A DNA stretch of 64,000 nt from Dehalococcoidia bacterium (GTDB lineage: Bacteria; Chloroflexota; Dehalococcoidia; Bin125), in assembly GCA_022822375.1 (NCBI GenBank), contig JAJEBU010000055.1, positions 1 to 64,000 of the forward strand, in the 5' to 3' direction. Made by a program: the position numbers and the translations under genes. Positions 1 through 64,000 of the stretch are shown here, one piece after another. Every line of letters starts with the position of its first letter. Within the stretch, counting starts at the first letter, position 1. The notes below the pieces were generated by a model, which worked only from the letters and a program-made list of their open reading frames with translations, was not told the DNA's origin and did no database searches.

Positions 1-1
1 G

Positions 2-73
2 GAGTTGGCCTACCTCCTCTGGCCAATGCAGATCGCAGAGCCCTCGGGCGCGTCGTTCAGCTTCCCCGAGTAG
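2..73 (+). CDS. C-terminal fragment of an upstream CDS (possibly ABC transporter component), truncated by window edge
   Basis: Open frame from base 2 to TAG at 71-73, followed by SD-like GGAAGGAG and the ABC ATPase start; too short to identify. Confidence 0.3.
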   Translation, partial: ELAYLLWPMQIAEPSGASFSFPE

Positions 74-103
74 GTGCTGACGGAGGATGGAAGGAGCCGA
101 CCA

Positions 104-943
104 ATGACGCTGAGGAACGGTGCAACAAACGGCGCGGCCGCAATTTCAGCGCGCAACGTGGGCGTCAGCATCGACGCGGCACGTTTGCTCGACGGCGTCG
201 ACCTCTCCGCCGAGCGAGGTCGGTTCGTGGGACTGATCGGCCCCAACGGTGCGGGCAAGTCAACGCTGCTGCGCGCGATGGCGAGTGTGCTCCGATATCA
301 GGACGGGGCCGTGTCGCTCTTCGGCCGAGACCTCGAGGCGCTGTCCTCGCGACGAATCGCGGAACTGTTGGCGCTGCTGCCTCAATCGCCGCCGTACTCG
401 CCGGGTTTCACCGCCGTCGAGCTTGTCCTGATGGGTCGCTATCCGCACCTGGGACGCTTCCAGGTCGAAGGACGCGACGACGAACGGATCGCGCATGAGT
501 CGATGCGCCTGACAGAGACCGACGCATTCCACGAGCGCAGCGTCGACACCCTCTCAGGCGGCGAACGGCAGCGCGTGTTCCTTGCGCGAGCGCTCGCGCA
601 GCAGCCGCAAATCCTGCTGCTGGATGAGCCGACGTCCAACCTCGACATCCTGCATCAGCTCAAGATCCTGTCCCTCGTCCGCCGCCTCGTCGATGACGGC
701 TTGACCGTCGTGACCGCGATTCATGACCTCAACCTGGCCGCCCGCTTCTGCGATCGGCTGGTGCTCCTGGAGGGCGGCCGCGTCGTCGCCGACGGAGCGC
801 CTGAAGCGGTGATCAGGCCCGACGTGGTCGAGCGTGCATTCGGCGTCCGCTCCGCGGTCTACCGAGATCCCGCCACTGGAGCGCTCGCGGTGAGCCTGAT
901 CGAGCCAGTCGGAACGGAGGCCGCTGATGCCGCCAGAGTCTGA
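104..943 (+). CDS. ABC transporter ATP-binding protein, FecE/BtuD type (iron-siderophore/cobalamin)
   Basis: Walker A GPNGAGKST, signature LSGGERQR, Walker B ILLLDEPTSNLD; ATG at 104 preceded by GGAAGGAG; next to cob genes. Confidence 0.88.
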   Translation: MTLRNGATNGAAAISARNVGVSIDAARLLDGVDLSAERGRFVGLIGPNGAGKSTLLRAMASVLRYQDGAVSLFGRDLEALSSRRIAELLALLPQSPPYSPGFTAVELVLMGRYPHLGRFQVEGRDDERIAHESMRLTETDAFHERSVDTLSGGERQRVFLARALAQQPQILLLDEPTSNLDILHQLKILSLVRRLVDDGLTVVTAIHDLNLAARFCDRLVLLEGGRVVADGAPEAVIRPDVVERAFGVRSAVYRDPATGALAVSLIEPVGTEAADAARV

Positions 944-1508
944 CCCATCCGAACGACCGACGCGCGGAGCGCCGTCCGGTCCGCGCGTGCGCAAGGGTCT
1001 CGTGATCGTCAACACCGGCAACGGCAAGGGCAAGACGACCGCGGCATTGGGCCTGCTCTTCCGCGCTTGGGGACGCGGACTCGACGTGCGGATGTTCCAG
1101 TTCATCAAGCACTCCACCGCACGCTTCGGCGAGCACCGCGCGGCAGACAAGATCGGCCTGCGGATCGAGGCGATGGGCGACGGCTTCACCTGGCTGTCCA
1201 AGGACATGGACGAGACCACCGCCCTCGCGCAGGAGCAGTGGCGCCGCTGTCGCGAAGTGATCCTGAGCGGCCCGGAGGACGTCATCGTCCTCGACGAGTT
1301 CACCTACGCGATGCACTACGGCTGGGTCGACACGCAGGAGGTCATCGACACCCTGCGCCAGCGTCCGCCGCAGATGCACGTCGTGATCACCGGCCGCAAC
1401 GCGCCCAAAGAACTGATCGAACACTCAGACCTCGTCACCGAGATGACGCTGATCAAGCATCCGCTTGAGGACCAGGGCATCAAGGCCCAACCAGGCATCG
1501 AGTTTTAG
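927..1508 (+). CDS. cobO: Cob(I)yrinic acid a,c-diamide adenosyltransferase (CobO/BtuR family)
   Basis: KGLVIVNTGNGKGKTTAALGLLFRAWGRG P-loop, VIVLDEFTYAMHYGW. Confidence 0.92.
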   Translation: MPPESDPSERPTRGAPSGPRVRKGLVIVNTGNGKGKTTAALGLLFRAWGRGLDVRMFQFIKHSTARFGEHRAADKIGLRIEAMGDGFTWLSKDMDETTALAQEQWRRCREVILSGPEDVIVLDEFTYAMHYGWVDTQEVIDTLRQRPPQMHVVITGRNAPKELIEHSDLVTEMTLIKHPLEDQGIKAQPGIEF

Positions 1509-1517
1509 GCGCCGCCG

Positions 1518-2579
1518 ATGTCGACGATCGAACATGTCGTTCAGGCAATCGAGCCGCTCGATCACGCGTCAATGGAGGCTGCGGCGTCCCGTCAGCAACA
1601 GCTCACCAAGCCGGCCGGCAGCCTGGGACGGCTCGAAACACTCTCCATCCAACTTGCCGGCATCCAGAGCACCGCGCGGCCCGCGACCGAGCGAAAGCGC
1701 CTGATCCTCGCCGCGGCGGACCACGGTGTCGCCGCTAATGGCGTCAGCAGCTATCCGCAGGACGTCACCGCTCAGATGGTGCGGAACTTCCTCGCGGGAG
1801 GCGCAGCCGTGAACGTCCTCGCGCGCCACGCCGGATTGGACCTCACCATCGTTGACGCCGGCATGGTGAGGCCGCTGGAGCCGTCGCCGCAGCTCAAGGT
1901 CGTCCGCTTCGGGCCCGGCACGAGAAACATCGCAACGGGTCCGGCGATGTCCCGCGAAATCGCAGAGGCGACCGTGCTCGCCGGCATCGCCCTGGCGCAG
2001 GAGGCGGCGTCCGATGCAGAAATCCTGGCCGTCGGTGAGATGGGGATCGCCAACACGACCTCCGCGGCGGCCGTTGTGTCTTGCTTGAGCGGTCGTTCGC
2101 CAGCCGAGACCACCGACCGCGGCGCATCACGCACGGACCAGGAGTTGGCAGCGAAGGTCGCGGTGGTTCAGCAAGCCATCGCCGTGAACGACCCCGATCG
2201 ATCAGACGGCCTCGACGTCCTGCGCAGCGTTGGAGGCTTCGAGATCGGTGTGCTGGCAGGCGTCATGATCGGCGCGGCGGCGAGCCGCACGCCGATCATC
2301 CTGGATGGAGCCATCACAGCCGCCTCGGCGCTCATCGCGCAGGCGCTGGCGCCGCTCAGCGCGAACTACATGATCGCCGGGCACCGCTCGGTCGAGCGCG
2401 GCCACGCGGTCGCGTTGCGCCAACTCGGACTGGTGCCGCTGTTGGACCTCGATCTGCGTCTCGGCGAAGGCTCTGGAGCGGTCCTCGCACTGGGCCTCGT
2501 GGACGCCGCGGCGGCGTGCCTGAACGAGATGGCCACGTTCTCAGAGGCTGGCGTCTCGGATCAGACCTCGGCGCCATGA
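1518..2579 (+). CDS. cobT: Nicotinate-nucleotide--dimethylbenzimidazole phosphoribosyltransferase
   Basis: LTKPAGSLGRLE, AADHGVAANGVSSYPQDVTAQMV, GEMGIANTTSAAAV, GGFEIGVLAGVMIGAA motifs. Confidence 0.93.
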   Translation: MSTIEHVVQAIEPLDHASMEAAASRQQQLTKPAGSLGRLETLSIQLAGIQSTARPATERKRLILAAADHGVAANGVSSYPQDVTAQMVRNFLAGGAAVNVLARHAGLDLTIVDAGMVRPLEPSPQLKVVRFGPGTRNIATGPAMSREIAEATVLAGIALAQEAASDAEILAVGEMGIANTTSAAAVVSCLSGRSPAETTDRGASRTDQELAAKVAVVQQAIAVNDPDRSDGLDVLRSVGGFEIGVLAGVMIGAAASRTPIILDGAITAASALIAQALAPLSANYMIAGHRSVERGHAVALRQLGLVPLLDLDLRLGEGSGAVLALGLVDAAAACLNEMATFSEAGVSDQTSAP

Positions 2580-3331
2580 GCAGCCTGCGCACGGCAATCG
2601 GCTTTCTGACCATTCTGCCCGTCGCGCCCAAACGCGCGCCGACTGGCGCTGACCGCGCGTGGTTTCCTCTGGTCGGACTGCTGATCGGCGCGTGCCTCGT
2701 GGGAATCGACGCTGCCGCCCGAGAACTCGTGCCGCCGTTGGTGGTCGGTGCCCTGTTGCTCTCGGCGTTGCTCATCCTCACCCGCGGACTGCACATGGAG
2801 GGTTGGCTGGACTGCTGCGACGGGCTGCTCGGCGGACACACGCCGGCCGACCGCCTGCGCATCCTGCGCGACACGCATGTGGGCGCGTTCGCGGTCATTG
2901 GCGGCGGTGCGCTGATCGTGCTCCAATGGAGCCTGCTCGCCAGCCTGCCGGACGGCGCGCGGATCGGCCTGCTGCTGGTATGTCCCTGTTTCGGACGCCT
3001 GGCGATGCTGGCTGCAATGGACGTCTTCCCATACGTCCGCACCGACGGCCTCGGCAGCGCGTTCACCGTTGGGCGTCACTGGCGTCACATGGCATGCGGC
3101 GGCGCGACCGCGCTGCTGGCGGCCGGACTCGCGCTCGGACCGGGTGGACTCGCCGTCTGCAGCATCGTCCTCGCAGTTGCACTCCTTGCGGGACGCTGGA
3201 TCAGCCGACTCCTCGGTGGCCTGACTGGCGACGCGTACGGCGCGATCAACCAGATCGGCGAGGTGACGACACTGATGCTCGGCCTCGCGCTTGCGCCTGT
3301 GCTGCCCAACCTGTTCAACTCTGTCATCTGA
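2576..3331 (+). CDS. cobS: Adenosylcobinamide-GDP ribazoletransferase
   Basis: FLTILPV..., HMEGWLDCCDGLLGG..., LRDTHVGAFAV motifs; ATGA overlap with cobT stop. Confidence 0.92.
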   Translation: MSSLRTAIGFLTILPVAPKRAPTGADRAWFPLVGLLIGACLVGIDAAARELVPPLVVGALLLSALLILTRGLHMEGWLDCCDGLLGGHTPADRLRILRDTHVGAFAVIGGGALIVLQWSLLASLPDGARIGLLLVCPCFGRLAMLAAMDVFPYVRTDGLGSAFTVGRHWRHMACGGATALLAAGLALGPGGLAVCSIVLAVALLAGRWISRLLGGLTGDAYGAINQIGEVTTLMLGLALAPVLPNLFNSVI

Positions 3332-3356
3332 TAGCGGTGAGACGATCGGAATCCTG

Positions 3357-3992
3357 ATGGAACCGACGACCTGGTACCTGATCAGACATGGGGAGACCGC
3401 CTGGAACCGTGAGCTTCGCATCCAGGGCGCGACCGATGTGCCGCTCAACGACATCGGTCGAGCTCAGGCTGCTGCGCTGTTGCACCGCCTCGGCTCGGTG
3501 GCCTGGGATTCCGTCTACGCCAGCGACCTTGCCCGCGCCGTCGAGACTGCGCAGATCGCGACCAGGCGCGCCGAGTCCTCCATCCACCGATGCCCGGAGC
3601 TTCGAGAACTCTCCTACGGACGCTGGGAAGGCCTCACCTCGGCTGAGGCACAGGCGCTCGATCCCACGGACTACCAGAATCGCTTCGACGGGCGGCGCGA
3701 AGACTTCGCCGCCCCCGGCGGAGAGACCTCCGGCCAACTGCTCAAGCGGGTCCGACGCTTCCACGACGCAGCCCGCCTGCGGCATACGTCAGGCCAGCGC
3801 ATCCTCGTCTGCGGGCACGGCGGATCGCTGCGGGCGCTGCTCGTCTGCCTGTTGAATCTGCCCGCAACCAGCCTATGGAGCTTCGATCTCTCCAATGCCA
3901 GCCTGTCCATCGTGAAGGCATGGCCGCAAGCAGCCGTGCTCGAATGTTGGAACGACATCAGCCACTTGTCGGAGTTGGGGTCGCCGAGATGA
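3357..3992 (+). CDS. Histidine phosphatase family protein, probable alpha-ribazole phosphatase (CobC-like)
   Basis: WYLIRHGETAWN RHG motif, CGHGG; inside cob cluster. Confidence 0.85.
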   Translation: MEPTTWYLIRHGETAWNRELRIQGATDVPLNDIGRAQAAALLHRLGSVAWDSVYASDLARAVETAQIATRRAESSIHRCPELRELSYGRWEGLTSAEAQALDPTDYQNRFDGRREDFAAPGGETSGQLLKRVRRFHDAARLRHTSGQRILVCGHGGSLRALLVCLLNLPATSLWSFDLSNASLSIVKAWPQAAVLECWNDISHLSELGSPR

Positions 3993-4522
3993 GCAGCCGA
4001 CTGACCCTCATCCTGGGCGGCGCGCGGGCCGGCAAGAGCAGCCTCGCACAACGAATCGCGTCCGAGTGCGGCGGACGCGTCCTCATGCTCGCAACCGCCG
4101 AGCCGCTCGACGACGACATGGCGTCGCGCATTGCCCGTCACCAGGCAGATCGCCCCAGCAGCTGGCGCACCATCGAGGAGCCGCTCAACCTCGTTGACGC
4201 CCTGACCCCGTTTCCACGCTGCGACATCGTCCTGCTCGACTGTCTGACCCTGTGGGTGAGCAATCTGCTGATGCGCAACGAATCGACTGACGCTTCGCTC
4301 GAAGCCGCCGCGCTCCTGGAGCACATCGCCGCCAACGACGCCCAGTGGATCGTGGTCAGCAATGAGGTCGGACTCGGAATCGTGCCCGGCTCGCTCCTCG
4401 GCCGCCGCTTCGCCGATGAGCTGGGGCGTGTCAACCAGCTGTTCGCTGCCGCCGCTGATGACGTGGCGTTCGTCGCCGCTGGGTTGCCCGTCTGGCTCAA
4501 GGCTGGGCCTGGTAGCAGCTAG
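3989..4522 (+). CDS. cobU: Adenosylcobinamide kinase/adenosylcobinamide-phosphate guanylyltransferase
   Basis: LILGGARAGKSSLAQRIA P-loop, VVSNEVGLGIVP, GRVNQLFAAAADDV; ATGA overlap with previous gene. Confidence 0.92.
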   Translation: MSSRLTLILGGARAGKSSLAQRIASECGGRVLMLATAEPLDDDMASRIARHQADRPSSWRTIEEPLNLVDALTPFPRCDIVLLDCLTLWVSNLLMRNESTDASLEAAALLEHIAANDAQWIVVSNEVGLGIVPGSLLGRRFADELGRVNQLFAAAADDVAFVAAGLPVWLKAGPGSS

Positions 4523-4548
4523 ACTGTTCGCGGAGAGCGAGGACGTTC

Positions 4549-5073
4549 ATGAGCACCGCCGCATTCATCAAAGCCAACCTGGCCTTTGTCCACGCCGCGC
4601 TTGTTGATGCCCGCAACGGCACCGACGACCAGCTGCACTTCGTGCCCGAAGGCGGCAGCCATTCGATCGCCTGGTGCCTCTGGCACACCTCACGCGTCGA
4701 AGACCTGGTGATGAGCAACGTCACCGGACAGCCGCCGGTCTGGAGCGAAGAATGGGCCGACAAGACTGGCCTGCCGTTCAAGGGCTTCGGCACGAACATG
4801 TCGGACGACGAGGCGCAAGATGTCCACGTCGGCAGCATTGCGGCGTTGGGCGAGTACCAGGACGCGGTCTTCGCCCGCACCAACGACTACCTCGACGGTG
4901 CGTCGGACGAGGAGTTGGAGCGTCAGATACCGGCCCGCGACGGCACGGAAAGTGTCGGCGAAGCAATCTCGCTGCATATGATGGGCCACTTCAACGGTCA
5001 CCGCGGCGAGATCAACACGCTGCGTGGAATGCAGGGCATGCCGACCGTGATGGCTGCCCAAGGCACGCATTAG
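4549..5073 (+). CDS. DinB superfamily protein
   Basis: SIAWCLWHTSRVEDL..., HMMGHFNGHRGEINTLRGMQG histidine pattern typical of DinB-like domains. Confidence 0.75.
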   Translation: MSTAAFIKANLAFVHAALVDARNGTDDQLHFVPEGGSHSIAWCLWHTSRVEDLVMSNVTGQPPVWSEEWADKTGLPFKGFGTNMSDDEAQDVHVGSIAALGEYQDAVFARTNDYLDGASDEELERQIPARDGTESVGEAISLHMMGHFNGHRGEINTLRGMQGMPTVMAAQGTH

Positions 5074-5085
5074 GTTCCGCGCGAG

Positions 5086-5754
5086 ATGCCTGACGAGTCC
5101 GGCGGCCCTGCCAGCTACGTCGACAGGGACAACGAATCGCCCGCTGCCCGCGAGGTACGCGAGGCCGTGCGCATCCACGACATCCAGACGCTCCCGGCAG
5201 ACATCGGCCGTTGGCGTGCGGCCGTCTTGATCGGTCTCTTGCCCTACAACGATCCCGCGGTCGTGCTGACCGTCCGATCTCACGAGGTGGAACATCACAA
5301 GGGCGAAATCTCGTTCCCGGGCGGTGCGCTGGATTCGATCGATGAACACCCCATGGCCGCTGCCTTGCGCGAGGCGGACGAAGAGGTCGGTCTGCGGCCC
5401 GAACACGTCGAAGTACTGGGCGAGCAGTCCCACTACCGCACGATGTCCGACTTTCACGTGACGCCCTACGTCGGATTGATCGACCGCGCGCCGTATCCGT
5501 TCCGTCCGCTGGCCATTGAGGTTGGCGAGATCATCACGCCGACGCTCACCCACCTGCTCGATCCTGCCAACGTCAAGTTCGAGCGGCGCGAGCGTGATGG
5601 TCAGGCGTTCTTCATGCGCGAGTACTGGTACGACGGTCACCGAATCTTCGGCGCCACGGCGACGATGCTGGGCCGCTTCCTCGACGACATCGCGCGACTG
5701 CGCGGCCTGCCGATCCCTTCGCCCGACTCTGCGCCCGACTCTGCGCACGGCTGA
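5086..5754 (+). CDS. NUDIX hydrolase, probable CoA pyrophosphatase-like
   Basis: Nudix-box-like GGALDSIDEHPMAAALREADEEVGL. Confidence 0.87.
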   Translation: MPDESGGPASYVDRDNESPAAREVREAVRIHDIQTLPADIGRWRAAVLIGLLPYNDPAVVLTVRSHEVEHHKGEISFPGGALDSIDEHPMAAALREADEEVGLRPEHVEVLGEQSHYRTMSDFHVTPYVGLIDRAPYPFRPLAIEVGEIITPTLTHLLDPANVKFERRERDGQAFFMREYWYDGHRIFGATATMLGRFLDDIARLRGLPIPSPDSAPDSAHG

Positions 5755-5786
5755 GACGCGCGAAGGCAAGCTACGCTAGATATCCC

Positions 5787-5862
5787 GGGGCCGTAGCTCA
5801 GCCGGGAGAGCGCCGCCCTTGCACGGCGGAGGTCAGGGGTTCGAATCCCCTCGGCTCCACCA
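5787..5862 (+). tRNA. tRNA-Ala (anticodon TGC), CCA encoded
   Basis: GGGGCCG/CGGCTCC acceptor stem, anticodon arm CCGCC-CTTGCAC-GGCGG, T-arm GGTTCGAATCC, terminal ACCA. Confidence 0.96.
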
Positions 5863-5931
5863 ACACATTCCGCACAACGCGAGTGTCGGGATGCACATCG
5901 GTCGCCGCCAGTCCTGTGCTACGATCTCCTC

Positions 5932-6052
5932 GAGCTGGTGATCAGAGCGCGGTGGCACCACCCGTTCCCATCCCGAACACGGAAGTGAAACGCCGTAGCG
6001 CCGACGATACTGGGGGGGCAACCCCCTGCGGAAAATAGGCCATCGCCAGCTC
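5932..6052 (+). rRNA. rrf: 5S ribosomal RNA
   Basis: GAGCTGG/CCAGCTC terminal stem; CCCATCCCGAACACGGAAGTGAAACGCCGTAGCGCCGA core. Confidence 0.94.
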
Positions 6053-6066
6053 GCTTCCGACAACTG

Positions 6067-6099
6067 ACCGCCCGGCGTCTCCCTGAGGCGTCGGGCGGT
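6067..6099 (+). terminator. Hairpin downstream of 5S rRNA
   Basis: ACCGCCCG ... CGGGCGGT inverted repeat just after the 5S 3' end; no strong U-tract. Confidence 0.5.
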
Positions 6100-6239
6100 A
6101 CTCGTTTGGAGGTTGGGCAGGCGGTTGCACGCAATCAGGACAGCCGCTCCACTGTGATACGATTCGGCAAACCCCAGAAAGGAGACGGGGCAGATGGCTG
6201 CGCCCACCGCAACACCCGCCCGCCCCAACTCACCATCCA

Positions 6240-7625
6240 TTGACCACTCCCAGCACTGACATCGCCCCCAACCCATCGGAGATCGGGTCCGCCGAGCCAA
6301 GCACGATGGAGGAGCTCCTCGCCGAACCCGGTCGCGAACCGCTGAACCCGCGTCGCGGCGACATCGTCGAAGGCATCGTCGTTCACTGGTCCGGCTCCGT
6401 TCTGATCGTCAACGTCGGCGCGAAGTCTGAAGGCGTCGTCCATTACGAAGAAATGCGCTCGCTGACTGACAGCGAACGCGAATCGTTGAAGACCGGCGAT
6501 GGAGTCCCGGTCTACGTGACGGACTCGGAGCTCGAGGGCGGCTCCCTGGAACTGTCGATCGACCGCGCGCGCGGCGAGCAGGGCTGGCACGAGCTGCAGC
6601 GCCGCTTCGACGAGAACGAAGTCTTCGACGCCCGCGTCACCGGTTCCAACAAGGGCGGACTGCTCGTCAACGTCGAAGGCGTCAACGCCTTCGTCCCGCT
6701 CTCCCAGATTGTCGAGATCACCGGCGACCGCGAGCAGGCCATCGCCCAGCTGACTTCCTACGAAGGTCGCTCGCTGCGCTTCAAGGTGATTGAGATCAAC
6801 CGCCGTCGCAACCGCGTCATCCTCTCAGAGCGCGCCGCGGTCCAGGAATGGCGCGCCGAGCAGAAGGACCGCCTGCTCGAAGAGCTGCAGGAAGGCGAGA
6901 TTCGCACCGGCCGCGTCTCCAGCATTCGATCCTTCGGCGTCTTCGTCGACCTCGGCGGCGCCGACGGCCTGGCTCACCTCTCCGAACTGAGCTGGGAACG
7001 CGACATCGACCCCGAGACGATGTTCAGCATCGGCCAGACGATCGACGTCTACATCACCAAGATCGACAAGGAATCCAAGAAGATCGGCCTCTCCGTTCGC
7101 CGCGCCGCCCCCGAACAGTGGGACGAAATGGTGGACAAGTTCGAAGTCGGCGAGATCGTGCCGTCCGTGGTGACCAAACTGGTCGCCTTCGGCGCCTTCG
7201 CCCGACTCGAAGGTCCAGTCGAGGGCCTGGTGCACGTATCCGAGCTGGCCGACCGTCGGATCACGCATCCGCGTGAGGTCGTCCTGGAGAACGACATCAT
7301 CCCGGCCAAGATCGTCCGCATCGAGCGCGACCGACACCGTCTGGGACTGTCATTGCGGCAGGCCCGCTCGGACGCCGAACGCGTCGGCTGGGTCTTCAAC
7401 CAGGACGGCGGGATCACCCGCATGCCAGACGAGGTCGCCGAGCGCTTCGGTGTCGAGCAAGAGGCCTACACGCCGCCGCCCGCACCGCCGGAGCCAGAGC
7501 CGAGCCCGGCGCGCAGCGACAGCGCCGCAGCGTCCGAACCCGAGCAGGAGCCAGTCCGGGCGATGACCGCCATGCAAGAGGCGCTCGAAGCAGCCGGACT
7601 CACCGAGCAGGACGAAGGCTCTTAG
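6240..7625 (+). CDS. rpsA: 30S ribosomal protein S1, four S1 domains
   Basis: Four S1/OB repeats including GDIVEGIVVHWSGSVLIVNVGAKSEGVV and IRTGRVSSIRSFGVFVDLGGADGLAHLSEL; start uncertain (TTG 6240 or ATG 6306). Confidence 0.9.
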   Translation: MTTPSTDIAPNPSEIGSAEPSTMEELLAEPGREPLNPRRGDIVEGIVVHWSGSVLIVNVGAKSEGVVHYEEMRSLTDSERESLKTGDGVPVYVTDSELEGGSLELSIDRARGEQGWHELQRRFDENEVFDARVTGSNKGGLLVNVEGVNAFVPLSQIVEITGDREQAIAQLTSYEGRSLRFKVIEINRRRNRVILSERAAVQEWRAEQKDRLLEELQEGEIRTGRVSSIRSFGVFVDLGGADGLAHLSELSWERDIDPETMFSIGQTIDVYITKIDKESKKIGLSVRRAAPEQWDEMVDKFEVGEIVPSVVTKLVAFGAFARLEGPVEGLVHVSELADRRITHPREVVLENDIIPAKIVRIERDRHRLGLSLRQARSDAERVGWVFNQDGGITRMPDEVAERFGVEQEAYTPPPAPPEPEPSPARSDSAAASEPEQEPVRAMTAMQEALEAAGLTEQDEGS

Positions 7626-7842
7626 CGTTCGCGTTGCAGCGGCTGCCATATCACGCTCCTGCGTGTCTACGCGCTGCTGCCCCGCGTCTGACTCGATATC
7701 CGCGTGTGCGGCGAGCATCCGACCGCTCCACAACAGACGCACAAGCATCGGCCGCCAGTGCGTTCGCCCCGCCGATGCTCTGATAAGCTGAGCAATGTCC
7801 CCCAGGCGGACGCTCCGTCCGGAATGGACCTTGGAGACTGCC

Positions 7843-10437
<2,595 letters not shown>

Positions 10438-10456
10438 GCAGGCTTCGGCACTCGCG

Positions 10457-10843
10457 TCACGCCCCCTCGGGACGCTGGACCAACACCCAGCCGTTCCCAT
10501 CCCGATCGTGAAACAGCGCTTGGGTGCCCCACATCTGCTGGGTCGGAGGCTCCGAGAACTCGACGCCCTTGCCAGACCAGTCTGCGTATGTGGCGTCGAT
10601 GTCGTCCGTCCAGAGCACATAGCCGCTCGATGATCCCGGCTGCGCGCCGTCTGGATCGAAGGCGCCGAAGTTGGCCAGCACGAACTGAACCTCATCCTCG
10701 GGCAGCTTGACGGTGATCCAGCGCAACTCCGGTCCCATCGGGTCGTCCATCACCTTCTCCATCCCCAGCTTCTCCGTGTACCAGCTCAGCGCTGCTTGCT
10801 GGTCCGAGACCTGGATCGGGACGATGGAGAGATGGACGGACAC
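10457..10843 (-). CDS. VOC (glyoxalase/bleomycin resistance/dioxygenase) superfamily protein
   Basis: VSDQQAALSWYTEKLGMEKV..., ALFHDRDGNGWVLVQ. Confidence 0.85.
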   Translation of the reverse strand: MSVHLSIVPIQVSDQQAALSWYTEKLGMEKVMDDPMGPELRWITVKLPEDEVQFVLANFGAFDPDGAQPGSSSGYVLWTDDIDATYADWSGKGVEFSEPPTQQMWGTQALFHDRDGNGWVLVQRPEGA

Positions 10844-10874
10844 GATGGCTTCCTCTCGCGGGTCGCTGTGGCGA

Positions 10875-11999
10875 TCAGGGCACGGGACCGCGGCTCGCGT
10901 CGTCGCGCCATGCGAGCACGCTCTGCAGCAGCCCCAGACCGATGAAGAATACCAACAGCGACGAGTTGCCCGTGCTGATGAACGGCAGCGGAATCCCCGT
11001 GACCGGAATCAGCCGCACGTTGATCGCCACGTTGATGAACACCTGGATCGCAATCACCGTGATCATCCCGACCGCCAACAGCTGGCCTAACGGCTCGCCG
11101 GCCTTGCCCGCGACCCGCAGCATGCGGAACAGCAGCAGGAGAAACAGCGCGAACAACGCCATCGCGCCGACGAACCCCAACTCCTCGCTGAGTACGCTGA
11201 AAATGAAGTCCGTCGTCTGAATGCGGACGAAGTCGAGCTGCGTCTGCGTGCCCTCGGTCAATCCCTGGCCCCACAACCCACCCGAGCCAACTGACGTTTC
11301 CGCCTGGATCACGTTGAAGCCGGCGCCCTGCGGGTCGGACTCAGGATCGATGAACGCGCGAATCCGATCGCGCTGATAGTCCTGTACTCCCGCCGCCAGC
11401 CCGACCGGGACGAGGCAGAGCCCCACGGCCAGCAGCATCGCGTAGTGGCGGATGCGCGCGCCGGCGAACAGCGTCATGATCAGCCAGAGCGCCATGAACA
11501 CGACCGCCGACCCAGCGTCTGGCTCGATGAACACCAGCAACGCCGGCAAGGCGGCGATGCCCAACGAGGCAAGGAACAGCTTCAGCTCGTTCAAGCGATC
11601 ACGGTAGTCGGTCAGGAACTTGCTGAGTCCGATAATGGTCATCAGCTTGCCGATCTCCGACGCCTGGACGACGGTGAATCCCAGATCAAACCAACGCCGC
11701 GAGCCAAACTCCTCCGACCCCAAGAACAGCACCGCGATCAGCACCAGGATGCCGAAGCCGTAGGCAATCCAGCCCAGCGCGTCGATCAGGCGATAGTCGA
11801 TCCTCGTGATCGCCACCATCAGTAGCGCTCCGACCACAGCAAAGATGATGTGCCGCTGGACCGCCGACGACAGCACGACGCCCTCGGTTCCACGCGGCAG
11901 CGAGGCGGAGTAGATGACCAACGCTCCGTAGCCCGCCAGCGCCAGCGCGGCGATAAGGATGAGCGGATCGAAGTGACGCCAGGAGTAGCCCGCCATCAC
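10875..11999 (-). CDS. rodA: SEDS peptidoglycan polymerase RodA
   Basis: Polytopic SEDS protein; FIEPDAGSAVVFMALWL, FIFSVLSEELGFVGA, GIPLPFISTGNSSLL. Confidence 0.93.
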   Translation of the reverse strand: MMAGYSWRHFDPLILIAALALAGYGALVIYSASLPRGTEGVVLSSAVQRHIIFAVVGALLMVAITRIDYRLIDALGWIAYGFGILVLIAVLFLGSEEFGSRRWFDLGFTVVQASEIGKLMTIIGLSKFLTDYRDRLNELKLFLASLGIAALPALLVFIEPDAGSAVVFMALWLIMTLFAGARIRHYAMLLAVGLCLVPVGLAAGVQDYQRDRIRAFIDPESDPQGAGFNVIQAETSVGSGGLWGQGLTEGTQTQLDFVRIQTTDFIFSVLSEELGFVGAMALFALFLLLLFRMLRVAGKAGEPLGQLLAVGMITVIAIQVFINVAINVRLIPVTGIPLPFISTGNSSLLVFFIGLGLLQSVLAWRDDASRGPVP

Positions 12000-14092
12000 T
12001 GCGACCGTTCACGAATGGCCTCGTAGAGGCGCTGGTCTTCTTCTTCGGTGATCGCAATGCGTGCGTACGGCGGCGGGACCGCGTCTTCCAGCGCGCCGCT
12101 CAACTCTGCCCAGGCGCGCAGGATTTCGCCGCCGGCGCCCGCGGCCAGGTAGCCGGCCGAGAACTCAAAGAACACCGCAAGCGCAATCTGCGGATCGTCG
12201 AACGGCGCAAAGGCGATGAACCAGCCGTGCGTCGGACCCTCCTCAGCGCCTGACACCGCCGTCCCCGTCTGGTTGAACTCCGCCGTGCCCGTCTTGCCGC
12301 CGAAGAGCATTTCCGGCAGCTCGACCAACGCGTCGTGACAGGTGCCGGCGAGGGTGCAGAGCGCCATCCCTTCTCGAACGATGCGCAGCACCTCCGGGTC
12401 GACGTCCAGTTGTCGGCGCACGGCCGGCTGCCACGGCTGCACGACGCGATTTTCGCTGTTGACCAATGCCCGCACGACACGCGGCTCGTAGACCGTGCCG
12501 CCGTTCGCGATCGCAGCCGTCGCGACGGCCATCTGCAGCGGCGTCACGGTCGTGAAGCCCTGGCCGATGGCCATGTTGTACGTGTCGCCATCGCGCCATT
12601 CCTCACCAAACGCCTCGAGCTTCTGATCGGCCGACGTGATCAGCCCTGACGCCTCGCCGACCAGGTCGACGCCCGTCGGCGCATCCAGCCCCATCTCTCG
12701 CGCCCAACGGGCGAGCGGCTCGTTGCCGGTCCCGTTGAACACGACGTCGCCGGCGACGATGCCGTCGTCGGCCAGCGCGTCGAGACGCGCCTGCTCGTCC
12801 TCGTGGCGCGGCGGATTGTCGGGGTTGCGGTACGGCTCCCCGCCGGCGACGTAGTAGAAATAGACGTTGGACGACTCAGCGAGGGCCGTACGAATGTTGT
12901 ACACGCCCTGCGTCGTGTCTCCAAACCGATAGATGATGCCAGGCGAGAGCGCGTGATGCACCTCAAGCACGCCAGGCGAGTAGATGCGCGTCTCAGGTGT
13001 GATCGTTTCCTCTGCCAGGCCCGCAACCGCCGTCACCACCTTGAAGATTGATCCCGGCGGGAACTGATCCTGGATGGCATGATTGACCAGTGGCTGGCCC
13101 GGATCGTCCAGCAGTTCCTGGTAGGTGTCACTCGACAGATCGGTGTAGATGTTCACGTCGTAGGTCGGCACCGAGACCATCGACAGCACCTCGCCCGTGT
13201 GTACGTCCAGGACGACCGCCGCCGCATACAGCGATGCCCCCAGATGCTCCGTTAAGATCTGCTCGATCCGCTCCTGCAACTCAATGTCGATGGTCAGGAC
13301 GAGGCCCAGGCCGGGCGTCGGAGGTGTCTCGTCGAGCGTGCGCAGCACGTTCCCGACGGCGTCCACCTCGACCAGCTGTCGCCCGCCGGTGCCGCGCAGC
13401 TCCCGCTCATAGGCCGCCTCGATACCGCTGCGCCCTATCTGGTCGCTGTACAGGTAACGCTCGTCGCCGAGCGCGTCGTACTCTTCCTGCGTGATCGCGC
13501 CGACGTAACCGAGGATGTGCCCGAGCAGCCGTCCGTACTCGTACTCGCGAACGGCAATCGTGTCCACCTGCACGCCGGGCAGAGAGGCGCGCCGGGACGT
13601 CACCTCGATCACCTGACCGGGCGTCGGATCCTCCTCGACCAACAGCGGCAGGAAGGGATCGTTGGATGCCTGTCGAGCGCGAATCTGCTCTTCGATCTCC
13701 CACGGACGCAGATCGAACATGTCGGCGAGCTCGGCCGCGACGGACTCCACCTCGTCGTATGGGACGTCGGCAGGAATCAGCGACACCTGGTAGGCCGGAT
13801 TGTTCGAGACGAGCTGGTCACCGTCAGCGTCGTAGATCAGCCCGCGCGCGGGCTGAATGTCAATCGTGCGCACGCGGTTGCTGGCGGCGCGTGCGACGTA
13901 CTCGTCGTGCTGGAGAATCTGCAATCGCACCAGCTGCACCGTGAGGATGCCGAATAGCAGCAGGATGAAACCGCCCAGCACCCACACCTTCGCGCGCACG
14001 GGGAAGCCATCGACCTGAGCCAGCCGCTGTGCGTACTCTCGCGCGACGCCGGCGGATCGACCTGGACGCGGTTGTCGAGGTCGGCGTTCCAC
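11996..14092 (-). CDS. mrdA: Penicillin-binding protein 2 (transpeptidase)
   Basis: ARGLIYDADGDQLVSN, PPGSIFKV, SSNVYFYYV, FGGKTGTAEFN; start taken as GTG 14092 overlapping mreD stop. Confidence 0.9.
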   Translation of the reverse strand: MERRPRQPRPGRSAGVAREYAQRLAQVDGFPVRAKVWVLGGFILLLFGILTVQLVRLQILQHDEYVARAASNRVRTIDIQPARGLIYDADGDQLVSNNPAYQVSLIPADVPYDEVESVAAELADMFDLRPWEIEEQIRARQASNDPFLPLLVEEDPTPGQVIEVTSRRASLPGVQVDTIAVREYEYGRLLGHILGYVGAITQEEYDALGDERYLYSDQIGRSGIEAAYERELRGTGGRQLVEVDAVGNVLRTLDETPPTPGLGLVLTIDIELQERIEQILTEHLGASLYAAAVVLDVHTGEVLSMVSVPTYDVNIYTDLSSDTYQELLDDPGQPLVNHAIQDQFPPGSIFKVVTAVAGLAEETITPETRIYSPGVLEVHHALSPGIIYRFGDTTQGVYNIRTALAESSNVYFYYVAGGEPYRNPDNPPRHEDEQARLDALADDGIVAGDVVFNGTGNEPLARWAREMGLDAPTGVDLVGEASGLITSADQKLEAFGEEWRDGDTYNMAIGQGFTTVTPLQMAVATAAIANGGTVYEPRVVRALVNSENRVVQPWQPAVRRQLDVDPEVLRIVREGMALCTLAGTCHDALVELPEMLFGGKTGTAEFNQTGTAVSGAEEGPTHGWFIAFAPFDDPQIALAVFFEFSAGYLAAGAGGEILRAWAELSGALEDAVPPPYARIAITEEEDQRLYEAIRERSQ

Positions 14093-14640
14093 TAGCCGAA
14101 TGCCGTTCTGGGTTCGCTCGGCTGCCGTGGCAGACGCGGCGATGGGATGCGCACAAACCAATAGACGACCGCGCCGACGAGCATGTTTCCGATCACCCCG
14201 CCAAGCAGAACGGTCTGCAACGCGGCCAGCCAGTTGACGCCCGTCGTGGTCAGTTCCACCGCAATCGCATGCACCGTGAAATGCAGCACCGTCGCTGCGC
14301 CGATCAACAGGATGACCGCCAGCCACTCCATCGCCAATGGCGCTGGCGCGCGCTCGCGCTGCCAGGCGTCCCAGGTCAGCGCCGCCAGTCCGATCGGCGC
14401 CAGCGCCGCGACCGACTCGGCCATGCCCTGGAAGGCGAGTAGGCCGAGTCCGATCCCCGCCAGCGGAATCATCACCAGCGTCTCAATCGGCGGACGCACC
14501 AGCGCCCAGCAACAGATCACGATCAACACCGCCTGCGGGCCAACGCCGAAGATGGGAAACTCCGGGCTCGCCGACGTCTGGAACACGACCAGCGCGAAGA
14601 GTCCGGCGAGCAGCAACGTCCAACGAAGGGCCGACATCAC
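14092..14640 (-). CDS. mreD: Rod shape-determining protein MreD
   Basis: Hydrophobic polytopic protein between mreC and PBP2. Confidence 0.75.
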   Translation of the reverse strand: MMSALRWTLLLAGLFALVVFQTSASPEFPIFGVGPQAVLIVICCWALVRPPIETLVMIPLAGIGLGLLAFQGMAESVAALAPIGLAALTWDAWQRERAPAPLAMEWLAVILLIGAATVLHFTVHAIAVELTTTGVNWLAALQTVLLGGVIGNMLVGAVVYWFVRIPSPRLPRQPSEPRTAFG

Positions 14641-15515
14641 GAACCTCCGTCGTCCGACGCGTCAGCGTCGCTGAGCGACAGGTCGTTCAGCTCGGGCGGC
14701 GAGATCGAAATCTGGACGAGCACCTGCTCCAACTGGTCGAGCGGCGCGATCGGCTCGAGCACGACATAACGGAAGGCGTTCTGCACCGTTCCCTCGGCTG
14801 CCGACACGCGTCCCACCGGCAGACCCTGCGGCAGCTCGCCATCGAGACCGGATGTCACAAAGAGATGGCCCAGCTCGACCTCGGATGTCCACGGAATCTG
14901 CACCTCGAGGTTGCCCAGCGTGTCGCCGGTGGCCACGACCTCGCTACGCGACGGCTGGTGGAGCACCCGCACCGCGCTGTCCGGGTCGGTGATCAAGCGG
15001 ACAAACGACGTGTTGGGCCGAACGTCAAGAATCTGGCCGATCAGCGTCCCGCCGGCCGCGAGCACAGGCATCCCGACGCGCAACCCGTCGTTGGAGCCGC
15101 GGTCGATCCCGATGATCGTGCGCAGCCCAGTCAGGTCGCGAGTCGTCACGTATGCGGTTAGGGTGACGGCATCCGTCTCCGCCTGGACCTCGAGCAGGGC
15201 CTGCCGCGCGGTGACCTGAATTTGTTCCTCGCGCAAGCGCGCGTTGTCAGCTTCCAACTGCTCGATGCGCAGTCGGAGCGCGCGGTTCTCCGTGTTCAGG
15301 CGTCCGAAGTCGCGCAGATCGTCGATCAGGTTGGAGATCGGCTCGCCGGCTTGCCGAAAGGCGCGCTGAACGGGATTGAGCGCGGTGGCGGCCGAGTCTT
15401 CGAGCGTCGCCGCCCAGCCGATCACGCCCAGCAGCGTCAGCACAGCCACGAGCAGGGCGATGCCGATCACCCAGCGGATGCGGGCGCCGAGCAGTCGCAG
15501 CAGTCCGCGAATCAC
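14637..15515 (-). CDS. mreC: Rod shape-determining protein MreC
   Basis: N-terminal TM, coiled coil, IIGIDRGSNDGLRVGMPVLAAGGTLIGQI. Confidence 0.9.
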   Translation of the reverse strand: MIRGLLRLLGARIRWVIGIALLVAVLTLLGVIGWAATLEDSAATALNPVQRAFRQAGEPISNLIDDLRDFGRLNTENRALRLRIEQLEADNARLREEQIQVTARQALLEVQAETDAVTLTAYVTTRDLTGLRTIIGIDRGSNDGLRVGMPVLAAGGTLIGQILDVRPNTSFVRLITDPDSAVRVLHQPSRSEVVATGDTLGNLEVQIPWTSEVELGHLFVTSGLDGELPQGLPVGRVSAAEGTVQNAFRYVVLEPIAPLDQLEQVLVQISISPPELNDLSLSDADASDDGGS

Positions 15516-15536
15516 TCTGCCGCTCCGCTCTGCCGG

Positions 15537-16595
15537 CTACCGTCGGCCGGCGTACGCGCGGCCCATCTCCGGCGCCAGGGCGCGCGTCTCGGTCAGTGCC
15601 TCGGCGCAGCCGCGCACGACACAGGTCAGCGGCGACTCCGCGCGATAGACGGGGAACTTCGTCTCCTGCGACATCCGCCGATCCAGGCCCGGCAGATTCG
15701 CGCCGCCGCCAGCGAGCGCGATGCCCTGCGTCATGATGTCGGGAATGAGCTCCGCCGGGGTGTTCTCCATTGTCTTGACGACGGTGTCCAGAATCGACGA
15801 GACCGCGCCCGAAATCGCGTCGCGCAGCTCGACCGTCGTCACGTTCACGATCTTGGGCAGCGATGTCGACAGATCGCGGCCGCTCAGCACCACGTCGTGC
15901 TCGTCCTCCAGCGGGAAAGCGGAACCGCCGGCGATCTTGATCTGCTCCGCGGACGCCTCACCGATCTGGATGTTGTGCACCTGTCGCGCGTAGCTGATGA
16001 TCGCCAGATCGATCTCATCGCCGGCCACGCGCGTGGACGAGCTGACGACCATGCCGCCCATCGAGCAGACCGCCACCTCGGTTGTCCCGCCGCCGATGTC
16101 AACGACGATGCTGCCCGTCGATTCGAAGATCGGCAATCCGGCGCCGATGGCGGCGGCGATCGGCTCCTCGATCAGGTGCACCTCGCGTGCGCCGGCCGAG
16201 CGGGTCGCTTCGAAGATGGCTCGCTTCTCCACTTCCGTTGCACCGCTCGGTGTGCCGACCGTCACCCGCGGCCGACCGAAGGCCATGCCGCTGCGGCGAA
16301 GTGCCTCGTGAATAAAGTGGCTCAGCATCCGCGCGGTGACGTCGAAGTCGGAGATCACCCCGTCGCGCAACGGCCGCGTGGCGACGATGTGCGTCGGCGT
16401 GCGGCCGACCATCGTCTTGGCCTGCGATCCGATGGCGAGGATTGACTGGTCAATGCGGTTGATCGCCACCACCGAGGGCTCGTTGACGACGATGCCGCGC
16501 CCCCGAACGGAGACCAGCGTGTTCGCCGTACCCAAGTCGATCCCCACATCTGGCGAGAATCGCCCCGATAGCCAAGCGAGCGGTGACCAAACCAT
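15537..16595 (-). CDS. mreB: Rod shape-determining protein MreB
   Basis: VGIDLGTANTLVSVRGRGIVVNEPSVVA, VVDIGGGTTEVAV, ALAGGGANLPGLD. Confidence 0.95.
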   Translation of the reverse strand: MVWSPLAWLSGRFSPDVGIDLGTANTLVSVRGRGIVVNEPSVVAINRIDQSILAIGSQAKTMVGRTPTHIVATRPLRDGVISDFDVTARMLSHFIHEALRRSGMAFGRPRVTVGTPSGATEVEKRAIFEATRSAGAREVHLIEEPIAAAIGAGLPIFESTGSIVVDIGGGTTEVAVCSMGGMVVSSSTRVAGDEIDLAIISYARQVHNIQIGEASAEQIKIAGGSAFPLEDEHDVVLSGRDLSTSLPKIVNVTTVELRDAISGAVSSILDTVVKTMENTPAELIPDIMTQGIALAGGGANLPGLDRRMSQETKFPVYRAESPLTCVVRGCAEALTETRALAPEMGRAYAGRR

Positions 16596-16739
16596 CGCAG
16601 ATCCTCAAGCGTCGAGCACGTCTGGAGTCACGATATGACCTCAGCCACTGCCATCGATGCGCCGAACGCGCAGCGGACGGGGCTGCTCGACATAGGTCAG
16701 CGTACCTGTAAACGGCGCGATCCCTGTTCTAACAAGACG

Positions 16740-19749
<3,010 letters not shown>

Positions 19750-19753
<4 letters not shown>

Positions 19754-20499
19754 CCGCCAACATGATCGACGTGCTGCCCGCCATCGACATTCGTGGCGGC
19801 CGTTGCGTTCGGCTCGTCCAGGGCGACTACGACCGCGAGACCGTCTTCGACGACGATCCGACGTCGCCCGCGCGCCGCTGGATTGACGAGGGCGCGGAGA
19901 TGCTGCACGTGATCGACCTCGACGGCGCCCGCGAGGGGTACGCCGTCAATGCGCCGCTCGTCGAACAGATTGCCGCGCTGGGTAAGCCAATCCAGGTTGG
20001 CGGCGGCATTCGCAGCATCGACACGGTTGAACGGTATCTGCAGGCTGGCGTCGCCCGGGTGATCGTGGGCACCGCGGCCGTGACCGATCGGTTGTTCCTC
20101 GAGCAGGCGATTGAGTCCTGCGGCGCCAAACTGACGGTCTCCGTCGATGCCCGCGGCGGACGTGTCGCGCTCAACGGCTGGACCGAGGAATCGGAACTGC
20201 GCGCGTCCGCCTTGATCGCAGACCTCGAGGCATTGGGTGTGCGCCGCTTCATCTACACCGACATCGCCTCCGACGGCATGCTCGGCGGACACGACGAGGC
20301 TGCGTTCAGCGCCGTGGCCAACGCGGCACGGTCTCCGGTCATCGCCGCTGGCGGGATCGCGCATCCGATGCAGATTCGACGACTGGCAGCCAACGGCGCC
20401 GCCGGCGTCGTGCTCGGCCGGGCGCTGTACGACGGACGATTGAGTCTTGCGGACGCTATTGCGGCGTCGCAGGCCGGCGTGAGCGAGCGCGCATGCTGA
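19750..20499 (+). CDS. hisA: HisA isomerase (ProFAR isomerase)
   Basis: [46 protein letters not shown]; start TTG 19750 or ATG 19762. Confidence 0.95.
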
Positions 20500-21278
20500 C
20501 GAAACGAATCATCGCCTGCTTCGACGTCGACAACGGCCGCGTGGTCAAGGGCATCTCGTTCGTCGAACTGCGAGATGCCGGCGACCCGGTCGAGCTGGCC
20601 GCGCTCTACGACCATGAGGGCGTGGACGAGCTGGTGTTCCTCGACATCACTGCGTCCGCCGAGGATCGCAACACCGTCGTGGATATGGTGCGACGCACCG
20701 CCGACCGCGTGTTCATCCCGTTCACCGTCGGCGGCGGCATTCGCACGGATGACGACATGCGGCTGATGCTCGAGTCGGGCGCGGACAAGGTGTCGATCAA
20801 CACCGCGGCGGTGCAACGCCCCGAGCTGATCTCCGAAGGCGCGCACCGCTTCGGATCGCAGTGCATCGTGGTCGCGATCGATGCCCGCACCGAGCCCGAC
20901 GGCTCGATGCAGGTCTACACGCACGGCGGCCGCCGCGAGACGGGCATGGACGCCGTGGCCTGGGCGCGAGAAGTCGTTGAGCGCGGCGCCGGCGAGATCA
21001 TGCTGACCTCGATGAACACCGACGGCCATCAGGACGGCTACGACCTGCCGCTGACCCGCGCCGTCTCGGACGCAGTCAGCGTGCCGGTGATCGCCTCGGG
21101 CGGCGCCGGCAGCGCACAGCACATGGTCGAGGCCATCACCGAGGGCCGCGCCGACGCCGTCCTGGCAGCATCGATCTTCCACTTTGGCACGCACCCGATC
21201 ATGGATGTCAAGCGGCGCATGCAGGCCGCCGGCATCCCCATTCGAATGGAGCACGCTGACTATGACGACGTCCTCTGA
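20493..21278 (+). CDS. hisF: Imidazole glycerol phosphate synthase subunit HisF
   Basis: [42 protein letters not shown]. Confidence 0.95.
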
Positions 21279-21609
21279 GATCGCGCAGCCGGTCCCCGAT
21301 CTGAAGTACGACGAGCACGGGTTGATCCCGGCGATCGTGCAGGATGACGCGACTGGTGACATCCTGATGTTGGGCTACATGAACGAGCGATCACTGGCGA
21401 TGACCCTGGAGAAGCAGCTGGTCACGTTCTGGAGCCGCAGCAGGCAGGTCTATTGGACCAAGGGCGAATCCAGCGGCAACGTGCTGGAGCTGGTCGGCAT
21501 CCGCAAGGACTGCGATGTCGACGCGCTGCTCGTCCGCGCCGTGCCGCACGGCCCGACCTGTCACACGGGGGAACGGTCCTGCTTCTATCGCGATCTCGCG
21601 GAGGAATAG
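21262..21609 (+). CDS. hisI: Phosphoribosyl-AMP cyclohydrolase
   Basis: [20 protein letters not shown]..., [22 protein letters not shown]. Confidence 0.94.
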
Positions 21610-21708
21610 GCACGCCGAAGCCGACGCCTGCAGCAAGCGCGACAGGCGTGCTGACAACCACAGATGTGCTGTCGGCGATGTCCCCGCGAAGGACTGTGAG
21701 CAGAAACG

Positions 21709-21918
21709 CTACTCGTCGTCTTCGATGCCGTAGCGGCGGCGGAAGCGCTCCACGCGACCAGCGGTGTCAACGATCCGCTGCTCGCCCGTGAAGAATGGGT
21801 GGCAGGTCGAGCAGATCTCGATTCGAATCTCGGGCTTGGTCGCGCGCGTCTCCCACGAGTGGCCGCAACCGCACGTGATCGTGGCGTCGACGTACTCGGG
21901 GTGAATCTCAGTCTTCAT
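21709..21918 (-). CDS. rpmE: 50S ribosomal protein L31 (zinc-binding type)
   Basis: [43 protein letters not shown]. Confidence 0.95.
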
Positions 21919-22193
21919 GCGCCAGCCTCCTCGAGCTCAGCCGGGACGACCGAGACCTTCTTGCGTCGGCCGCGCGCGTAGGGCGAGAACTTGACCACCC
22001 CGTCGGTCAGCGCGAAGAGTGTGTGGTCCCGTCCGACGCCGACATGGTCGCCGGCATGGATGCGCGTCCCGCGTTGGCGAACGATGATCCCGCCGGTGCG
22101 CACGGCCGAACCGTCGAACAGCTTGACGCCCAGTCGCTTCGCGTTGCTGTCGCGTCCATTGCGCGACGAGCCGACGCCTTTCTTGTGAGCCAT
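21915..22193 (-). CDS. rpmA: 50S ribosomal protein L27
   Basis: [52 protein letters not shown]. Confidence 0.96.
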
Positions 22194-22202
22194 GGCGCTT
22201 CC

Positions 22203-22721
22203 TTACTCCTCGCTGTCCGAGCCGACAGCGGCTGCAGTCTCGGTCTCGGCTGTGTCCGGCGCGGTGGACAGCGAGTCGTCCGAGTCCGGCCCCGAGTCCG
22301 GCTCTGTGTCCGACCCCGCATCAGGGAGCTCGGCAGCGGGTGATTCGTCGGCGGCCGCGGCCGGCGGTGCCCAACTCCAAGATTGGTCGCCGAGCGACAC
22401 TTCGTTGACCAGCACGCGGGTCTGCAACTGGCGGTGACCGCGCAGACGTCGGTAGCGAGTCTTGTTCTTGTACTTGAAGACGCGCACCTTCTTGCCGCGG
22501 CCCTGTTCAACGATCTCGCCGCTCACAGTGGCCGACGCCAGCGTCGGCGTGCCGACGGCGACCTCGCCGCCGCCCTGCACGAGCAAGACGTCTTCGAAGG
22601 TCACTGCGTCGCCGGCGTCGCCGGCGAGACGCTCGAGCGTGACTCTCTGGCCGGGCGAGACACGGTATTGCTTGCCGCCGCTGCGAATCACGGCGTAGAC
22701 CTCGGTCGACTCAGTGCTCAT
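22203..22721 (-). CDS. rplU: 50S ribosomal protein L21 with acidic C-terminal extension
   Basis: [42 protein letters not shown]; about 60-residue D/E/S/P-rich tail. Confidence 0.94.
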
Positions 22722-22860
22722 GTTGTTCTCGGTTCGGTCTCAACTCAGGATCGGCGCAGGTGTTCCGTTCGGAGCCACGGGTGCGCTGAAGGTTCCAGCT
22801 TAAATGGACGCCGCCAATCGTCAAGCCACTCGGCCACACTACACCACGTCACAGAACGTT

Positions 22861-22890
22861 CCGCCATGTTGCAGCATGTTGCAGCATGTT
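22861..22890. repeat. Three 10-bp tandem units (CCGCCATGTT GCAGCATGTT GCAGCATGTT)
   Basis: Directly visible; bracketed by GTTCC (22858-22862) and GGAAC (22891-22895). Confidence 0.7.
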
Positions 22891-22906
22891 GGAACAGTGC
22901 CCATGC

Positions 22907-24925
22907 CTATTCGAGCGGGCTGGAGTTCTGGTTGCCGCCCCAGGCCAGACCTGGCTTGGGCGGCATCAGCGGCTCACGCTCGTCGGTCGGATCGTCGCCG
23001 CTGGCGCTGGGTGGTGGCGGGGTCGGATCCGGAGTGGGCGGCGGCGGGGTCGGCTCTGGCACCGCGTCGCCCGGCTGCCAGGCGAGGATCGCGCGGAGGT
23101 CGTCGCCTTCGAGCGTTTCGACCTCCATCAGCCGCGTCGCCAGCAGGTCGAGCTGTTCGCGGTTGCGACGCAGGATCGTGCGGGCGCGGTCGCGGGCGCG
23201 GTCGACGAACTCGCGCAGCTCCTCGTCGATCTGCTCGGCCACCATCTCCGAGTAGTCGCGCTGTTCAGAGATATCGCGGCCCAAGAAGACCATCGATTCC
23301 TTCTTGCCGAAGGTCCGCGCGCCCAACCGCTCGGACATGCCCCATTGGGTGATCATGGCGCGCGCAATCGAGGTGACCTTGCTCAGGTCGTCGTGGGCGC
23401 CGGTCGTCATCTCGCCAAAGACGATCTCCTCAGCCGCATGGCCGCCCAGCGCCGAGGCCATGAAGCCCTCGTAGTACGACTTGCCGGCCAGTCGATGCTC
23501 CGACTCGGGCAGGTAGCGGGTGTAGCCGCCGGCCATGCCGCGCGGGACGATGGTCACCTTGTGCACGGGATCGTGACCGGGAATGTGTGAGGCGACGAGC
23601 GCGTGGCCGGCCTCGTGGAACGCCACCACTTCCTTCTCGCGCCCGGCGAGCAGACGCGACTTGCGTTCGGGACCCGCCATGACGCGGTCGACCGCTTCCT
23701 CGACCTCCGCCTGAGTGATCTGTTTCTTCTGCCGGCGCGCAGCGAGGATCGCCGCCTCGTTGAGCAGGTTGGCCAGCTCCGCGCCTGAGAAGCCGGGCGT
23801 CTCCTTCGCAATCGTGTGCAGGTCGACCTCCTCCGCGAGCGGTTTACCGCGCACGTGGACATCGAGGATCGCCACTCGGCCCCTGACATCGGGCGCATCA
23901 AGCACCACGCGGCGGTCGAAGCGGCCGGGACGCAACAGCGCTGGATCGAGAATGTCTGGCCGGTTCGTCGCGGCGACCACGATCACATTCGTGTTTGTGT
24001 CGAAGCCGTCCATTTCGACAAGAATCTGGTTGAGCGTTTGCTCGCGCTCGTCGTGTGAACCGCCGACGCCGGCGCCGCGCTGGCGGCCGACGGCGTCAAT
24101 CTCATCGACGAACACGATGCACGGCGCGTTGCGCTTGGCCTGTTCAAAGAGATCGCGCACGCGGCTGGCCCCGACGCCGACGAACATCTCGACAAACTCG
24201 GAGCCTGAGATTGAGAAGAACGGCACGCCCGCTTCGCCAGCCACGGCGCGGGCGATCAGCGTCTTGCCTGTGCCGGGCGGGCCGACCAGCAGTACGCCGC
24301 GCGGAATGCGTGCGCCGAGCGACGCGAAGCGCTCGGGGAACTTGAGGAACTCGACGACTTCCTGCAGCTCTTCCTTGGCTTCGTCCGCGCCGGCCACGTC
24401 GTTGAAGGTGACCGAGGGACGATTGGCCGTCACCAGGCGCGCCTTGCTTTTGCCGAAGGACATCGCCTGCGACCCTTGGCCCTGCGCCTGGCGCAGGAAG
24501 AAGAAGATCAGGCCGATGATCAGCAGGAAGGGCAGCAGGTTGATGAACAACCCGGCGATGGTCGATCCGAAGCCGCCGCCGCTGCCGACCTCGACATCTG
24601 GGAAGCCTTGCGTGCCGACATCGATGCCCTCGCGGGCGAGGAAGTCGAAGAAGTCAAAACTGGTCTCCGGAATGTTGGCTTCGTACGACTCGCCAGAATC
24701 GCGGTAGTTGAGGGTGACCCGGTTGCTGGCGACGGCGATGGTTTCAATCGAGCCGCCGTCGGCCTCGATCCTGCCGAGCAGCGACTCGGTACCGCCGGCG
24801 ATCGGGATCGAATTGGATCCGCCTCCGCGCGGGAAGACCGAGAACACCACCACGATCAACACCACAAAGATCAGTAGGTAGATCAGGAAGCTGCGCCTGA
24901 ATCGTGAACCGCCCATCAACGCCAT
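22907..24925 (-). CDS. ftsH: ATP-dependent zinc metalloprotease FtsH
   Basis: [51 protein letters not shown]. Confidence 0.96.
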
Positions 24926-25157
24926 CCCTCATAGCGGCGGCCGCTCCGCCCGAAGCCCCGCCTACAGTCAAGTCGGACAGCTTTGAGCATATCGCAACTG
25001 CTGATCAGCCGTGGTCCGGCCCGTGTCAAATCTGTGAACTCGCGTGGAGCATTCGACAGAACGCCGGCCAACCTCGCCCCGCTGGAGTCGGCGGCGCGGC
25101 AGAGCAGCGTGGGATGGATGTGTGGCATGCATGACGGGCGGGACGTACCCTCGATGC

Positions 25158-25820
25158 GTGGCCAACCAACGTCCGACGCGTCGACGCGAGCTGCGCCTCA
25201 GTCGCGAAGGCGCGGCTGTCATCGCCGGCCTCGATGAGGTCGGGCGCGGTCCGCTCGCGGGCCCGTTGGTCAGCGCCGCTGTTGTGCTTCCCCTGGAGCG
25301 GCGGCCGAGCTGGCTGTCGGAGCTGCGGGACAGTAAACAACTCAGCGCCGCGCAGCGCAGCCGGTTGGCACCGCTGATCCAGCAAGACGCCGACGACTGG
25401 GCGCTCGGCTGGGTGCACGCGAGCGAGCTGGACGCCGCAGGGATGACGCGCGCCCTGCGGCTCGCCGCCGCGCGGGCGGTTGGCGGCTTGACCACTCCGC
25501 CTGACGCCGTCCTGGCTGACGGCCGCGACGACCTGCGGCTGGAACAACCGACGGAGATGATCATCAAGGGCGACGCGAGCGTCGCATCGATTGCGGCGGC
25601 CTCGATCGTCGCCAAGGCCGCGCGCGACCGTTGGATGGCCGCTCTCGACCTCCGCTGTCCTGGCTACGGGTTTGCACGTCATCAGGGCTACGCCTCGCCC
25701 GAACACCTGCGGGCGCTGCGGACGCTTGGGCCGTGTCCACAACATCGCCGTTCGTTCGCCCCCGTTCGCCATCAACTTGAGCGTCAGCTGGGCCTGGAGG
25801 GACTCGATGCCGCCGACTGA
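25158..25820 (+). CDS. rnhB: Ribonuclease HII
   Basis: IAGLDEVGRGPLAGPLVSAAV, DSKQLS, KGDASVASIAAASIVAKAARD. Confidence 0.93.
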   Translation: MANQRPTRRRELRLSREGAAVIAGLDEVGRGPLAGPLVSAAVVLPLERRPSWLSELRDSKQLSAAQRSRLAPLIQQDADDWALGWVHASELDAAGMTRALRLAAARAVGGLTTPPDAVLADGRDDLRLEQPTEMIIKGDASVASIAAASIVAKAARDRWMAALDLRCPGYGFARHQGYASPEHLRALRTLGPCPQHRRSFAPVRHQLERQLGLEGLDAAD

Positions 25821-26220
25821 GCGGCCGGAGCCGTCCAAGCACCATCGCCAGCGGTTAGGTGCCGCCGGAGAAGACCTCGCAGCGGCCTACCTCGAGGCGC
25901 GCGGGTACACAATCGTCGAGCGCAACTATCGCCGGCGTTGGGGCGAGGCCGACATCGTGGCGTCGGCGCCGGACGGCACCTTCGTCATCGTTGAAGTGCG
26001 TTCCCGCAGCAACGCGCGCTACGCGGTCGAGGCTGCGCACTCGGTAGGACCGCGCAAGCAGACGCAGCTGCGGCGGCTGGCCCAGGGATTTCTCTCCGAG
26101 CTGGAAGCGGAGGTCGACATCCGCGTCGATGTGATGGTGGTCGCGCCTGATTCGCGCGGGCGTCTGGTTGTTGCCGCTCACATCGTGGATGCTGTCGAAG
26201 ACGCGCCGATCGACGACTAA
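25807..26220 (+). CDS. YraN/UPF0102 family endonuclease-like protein
   Basis: GAAGEDLAAAYLEARGYTIVERNYRRRWGEADIVA...FVIVEVRSRS. Confidence 0.88.
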   Translation: MPPTERPEPSKHHRQRLGAAGEDLAAAYLEARGYTIVERNYRRRWGEADIVASAPDGTFVIVEVRSRSNARYAVEAAHSVGPRKQTQLRRLAQGFLSELEAEVDIRVDVMVVAPDSRGRLVVAAHIVDAVEDAPIDD

Positions 26221-26257
26221 GCTGAAGGCGTCACGTCCAAGCGTCGGAACGCCGCGA

Positions 26258-26530
26258 ATGCCGATCTACGAGTACTTCTGTGCCGCCTGCGAGCGCACGG
26301 TCGAGGTCTTTCAGCGCCGTGTCCGTTCGGAGGGTGACGCGCCGCCGTCTTGTCCGGAGTGTCGAGGCCACGGCTTGCAGACTCGGTTCTCGCGGTTCCG
26401 CTCGCGCACGGAACTCTCGTTCCCCGGGTTCGACACGCTGGACGACGTCGATGCCGATGACCCAGAGTCAGTCGCGGCCTGGCGCGAGTCAGCAGGCGCC
26501 TCGCCGGAGCTGCCCGTCGACCTGGCCTGA
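26258..26530 (+). CDS. FmdB family zinc-ribbon protein
   Basis: MPIYEYFCAACERTVEVFQ ... CPEC. Confidence 0.82.
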   Translation: MPIYEYFCAACERTVEVFQRRVRSEGDAPPSCPECRGHGLQTRFSRFRSRTELSFPGFDTLDDVDADDPESVAAWRESAGASPELPVDLA

Positions 26531-26552
26531 GATTGCTCCAAGGAGACCTGAC

Positions 26553-26897
26553 ATGCCGATCTACGAGTACCGCTGCCAGCAGTGCGGACACCAGCAGGAG
26601 CAGTTTCACCGTTCGTTGGACCGCGCCAAGATTCCCGACTGCGAGGCCTGCGAACCGGGAGACATGCAGCGCGTCATCTCCCGTTTCGCGACACCCAAAA
26701 CGGAGTCCCAGGTGCTCGACCAGTACGGATCGCCGGGGCCTGGCGCGGGGCCTGACGCTTATCGCGATCCACGCCAGATCGGCCGCTGGGCGGAAGAGCG
26801 CTTCGACCAGATGGGCGTCGAGATGCCCGCCGAGGCAAAGCAGATGATCGACGCCGCGCGCGACGGCGAGCTGCCCGCGCCGGTCAAGGACCTGTAA
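26553..26897 (+). CDS. FmdB family zinc-ribbon protein
   Basis: MPIYEYRCQQCGHQQEQFH ... CEAC. Confidence 0.82.
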   Translation: MPIYEYRCQQCGHQQEQFHRSLDRAKIPDCEACEPGDMQRVISRFATPKTESQVLDQYGSPGPGAGPDAYRDPRQIGRWAEERFDQMGVEMPAEAKQMIDAARDGELPAPVKDL

Positions 26898-27110
26898 CGA
26901 GCCCTGTCACCTGCTCTGTCGCGCGCCGCACCGGTCTCCCAGCCACTCCCAGGGCAACGTTGGCGATGCGGATGCGCGGCCCGAGTGTGTCGGGTGGAAT
27001 TGCCGCCAATTCCCGCGAGCGGTAGTCTGCCTGCTGGTGGGTCTGCATCGCTTGTTCGCGTGCCAGAATCGCCACTGCCGGAGTTCTGACTTGTTCATGA
27101 GGAGATCTGC

Positions 27111-29207
<2,097 letters not shown>

Positions 29208-29282
29208 GGGTCGCCCGCGGGCGGGCGCCCTCGCTCCGGCTCGAGTCCTTGCGGCTTGGGCCGGCACGAGGATCTCGTCCGT

Positions 29283-29438
29283 TCACTCAGCGAGGGAATC
29301 GTCCTCCGCTTCACGCGATGCATCACGCATCTGCTCTTGGACTTGGGCTCGAAGCGCTTGGCCCGCGTTGCCCGTTGCCAGGATCATCAGCACCGCGCCA
29401 ATCGTCGCGCCCAACACCAGACCGATCAGAAATCGCAT
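29283..29438 (-). CDS. Small YtxH-like single-TM protein
   Basis: MRFLIGLVLGATIGAVLMILATGNAGQALRAQVQEQMRD... Confidence 0.5.
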   Translation of the reverse strand: MRFLIGLVLGATIGAVLMILATGNAGQALRAQVQEQMRDASREAEDDSLAE

Positions 29439-29506
29439 CGACGCCTCTCCTCGCTCCGCTCGCGTCCAGCGTAGACGGTAAGATGCGCCTAAAGGCTGGC
29501 AGAACA

Positions 29507-30070
29507 ATGACCACGCTCGCTCAACGACTGCTCACCGCCGATGACCTGTTGCAACTCGACAGCGAAGGCTTCCACGGCGAACTCATCAGAGGGGTGCTGC
29601 ACAAAACCATGCCACCAGGAGATCGACACGGCGTCATCATGGCCGAGCTCACTATTCACCTAGGGCTGTTTGTGCAACAGCACTCGCTCGGACGATTGAC
29701 CACCGGCGACGCTGGCGTCTGGATTGAGCGTGACCCTGACACGGTGCGCGCACCCGATATCGCGTTCTTCTCAGCAGAACGTACAGCTGGAAGACCGCCG
29801 CTCCCCGGTTACTCGATTGCCATTCCCAACCTCGTCGTGGAAATCGTCTCGCCCAACGACAAGACCCATGAGGTCTACGACAAGGCTCGCATGTGGCTGA
29901 GCCATGGCGTACAACTCGTCTGGGTCGTCAACCCGCAGACCCGCACGGTCGACGTCCATTGCTCCCAACAGCCGGTCGCCGTGATCGATGAGTCCGCCGC
30001 GCTCGACGGCGCCGACGTGCTGCCCGGCTTCAGCTGCCCGCTCAGCAGCATCTTTCCACCAGCCGAGTAA
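29507..30070 (+). CDS. Uma2 family (PD-(D/E)xK-like restriction endonuclease fold) protein
   Basis: APDIAFF, NLVVEIVSPNDKTHEVYDKARMWLSHGVQLVWVVNP. Confidence 0.85.
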   Translation: MTTLAQRLLTADDLLQLDSEGFHGELIRGVLHKTMPPGDRHGVIMAELTIHLGLFVQQHSLGRLTTGDAGVWIERDPDTVRAPDIAFFSAERTAGRPPLPGYSIAIPNLVVEIVSPNDKTHEVYDKARMWLSHGVQLVWVVNPQTRTVDVHCSQQPVAVIDESAALDGADVLPGFSCPLSSIFPPAE

Positions 30071-30195
30071 CCCACGCCCGCGCACGTCCCTGTCGCACTG
30101 ACGCTTCCTACGCTGAACCAGCGTCGCCGTGCGCGTACGCTCAAGACACCTCCAATAGCCAGCAATCTGCCGAAACCCCCTCCAGAAAGGCCCTC

Positions 30196-31506
30196 ATGTC
30201 TGACGTTTCCCTCGACACCCTCGTATCACTCTGCAAGCAGCGCGGGTTCGTCTTTCCCGCATCCGAGATCTACGGCGGATTCGGCTCGACCTACGACTAC
30301 GGCCCGCTCGGCGTCGAGCTCAAGCGGAACGTGAAGGATCTCTGGTGGCGTTCAGTGGTCCGCGAGCGATCGGATGTGGTCGGCCTGGACTCAGCGATCA
30401 TCCAGTCGCCCAACGTCTGGGAAGCATCCGGCCACGTGCAGAACTTCCACGATCCGATGGTTGACTGTCTGGAGTGCAAGGGTCGCTTCCGTGCAGACCA
30501 CCTGGAAGGGCCGACGTGCCCGACCTGCGGCGTGGCGGGCCGATTTACTGAGGCGCGCGAGTTCAACCTGATGTTCCGCACCCAGGTTGGACCGGTTGCG
30601 GAGGCCGGTTCAGAGGCCTACCTGCGGCCAGAGACGGCGCAGGGCATCTTCATCAATTTTGATCATGTGCTCACCTCTACGCGGCGACGCCTGCCCTTCG
30701 GCATCGCCCAGCAGGGTAAGTCCTTCCGCAACGAGATCACGCTGGGCAACTTCATCTTCCGCACGCGCGAGTTCGAGCAGATGGAGATGGAGTTCTTCTG
30801 CGCGCCCGCCGAGTCGGACGAGTGGTACCAACGCTGGATCGATCTGCGCGAGCAGTGGTACGTCGATCTCGGCATCGATCCCGACAATCTGCGCCGCGAC
30901 GTGCATCCGTCCGAGAAGCTCTCGCACTACTCAGCAGGCACCACTGACCTGCAATACCGCTATCCGTGGGGCTGGGACGAGCTGGAAGGCATCGCCAATC
31001 GCACCGACTTCGATCTGACCCAGCATGCTGCGGCGTCGGGCAAGCGGCTGGATTACTTCGATCAGGAAGCCAACGAGCATTTCGTGCCGCACGTGATCGA
31101 GCCGGCGGCCGGCGTTGACCGGATCATGCTGGCGCTGCTCTGCGACGCCTACACCGTGCTGCAGGACGAGAAGGGCAACGACCGTACGGTGTTGGCCTTC
31201 AGCCCGCGCGTCGCGCCGGTCACCGTCGCCGTGCTGCCCATCTCACGCAAGGAACCGGTCGCCGAGCTCTCACGCAAGGTCTGGGCGGGGATTCGACCCC
31301 ACTGGGCGACGCAGTACGACGACACGCAGTCAATCGGTCGTCGCTACCGCCGACAGGATGAGATCGGCACGCCGCTCTGCGTGACGGTCGATTTCGACTC
31401 ACTGGAGGACCAGGCGGTCACGATTCGCGATCGCGACACGCAGGAGCAGGTTCGCGTGCCAATCGCGAATCTTGAGGGGGCGCTGCGCGATCGCTTGGGC
31501 TTCTAG
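30196..31506 (+). CDS. glyS: Glycyl-tRNA synthetase (dimeric type)
   Basis: YGGFGSTYDYGPLGVELK, RPETAQGIFINF, RNEITLGNFIFRTREFEQMEMEFF. Confidence 0.95.
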   Translation: MSDVSLDTLVSLCKQRGFVFPASEIYGGFGSTYDYGPLGVELKRNVKDLWWRSVVRERSDVVGLDSAIIQSPNVWEASGHVQNFHDPMVDCLECKGRFRADHLEGPTCPTCGVAGRFTEAREFNLMFRTQVGPVAEAGSEAYLRPETAQGIFINFDHVLTSTRRRLPFGIAQQGKSFRNEITLGNFIFRTREFEQMEMEFFCAPAESDEWYQRWIDLREQWYVDLGIDPDNLRRDVHPSEKLSHYSAGTTDLQYRYPWGWDELEGIANRTDFDLTQHAAASGKRLDYFDQEANEHFVPHVIEPAAGVDRIMLALLCDAYTVLQDEKGNDRTVLAFSPRVAPVTVAVLPISRKEPVAELSRKVWAGIRPHWATQYDDTQSIGRRYRRQDEIGTPLCVTVDFDSLEDQAVTIRDRDTQEQVRVPIANLEGALRDRLGF

Positions 31507-31517
31507 CCGTCGACCGC

Positions 31518-31547
31518 GCGCAATCGCGAGATCGCGCGCGATTGCGC
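31518..31547. terminator. Perfect 11-bp stem between convergent glyS and fdxA
   Basis: GCGCAATCGCG-AGATCGCG-CGCGATTGCGC. Confidence 0.6.
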
Positions 31548-31572
31548 AGGACTTGAGTCCAGCGGTCGGTAT

Positions 31573-31854
31573 CTATGGGGCGAGTTCGGTCACCTTGGCG
31601 CGGGCCGAGTCCTTGTCATCGAACCACTCAGCGTTGATCTCGGTGAAGTCCTGCCACTCGTCGGGCACGTCGTCCTCCGAGAAGATGGCCGTCACCGGAC
31701 AGGCCGGCTCACAGGCGCCACAGTCGATGCACTCATCTGGCGAGATATAGAGCATGCGGTCGTCGTCGTCCGCGTGGATGCAGTCCACCGGGCACACCTC
31801 GACGCAAGACTGGTCCTTGACGTCGATACACGGTTCCGCGATTACATAGGTCAT
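31573..31854 (-). CDS. fdxA: 7Fe-type ferredoxin (3Fe-4S/4Fe-4S)
   Basis: MTYVIAEPCIDVKDQSCVEVCPVDCIH...CIDCGACEPACPV. Confidence 0.92.
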   Translation of the reverse strand: MTYVIAEPCIDVKDQSCVEVCPVDCIHADDDDRMLYISPDECIDCGACEPACPVTAIFSEDDVPDEWQDFTEINAEWFDDKDSARAKVTELAP

Positions 31855-31996
31855 CGTGTCAGCCTCTCATCCGCTCTTCAGGCCGCTGCGCTTCTGCGTC
31901 GACTCGACGCAATCACGGCTACCTCACTTATAGGACGGAGTGCCGCTCTTCGCAACAGTGATCCGAGTTAGTTGCACAGACTGACTGATACCCCCA

Positions 31997-34930
31997 TCAG
32001 GACGCCGCGGCCGACTCCGCCAATTCGCGGAAGCCATGCTGGGCCAGCACGTCGCGCAGGAAGCGTCCGGTGTGCGATTCTGGGCACTCGGCGATCTGTT
32101 CTGGCGTGCCCTCGGCGATCAGCTGACCGCCTCGATCCCCGCCCAGTGGACCGAGGTCCAGAATCCAGTCCGCGTTCTTGATCACATCCAGGTGATGCTC
32201 GATCACGATCACCGTGTTGCCGCCGTCAACGAGCTGCTGGAGCACCCGCAGCAGCGCCTCAACGTCTGCGAAGGAGAGCCCGGTTGTCGGTTCATCCAGC
32301 AGATACAGCGTGCGGCCGGTCGAGCGTTTGGACAGCTCGGTAGACAGCTTGATCCGCTGCGCCTCCCCGCCCGAGAGTGTCGTGGCGGGCTGGCCAAGTC
32401 GGATGTAGCCGAGCCCCACCGCCTGCAGCGTGCGCAGTTTGCGGCTGACCGTTGGGTTTGCCTCGAACAGCTCGGCCGCCTCGTCGACGGTGAGGCTGAG
32501 CACGTCCGCGATGCTGCGTTCCTTGTAGCGAATCTCCAGCGCCTCGCGGTTGTAGCGCGCGCCCTGGCAGACCTCGCAGGGCACCGTCACGTCAGGCAGG
32601 AACTGCATCTCAATCGTGTTGTACCCGTCGCCCTTGCAGGCCTCGCAGCGTCCGCCCTTGACGTTGAACGAGAACCGGCCCGGCTTGTAGCCGCGCATGC
32701 GCGACTCAGGCACCGACGCAAACAGCTCGCGGACGGGCGTGAACAGGCCCGTGTACGTCGCTGGATTCGAGCGCGGCGTGCGGCCAATCGGCGATTGGTC
32801 GATGTCGATGACCTTGTCGATCGCGTCGAGTCCCTCGATCCGCTGCATCGCGCCGGGACGACGTCGGGCGCCGTGCAGCTGCTGGGCGGCGGCGGCGTGC
32901 AGTAGGTCGTTCACCAAGGTGCTCTTGCCGGAGCCGGAGACGCCCGTCACACAGATCAACGTGCCCAACGGAAAGGCGGCGTCCACGTTCTGCAAATTGT
33001 GTTCGGCCGCGCCGACCACCTTCAGGATCTCGCCGTTGCCGCCGCGGCGCTCGGATGGCAGCGGAATCTCGCGGCGTCCACTGAGATAAGCACCCGTCAT
33101 CGAGTCAGCGTGCTCCATGATCGCGGACGGCGGCCCCGCCGCGACGACCTTGCCGCCGTCCTCGCCCGCGCCCGGCCCCATATCGACGATGTAATCCGCC
33201 GCCCGCATGGTCGCCTCGTCGTGCTCGACGATCAGGACCGTGTTGCCCAGGTCGCGTAGACGCTTCAGCGTCCGGATCAGGCGCTCGTCGTCCAACGGAT
33301 GCAGACCAATCGACGGCTCGTCGCAGACGTACAGCACACCCATCAGCGACGATCCGATCTGCGTCGCCAGGCGAATCCGTTGCGCTTCGCCGCCCGACAG
33401 GGTGGACGCGCCCCGATCCAGCGTGAGGTAATCCAGCCCGACATCGACGAGGAAGGTGAGCCGTTCGCGAATCTCCTTGAGGATCTGTCCTGCGATCGCC
33501 ATCTCGCGGCCGCTCAAGGGCGTGTCGGCCTCGCTGAGCCGGTTGGCCCAGTGCGATGCGGCGGCTACCGACATGCTCGTCACGTCGACGATGGACAGAT
33601 CATCCACCGTGATTGCCAGCACCTCCGGCTTCAGGCGGGCGCCTCCGCAGGATCCACATGGGACCGCCGTCATGTAGCGCTCGATCTCCGTCCGCGACCA
33701 ATCGGAATCAGTCTCGCGATGACGGCGGTCGAGGTTGTTGACCACGCCCTCGAACGTGGTCTCATAGCGTCGATGGCGGCCGCGATGGTTCACGAAATCG
33801 ACCACGATCGGCTCCGGCAAGCCGTACAGCACGGCATCCACGAGATCGGCCGGCAACTCGTCGAACGGCGTCTCCACGTCGGCCTCAAACTCTGCAAAGA
33901 CCGCTTCGACCATGCGTCGGTGCCAACCCGTCGATGCTGACGCGCCTTTCCAAGGCGCGATCGCGCCCTGATCGAGCGACTTGGAGCGGTCGGGGATGAC
34001 GAGCATCGGGTCGACCTGCATGGTGTTGCCCAGACCCGTGCAATCGGGGCACGCGCCGTGCGGCGAGTTGAACGAGAACGACCGCGGCTCGATCTCGCCC
34101 AGCGCAAACATGTCGCGCGGACAGGCCAACTGCTCAGAGAAGATCAGGTCATGATCGGCGTCCAGCGGACGGACCCGCACGATGCCGTCGCCCAATCCCA
34201 GCGCCTGCTCCATCGAATCGGTCAGACGCCCGGTCAGCGCGCGATGCGCCTCGGCATCCAACTCATCGGACTGCAGCGTGACGCGGTCGATCACGACATC
34301 AATGCTGTGGTTCTTGTTCTTTTCCAGCTCGATCTCGTCGTCGAGCGAACGCACCTCGCCGTCGACTCGAACGCGCACGAAGCCGCGGCTACGGGCGTCC
34401 TCGAAGACTGCCTTGTGCTCGCCCTTGCGATCGCGGACCACGGGCGCCATGATCATCAGGCGCTGGCGCTGCTCGGTTTCCGTGCCGAGCGAGATGACCG
34501 AGTCGACCATCTGCTGGACGGTCTGTCGGGCAATCGGGTCTCCGCAGATCGGGCAGTGCGGGCGTCCCGCCCTGGCAAAGAGCAGGCGCAGATAGTCGTA
34601 GATCTCTGTGACCGTGCCGACGGTCGAACGCGGATTGCGCGAGCCAGTTTTCTGGTCAATCGAGATCGCCGGCGAGAGTCCTTCGATGTAGTCGACGTCG
34701 GGCTTCTCCATCCGTCCCAGAAACTGCCGTGCGTAGGCAGAGAGCGACTCGACATAGCGCCGCTGACCCTCGGCGTAGATGGTGTCGAACGCGAGCGATG
34801 ACTTGCCCGATCCTGACAGACCCGTGATCACCACCAGCCGATCGCGCGGCAGCTCGACATCAATGTCTTTGAGGTTGTGCTCGCGTGCGCCCCGCACCAG
34901 GATTCGGTCTGCCGGCACGTGCCTCTCCAC
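31997..34930 (-). CDS. uvrA: Excinuclease ABC subunit A
   Basis: [61 protein letters not shown]; zinc fingers; start taken as GTG 34930 (ORF extends into polA promoter). Confidence 0.95.
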
Positions 34931-35009
34931 TCGCTGCGGCGCGCCGCTGCGACGCGACACCAGATTATCAGAACATCTGAACCTGTCCGCGCATCCGTAT
35001 ACTCGATTC

Positions 35010-37814
35010 ATGCCCGACACGGCCACCGAGTCACCGTCTGAAACTCAGGGCGAGCTGATCGCTCCGCGTCCGCGCATCGTCATCTTCGACGCATACGCGC
35101 TGATCTTCCGCGCCTACTTCGCAATGCAGCGGGCCAACCTGCGCACATCCTCAGGAGAGCCCACGGGCGCGGTGCGAGGCTTCACGGCCACCCTGTTGCA
35201 CATCATCAACACGCTGGAGCCCACGCACGCCGCGTTCGCCTTCGACGTCTCCGACGAAACGGTCTTCCGTCGCGAGCTGTATCCCGAGTACAAAGCACAC
35301 CGAGATCCCACGCCAGAAGACCTGCCCGGCCAGATTCTCCGCTGCCGTGAGATCGCTGAGGCGTTCTCGATTCCGATCTACGAGGCGCCCACGTTCGAGG
35401 CAGACGATGTGCTGGCGACCATCGCCGACCAGGCGGCCGCGGCCGGACTCGATACCTGGATCTGCACGCTCGACAGCGACCTCCTGCAGCTGGTGACCGA
35501 CGACATTTCGGTCTACATGTACAACCCCTTCCGCAGCGAGTACGTCCCCTACGACAGTCCGTCCAAGGTGCGCGACCGGTACGACGTGAACCCGCCGCAG
35601 ATCATCGACTACAAGGCACTCGTCGGCGACTCGTCGGACAACATTCCAGGCGTCAAGGGGATCGGCGCAAAGGGCGCAGCCAAGCTGCTGAACGAGTACC
35701 CCACGATTGAGGACATCTACGCCAACGTCGACACGATCAAGCCGCCTGGGACGCAGAAGAAGCTGATCGAGGGACGAGAACACGCCTTCCTCAGCAAGAC
35801 GCTCGCCGCGATCAGCCACGAGGCGCCGGTCACGCTCAACCTGGACGCTGCAGATGTCACCGCTTTCGAGCGCGATGCCGTGGTCGCCAAGTTCGAGGAG
35901 CTCGAGTTCCGCACCCTGCTCGATCAGGTCCCTGGCGGCAAGGACGCGCCGACGGCAGCGGTCGAACGAGATGTGGCGTACGAGATCGTCCGCGACGAGG
36001 CAGCGCTTGAGGCGTGGGTTGCGCGATGCCGCGCGGCAGACCTGATCGCGGTCGATCTGGAAACCTCATCGACGGACACGATTGACTGCGAGATCGCCGG
36101 CTACGCGCTTGCGGACGCTGAGGGACAGGCCTGCTACATCCCCGTCGGCCACCAACTCGGACTGCAGGACAGCGATCCCCAGCTCGACCACGACACGGTC
36201 AAGAGCGCCCTGCGCCCGGTGCTCGAGGACTCGGCGATTGGCAAAGTCCTGCACAACGCCAAGTTCGACATGAAAGTGCTGCGGCGTCACGGCATTCAGC
36301 TGCGCGGCCTGCGCGACGACACCATGGTCGCGGCGTTCATTCTGAACAAGAACCGCATCGGCCTGAAGGATCTCGCCCGCGAGCTGCTGGGCATTGAGAT
36401 GACGCCGATCGAAGACTTGATCGGCAAGGGCCGCAAGCAGATCACGATGCTTGAGGTGTCAGCGGAACAGGCCGGCCCGTACGCCGCGGCCGACGCCGAC
36501 GTCACCCTCACATTGGCCGGCATCCTGCTGCCAGAGCTGGAGCAACACGATGGTCTCGCGCGGCTCTACCGAGAACTCGATATGCCGTTGATTCCCATCC
36601 TGGCCGAGATGGAGCTGGCCGGCGTCGCCCTCGACACGTCCATCCTCGACGAGCTTGACCAACAACTGATCACCGAGATTGCCACCACGACGCAAGCGAT
36701 CTACGAAGACGCCGGGCACGAGTTCAACATCGGCTCGCCCAAGCAGCTGAGTGGTGTGCTCTTCGATGAGCTCGGATTGCCCAAGACTCGCAAGACATCG
36801 CAAGGGTTCTCGACCGATGCTCAGCAGCTGGAACGGCTGGAGGACGAATTTCCAATCGTCCGACGCATCCTCCAGTGGCGAGAGCTGAACAAGCTGCGCA
36901 GCACCTACGTCGAGTCGCTGCCGAAGGATGTGCGCGCCTCGACCGGGCGCGTACACACCGACTACAACCAGACCGTCGCCGCCACTGGGCGGCTCTCGTC
37001 CGAGCATCCCAACCTGCAGAACATTCCCGTCCGCACAGAACAGGGCCGACGCATCCGTGCGGCCTTCGTCGCGCGGCCCGGGCCAGATGCCGACAGCGGC
37101 GATGATGTCAGGTTCGTTGCTGCTGACTACTCGCAAATCGAGCTGCGCGTCCTGGCGCATCTGTCTGAGGACGACGGGCTGATCTCCGCGTTCCGCAACG
37201 GCGAAGATATTCACGCGGCCACGGCAGCCGGTGCCTACGGCGTCTCGCTGGACGATGTGCAGCCGGAGATGCGGCGCGTGGCGAAGATGATGAACTTCGG
37301 TGTGATCTACGGGCTCTCCGCGCACGGACTCTCGCAGCGCAGCGGCATGTCGCGGTCCGACGCGCAGGCCTTCATCTCGGCCTACTTCGAGCGCTTCTCG
37401 CGCGTGGAGGAGTGGATCGAGGAGACCAAGGCATCGACCAAGGAACAGGGCTACGCCGAAACGCTGATGGGCCGCCGCCGCTACCTCCCCGAGATCAACT
37501 CCCGCAACTTCCAGCATCGAAACGCCGCAGAGCGGATGGCCGTCAACATGCCCGTGCAGGGCACCGCGGCCGACGTGATGAAGCGCGCCATGATTGATGT
37601 CGATGCGTCGATGCGGCAGCAGGAGCTGCGCTCGCGAATGCTGTTGCAGGTGCACGACGAGCTGATCTTTGAGGTCCCCGACGAGGAAGTCTCCGCCCTC
37701 GTCGCGCTGCTGCACGAGATCATGCCGTCGGCGCTCGACCTGACCGTGCCGATGCAGATCGAAGTGAAGAGCGCTGTCAACTGGCGGGACCTCGAACCGA
37801 TCTCGATCTCCTAA
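35010..37814 (+). CDS. polA: DNA polymerase I (5'-3' exo, 3'-5' exo and polymerase domains)
   Basis: [33 protein letters not shown] exonuclease motifs; [25 protein letters not shown]. Confidence 0.95.
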
Positions 37815-37837
37815 CTCCACGCTCGGAAAGGCATCCG

Positions 37838-38689
37838 ATGTTCAGAACCCTCGGCAACACCTGGCAGATCACCAAACTATCCTGGCGCGTTCTGCAACAA
37901 GACCGCGAGCTGATCTTCTTCCCAATCATGGGCACGCTCGGCGCCGCCGCCGTCGGCGCGATCGTTGCAGCGGTGTTCTATGGATCAGGCACGTTCGACC
38001 GGCTGGGTAGCGGCGAGACCGAGTTCAGCGGCGTTGATCTGGCCATCGCGTTGCTGGCGTATTTCGGTTCGCTGTTCATCGTCATCTTCTGCAACGCGGC
38101 GCTCATCGCTGCCGCGCGTGAGCGTCTGGAGGGCGGCGACCCCAATATCGCCAGCGGCATCCGCGCCGTGCGTGGATTGTGGCTGACCATCCTCGGCTGG
38201 ACGCTGATCACCGGCACCGTAGGTCTGATCTTGCAAGCGTTGCAGAGCATGGCGCGCGAGAACTCACACGGAGTGATGCGGATCGTCGCGATGATCGTCG
38301 TCGCGCTGCTTCAGACGGCATGGGCCTACATCACCTTCTTTGTCATTCCCGTGCTCGTCGTCGAGCGGATCGGCCCCATCTCGGCCATCCGACGATCGAG
38401 CAGCCTGCTGCGTCAGTCATGGGGCGAGCAGCTGACGGCGAGCTTCTCGTTCTTCATCATCTACCTGCTGGCGCTGCTGGTCGTGGCCATCCCCGTCGTC
38501 GTGTTGGTCTTCGTCTGGCCGGTCGGAGCGATCATCGTGGGCGTCATCCTGGGCGGCATCGCCGTGGCCTCTGTGGCGGCGATGGAGGGCATCTTCAAGG
38601 CCGCGCTCTATGAGTGGGTGTCCGAGGGCAAAGGCAGCGAATGGTTCGACCAGCAGCTGCTGACCAACGCCTACTCGTTGAAGCAGTAG
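37838..38689 (+). CDS. DUF6159-like integral membrane protein
   Basis: Polytopic, ITKLSWRVLQQDRELIFFPIMG, ...AAMEGIFKAALYEWVSEG. Confidence 0.65.
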   Translation: MFRTLGNTWQITKLSWRVLQQDRELIFFPIMGTLGAAAVGAIVAAVFYGSGTFDRLGSGETEFSGVDLAIALLAYFGSLFIVIFCNAALIAAARERLEGGDPNIASGIRAVRGLWLTILGWTLITGTVGLILQALQSMARENSHGVMRIVAMIVVALLQTAWAYITFFVIPVLVVERIGPISAIRRSSSLLRQSWGEQLTASFSFFIIYLLALLVVAIPVVVLVFVWPVGAIIVGVILGGIAVASVAAMEGIFKAALYEWVSEGKGSEWFDQQLLTNAYSLKQ

Positions 38690-38707
38690 CCGGCGGCGCA
38701 GCGGCCC

Positions 38708-39583
38708 ATGCCAGAGCTGCCCGAAGTCGAGACGATTCGCCGTCAGCTTGAGCCGCTGCTCATCGGTCGAACGATTCACAGCTTTCGAGTCATGCCCGGT
38801 GCCGAGCGTCTGCTGCGCGGCCGCGCAGCGACCGACATCGACGCCCAGGTCCGGGGATGCATCATCACCGCTGTCGGCAGACGCGGCAAGTACCTCTCGC
38901 TGCGGCTCGACAGCGATCAGCTCATTGTCGTCCACCTGCGAATGACCGGATCGCTTCGCTACCGCGATGCCGAGCACGCGGACGAGCAGTTCACCCGCGC
39001 CGTCGTTCGTCTGGACGGCAACCGCGAGCTGCGATTTGTCGACGTCCGCAAGTTCGGCACGATTGACCTCGTCGAGCGTCTCGAGGACGCGTTGCCGACA
39101 CTCGGTCCCGAGCCGCTGTCGGACGACTTCACCGTCGATGCACTCTGGAACGCGCTGCGCGGTCGGCTGGTCGCCGTCAAGTCCGCCTTGCTGGACCAGG
39201 CCAACGTCGCCGGCATCGGCAACATCTACGCAGACGAGGCGCTGTTCCTCGCACACCTGCATCCAGAGTGTCCAGCCGGATCGCTGCGGCCGCGGGAGCG
39301 GTCAGCGTTGCATGCGGCGATCCGTCAGGTGTTGGAGCAGGGGGTCGCACACGGCGGCGCTTCGTTCCGCGACTACACCGACTCCGCCGGCGCAGCGGGC
39401 GCGCAGCAGTACTACGTCCGTGTCTTCCGTCGCACCGACGAGCCGTGCGACGTGTGCGCCGCCGCCATTCGCCGCATCGTCGTGGGAGGTCGCGCCACCC
39501 ACTTCTGCCCAACGTGCCAACCGGTCCGCCAGAGAACCAGGCAGGTCACGTCCAAACGGCGCCGTCGCGAGACTGGCGCTTGA
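38708..39583 (+). CDS. mutM: Formamidopyrimidine-DNA glycosylase
   Basis: MPELPEVETIRRQL, ANVAGIGNIYADEALF, zinc finger CDVC...CPTC. Confidence 0.95.
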   Translation: MPELPEVETIRRQLEPLLIGRTIHSFRVMPGAERLLRGRAATDIDAQVRGCIITAVGRRGKYLSLRLDSDQLIVVHLRMTGSLRYRDAEHADEQFTRAVVRLDGNRELRFVDVRKFGTIDLVERLEDALPTLGPEPLSDDFTVDALWNALRGRLVAVKSALLDQANVAGIGNIYADEALFLAHLHPECPAGSLRPRERSALHAAIRQVLEQGVAHGGASFRDYTDSAGAAGAQQYYVRVFRRTDEPCDVCAAAIRRIVVGGRATHFCPTCQPVRQRTRQVTSKRRRRETGA

Positions 39584-39627
39584 GCCCAGAGCCGAAGTTG
39601 CTCGCGCTCCAGTACCCTCAAGCCGAG

Positions 39628-40533
39628 ATGAGCAGTCAACGACCCACAGAGCCGTACCCTCGCGAGCCGTACCGCGTCGAGACCGACCGCCGGCACGATG
39701 TCGCGATTGCATCCTGCGAGGACTGCGGCGACGAGTTCGACCTGACCGCGGTCGACCCGCGCACGCGAGTCTGTGCAACATGCTGGGATCGCTCTCTCGA
39801 CGCGATCGAGGTGGCCTTTCTCGACAACTACGCCAAGTTTGGCGCCAAGGCTCACCGCACCGTCGCGGAGGCGCTGTTTCGCTCGCAGGCCCTGGCCGAC
39901 CCCGACGATCGCAAAGTGATTGGCATGCGCATCGTCGAGGAGTATCTCAACGCTGCACAGGACTTGATGGCGCTGTATGTGGCGCTGCGCCGACGCCGCG
40001 AGCAGCCGCTGCTGAGCACATTCACCAACTTCCAGCTGAATGCGCCATCAGTCGCCGCGTTCCGCATCCTGACCGCGGGCCGCACTGCCGACGAGCTGCT
40101 GCGAGACCTCCAGCTGCCCACGCTGGCCGATGTCGATGCCGCCCGCGGCGACATCCCGCGACGCGACTGGCGCCAGTTTGCGGCAGCCGTGATGGCCGTC
40201 GCCAACGGCATCGAGCGGGTGCAGAAGGTCGATCAGGGCGTCCTGCTCGAGCTGGCCGATGGGCTGAACCAGTCTTCGGCGATCACCCACAAGCTGGAGT
40301 GGCTGCCGGACCGCGCGATGAACCCCGACCAGGTCGCGTTGGTGGTGCTGAATCAACGTCGACGCGTACTGATGACACACGCGCTAGCGGTCCACGAGCC
40401 GCAGCTGGAAGTGTTCATCGACGCAATCGACAAGATCACGGCCGCGGCGCGCGACTTAATCTGGTTGTATCTTCACGTGCGCGACACCGTCGCATTGGAC
40501 GATCCCCAGCCCGACCGCGTCCGACGTTCCTGA
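39628..40533 (+). CDS. Hypothetical protein with N-terminal zinc ribbon and predicted helical domain
   Basis: CEDCGDEFDLTAVDPRTRVCATCWD followed by a 240-residue helix-rich region; no recognised family. Confidence 0.6.
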   Translation: MSSQRPTEPYPREPYRVETDRRHDVAIASCEDCGDEFDLTAVDPRTRVCATCWDRSLDAIEVAFLDNYAKFGAKAHRTVAEALFRSQALADPDDRKVIGMRIVEEYLNAAQDLMALYVALRRRREQPLLSTFTNFQLNAPSVAAFRILTAGRTADELLRDLQLPTLADVDAARGDIPRRDWRQFAAAVMAVANGIERVQKVDQGVLLELADGLNQSSAITHKLEWLPDRAMNPDQVALVVLNQRRRVLMTHALAVHEPQLEVFIDAIDKITAAARDLIWLYLHVRDTVALDDPQPDRVRRS

Positions 40534-40556
40534 ACGGTGGAAGTGAGCATGCCACG

Positions 40557-41345
40557 ATGAGTCAATCGCCGTTCTCCCTCGAGGGTCACGTGGTGCTCGT
40601 CTCGGGTGCCGGACGCGGGATCGGACGCGCCACGGCCGAGTTGCTCGCGCAAATGGGCGCCAAGGTGGCCGTCACCGCCCGCACGATCGCGCAGGTCGAA
40701 GCGGTCGCCCAACAGATCCGAGACGACGGCGGCCAGGCCTGGGCGTTCCGCGCGGATATCGCCGCGATCGACGACCACGAGTCGCTGCTCAACGATGTCG
40801 AGACGACGGTCGGCCGACTCACGGGACTCGTCAATGTTGCGGGTGTCTCACCGATCCTCCAGCGTGGCGAGCGGATCACCGCAGACGAGTACGACCAGAT
40901 TCAGAACATCAACCAGCGCGGGACCTTCTTCCTGACCAGCCGCTTCGCTGCGAGGCTGATCGACGCCGAGCATGGCGGGTCGATCGTGACGATCTCCAGT
41001 GTCGGCGCCGAGTTTGGGCTGCCGCGCCAGGCGCCCTATTCGATGACCCGCGCGGCGGTCGAAGCCATGACCAAGACGCTCGCTGCCGAGTGGGCGCATT
41101 CCCTGCCCGCCCCGATTCGCGTCAATGCCGTCGCCCCGGCATTCATCGACACGCCACTCACCGAGCCGATGCCTGGCTGGTACCGCGAACGGGTCGAGTC
41201 GCACACCGCCATGCGGCGGCTCGGCGCCGACGACGAGGTCGCTGGCGCGGTCGCCTTCCTGCTCTCCGATGCCGCGAGCTACATCACCGGCACCGTCGTC
41301 CCCGTCACGGGCGGCTACGGGCTCTGGTCACTCGATCCGAGGTGA
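40557..41345 (+). CDS. SDR family oxidoreductase
   Basis: VVLVSGAGRGIGRATAE, NVAGVSP, ISSVGAEFGLPRQAPYSMTRAAV. Confidence 0.92.
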   Translation: MSQSPFSLEGHVVLVSGAGRGIGRATAELLAQMGAKVAVTARTIAQVEAVAQQIRDDGGQAWAFRADIAAIDDHESLLNDVETTVGRLTGLVNVAGVSPILQRGERITADEYDQIQNINQRGTFFLTSRFAARLIDAEHGGSIVTISSVGAEFGLPRQAPYSMTRAAVEAMTKTLAAEWAHSLPAPIRVNAVAPAFIDTPLTEPMPGWYRERVESHTAMRRLGADDEVAGAVAFLLSDAASYITGTVVPVTGGYGLWSLDPR

Positions 41346-41348
41346 GGC

Positions 41349-42266
41349 ATGACCTATCTGGCGGCAGCCGTTCAACGCGCGCCAGGCCTGACGCTCGAGC
41401 AGGGCGTCGACAATGCGGTCAGCGCGATTGACGAAGCCGGGCGCGAGGGAGCGCAGCTCATCGTCTTCCCCGAGACCTGGATTCCGTCTTATCCCTACTA
41501 TCACTCGCGTGCCGCTGACCGCCAGGCGTTTGCCGCCAGTTATCGACACACGTTCGAGCACTCGATCGCCATTCCCAGTCCAGAATGGCAGCGGATTGCC
41601 GACGCCGCTGCCGCTGCCTCAGCGCACGTCGTGATCGGCGTCAACGAGCGTGAGCCGACCGCAGGGACGATCTTCAACACCTTGGTCTACATCGGATCAG
41701 ACGGCGCGCTGCTGGGCAAGCATCGCAAGCTCGTGCCCACGCTGTCCGAGCGGCTGATCTGGGGCTACGGCGACGGCTCTGACTTGGATGTCTACGACAC
41801 CGAGATCGGCCGCCTCGGCGGGCTGATCTGCTACGAGCATCAAATGGCGCCCGCTCGGTACGCGCTCTCGACGCTTGGCATTCAGGTTCACGCGTCGGTC
41901 TGGCCTGGCTGGGACCAGCTGCATCCCGTCATCGACGCCGCCACGCGGCATCTGGCGTATGAGAATGCCTGCTACGTGATTGTCGCGCGCGAAGTGATGT
42001 CCCCCGACCGCCTGCCGTCTGGCGCGCCGTTCGGCGAGGAGTCGTTCTGGCACGCATCGGGCGGCTCAGCGATCATCGCGCCGGGCGGCAAGTACCTGAT
42101 CGAACCGGTCACCGACATGGAGACGATCATCTACGCCGAGATAGACGTCAGCGACACGATCGAGTCGAAACGATGGGTTGACTCGGCGGGACACTACGCG
42201 CGTCCCGACGTGTTTCAACTGCATTGGGACAAACGACCAAAGCCACCGGTCGTGATCGATGAGTGA
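41349..42266 (+). CDS. Carbon-nitrogen hydrolase (nitrilase family)
   Basis: VFPETWIP (Glu), GKHRKLVPT (Lys), GGLICYEHQM (Cys). Confidence 0.88.
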   Translation: MTYLAAAVQRAPGLTLEQGVDNAVSAIDEAGREGAQLIVFPETWIPSYPYYHSRAADRQAFAASYRHTFEHSIAIPSPEWQRIADAAAAASAHVVIGVNEREPTAGTIFNTLVYIGSDGALLGKHRKLVPTLSERLIWGYGDGSDLDVYDTEIGRLGGLICYEHQMAPARYALSTLGIQVHASVWPGWDQLHPVIDAATRHLAYENACYVIVAREVMSPDRLPSGAPFGEESFWHASGGSAIIAPGGKYLIEPVTDMETIIYAEIDVSDTIESKRWVDSAGHYARPDVFQLHWDKRPKPPVVIDE

Positions 42267-43326
42267 GCGCGCGATCGCTGTAGGCCCGCATGACGCCATC
42301 ACCGACGTGTCTGGCATCGAGGTCGGTCACGCGACCGACCTGCAGCTTGCCACCGGCTGCACGGTGATCATCGCCCGCGGCGGCGCGCGGCCTGGTGTCT
42401 TCCAGCCTGGCGGTGCGCCTGGCACCCTCGACACTGATCTCGCGGCGCCCGAGAACGCCGTGCAGGACGTGCACGCCGTGCTGTTGACCGGCGGGAGTGT
42501 CATGGGTCTGGACGCGGCTGCGGACGTTCGCCGCGTGTTGCAAGAGCAGGGCGTGGGATTGCCGATGGCGGCCGATCAACCACCGTTGCCGATCGTGATG
42601 GGTGCGGTCGTCTTCGATCTCATGATCGGAGAGCCGCACGGGCCGCCCGCCGGCAGCGGACGTGAGGCCGCGATGAGCGCTGACAGCGGACCGGTGGCAC
42701 AGGGCAGCGTTGGCGTCGGAGCGGGCTGCACCGTCGGCAAGACGGGACCGATCGGGACGTCCATCAAGGGCGGCGTGGGTAGCGCGTCGCTGGTCCACGA
42801 CAGCGGCCTGATCGTCGGTGCGTTGGTCGCGACGAACGCGGTGGGCGACATCATCAATCCTGCGAACGGCCGGCTCGTCGCCGGCGCGCGCGGCGATCAA
42901 CCCGGTCAGATGCTGCGCGCGACCGACACCCTGTTCAACCGCAGCCTGGAGCAGTACCAGGCTGAGTTCGACGCCCGATTCCCGCGTCCCGCTGAGCAAG
43001 CCGGCGCAAACACCACCCTCTGCGTCGTGGCCACCAACGCCAAGCTGCACAAGGGCACGGCGCGACGCGTCGCGATCATGGCCTCTGCGGGTCTCAGCCG
43101 CACGATCAGCCCGGTCTTCACGCCCGGCGACGGCGACACTGTGTTCACGCTCGCGACGTGCGCCGTTGATGTCACCGCTGTCCCGACGCTGCTGACGTTG
43201 ACCGGCGCGATGGCCGCCGAGGCGGTGGCCGCCGCGACGTTGCGCAGCGTCGAGCAGGCCGAGACCGTCGCGGGGATTCCGTCGGTCCGAGACTGGACCG
43301 CAGCATTGGAAACGGCACGCCCATGA
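42259..43326 (+). CDS. P1 (DmpA/S58) family peptidase
   Basis: ITDVSGIEVGHATD, LTGGSVMGLDAA, GAGCTVGKTGPIGTSIKGGVGSAS. Confidence 0.87.
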   Translation: MSERAIAVGPHDAITDVSGIEVGHATDLQLATGCTVIIARGGARPGVFQPGGAPGTLDTDLAAPENAVQDVHAVLLTGGSVMGLDAAADVRRVLQEQGVGLPMAADQPPLPIVMGAVVFDLMIGEPHGPPAGSGREAAMSADSGPVAQGSVGVGAGCTVGKTGPIGTSIKGGVGSASLVHDSGLIVGALVATNAVGDIINPANGRLVAGARGDQPGQMLRATDTLFNRSLEQYQAEFDARFPRPAEQAGANTTLCVVATNAKLHKGTARRVAIMASAGLSRTISPVFTPGDGDTVFTLATCAVDVTAVPTLLTLTGAMAAEAVAAATLRSVEQAETVAGIPSVRDWTAALETARP

Positions 43327-44102
43327 CAGACCGACCTCTGGTGATCGCAACCAATGACGACGGCGTTGATGCGCCCGGCCTCTGGCACCTGGCCGAAGCG
43401 GTGTATGAGTTCGCCGACGTATTGGTTGTCGCGCCTGCCTTCAACCAATCGGGAATGTCAGCTGCCTTCACGCTCCGCCAGGACCTGGAATCCGAGCGCG
43501 CCCACTCGCACATTGACGGCGTGGACGCCTGGCAGGTGAACGGCACCCCGACCGATGCGGTCGTCCACGGTCTGCGCCACGTCGTCAAGCAGTACGGTAC
43601 GCGCCGGGTGAGCATGATCGTCTCCGGCGTCAACCCAGGACCGAACGTCGGACGCGAGATTCTCCACTCAGGCACCGTGATGGCGGCGATGCAGGGTTAC
43701 CTGCGAGGCCTGCCGAGCGTCGCCGCGTCGCTGGCGTCATTTGAAGACACCCACCTCAAAGACACCGCGATCGTCGCCGGGCTGATCGCACGGCGACTGC
43801 TGGACAGCGGCAATCTGCAGCTGCTCAACGTCAATGCGCCCGACCGCACGTTCGACGAGTTCACCGACATTCGGGCAGCGGCGATGGCCAACCTGGCCGT
43901 ATCGCGCGTGGTCGACCTGGTCGACGAGCAGGGCTCCACGCGACGCAGGTTGGAGTTCCGCTCGGATATCGAGGTCGCGCCCGACACGGACGTGGCGGCG
44001 ATCATGGACGGGGCCGTCGCGGTCACGCCATTGCACAACGACTTGACGATGATCAGCGCGCTCGCTGAGACGGCCGAGCTGATTGACGGGGTAGTAGACT
44101 GA
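43323..44102 (+). CDS. surE: 5'/3'-nucleotidase SurE
   Basis: IATNDDGVDAPGL, QSGMSAAFT, VNGTPTDAV, SGVNPGPNVGREILHSGTVMAA. Confidence 0.92.
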   Translation: MTDRPLVIATNDDGVDAPGLWHLAEAVYEFADVLVVAPAFNQSGMSAAFTLRQDLESERAHSHIDGVDAWQVNGTPTDAVVHGLRHVVKQYGTRRVSMIVSGVNPGPNVGREILHSGTVMAAMQGYLRGLPSVAASLASFEDTHLKDTAIVAGLIARRLLDSGNLQLLNVNAPDRTFDEFTDIRAAAMANLAVSRVVDLVDEQGSTRRRLEFRSDIEVAPDTDVAAIMDGAVAVTPLHNDLTMISALAETAELIDGVVD

Positions 44103-44142
44103 GGCTCCGAGTCAACGGGACGGGTTCGCACGGGGGTTCGAG

Positions 44143-44889
44143 ATGGCCGGCCACTCCAAATGGGCGCAGATCAAGCGAAAGAAAGGCGTCACCGACGCCA
44201 AGCGCGGCCAGCTGTTCACCAAGCTCGGGCGCGAAATCGCCGTCGCCGTGCGCGCTGGAGGCCCCAAGCCTGAGGAGAACTCCGCGCTGCGGCTCGCCGT
44301 CGAGCGGGCCAAATCGTCCAACATGCCCAACGCCAACATCCAGCGCGCGATCGATCGAGCGTCGGGCGGCGCTGACGGCTCCCAACTCGAAGAGGTGCGC
44401 TACGAAGCGTACGGTCCCGGCGGCGCGGCGATCCTGATCGACTCGCTGACCGACAACCGCAACCGTACCGTCTCGGAGGTGCGCGCCGCGCTGACTCGGG
44501 CAGGCACCAGCATCGCCGAGTCCGGTGCCGTCGCCTGGCTCTTCGAGCAAAAGGGCGTGATCGCCGTCGATGTGGACACGCAGACGGATCCGGACGACGT
44601 CATGCTCGCCGCCATTGACGGTGGTGCAGAGGATGTCGCCATCGATGAGGGCCTGGTCGAGGTGATTACGGCACCCGCAGACCTCGAGACCGCGCGCAAC
44701 GCCGTCGAGGAGTCCGGTGCGCCCATCGCATCCGCTGAAGTGATCATGCGCGCAACCAACACGGTCCCCGTCGATACGGACCAGGCGGCCAAGCTGCTGC
44801 GGCTGATCGACTCGCTGGAAGACCTCGACGACGTACAGCGCGTGTTCACCAACGCCGACTTCCCCGACGCCGCGCTCGTCGAGGCATAG
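44143..44889 (+). CDS. YebC/PmpR family regulatory protein
   Basis: MAGHSKWAQIKRKKGVTDAKRGQLFTKLGREI. Confidence 0.95.
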   Translation: MAGHSKWAQIKRKKGVTDAKRGQLFTKLGREIAVAVRAGGPKPEENSALRLAVERAKSSNMPNANIQRAIDRASGGADGSQLEEVRYEAYGPGGAAILIDSLTDNRNRTVSEVRAALTRAGTSIAESGAVAWLFEQKGVIAVDVDTQTDPDDVMLAAIDGGAEDVAIDEGLVEVITAPADLETARNAVEESGAPIASAEVIMRATNTVPVDTDQAAKLLRLIDSLEDLDDVQRVFTNADFPDAALVEA

Positions 44890-44897
44890 GCACCGCC

Positions 44898-45386
44898 ATG
44901 ACCTGCATCCTCGGCGTCGACCCTGGCCTCAATGCCACCGGCTGGGGCATCCTGGATGTTGACGCCAACAGCCGCGCCCACTTGCACTGGGGCACGATCC
45001 GCCCGCCCAACGGTGAGCGCTCACTGCGTCTGCTGGCGATTCGCGACGCAGTGGAGGATGTGATCTCGCGCTACTCACCCGTCGTTCTGGCCATCGAGCG
45101 GCCCTTCAACCATCGCAACGTGCACACGGCGATCGCGCTCGGACAGGCCCAGGCCGCCGCGATGTTGGCCGCCGCGTCGCACGGACTCTCGGTGCACGAG
45201 TATCCACCGCGAACGGTCAAGGAGACGGTCGCAGGCGACGGATCGGCCAGCAAGGACGCCATCAGCCAAGCGCTCGTGTCTCGGCTCGGGCTGGACTCGC
45301 TGGACGCCTCTGCGGACGCCGCCGATGCGCTGGCCATTGCGTACTGCCACCACTTGATGACGCCGGCCGGCGTCACGGTTGTGTGA
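44898..45386 (+). CDS. ruvC: Crossover junction endodeoxyribonuclease RuvC
   Basis: ILGVDPGLNATGWGI, AIERPFNHRN, DAADALAIAYCH. Confidence 0.93.
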   Translation: MTCILGVDPGLNATGWGILDVDANSRAHLHWGTIRPPNGERSLRLLAIRDAVEDVISRYSPVVLAIERPFNHRNVHTAIALGQAQAAAMLAAASHGLSVHEYPPRTVKETVAGDGSASKDAISQALVSRLGLDSLDASADAADALAIAYCHHLMTPAGVTVV

Positions 45387-46039
45387 TGATCTCCCGCATT
45401 CGCGGTCGCGCCGTCGATTGGCATGAGGATTCGCAGAGTGTGGAAGTCGACATCGGATCGGAGGCTGGCGGGCTCGTCTACGAAGTGCGTCTGCCGACCG
45501 CCGTTTGGCGCGCACTGGAGGACCCGCGCCCTGATGCTCTCGACCTGTTTACGCATTATCACGTGCCCGATCGCGCGCCCGTGCCCGTGCTGATCGGCTT
45601 TCTGAGACGGACCGAACGAGACTTCTTCCGCAAGCTCATCGGCGTGCCGCAGATGGGCGTGACGAAGGCGCAGCAGGCGCTTGCCGCCTCCGTATCGACC
45701 ATCGCGCAGGCAATCGAGTCGGAAGATCGCCGCACGTTGATGCAGCTGCCCGGCATCGGCGCTCGACAGGCTGACCGCATCATTGCCGACCTCAAGGGCA
45801 AGGTCGTTGAAGAGGCACTGCTCGTGGACGAAGGCTTCGACCCTCGATCGCAGCGTCCGAGCCGCCCGACGGACGCGATCGCGGACGACGCCGGCGAGGC
45901 GCTGGTTGCCCTCGGCTACACCCGTCGCGACGCCGAGCGCTGGATCGCCGCGGTGCTCAGCGCACCCGATGTGCCCGCGCCCGAGACGACGGAAGAGCTG
46001 CTGCGAACCGTCCTCGAGCACATCGGCAGCGGCGGATAG
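45383..46039 (+). CDS. ruvA: Holliday junction branch migration protein RuvA
   Basis: N-terminal OB-like MISRIRGRAVDW, LIGFLRRTERDFFRKLIGVPQMGVTKAQQAL, LPGIGARQADRIIADLKGKV; 4-bp overlap with ruvC. Confidence 0.87.
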   Translation: MMISRIRGRAVDWHEDSQSVEVDIGSEAGGLVYEVRLPTAVWRALEDPRPDALDLFTHYHVPDRAPVPVLIGFLRRTERDFFRKLIGVPQMGVTKAQQALAASVSTIAQAIESEDRRTLMQLPGIGARQADRIIADLKGKVVEEALLVDEGFDPRSQRPSRPTDAIADDAGEALVALGYTRRDAERWIAAVLSAPDVPAPETTEELLRTVLEHIGSGG

Positions 46040-46045
46040 CGCCTA

Positions 46046-46057
46046 GAACGCTTGTTT
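46046..46057 (+). promoter_or_regulatory. Possible LexA/DinR-type SOS box upstream of uvrB
   Basis: GAACGCTTGTTT, close to the GAAC-N4-GTTC core of Gram-positive SOS boxes; 35 bp before uvrB ATG. Confidence 0.35.
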
Positions 46058-46091
46058 GGCAAACTGGCGCGCACCAGCTACGATTTCAAAC

Positions 46092-48212
46092 ATGAGAGAC
46101 GCACGGCAGTTTGAGCTCTCCGCTGACTACCAGCCCACCGGCGATCAGCCGATGGCGATCGATCAGCTGGTCGAAGGACTCGATGCCGGTCACCGCGCCC
46201 AGACGCTGCTGGGTGTGACCGGCTCGGGCAAGACCTTCACGATGGCCAACGTGGTCGCCCGGCTCAACCGTCCGACGCTCGTCCTCGCGCACAACAAGAC
46301 GCTCGCCGCGCAGCTCTGCACCGAGTTTCGAGACTTCTTCCCCAACAACGCCGTCGAGTACTTCGTCTCCTACTACGACTACTACCAGCCCGAGGCATAC
46401 ATCCCGCGCTCGGACACGTACATCGCGAAAGAGTCGGACATCAACGAGGAGATCGACAAGCTGCGCCACGCCGCGACTCGCGCGCTGTTCGAGCGCCGTG
46501 ACGTGCTGATCGTCGCCTCGGTCTCCTGCATCTACGGTCTGGGCGAGCCGGAAGACTATCAGGGCATGGTGCTCACGCTCGAGAAAGGCAAGCCCTACTC
46601 TCGCAACCTGATCCTGCGTCGCCTGGTTGACCAACAGTACGAGCGCGACGAGTTGACGTTGACGCGCGGCCGCTTCCGCATCCGCGGAGACACACTGACC
46701 ATTCATCCGTCCTACGAGGATCTAGCCGTGCGCGTCCAGTTCTGGGACGACGAGGTGGAGCGGATCGTCGAGTTGGACCCGTTGACCGGAGAGATCCTGG
46801 CCGAGCGGGACCGAGTCGACATTTATCCGGCGAAGCACTTTGTGACCACCGATGAGCGCATGGCCGCGGCGGTGACGGACATCGAAGCTGAGCTGGCTCA
46901 ACGGTTGGAAGACCTGAAGCGGGAAGACCGCATTCTTGAGGCGGCGCGGCTGGAAGAACGCGTGCGCTACGACCTGGAGACACTGCGCGAGACCGGCTAC
47001 TGCCCGGGCATCGAGAACTACTCGCGACACCTGGCCCGCCGCGCCGCCGGTTCGACGCCGTGGACCCTGCTCGATTACTTCCCTGAGGATTGGCTGCTGT
47101 TCATCGACGAGTCGCACATGACCATCCCGCAGGTGCGTGGGATGTACGGTGGCGACACGTCGCGCAAGCAGACCCTGGTCGATTTCGGCTTCCGCCTGCC
47201 CTCGGCAATCGACAACCGACCGCTCAACATCGACGAGTTTGAGCGGCACATCAATCAGGTCGTCTTCGTCTCGGCGACCCCGGCGGATTATGAACGCAAC
47301 CATTCAGCGCAGATCATCGAGCAGCTGATCCGCCCCACAGGACTGCTCGATCCCGATGTCGAGGTGCGCCCCACTGATGGCCAGATCGACGATCTGGTGT
47401 CGGAGATCAGGACTCGCTCGGAGCGTGGCGAGCGCACGCTCGTGACCACGCTGACCAAGAAGATGGCCGAGGACCTGGCCGACTATCTGCGTGAGGTGGG
47501 CATTCGCACCTACTACCTGCATTCGGAGCAGGATGCGTTCCAGCGAGTCGAGGTCTTGCGCGACCTGCGACTGGGCGTCTTCGATTGCCTGGTCGGGATC
47601 AATCTGCTGCGCGAAGGCTTGGACCTGCCGGAGGTCTCGCTCGTGGCGGTGCTGGACGCCGACAAGGAGGGCTACCTGCGCAACGAGAGCTCGCTGGTGC
47701 AGACGATCGGCCGCGCCGCCAGACACGTCAATTCGCACGCGATCCTGTACGCCGATCGCGTCACCGATTCCATGCGTCGGGCGATGGACGAGACTCACCG
47801 CCGACGGCAGGCGCAGCACGAGTACAACCTGGCCAACAACATCACGCCGGTTGGAATCACGAAGGAGATTCGCGACATTGCCTCCGATGTCGCCGATCAG
47901 GTCCGCGAGGACATGGAACTGCAGGCCGTCGCGGAGGATGCGGCGCCGTTCGGGGCCGGGCTGGGCGCGACCATCCCAGACGACATGACCCCGGATCAGG
48001 TGGCGCGGATGATCTCCGAGCTGGAGTTGCGCATGAAGCAGGCCGCCCGCGACCTCGAGTTTGAGAAGGCTGCGGCACTTCGCGACCAGATTGTGGAGCT
48101 GCGCCGCGACCAGGCTGCGCTGGGCGAAGACCTGCAGCTCTGGAGCGATCAGGCGTACGGTCGCCGCCGACGTCCCCTGCGCAGGAAGGAGCCTGCATCA
48201 TCTCAGCGTTAA
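46092..48212 (+). CDS. uvrB: Excinuclease ABC subunit B
   Basis: [51 protein letters not shown]-terminal UVR. Confidence 0.96.
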
Positions 48213-48371
48213 TGACGTAACGTGTCTCGCCTGCGCGATCGCTCAAGAGCCGCTGACATATGCGATGCGCCGTGAAGCTTGATACCTTCAAGCCGACGTC
48301 AGCACTCAATCGCATGGGTGCCGTGACGCACGCGCCCGCTCGGACGGCGGGTAATCGGAGAGTGTGCAGCC

Positions 48372-49199
48372 GTGGTGGATTTGAACCGGTCAGACCGCAG
48401 CCGCCTGACGATGGCGGACGCGCCGCCGTCATGGCTGGGCGCTGACCCAGCAGACGAGTCGCGCGCCTGCGCCTTTTGCGGTGAGCTGCCGCCTCAGGGA
48501 TCGCTGTTCTGCCCCCGCTGCGGCCGGGCGTTGACCGCCTCGCTGCTGCCTCAACAGGGCGAAGCGGCCACCGTGCTCTTCACCGACATCGAAGACTCGA
48601 CGCATCTCACCGAGCATCTGGGCGATTACGCGTGGGAATCGATCATTGACGAGCACAACCAAATCGTCCGCGAGGAGCTGCACCGCCACGCCGGCTTCGA
48701 GGTCAAGCTGACCGGCGACGGCTTCCTGATCGTCTTCGCCGACGGGATGGATGCGCTCCGCTGCGCTGCGCGAATCCAGGCGCAGGTGACGGTCCGCAGC
48801 GAGCGGTTGGGCGCCGATTGGCCGGTCCACGTGCGCATGGGCGTTCACCGCGGCGATGTGATCCTTCGACCCGGTGGTGACATTCTGGGCCGTACGGTCA
48901 ACATGGCGGCGCGAATCATGGCCAAGGGACGAGGTGGCTCCATCGTCGTCTCCGAAGCGTTGCAGCAGCACGTCGGACACCAAATCGCCGACGACTTCTG
49001 GGTCGACATGGGCGCGCGCCGACTGCGCGGCCTGGAGCGGCGCGAGCGCATGTTCCTCTTCCGCTGGCCCGAGTATCTGCGCAGCGAGGCGAGTGTCGAT
49101 GAGCCCGGCGCTGACCACATGTCGTTCTTGCCGGGCGACACCGTCGATCCGTTTGACCCGATCCTGCTCTCAGTCGGCGGCGCCCCGGTCGACGCCTAA
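48372..49199 (+). CDS. Class III adenylate/guanylate cyclase with N-terminal zinc ribbon
   Basis: CAFCGELPPQGSLFCPRCG; VLFTDIEDST, VKLTGDGFLIVF, GDILGRTVNMAARI. Confidence 0.88.
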   Translation: MVDLNRSDRSRLTMADAPPSWLGADPADESRACAFCGELPPQGSLFCPRCGRALTASLLPQQGEAATVLFTDIEDSTHLTEHLGDYAWESIIDEHNQIVREELHRHAGFEVKLTGDGFLIVFADGMDALRCAARIQAQVTVRSERLGADWPVHVRMGVHRGDVILRPGGDILGRTVNMAARIMAKGRGGSIVVSEALQQHVGHQIADDFWVDMGARRLRGLERRERMFLFRWPEYLRSEASVDEPGADHMSFLPGDTVDPFDPILLSVGGAPVDA

Positions 49200-51883
49200 C
49201 GGCGCAGGACGCGGCGTGATGTCCCGCCTTCCGCGGGCGCCACGACCCCTGTCTGCTCGAGCTGCTCAATCAGCCGCTCGGCGCGCGGCCGTCCCAGCCG
49301 CATCCGCCGCTGCAAGAGCGACGCAGAGACGCGCTCAAAGTCCCGCGCCAGCTCAGCTGCTTCTGAGAGCCGCGTGTCAAGCTCCGGGGCGTTGTCAGCT
49401 CCGCCCGCAGGCGCTTCGAGCACGATGTCCGGCTCGTCCGAGGCTGACCGTTCTACGTCCGCTTCTTCTGACTCTTCCGCTTCGAGCACCGTGTCCAACG
49501 TGGCGGTCAGCATGCGCAGATCCGATTGCGCCCGGCGCGCCGCGAGCTCACTGGCGGCGAACTCGGTGTCGGCAGCCATCTCCTCCAGCGCCGCATCGAG
49601 CGAACCGCCCGTTGCTGATGGGTTGTCGATGTCACGGGATTCCTCCAGCAACTCCTGCTCTGGCGGCGACCAGGATTCGAGGATGCGTTCGATCTCGGCG
49701 TCCGAGACGTAGGTGCCCTGGACGCGGCGCGGCTGAATCGTGTCGGACGACATAAACAGCATGTCGCCGCGGCCCATCAACTTCTCTGCGCCGGTTCGGT
49801 CCATGATCACGCGCGCGTCCGTCTGCGACGTCGTGGCGAAGGCGATTCGAGTCGGAAAGTTCGCCTTGATCAGACCAGTGACCACGTCGACAGACGGTCG
49901 TTGCGTCGCGACGACCAGGTGAATGCCGACCGCGCGGGCAAGCTGCGCCAAACGCACCAGCTGCCCTTCGACCTCCGCTGCGGCGGCCATCATCATGTCG
50001 GCGAGCTCGTCCAGGACGACGACCCAATATGGCAAGGGCTTGTCCACGTCGGCGAGCGCGTTGTAGGCGACAATGTTGCGCGCGCCGCGATCTTCGAGGC
50101 GTCGATAGCGGCGGTCCATCTCTGCCACCACCACGCCGAGCACTGAGACCACCTCATCGGGCTCGGTGACGACGCGCGAGAAGGCGAGATGCGGCGCGGA
50201 CGCATAGCCCGTCAGCTCGACGCGCTTCGGGTCAACGAGCACGAGCCGGATCTCTTCCGGCGATTTCTGCATGAGCAGCGACGTGATGATGGTGTTGATG
50301 CAGACCGACTTGCCTGATCCTGTGGCGCCGGCAATCAGGAGATGCGGCATGCGGGTGAGATCGGCGATCACCGGCTTGCCCGTCACGTCGCGTCCCAGCG
50401 CGATCGGCAGGCCGCCGTCGGCTGCGCGCAGCTGAAACTCCTCCGACGCCACCAGCGACCGCAGCCCGACGATGCGGCGATCTGCGTTCGGCACCTCCAC
50501 GCCGACGATCGGCTGCCCCGGCACGGGCGCCTCGATCCGAATCGACGGAGCAGCCAGCGCAAGCGCGAGATCGTCGGCGAGCCGCGTGATGCGGTTAACG
50601 CGGACTCTCGAGCGCGATACTTCCTCGGTCACCGTCTGCGGTCGGCCGTACTCGTCCACAACCTGAGCGCCGGCAGCGTCCCTGAGCGGCACTTGGCGCG
50701 TCTTGACCTCCCAGCCAGGCTCGACGCCGAACTGAGTGATAGCGGGACCCTCGTTGATCTGGGTGACGGTGGCGTCGACGCCGAAGGAAGCGAGCGTTTC
50801 CACGATGATCTGCGCTTGCTGTTCGGCGTCCGAGCGGAGCGTTTCTGCTGAATCCTCGTCGAGCAGGTCGATCGGAGGCAGCCGCCAACCGTCCGCGGCG
50901 GTCCGTTCGAGGGTGCGCAGGGTCGAAGGTGGTTCCGCATCGGCCGGCACTAGCGGCAGCTGGCGCTCCGCGTCCTCGCCGGCGTCCAGCGGCTCAGGCT
51001 CGGTCTCGGGCGCGGCGTCTGTCGTCGTGAGCGGTGGCCAGGACTCGTCTGGTGCCTGCGATGTCGACGGAGGGCGCGGCCTGGACTGCGATGTGGACTG
51101 CGGCGTCGAAGCGGGCTGCGGGACGGGCGTATCCCCACTCTCTTGCGACGGCCGGCGGAAGAGCCCCGCAATCTGGCGTCCGATGACCCGCAATGCGTCC
51201 CACACTTCTCGGAACCACCAACGCAGACCGATCCAGAGCCATCGCGCCAAGACGACCAGAGCCGTCCACAGGCCCTGGCCAACGGCGACGACGATTCCAG
51301 GGCCGTGTTCCCGAGTCCACGAACCCGCGCCGCGCGCGACCCGTTTGAGTTGATGCCCCAGCGCTCTGCCGACTGACCGTGCTTGCGACGGTGCGGCGAC
51401 GACCGCCGCGACCAGCACGAAGGCCGCGATCAACGCCCAACCGATCACGGAGTCGAACCACGCGCCGACGCGGCCGCCAGCGCTGTGCTCGGATAGAGAT
51501 ACGCCACCAAGCAATGCGTCGGGCGAGATCGCGCCGGCGATTCCCCAGGCGGCGATCAGAGACAGGATGGCTGCCGTCGTGTATCGCTGCGCTCGGCGCT
51601 CAGTCCGCAGCAGCGTCCGCGTCCGCTGGCTGCCCAGCGACAGTGCGACGAGGATCAGCGCTGCCGACACCAGATACACGCCGCCGCCGAGCCACTCGAT
51701 GACCGTGTTGCGAGCATCATCCAGCGGGAGCGCGGAGATCGATGTCCAGATGGCGAACAGCACGGCCGCCGCAGCGACGGCGAGGCCGAGCGACAGCGCG
51801 CGATGCTGTGCAACCCAGAGAGAGATGAGATCGGGCAGCGGTCTGCGCGTCCGCTGCGTCTTGGTCCGTGTCGCCATGGTCAC
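49196..51883 (-). CDS. ftsK: DNA translocase FtsK/SpoIIIE
   Basis: N-terminal TM segments, Pro-rich linker, PHLLIAGATGSGKSVCINTIITSLL, C-terminal gamma winged helix. Confidence 0.95.
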   Translation of the reverse strand: MTMATRTKTQRTRRPLPDLISLWVAQHRALSLGLAVAAAAVLFAIWTSISALPLDDARNTVIEWLGGGVYLVSAALILVALSLGSQRTRTLLRTERRAQRYTTAAILSLIAAWGIAGAISPDALLGGVSLSEHSAGGRVGAWFDSVIGWALIAAFVLVAAVVAAPSQARSVGRALGHQLKRVARGAGSWTREHGPGIVVAVGQGLWTALVVLARWLWIGLRWWFREVWDALRVIGRQIAGLFRRPSQESGDTPVPQPASTPQSTSQSRPRPPSTSQAPDESWPPLTTTDAAPETEPEPLDAGEDAERQLPLVPADAEPPSTLRTLERTAADGWRLPPIDLLDEDSAETLRSDAEQQAQIIVETLASFGVDATVTQINEGPAITQFGVEPGWEVKTRQVPLRDAAGAQVVDEYGRPQTVTEEVSRSRVRVNRITRLADDLALALAAPSIRIEAPVPGQPIVGVEVPNADRRIVGLRSLVASEEFQLRAADGGLPIALGRDVTGKPVIADLTRMPHLLIAGATGSGKSVCINTIITSLLMQKSPEEIRLVLVDPKRVELTGYASAPHLAFSRVVTEPDEVVSVLGVVVAEMDRRYRRLEDRGARNIVAYNALADVDKPLPYWVVVLDELADMMMAAAAEVEGQLVRLAQLARAVGIHLVVATQRPSVDVVTGLIKANFPTRIAFATTSQTDARVIMDRTGAEKLMGRGDMLFMSSDTIQPRRVQGTYVSDAEIERILESWSPPEQELLEESRDIDNPSATGGSLDAALEEMAADTEFAASELAARRAQSDLRMLTATLDTVLEAEESEEADVERSASDEPDIVLEAPAGGADNAPELDTRLSEAAELARDFERVSASLLQRRMRLGRPRAERLIEQLEQTGVVAPAEGGTSRRVLRR

Positions 51884-51919
51884 TCGCCGCCGCTGCGGCC
51901 GGTCTGCGCGCTGCCTGCG

Positions 51920-53620
51920 CTAGACCCGCACCGCCACCACAACCACCATAGGGCGTTGCCGCGTCTCCTGTCTCAGGAACGTCGACACCTGTTGCTGTGC
52001 ATGTTTCCGTCGTTTTTCCCAGTTGCGGGGCTTCTTGCCTGGTTCTGGCGATTGCAGCGCCTCGCGCGCGACGCGGGCCGCGCCCTCGCAGATGCTCGGC
52101 GTGATCTCCGCCTCGGCGAATCCACGCGCGGCGACCTGAACCTCGCCAGCGAGCGGGCCGTTCTCGCCCTGAAGCGGCGCGGCGACGAGCAGGATGCCGT
52201 CGCCCGCGAGCTTCTGCCGCTCGCGAATGGTGGTCTGCTTGACGCCGCCGACGTTTTCGCCGTCGACGAAGATGTACTCCGCGCTGACCTGTCCGACCAC
52301 CGCGGACGCGTCTTCGCTCAGCTCCAGCACGTCACCATCGAGCAGGATGTGGCGCTCACCTTCGGCGATGGCCATGTCCTCGGCCAGTTTCGAATGCAGC
52401 GCGAGGTGGCGAAACTCGCCGTGGATCGGCACGAAGGCCTGCGGCTCGGTCAACGCAAGGACCGTCTTGAGCTCCTCCTGAGCTGCGTGGCCGCGAACAT
52501 GCACATGCTGATGACCAGATGAGACCGCCATCACCTCCACGCCGCGACGGAAGAGATGGTTGATCGTCGAGTTGACGGCCGACTCGTTGCCCGGAATCGG
52601 CGACGACGACAGCACCACGGTGTCGCCGGCCTTGAGCTCGATGTCGCGGTGCGATCCCTTGGCCATCCGCGACAACGCCGCGGTCGGCTCGCCCTGTGCG
52701 CCAGTGCAGACGATGACCGTGTTCTCGTCGTGCGCGGAGCCAAGGTCGGTGATTGGCCGCAGACGCCGCTTGTCGGCCTGCACGTAGCCCATCCGTTGGC
52801 ACATCTCAAGGTTCTTTTCCATCGAGCGGCCGGTCGCGTAGACGACGCGGTCGGATTCTTCCGCGGCGTCGATGATCTGCTGGATCCGCGCGATCTGCGA
52901 GGCGAATGTGGCGATGATCACACGGCCCGGCGCGGTCAGCAGGACTTCGGCCAACTTGTCGCCGACGACCGTCTCAGACGGCGTCACGCCGGTCTGATCC
53001 GCATACGTGGAGTCGGAACAGAGCAGTCGTACGCCCTCCTGTCCGTAGGCCGCGAGCCGCTGCAGATCGGTCGGCGCTGACATCACTGGCGTGTGGTCAA
53101 TCTTGAAGTCGCCCGTATGAACCACGAGGCCGGCGGGCGTGCGCAGCGCGATCCCGAATGCGTCGGGGATCGAGTGGGCGACGGGAAAGTACTCCGCCGT
53201 CATCGAACCGAAATCGAAGCTGGAAGATTCGTCGGCCATGTGAAACGTCGCGTCAAGGATGCCCTGTTCCTCCAGCCGCCACTGGATCAGCCCGGCGGCG
53301 AGCGGCGGCGCGTAGATCGGCGCCGGCAGATCGGGCAGGAGGAAGCGCAGCGCGCCGATGTGATCCTCGTGACCGTGCGTGATCAGGTACCCGCGCAGCT
53401 TGTGCCTGCGCTCCAGGACATACGTCGTCTCGGGCAGGATGTAGTCGACGCCGTGCATGTCGTCCGTGGGGAAGAGGAAGCCGGCGTCGACGATGATCAA
53501 GTCATCGGCGGTTTCGTACACCATCATGTTGCGGCCGATCTCGCCGAGTCCGCCCAACGGCACCATCCGCAGCATGCCCGCCGCGATCTCTGAGTCCATC
53601 GATGTCATCGTGCAGTCCAT
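51920..53620 (-). CDS. rnj: Ribonuclease J (metallo-beta-lactamase)
   Basis: MVPLGGLGEIGRNMMVYE, LITHGHEDHIGAL, FVPIHGEFRHLALHSKLA. Confidence 0.93.
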   Translation of the reverse strand: MDCTMTSMDSEIAAGMLRMVPLGGLGEIGRNMMVYETADDLIIVDAGFLFPTDDMHGVDYILPETTYVLERRHKLRGYLITHGHEDHIGALRFLLPDLPAPIYAPPLAAGLIQWRLEEQGILDATFHMADESSSFDFGSMTAEYFPVAHSIPDAFGIALRTPAGLVVHTGDFKIDHTPVMSAPTDLQRLAAYGQEGVRLLCSDSTYADQTGVTPSETVVGDKLAEVLLTAPGRVIIATFASQIARIQQIIDAAEESDRVVYATGRSMEKNLEMCQRMGYVQADKRRLRPITDLGSAHDENTVIVCTGAQGEPTAALSRMAKGSHRDIELKAGDTVVLSSSPIPGNESAVNSTINHLFRRGVEVMAVSSGHQHVHVRGHAAQEELKTVLALTEPQAFVPIHGEFRHLALHSKLAEDMAIAEGERHILLDGDVLELSEDASAVVGQVSAEYIFVDGENVGGVKQTTIRERQKLAGDGILLVAAPLQGENGPLAGEVQVAARGFAEAEITPSICEGAARVAREALQSPEPGKKPRNWEKRRKHAQQQVSTFLRQETRQRPMVVVVAVRV

Positions 53621-53637
53621 CCAGGATGTGGCGGCCG

Positions 53638-54270
53638 CTACAGCAGCGACCGTTGTGAGTCGTCGTCCGCTGGTCCGTGCGAGTGGCCGCTGGGCCGCGG
53701 TTGTTGCGGCGGCCGTTCAGACTGTGCCAACAGCGGACGGATCAGCGCGAAATCCTGCTGCGTCACCTCGCGCAGGCTGGGATTGCGCAGGATCGCGGCC
53801 GGGTGATAGACGGGCAGGACCAGCCACGGACCGGTCTGGTGTGGCTGGCCGCGTACCTGTCCGATGCGCGCGTCGGGCAGAAAGTACTGCGTCGCAAACA
53901 AGCCCAGCAGCACGATGAGCTTGGGGCGGATGCCTTCGATCTGCTCACGCAGATATACCTCGCAGCAGCCGATCTCGTCTGCCTGCGGATTGCGATTCTC
54001 CGGCGGCCGGCACTTGACGACGTTGGCCACAAACACCTCAGGCCGGGTGAAGCCGACCTCGGCGAGCAGGTCGTCGAGCAATTGGCCGGCGCGTCCGACG
54101 AAGGGGCGCCCGATCTTATCTTCATTCGCGCCGGGCGCTTCGCCGATGAACATGAGCTCCGCGTTGGGATCGCCGTCGCCGGGCACGGTCTGCGTGCGGC
54201 CCTGATGCAGGCGGCACGCCGTGCAGCCCGCAATCTTGACGTTCAACAGCTCGACGAATTCGCGATCCAC
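53638..54270 (-). CDS. Family 4 uracil-DNA glycosylase (Fe-S type)
   Basis: [58 protein letters not shown]. Confidence 0.93.
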
Positions 54271-54288
54271 GCGGTCTTGTCCCGTTCC

Positions 54289-55155
54289 CTATGCCGGCTG
54301 GCCGTCTGGATCGTCGGCATCGAGGTCCGATTCGATCACCGGGATCACCGTGCGATTCTCGACCAGGCGCACGAGCGCGATGCCGAGGATGTACAGCCCC
54401 AACGTGGGCACGGCGACAAAGGTCTGGGTGACCGGGTCAATCGAGGGCGTGATCAGCGCGGCCAGCAGGAACGCGCCGATGATCGCCCAACGCCACATGC
54501 CCAGCAACCGCCTCGACGTGACCAGCCCGATCGCACCCAATCCCATCAAGAACAGCGGCAGCTCGAACACAATGCCGGTCCAGATCACAAAGCGGGTCAG
54601 CATGTCGATGTAGTTGTTGATTCGCACCTGCGGATCGGCAATCTCGTTACCGAAGTTGAGCAGGAACGTCAGGGCGGGCGGCCAACCGATGAAGAAGGCA
54701 AATGCGCCGCCGCAAGCAAAGGCGACCGTGGCCAGGCCAACAATCGGCATGACCCACTTCTGCTCGTCGCGCGTCAGTCCGGGATGGATGAACGCGTAGA
54801 TCTGGTACACGATCACTGGCATCGCGCCGGCGAGACCGAGCATCAGGGAAATCTTGATGTACGCACCGATGAAGCCCAGCAGCTCGGTGAAGATCGGTTG
54901 GAAGTCTGGCAGCGCCTGGCGGCCGGGCTCGAGCAGGTAGTCGAGGATCGTCGAGGCGAAGACGAGCGTCACGACGGTGGTCAGGACCAGCGTGAGGACC
55001 GCGACGGTGAGCCGCTGACGAATCTCGTTCAGGTGCTCGCCGAGTGTCAGCTCCGCGCCCGGCGGTTGGTCGGGCGGCGGCTGGTCGCCGAACTGATCGT
55101 CGACGATGTCCAGCGCGGCCGGATCCGGCGGCTCGGCGACCGGTTGCGAGGCCAT
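54289..55155 (-). CDS. tatC: Sec-independent protein translocase TatC
   Basis: HLNEIRQRLTVAVLTLV, FIHPGLTRDEQKWV, six TM segments. Confidence 0.94.
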   Translation of the reverse strand: MASQPVAEPPDPAALDIVDDQFGDQPPPDQPPGAELTLGEHLNEIRQRLTVAVLTLVLTTVVTLVFASTILDYLLEPGRQALPDFQPIFTELLGFIGAYIKISLMLGLAGAMPVIVYQIYAFIHPGLTRDEQKWVMPIVGLATVAFACGGAFAFFIGWPPALTFLLNFGNEIADPQVRINNYIDMLTRFVIWTGIVFELPLFLMGLGAIGLVTSRRLLGMWRWAIIGAFLLAALITPSIDPVTQTFVAVPTLGLYILGIALVRLVENRTVIPVIESDLDADDPDGQPA

Positions 55156-55173
55156 CAGCCGTGCGCCCGTCCG

Positions 55174-55731
55174 TTACTGGACATCGCGGTCGAGCTCCCT
55201 ACGTCGGCGGTTGAGCGAGATGACGTTGGACGGCCGCGCGGGCTCTACGGTCTCGTCGGCCGTTGCGGCCGATGCCGAAGCGGTGGCCCGGCGTGGACGG
55301 ACGACCGGTCGGCGACGCATACGCCGGACCGCGCGTTGATCGCTCTCGGTGACCCCGCCATTGCCGGAGGCTGAAGCCGACGACTCGGATGTAGAGCCGC
55401 CGTCCTGATCTTTGGCGGCGGCGATGGCGTCTTCGGTCATCACTTCGGCGTCGCGCACGGCACCGCGCACATCGGCTTGCGCTTGTGCGAGGTCGTCGCG
55501 AATGTCGGCGTCAATCTGTTGTAGCTCGAATCGCTGCTCGATGAATTCCTCGCGTACCTCTTCGAAGTCGGTCAGGTACTCGTCGCGGAAGTCTCGGGCG
55601 TACTCGCGCAGCTCGCGGATCGCGCGGCCAAACTGACCGGCGATCTCAGGCAGCTTGCCGGGCCCGAAGATCAGGGCCGCCAGCAGCAGCACGACGAGGA
55701 TTTCAGGAATGCCGACGCCGAAGATGTTCAT
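55174..55731 (-). CDS. Twin-arginine translocase TatA/TatB family protein with long C-terminal extension
   Basis: IFGVGIPEILVVLLLAALIFGPGKLPEIAGQFGRAIRELRE; adjacent to tatC. Confidence 0.9.
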   Translation of the reverse strand: MNIFGVGIPEILVVLLLAALIFGPGKLPEIAGQFGRAIRELREYARDFRDEYLTDFEEVREEFIEQRFELQQIDADIRDDLAQAQADVRGAVRDAEVMTEDAIAAAKDQDGGSTSESSASASGNGGVTESDQRAVRRMRRRPVVRPRRATASASAATADETVEPARPSNVISLNRRRRELDRDVQ

Positions 55732-55796
55732 CGGCTGTCAGCGTACTCGATTGGCAGGATCGCGAGTCGCACGCGCGACGATCGGCGGGCGGGAGT

Positions 55797-56054
55797 TTAC
55801 TCGTCCGAGACGCCCTTGCCGACGAGGAAGTCGATGGCGTCCTGGACGGTTCCGATGCCTTCGGCGTCCTCGTCGGAAATCTCGAGGTCCGGTACCTCGT
55901 CGCGGAACTCGTCCTCGAACGACATGATCAGCTCGACGAGGTCCAGGGAATCGGCGCCGAGATCGTCGACGAACGAGGCCTCCGGCTTGACGTCGTCGGG
56001 GTCGGCCGAGAGTTGGTCGACGATGATGTCTTTGATGCGATCGAACAGTGCCAT
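55797..56054 (-). CDS. acpP: Acyl carrier protein
   Basis: [23 protein letters not shown] phosphopantetheine site. Confidence 0.96.
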
Positions 56055-56068
56055 GCTGCTTTCCTCCG

Positions 56069-56530
56069 CTACTCCGCAGTCCCAGCCTGCAGATGGTCTC
56101 GCTCGACGGACTTCAGTACGCCGGTGACAAAGCGCCGGCTGCCGTCGCCGCCAAACCGCTTGGCCAGCGACACTCCGCGCCGCACGGCCGTATTCGAGCG
56201 TACCGCGCCATTATCAAAGAGCATCTCATACAGCGCAATGCGCAAGATGGCACGGTCGACGAGCGTGATCATGTCGGCTGGCAGCTTGTCGGGCGCTGAG
56301 TCGATCAGCGCATCGAGTTCGGCGCGACGCTGATCGACGCCCTCGACCAGGGCCCGTGCACGTCTGGCCCGCTCCGCCGACATGGGGGCGTCTGACTCGC
56401 TGCGCTCGAGCGCCTCTGTTGCCGTACACCGCTTGAACTCGGCCTCGTACAGCGCGCAGAAGGCGCGGACGCGCTCGTTGTCCTCAGCGGTGGGACGCTT
56501 CACCTGTCGATTCGACGCGTTAGCTGCCAA
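56069..56530 (-). CDS. nusB: Transcription antitermination protein NusB
   Basis: [50 protein letters not shown]. Confidence 0.9.
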
Positions 56531-57461
56531 CGCTCTCCCGATCGTTGATGTTGATCAACTCGGGCGGTTCGGCCAGCTTGAGTGGACGCAGTGTCGTTCG
56601 CACCAGGCCGGTCAGCACCTTACCCGGTCCAATCTCGATGTACCGGGTGACGCCCATGTCGTTCATTCGCAGCACCGTGTCTTCCCAACGAACGGGCCGG
56701 CGAATCTGAGCGGTCAGGTCGGCGCGAACCTGATCGGCGGTGCTCAGCGACGCCGCTTCGACGTTGCCGATGACCGGGGTGATCGGGTCGGAAATCTCTG
56801 CATCAGCCAAGAGCGGTTGCATCGACTCGGCGGCGGGGGCCATCAGCGAGGTGTGAAACGCGCCGCCGACGTTGAGCATGACCACGCGCCGCGCGCCGCG
56901 CTCTTCGGCCAGCTGCGCCGCCGCCTCGACCGCCGGCACTGCGCCGCCGATCACGATCTGGCCGGTCGCGTTCAGGTTGCAGACTTCAGCGCCAGTCTCT
57001 TCACAGGCCGCGACGACATCCGCTTCGTCCATGCCCAACACGGCGGCGAGCGTGCCTGGATTCTGCTCGCCCGCGGCCTGCATCAACTCGCCGCGCTTGG
57101 CGACGAGGCGAACCGCCTCCGAGATGGTCAGCGCGCCGGCCGCGACCAGCGCCGAGTACTCGCCCATGCTGTGCCCGGCGGCGCAGATCGGCGCGTCTGC
57201 GAGCGCGGGATGCCCCAGCGCTGTCGCCGCCTGCCAGGCGGCGAGCGACGCGACCAGGATCGCGGGTTGCGTGTTGATCGTCTGGCGCAGAACATCGTCG
57301 GGACCCTCGAAGATGATGCTCGAGAGGGAGCGGCCGAGCGCGTCGTCGGCCTCTTCGAAGACGGCGCGGGCTTGGGGCACCGCGTCGTAGAGGTCGCGGC
57401 CCATGCCGACCTCCTGGGCGCCCTGCCCAGGGAAGAGCCAGGCGCTGGCGGCGTCGGACAC
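56520..57461 (-). CDS. fabD: Malonyl CoA-acyl carrier protein transacylase
   Basis: WLFPGQGAQEVGMG, AAGHSMGEYSALVAAGAL; start taken as GTG 57461. Confidence 0.94.
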   Translation of the reverse strand: MSDAASAWLFPGQGAQEVGMGRDLYDAVPQARAVFEEADDALGRSLSSIIFEGPDDVLRQTINTQPAILVASLAAWQAATALGHPALADAPICAAGHSMGEYSALVAAGALTISEAVRLVAKRGELMQAAGEQNPGTLAAVLGMDEADVVAACEETGAEVCNLNATGQIVIGGAVPAVEAAAQLAEERGARRVVMLNVGGAFHTSLMAPAAESMQPLLADAEISDPITPVIGNVEAASLSTADQVRADLTAQIRRPVRWEDTVLRMNDMGVTRYIEIGPGKVLTGLVRTTLRPLKLAEPPELININDRESVGS

Positions 57462-57462
57462 G

Positions 57463-57645
57463 CTAGTCCTCCAGCTCGACCACGTTGCGGCCGCGGTAGG
57501 AGCCGCAGGCCCAACAGATGTGGTGCGCCTGGTGCGTCTCATTGCAATCGGGGCAGACGACCAGCTTGGGACGTCGCACCGCGTGGTGCTGACGGCGCAG
57601 GCGTTGGCGCGTTTTGGCGTACTTTCGCTTGGGAAGCGGTGGCAT
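57463..57645 (-). CDS. rpmF: 50S ribosomal protein L32
   Basis: MPPLPKRKYAKTRQRLRRQHHAV...CPDCNETHQAHHICWACGSYRGR. Confidence 0.95.
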   Translation of the reverse strand: MPPLPKRKYAKTRQRLRRQHHAVRRPKLVVCPDCNETHQAHHICWACGSYRGRNVVELED

Positions 57646-57646
57646 G

Positions 57647-58198
57647 TCAGTCTCCTTCGGTCGTCAGTTTCAGGGTCGCGAGTGCCGCCCATCTCGGGTC
57701 TGCGGGTTCCTCGCTCGGTTCCTCAATCTCCATACCAGGGCAGTCCTCCACACAGCGAGGACTCATCGGACGGCTCATCTCCACATATTGTCGCACGGCC
57801 TCTGACAAGTCGATCTGCCCGTCGACCACAGAGAATCCGGAGCGCTCCGGTGGCGGATCAAGCGCCATGCCGGTGATCGCATCCACGTGTGGCCAAAACT
57901 CTTCGTCGAAGTCGACGTCAAGCTCAAGCACCAGGTCGTTCAGGCAAGATCCGCACAGATCGGTCACCGAGGTCGTGAGTTCCGCCGTGGCGAGCAGCGA
58001 CTGATCGGTTCGCAGCAGACGCAGCGTGCCACTGACTGGAGATGGCAGGCCGGCTCCGCGTGCGCCGTCAATCTCGAAGTGCCGCAAGGATCCAATCGGC
58101 TCCTGCAGCAGGGTCGAGACGTTGATCAGCAGCGAGGCTGTCGTTCGGATCGGTCCGTGGCCCGCGGGGGCGCCCGCACCGCAATCATGGGCTGTCAT
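57647..58198 (-). CDS. YceD/DUF177 family protein
   Basis: INVSTLLQEPIGS, CGSCLND, CVEDCPG; directly upstream of rpmF. Confidence 0.87.
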   Translation of the reverse strand: MTAHDCGAGAPAGHGPIRTTASLLINVSTLLQEPIGSLRHFEIDGARGAGLPSPVSGTLRLLRTDQSLLATAELTTSVTDLCGSCLNDLVLELDVDFDEEFWPHVDAITGMALDPPPERSGFSVVDGQIDLSEAVRQYVEMSRPMSPRCVEDCPGMEIEEPSEEPADPRWAALATLKLTTEGD

Positions 58199-58204
58199 CG
58201 TGTG

Positions 58205-58228
58205 ATCAGCGTATCAGCGCATCAGCGC
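58205..58228. repeat. Three 8-bp tandem repeats (ATCAGCGT ATCAGCGC ATCAGCGC)
   Basis: Directly visible, ends 6 bp from the yceD start codon on the minus strand. Confidence 0.75.
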
Positions 58229-58356
58229 TGTGAGGCGCGTTGGTCGGAGCATGACTTGGGATGTTGGATATCGCAGTGGTCGGGCATACACTCAGAATGC
58301 CCACTTAGTGCAACCGCGAGTCGCGCGTCGACGCACCAGCTGAAAACGAGCCGCAT

Positions 58357-59052
58357 ATGGACCTCGAAGGACTGCAAGCGCTGCAGGAGATCGACATCCA
58401 GCGCGACCGCGCGATCCGTGAGCTGCAGACCATCGTCGAGCAGATTTCCGATCCACCGTTCCTGGCACAGCTCGACGCCGAGGTTGAGGCGCAGGCCGAC
58501 GAGGTCCGCCGCGCCGAGCTCTCCGCGCGCGAGGCGCACGCGCATGTGCAGACGGCTGAGCGTCGGATCGAAGCCGCCGATGCGAGGCTCTATTCGGGCA
58601 CGATCACCGATCACCGCACGCTCGAAGAGTTGCAGCGCGACCTCTACTCGCAGCGTCAACAGCTATCGCCGACGAAGGATGCTGAGACGCGCGCCAGTCA
58701 GGCTGCCGAAGCCGCCCGCGACGCCAGCTCGTGGCTGATGACCTTGCGCACCAATGTCGTCGATGCCTGGAACGCCAGACAGGCTCAGCTGCGCTCCGAG
58801 CAGGCGTCCGCGCAGGAGCAGGTCGACGAGCACGCTCGGCAGATTGCAGAGGTGCGCGGGCAGATTGCCGACGAAGAGCTCGCCGTCTATGACCAGTACC
58901 GCCGCCGCCGTCCGCGCGTCGTCGCGACCGTGACTGGCGGAGTCTGCGACGAGTGCAGACTGATGGTGCCGACCGTCGCAGTGACCCGCGCGCGTCGCGG
59001 CAACCGCGTGGTCGATTGTCCATCCTGTGGATGCATTCTGCGTGTGATCTAG
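58357..59052 (+). CDS. DUF164 (C4-type zinc ribbon, coiled-coil) protein
   Basis: Long coiled coil and C-terminal GVCDECRLMVPTVAV...VDCPSCGCILRV. Confidence 0.87.
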   Translation: MDLEGLQALQEIDIQRDRAIRELQTIVEQISDPPFLAQLDAEVEAQADEVRRAELSAREAHAHVQTAERRIEAADARLYSGTITDHRTLEELQRDLYSQRQQLSPTKDAETRASQAAEAARDASSWLMTLRTNVVDAWNARQAQLRSEQASAQEQVDEHARQIAEVRGQIADEELAVYDQYRRRRPRVVATVTGGVCDECRLMVPTVAVTRARRGNRVVDCPSCGCILRVI

Positions 59053-59084
59053 TACTCCCGGCGGCAACCGCATAGCATTGCAGC

Positions 59085-60539
59085 GTGCGTGCCATCGGCT
59101 ATCTCTCGCAGCTCCCTGACCAGATAGCAGGGCCGGTCCGCGGCAACGGCGTGGCGGCGACGTTGGTGCAGCAACACGCGTCGTTTCTCGGGTACTGCGA
59201 GTCGCACGGCTTTGAACCGACGGCGACATTCCTCGACGCCTCCGCCTCGGCCGAATCGCCCGACCGTGAGCGCTATGGCATGGCCCAGCTGCTGCGCCAC
59301 CTCAGCGAGCAAGCGCGCGGCTTCACCGTCGTGGTCGCGCAGTCGTTTGAGCACTTCGGCGCCGATCCGACGCAGGCCGTGCGTACCGTCTTACAGTTGC
59401 GAGCGCGCGGCGTTCACGTGGTCTCGCTGGACGACGGTCCGATTGACGACGCATCGCTGGTGACGCTGTGGCGCGCGGCGGCGAGTGACGAACCATCCTC
59501 CGACACCCGCCGCGCGCGGATGATCGAGCGGGCGAAGCTCGGTCAGGCCATCGGCCGTCCTCCCTACGGCTACAGAGTCGGCACCGACGGCCGCTACGAG
59601 ATCGACGACGATGAGGCGCAGGTCGTTCGTCGCATGTTCAGCCTCAGTCTGCGCGAAGGATTGGGCATCCGCCGGATTGCGCAGCGGCTCAACGCCGACG
59701 GATACCGAACTCGGCGCGGGCGCAACTGGAGCATGGTCACGATCCGTGACCTGTTACGCAATCCGGTCTACATCGGCCGGTACGACCGACTCGGTGTCAG
59801 CGTTGACGGCAATCATCCGGCGATCATCTCCGAACCCGACTTCCACCAGGTCGGCAAGCAGATGGCAGAACGGCGCACCGCGACCGGCGTGAGCCATCCG
59901 TCCGACTTCCTGCTGGCCGGCCTCGTCTGGTGCGGCGAGGACCAGACCCGCATGATCGGTGTCACCCGGCGGCATCAACGCCGCACCGATGGCGGCGAAC
60001 GTGAGTCAGTCGCCTACCGCTACTACCAATCTGAGGCGCGCACGAACCAATCGGTCGGCGGTTACCACACGCGCCGCGCAGACGAGCTTGAGCAAGCCGT
60101 TGTGGCGCAGATTCGGGGTGACCAAGGCGGCGGCGAAGCGACCGTCCTGAACATTGGGCGTGACGCCACCGCGCTGGCCGCGGAGACCGCCGTCGCCCTG
60201 TCCGCGGCCAGCGCGAGGCTGCGCGCCATCGAGCGCAGTCTGGCCCTGCTGCTCGAGGATGCCTCCGCCGGCGATCCCACGCAGCCCGCGCTGGGCGAGG
60301 CCGGCGCAACGATCGTCGAACAGTGGGAATCGGCCCACGCCGATCTGTCCGATCTGCAGAGTCGCGCGTTGGCGCACGAGCGGGACGGCGAGCGTCGCCG
60401 GCTGCGTGAGCAACGGGTGCAACAGGTTCGCGAAGAGTGGGGCGACTTGCCCTTTACGAAGCAGCGCGAACTGATCGAGCACCTGGTGTCGCGTGTCGTC
60501 GTCTTCGATGATTCAGTCACGACCCACTTCAACGCTTGA
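59085..60539 (+). CDS. Serine recombinase-like protein (large serine recombinase architecture) with degenerate catalytic and zinc-ribbon residues
   Basis: Resolvase-like MRAIGYLSQ..., recombinase domain GRPPYGYRVGTDGRYEIDDDEAQVVRRMF...GIRRIAQRLNADGYRTRRGRNWSMVTIRDLLRNPVYIGRY, degenerate beta-ribbon, C-terminal coiled coil; GTG start. Confidence 0.88.
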   Translation: MRAIGYLSQLPDQIAGPVRGNGVAATLVQQHASFLGYCESHGFEPTATFLDASASAESPDRERYGMAQLLRHLSEQARGFTVVVAQSFEHFGADPTQAVRTVLQLRARGVHVVSLDDGPIDDASLVTLWRAAASDEPSSDTRRARMIERAKLGQAIGRPPYGYRVGTDGRYEIDDDEAQVVRRMFSLSLREGLGIRRIAQRLNADGYRTRRGRNWSMVTIRDLLRNPVYIGRYDRLGVSVDGNHPAIISEPDFHQVGKQMAERRTATGVSHPSDFLLAGLVWCGEDQTRMIGVTRRHQRRTDGGERESVAYRYYQSEARTNQSVGGYHTRRADELEQAVVAQIRGDQGGGEATVLNIGRDATALAAETAVALSAASARLRAIERSLALLLEDASAGDPTQPALGEAGATIVEQWESAHADLSDLQSRALAHERDGERRRLREQRVQQVREEWGDLPFTKQRELIEHLVSRVVVFDDSVTTHFNA

Positions 60540-60557
60540 GCCGCCGACGCGGCCGAT

Positions 60558-60968
60558 ATGCTGCCGAGCATGCGTCTGATCGCCTACGCCGATGGTGCCT
60601 CTCGCGGCAATCCCGGCCCCGCCGCCTACGGCGCGGTGCTCTGCGACCCCGATGGTTCCGAGCGGGACGCCTGGGGCAATCGGATTGGCAGAACGACGAA
60701 CAACGTGGCCGAGTACCACGGCGCGATCGCCGCGGTCGAGGCCGCCCTCGCAGCCGGCGCCACCGAGCTTGAACTGCGGCTCGATTCGGAGTTGATCGTG
60801 CGCCAGCTGCAGGGCCGCTACCGAGTTCGACATAAGGACCTGAAGCCGCTCTTCGAACAGCTCAGCGATCTGATTGACCAGCTCGACCACTTTCAGGCAT
60901 CGCACGTCCGACGCCATCTCAATCAGCGAGCCGACGCGCTCGCGAACGACGCGTTGGATCGTCGCTAG
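60558..60968 (+). CDS. rnhA: Ribonuclease HI family protein
   Basis: AYADGASRGNPGPAAYGAVL, NNVAEYHGAIAAVEAAL, LDSELIVRQLQG, NQRADALAN; start 60558 or 60570. Confidence 0.93.
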   Translation: MLPSMRLIAYADGASRGNPGPAAYGAVLCDPDGSERDAWGNRIGRTTNNVAEYHGAIAAVEAALAAGATELELRLDSELIVRQLQGRYRVRHKDLKPLFEQLSDLIDQLDHFQASHVRRHLNQRADALANDALDRR

Positions 60969-61046
60969 CGCTGCCGTCCCCCGTCGGGGCGCTGGGAGTT
61001 GAGTTGACGCGCACGGGGACACGGACCCTAGCGCGATAGAGTGGAG

Positions 61047-61448
61047 GCGCCAGGCCGCCGGGCGGTCGCGGCGCAACGGCTTCGGCCAGTGCGTCGAGGA
61101 AAGTCCGGGCTCCACGGGACAGGGCGCTGGGTAACTCCCAGGCAGGGCGACCTGACGGAAAGCGCACAGAAACACACCGCCAACCCGACGCCGCGCCTCG
61201 CGTTTGCGTAGTGCGGCGGCGTCGGCGGTAAGGGTGAGATGGTGCGGTAAGAGCGCACCAGCGGTCGGGTGACCGACCGGCTGAGCAAACCCCGCCCGGA
61301 GCAAGACCAAATAGGGAGGCGTCGGCTCGTCCCGGGCCGCCTCCGGGTAGGTCGCTCGAGGCGGCGGGTAACCGTCGTCCCAGATGGATGGCCGCCGCCC
61401 GATGCACAACCATCGGGTACAGAACCCGGCTTACAGGCGGCCTGGCGC
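61047..61448 (+). ncRNA. rnpB: RNase P RNA (bacterial type A)
   Basis: GAGGAAAGTCCGGGCTCC, ACAGAAACA, GGTAAGGGTGAGATGGTGCGGTAAGAGCGCACCAGC, AGCAAGACCAAATAGGGAGGC, ACAGAACCCGGCTTACAGGC; terminal stem GCGCCAGGCCGCC/GGCGGCCTGGCGC. Confidence 0.95.
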
Positions 61449-61483
61449 AAGCGGCCTGCGAGATCACTGGAAACCGACGTGCC

Positions 61484-62998
61484 ATGACCAAACTGCTCAC
61501 GCGAATCTTGCGCGAGGCATCGCTGGACGTTGACCCGCCGCGAAATGACATCACTGTGGCGGATGTGACGCAGGACTCTCGCCAGGTCACGACCGACAGT
61601 CTGTTCGTTGCGATTCCTGGATTCTCGGTCGACGGGCATCACTTCCTGGAAGCGGCTGCCGCCAACGGCGCTTCCGCGCTGATCGTCCAGGCCGACCGTC
61701 GCGATGTCTGGCAGCCCGTCGCCGACGCACACCCCGATGTAGCAGTCGTTGCGGTCGACGACACCCGATCCGCGCTGGCTAAGATTGCCGCCGCCTTCCA
61801 CGATTTCCCAGCTCAGCGCCTGACGGTTGTGGGCGTGACTGGCACCGACGGCAAGTCCACGACCACGTATCTCACCCACGCGATGCTCTCGGCAGCGGGA
61901 TACCGCAGCGGTCTGCTCAACGGTGTCGAGTTCCACATCGGCGGTGAGTTTCGTCGCAACGAGACCGGCGAAACCACGCCGGAAGCGGACATCATCCAGG
62001 CGAAGCTTGCCGAGATGGTCGCCGCCGGAGATACGCACGCCGTTCTGGAAGTCAGTTCACATGGACTCGAACTCAACCGTGTTGACGGCATCAACCCTCG
62101 GGTTGCCGTCTTCACGGGCTTGGCCGACGACCATCTCGACTTTCACGGAACTCGCGAGCGCTATCTCGCGGCGAAGCTGAAGCTCTTCCAATCGCTCGAT
62201 GCCCACGCGCGAGGAACCGCCGTCGTCCGAGCGGAGGATGCGCTCCGAGACACCATCGCCACGGCGCACAGCGGCCAGAGCACGATCGTGACGGCGCAGC
62301 CGGACACTGTCAGCGATGTGAGCGTCCAGGCCTCGACGCAGGATGTAGGCGGGTCAGATGTCCGACTGGTGACTCCAGCCGGAGCGCTCGGCTCGCGGCT
62401 CTCCATGCCCGGCAGCTACAACCTCGGCAATCTGGCGCTCGCCGCAGGCGCGGCATGGTCGCTCGGGGTCGGACCCGTTGCGATGCAACGGGCACTCGCA
62501 GATCTGCGCCCCGTGCCTGGACGCATGGAGCCAGTCGACGCGGGCCAGCCGTTCACGGTGATCGTGGACGCGGCGGCGACCGGTCCCGCGCTGGAACTGG
62601 CTCTGCAGACGCTCAAGCCGCATGTGCAGGGACGTCTGATCCTCGTCTTCGGCGTCGCTGGGGAGCGTGACCCGCAGCGCAAGGTCAGTATGGCCGATGC
62701 CGCTGCTCGACTCGCCGACCACACGGTGATCACGAATGAGAACCCCCGCTCGGAGGATCCGACTGAAATGGTCGAGGAGATCGCCGGCCACTTCGCGGCG
62801 TCAGGCGGGGAGTCGTTCGACAAGCGTCCTGATCGACGTGACGCCATTGAGCGCGCGGTCGAGCTGGCCCAAGCGGATGACCTGGTCCTGATCGCGGGCA
62901 AGGGGGCGGAGCCGACCATGATCTATGCCGACCGCATCGAGACCTGGGACGACCGCGAGGTCGCGCGAGAAGTGATTCAGTCGCGTCTATCGCCCTAG
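61484..62998 (+). CDS. murE: UDP-N-acetylmuramyl-tripeptide synthetase MurE, DAP-type signature
   Basis: VVGVTGTDGKSTTTYL, LEVSSHGLELNRVDGINPRVAVFTGLADDHLDFHGT, NENPRSEDP. Confidence 0.93.
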   Translation: MTKLLTRILREASLDVDPPRNDITVADVTQDSRQVTTDSLFVAIPGFSVDGHHFLEAAAANGASALIVQADRRDVWQPVADAHPDVAVVAVDDTRSALAKIAAAFHDFPAQRLTVVGVTGTDGKSTTTYLTHAMLSAAGYRSGLLNGVEFHIGGEFRRNETGETTPEADIIQAKLAEMVAAGDTHAVLEVSSHGLELNRVDGINPRVAVFTGLADDHLDFHGTRERYLAAKLKLFQSLDAHARGTAVVRAEDALRDTIATAHSGQSTIVTAQPDTVSDVSVQASTQDVGGSDVRLVTPAGALGSRLSMPGSYNLGNLALAAGAAWSLGVGPVAMQRALADLRPVPGRMEPVDAGQPFTVIVDAAATGPALELALQTLKPHVQGRLILVFGVAGERDPQRKVSMADAAARLADHTVITNENPRSEDPTEMVEEIAGHFAASGGESFDKRPDRRDAIERAVELAQADDLVLIAGKGAEPTMIYADRIETWDDREVAREVIQSRLSP

Positions 62999-63053
62999 CG
63001 AGTGAGCGCATACCCTGTCGCCAGAGACGCCTCGAATGCCCTGGAGCTCGACG

Positions 63054-64000
63054 ATGGACTACATCCAATACCGCGCACTGGTTGAAGACGACCTACAGCA
63101 CTGGGTTCACCCACTCTTCCACCCCGACTTTCACCAGGAGCCGGTGATGTTCGAGCGCGGCGAGGGCGTGTACATCTACGGTGCCGACGGCCGCCGCTAC
63201 ATCGACGGCCTGGCAGCGCTCTGGAACGTCGCCGTGGGACACGGTCGCGAGGAACTCGGTCAGGCCGCGCTCGAGCAGATGTCGAAGCTGGGCTTCTCAA
63301 ACTCCTACGAGGGCTACACCAACGAGCCGGCAATTCGTCTGGCCAAGAAGGTGATCGAGCTCGCCTACGACAACATGCAGGCGGTCTACTTCACCAACTC
63401 CGGCTCCGAGTCCAACGAGACCAACGTCAAGGCGGCGCGCTTCTACTGGATTCAGAAGGGCCGCCCTGAGAAGCAGAAGATCATCACCCGCGTCGAGGCC
63501 TATCACGGCAACACCGTCGCGATGACTGCAGCCACAGGCATGCAGGTCTTCAAGCCGCAGTTCGGCCGTCCCGTCCCGGACATCATCAACGCGACGACGC
63601 CCGACGCCACACCGACCGGCGGCGGCCGCATCGACAGCGGCAACCTGATGATCGACAACATCGTGGCGACGATTGAGCAGGAAGGTCCTGATTCGGTCGC
63701 TGCCGTGATCGCCGAACCCGTGCAGGGCGCCGGCGGCGTCTACCCGCCGCCCGACGATTACTTCCCGCGCTTGCGAGACGTCTGCGACCGCTACGAGGTG
63801 CTGCTCATCGCGGACGAAGTGATCACCGGCTTCGGACGCACAGGCAAGTGGTTCGCACTCGAGCACTTCGACGTCCAGCCCGACATGATGTCGATCGCCA
63901 AGGCGATCACGTCCGGCTACATCCCGATGGGCGCCGCGATCTGGTCCAAAGAGGTCCACGACACGATCACCGAGGGTCCCGGCAAGTTCATGCACGCATA
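63054..64000 (+). CDS. Class III (PLP-dependent) aminotransferase, partial, truncated by window end
   Basis: Open frame from ATG 63054: YFTNSGSESNETNVKAAR, AVIAEPVQGAGGVYPPP, LLIADEVITGFGRTGKWFA, SIAKAITSGYIPMGA. Confidence 0.93.
   Translation, partial: MDYIQYRALVEDDLQHWVHPLFHPDFHQEPVMFERGEGVYIYGADGRRYIDGLAALWNVAVGHGREELGQAALEQMSKLGFSNSYEGYTNEPAIRLAKKVIELAYDNMQAVYFTNSGSESNETNVKAARFYWIQKGRPEKQKIITRVEAYHGNTVAMTAATGMQVFKPQFGRPVPDIINATTPDATPTGGGRIDSGNLMIDNIVATIEQEGPDSVAAVIAEPVQGAGGVYPPPDDYFPRLRDVCDRYEVLLIADEVITGFGRTGKWFALEHFDVQPDMMSIAKAITSGYIPMGAAIWSKEVHDTITEGPGKFMHA

Follow-up and report, generated by a model that had tools for sequence, protein, structure and literature searches.

We analysed a 64,000-nucleotide stretch of Dehalococcoidia DNA (the window) in which the gene studied here, X (59085..60539, + strand), encodes a catalytically dead homologue of the large serine recombinases (LSRs). 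With a probability of about 0.78, X is an anciently domesticated, vertically inherited LSR that now acts as an oligomeric DNA-binding protein. The evidence is direct for its descent, the loss of its catalytic set, vertical inheritance, operon context, selection and a shift in constraint; DNA binding and oligomerization would be the functions that these features point to. As the first-pass annotation had described, the open reading frame is intact, running from a GTG start through 484 amino acids to a TGA stop at 60537-60539, and Pfam recovers an LSR layout (PF00239, PF07508, PF13408). The degenerate resolvase-type N-terminal domain (aa 1-122; 59085..59450, +) is matched by PF00239 over aa 29-122 (E 3.1e-8, 34.2 bits, cut-off 23.3), and this match begins at model position 18: positions 1-17, the region of the catalytic Ser, are unaligned. 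The recombinase DNA-binding domain that follows (aa 153-263; 59541..59873, +) is, at E 1.1e-21 and 77.4 bits (cut-off 21.1) to PF07508, as well preserved as first noted, and is the family's most conserved part. The PF13408 match to the zinc-ribbon domain (aa 264-345; 59874..60119, +) is weak by comparison (E 1.7e-8), and the protein ends in a coiled-coil hairpin and C-terminus (aa 346-484; 60120..60536, +) with predicted helices at 360-394, 400-454 and 457-470. Among 18 X-family members (set A1), PF07508 and PF13408 are matched in all 18 and PF00239 in 12. Two other PF07508 proteins are encoded in the same genome, both with ordinary catalytic motifs.

The condition of the active site emerged from an alignment of 91 X-family members (two of them fragments here) with 19 ordinary LSRs of the same phylum. 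All 19 ordinary enzymes keep R8, S10, D36, R45, R68 and R71. In the X family, none of these six residues is kept in 17 members, one in 30, two in 31, three in 12 and four in a single member; S10 together with R68 and R71 occurs in 0 of the 91. R8 persists in 41/91 and D36 in 52/91, nearly every member has lost R68 and R71, and a Ser occupies the S10 column in four, each without R68 or R71 and with sister lineages that lack the Ser. In the window protein, R8, S10, R68 and R71 are replaced and D36 is kept: the Ser of GYLSQ sits in the R8 column, Leu fills the S10 column, and FEHFGA stands where ordinary LSRs have K-hydrophobic-S-R-F-T-R. The losses of the catalytic Ser and of the R8, R68 and R71 equivalents that had been read by eye are thus borne out. 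We also considered whether the catalytic residues have moved elsewhere in the protein, and rejected this: no Ser/Arg set was found elsewhere in X, and realignment with the 19 ordinary LSRs, combined with a loose RxS/DRLxR search (in which many RxS matches fall upstream of the start codon, in stop-to-stop frames), found the full set in no member. Because the rare S10-column Ser comes without R68/R71 and is absent from sister lineages, and because members keep only zero to four of the six residues, the catalytic loss is old and common to the whole class-wide family.

The zinc ribbon has a different history. C283 is the sole survivor of the four zinc ligands in the window protein, as had been observed, but the single Cys does not hold as a trait of the family: our cysteine table places all four in nearly every host family of X orthologues. 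Three of the four are lost in the window's own family (f1), except in one genus that has them all, and family f14 exhibits partial loss, usually of the fourth. Zinc-ribbon loss therefore reads as a later, secondary change in the window's own family, and the window protein is an extreme member of the X family.

Orthologues of X are present in 15/15 genomes of its genus and 5/5 other genomes of its family, none of them interrupted by a stop codon, and in at least 191 of 393 sampled Dehalococcoidia genomes. The latter count derives from a search with a profile of 18 members, which matched 226/393 genomes at E up to 1e-40; 191, at E < 1e-60, were counted as family, since most matches scoring around 150-206 bits are ordinary LSRs, with a few divergent X members (G113, G337) also among them. 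A 301-genome sample of the phylum yielded no X orthologue outside Dehalococcoidia: the best outside match reached at most 197 bits, and those that were aligned carry full catalytic motifs. No copy was detected in roughly half of the genomes sampled from the class, so X is inessential to the class. A maximum-likelihood tree (quick search) separates 80 X-family rows from 19 ordinary LSRs by a fully supported branch, the tree being unrooted and its deep order unsure owing to long branches. With a single exception, subclades correspond to host families, and we read X as a vertically inherited gene in single copy. The exception is locus L167 (genome G352, family f26), whose X groups with family f33 and which keeps DUF164, unlike other f26 loci; transfer, misbinning or misassignment would each account for it. 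A phage or viral source was also considered and set aside, the only similarity being of the generic LSR kind (up to about 30% identity).

X almost always lies in the middle of a compact three-gene unit on one strand, DUF164 - X - rnhA. In the window the unit opens with a DUF164 (PF02591) gene for a coiled-coil and zinc-ribbon protein (58357..59052, +) and closes with rnhA for RNase HI (60558..60968, +; PF00075/PF13456); rnpB, the class A RNase P RNA gene (61050..61449, +; Rfam RF00010, 265.9 bits), and murE lie on the same strand, and all of these neighbours are as originally annotated. Divergent upstream of the unit are yceD and a fabD-nusB-acp-tatB-tatC block. A search for orthologues in the same context extended the linkage across the class: nearly every member with context has DUF164 immediately upstream, and many have rnhA immediately downstream, with median gaps of 4 nt for DUF164-X (75 loci, of which 64 lie between -20 and 50) and 5 nt for X-rnhA (35 loci), a few outlying values reflecting scripted start-codon choice. 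The position of X is identical in all genomes of the genus with enough context. Only short, imperfect att-like direct repeats were found flanking X, none of them convincing, and, in agreement with the initial reading, neither att sites nor cargo were found around the gene. Inserts were seen between X and rnhA in a few same-strand units: one of roughly 0.8 kb in two same-genus genomes (L032 and L033, about 7471-8260), in which an ORF with a small ORF upstream resembles a RelE/ParE-type toxin by eye and gave no Pfam match as a stop-to-stop translation, and one of 1.7 kb (L036, about 7471-9207) whose two strands each carry long open frames.

A further observation concerns loci without X. In class families f12, f13, f55, f62 and f71, and also in family f116 of another class, rnhA comes immediately after DUF164; no hidden X was found at 25 DUF164 loci checked in X-less genomes. 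Because the two genes often abut where X is absent, both within the class and in another, the simplest history would be insertion of X into an older DUF164-rnhA pair, followed by loss in places; for individual X-less families, loss alone is possible. Conversely, DUF164 is missing from family f26 loci (e.g., L053, L176, L187), where X sits beside divergent yceD: here X has outlived its usual partner, and DUF164 is therefore dispensable for X.

Selection on X is strong. Between close same-genus pairs, omega is 0.06-0.13 (NG86) or 0.035-0.09 (YN00), similar to DUF164 and RnhA and below YceD in most pairs, which is purifying selection as strong as that on the neighbours; it is low in every domain, including the N-terminal one, and no frameshifted orthologue occurs among those aligned. 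Over longer distances the domains part company. Mean identity between host families is 0.525 in the X family versus 0.403 in ordinary LSRs for the recombinase domain and 0.476 versus 0.442 for the zinc ribbon, and falls to 0.264 versus 0.490 for the N-terminal domain and 0.209 versus 0.314 for the C-terminal part; the two sets differ in depth, and the contrast between domains inside one set is the safer reading. Conservation in X has moved from the catalytic to the DNA-binding domains. Together with class-wide orthology, vertical inheritance, conserved synteny and the absence of the catalytic set from every member, the low dN/dS upholds the original proposal of a domesticated, non-recombining protein.

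Structure prediction agrees with this descent, at low confidence. An AlphaFold2 model built with nine close sequences (mean pLDDT 58, pTM 0.31) has a recognizable LSR layout; pLDDT is under 40 in the zinc-ribbon region and about 67-80 in the predicted C-terminal helices 360-394 and 400-454. The best Foldseek matches are the phiC31, SPbeta and Bxb1 integrases (E 1e-13 to 1e-10), with full-length TM values that are low because the model does not predict domain placement; for the catalytic-domain part, the matches include resolvases, with target TM values as high as 0.67.

We hypothesize that, in some ancestor among the Dehalococcoidia, an LSR gene settled between DUF164 and rnhA, lost its active site and was from then on passed down vertically, in single copy, as part of the operon. 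The recombinase and zinc-ribbon domains are the parts with which LSRs hold DNA. Because the strongest constraint falls on these parts while the cutting residues are gone, X is probably an oligomeric DNA-binding protein: its old catalytic fold and coiled coil may hold subunits together, and its recombinase and zinc-ribbon domains may grip DNA without cutting it. The loss of zinc ligands in the window's own lineage counts against DNA binding. Its task may be one shared with DUF164 and RNase HI (e.g., at R-loops or in replication), or gene regulation. The host role first suggested (chromosome organization, R-loops/replication or regulation) is one that the operon linkage fits without proving; the link is only suggestive, because DUF164 and rnhA were linked before X arrived and are linked in other phyla too, and because f26 has X without DUF164. 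Tentatively, DUF164, X and RNase HI could form one module in which the dead integrase targets or scaffolds the processing of RNA:DNA hybrids, or replication, at chosen chromosomal sites; if so, this would be a non-recombining use of LSR architecture.

A comparably tentative possibility is that X mainly regulates transcription of its own operon or a small regulon by binding near the DUF164 and X promoters. Across nine same-genus genomes, a sigma-70-like promoter upstream of DUF164 (TTGGAT-17-TACACT; 58264..58292, +) has a conserved spacer, and the X leader (59050..59084, +) is also conserved in the genus, with CTAGT and a TAGCAT box 6 nt before the GTG. This box (window 59062-59087) is a candidate promoter, and suggests a leaderless X transcript besides operon transcription. 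However, conservation of a promoter requires neither an operator nor X, the DUF164 element has a single genome copy at up to 3 mismatches, and beyond the genus, where X adjoins the stop codon of DUF164, no such leader can be seen. We consider it improbable that X acts against newly arriving elements that carry an LSR, whether by sitting on attB-like sites or by joining their integrases in mixed oligomers: the genome does hold two ordinary LSRs, and the family keeps LSR DNA-binding domains, but the N-terminal interface region has diverged and X adjoins housekeeping genes rather than defence islands. Nor did X match PADLOC, and we rejected membership of a defence system; DUF164 matched JetC weakly (16.8 bits), probably through coiled-coil similarity.

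Continued recombination by X, whether with a non-standard active site or in partnership with an LSR that is still intact, is very improbable on the alignments. The retention of R8 and D36 in many members, and the four S10-column serines, might be taken in its favour, but these few serines are absent from sister lineages and never accompany R68 and R71, which almost all members have lost, and no att repeats were found flanking X. The chance that X is what remains of an integrated element in decay is negligible: lost catalytic residues, and lost zinc ligands in the window's family, are what decay would leave, but no listed orthologue has an internal stop, omega is about 0.1 and the position is fixed class-wide. 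We accordingly dismissed a pseudogene or decaying element, which the selection and synteny data contradict.

The domesticated, DNA-binding LSR that we favour shares with the large serine integrases (phiC31, Bxb1, A118, SPbeta YokA) a resolvase fold, recombinase domain, zinc ribbon and coiled coil, in that order; unlike them, it lacks the catalytic Ser/Arg set, is inherited vertically in a housekeeping operon, and is one for which att sites or cargo were not found. SpoIVCA of skin and XisF of the fdxN element are domesticated LSRs that have stayed catalytically active and excise a DNA element. X resembles them as an LSR kept by its host in vertical descent, and differs from them in having no catalytic set; its score against the NCBIfam XisF model is 58 bits (cut-off 375). 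To our knowledge, the host uses of serine recombinases depend on catalysis. DUF164 proteins such as H. pylori FlgZ combine a coiled coil with a zinc ribbon; they are the operon partners of X and have no sequence homology to it. In other phyla, rnhA and the gene for RNase P RNA are among the neighbours of DUF164, and the functions of the family have been termed virtually unknown (PMC3372290).

We found no earlier report of such a family in the limited open-access literature that we searched. Beyond the first observation, what is new is its class-wide extent, the shared and ancient catalytic loss, the insertion into DUF164-rnhA and the secondary loss of zinc ligands. A large part of a bacterial class has retained a whole LSR despite its loss of catalysis, and constraint has shifted to its DNA-binding domains, which makes X a candidate for a natural LSR-derived DNA-binding protein. 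Its insertion into the old DUF164-rnhA pair is an event that could be mapped onto the tree of the class, and X offers a handle on the role of DUF164 beside RNase H.
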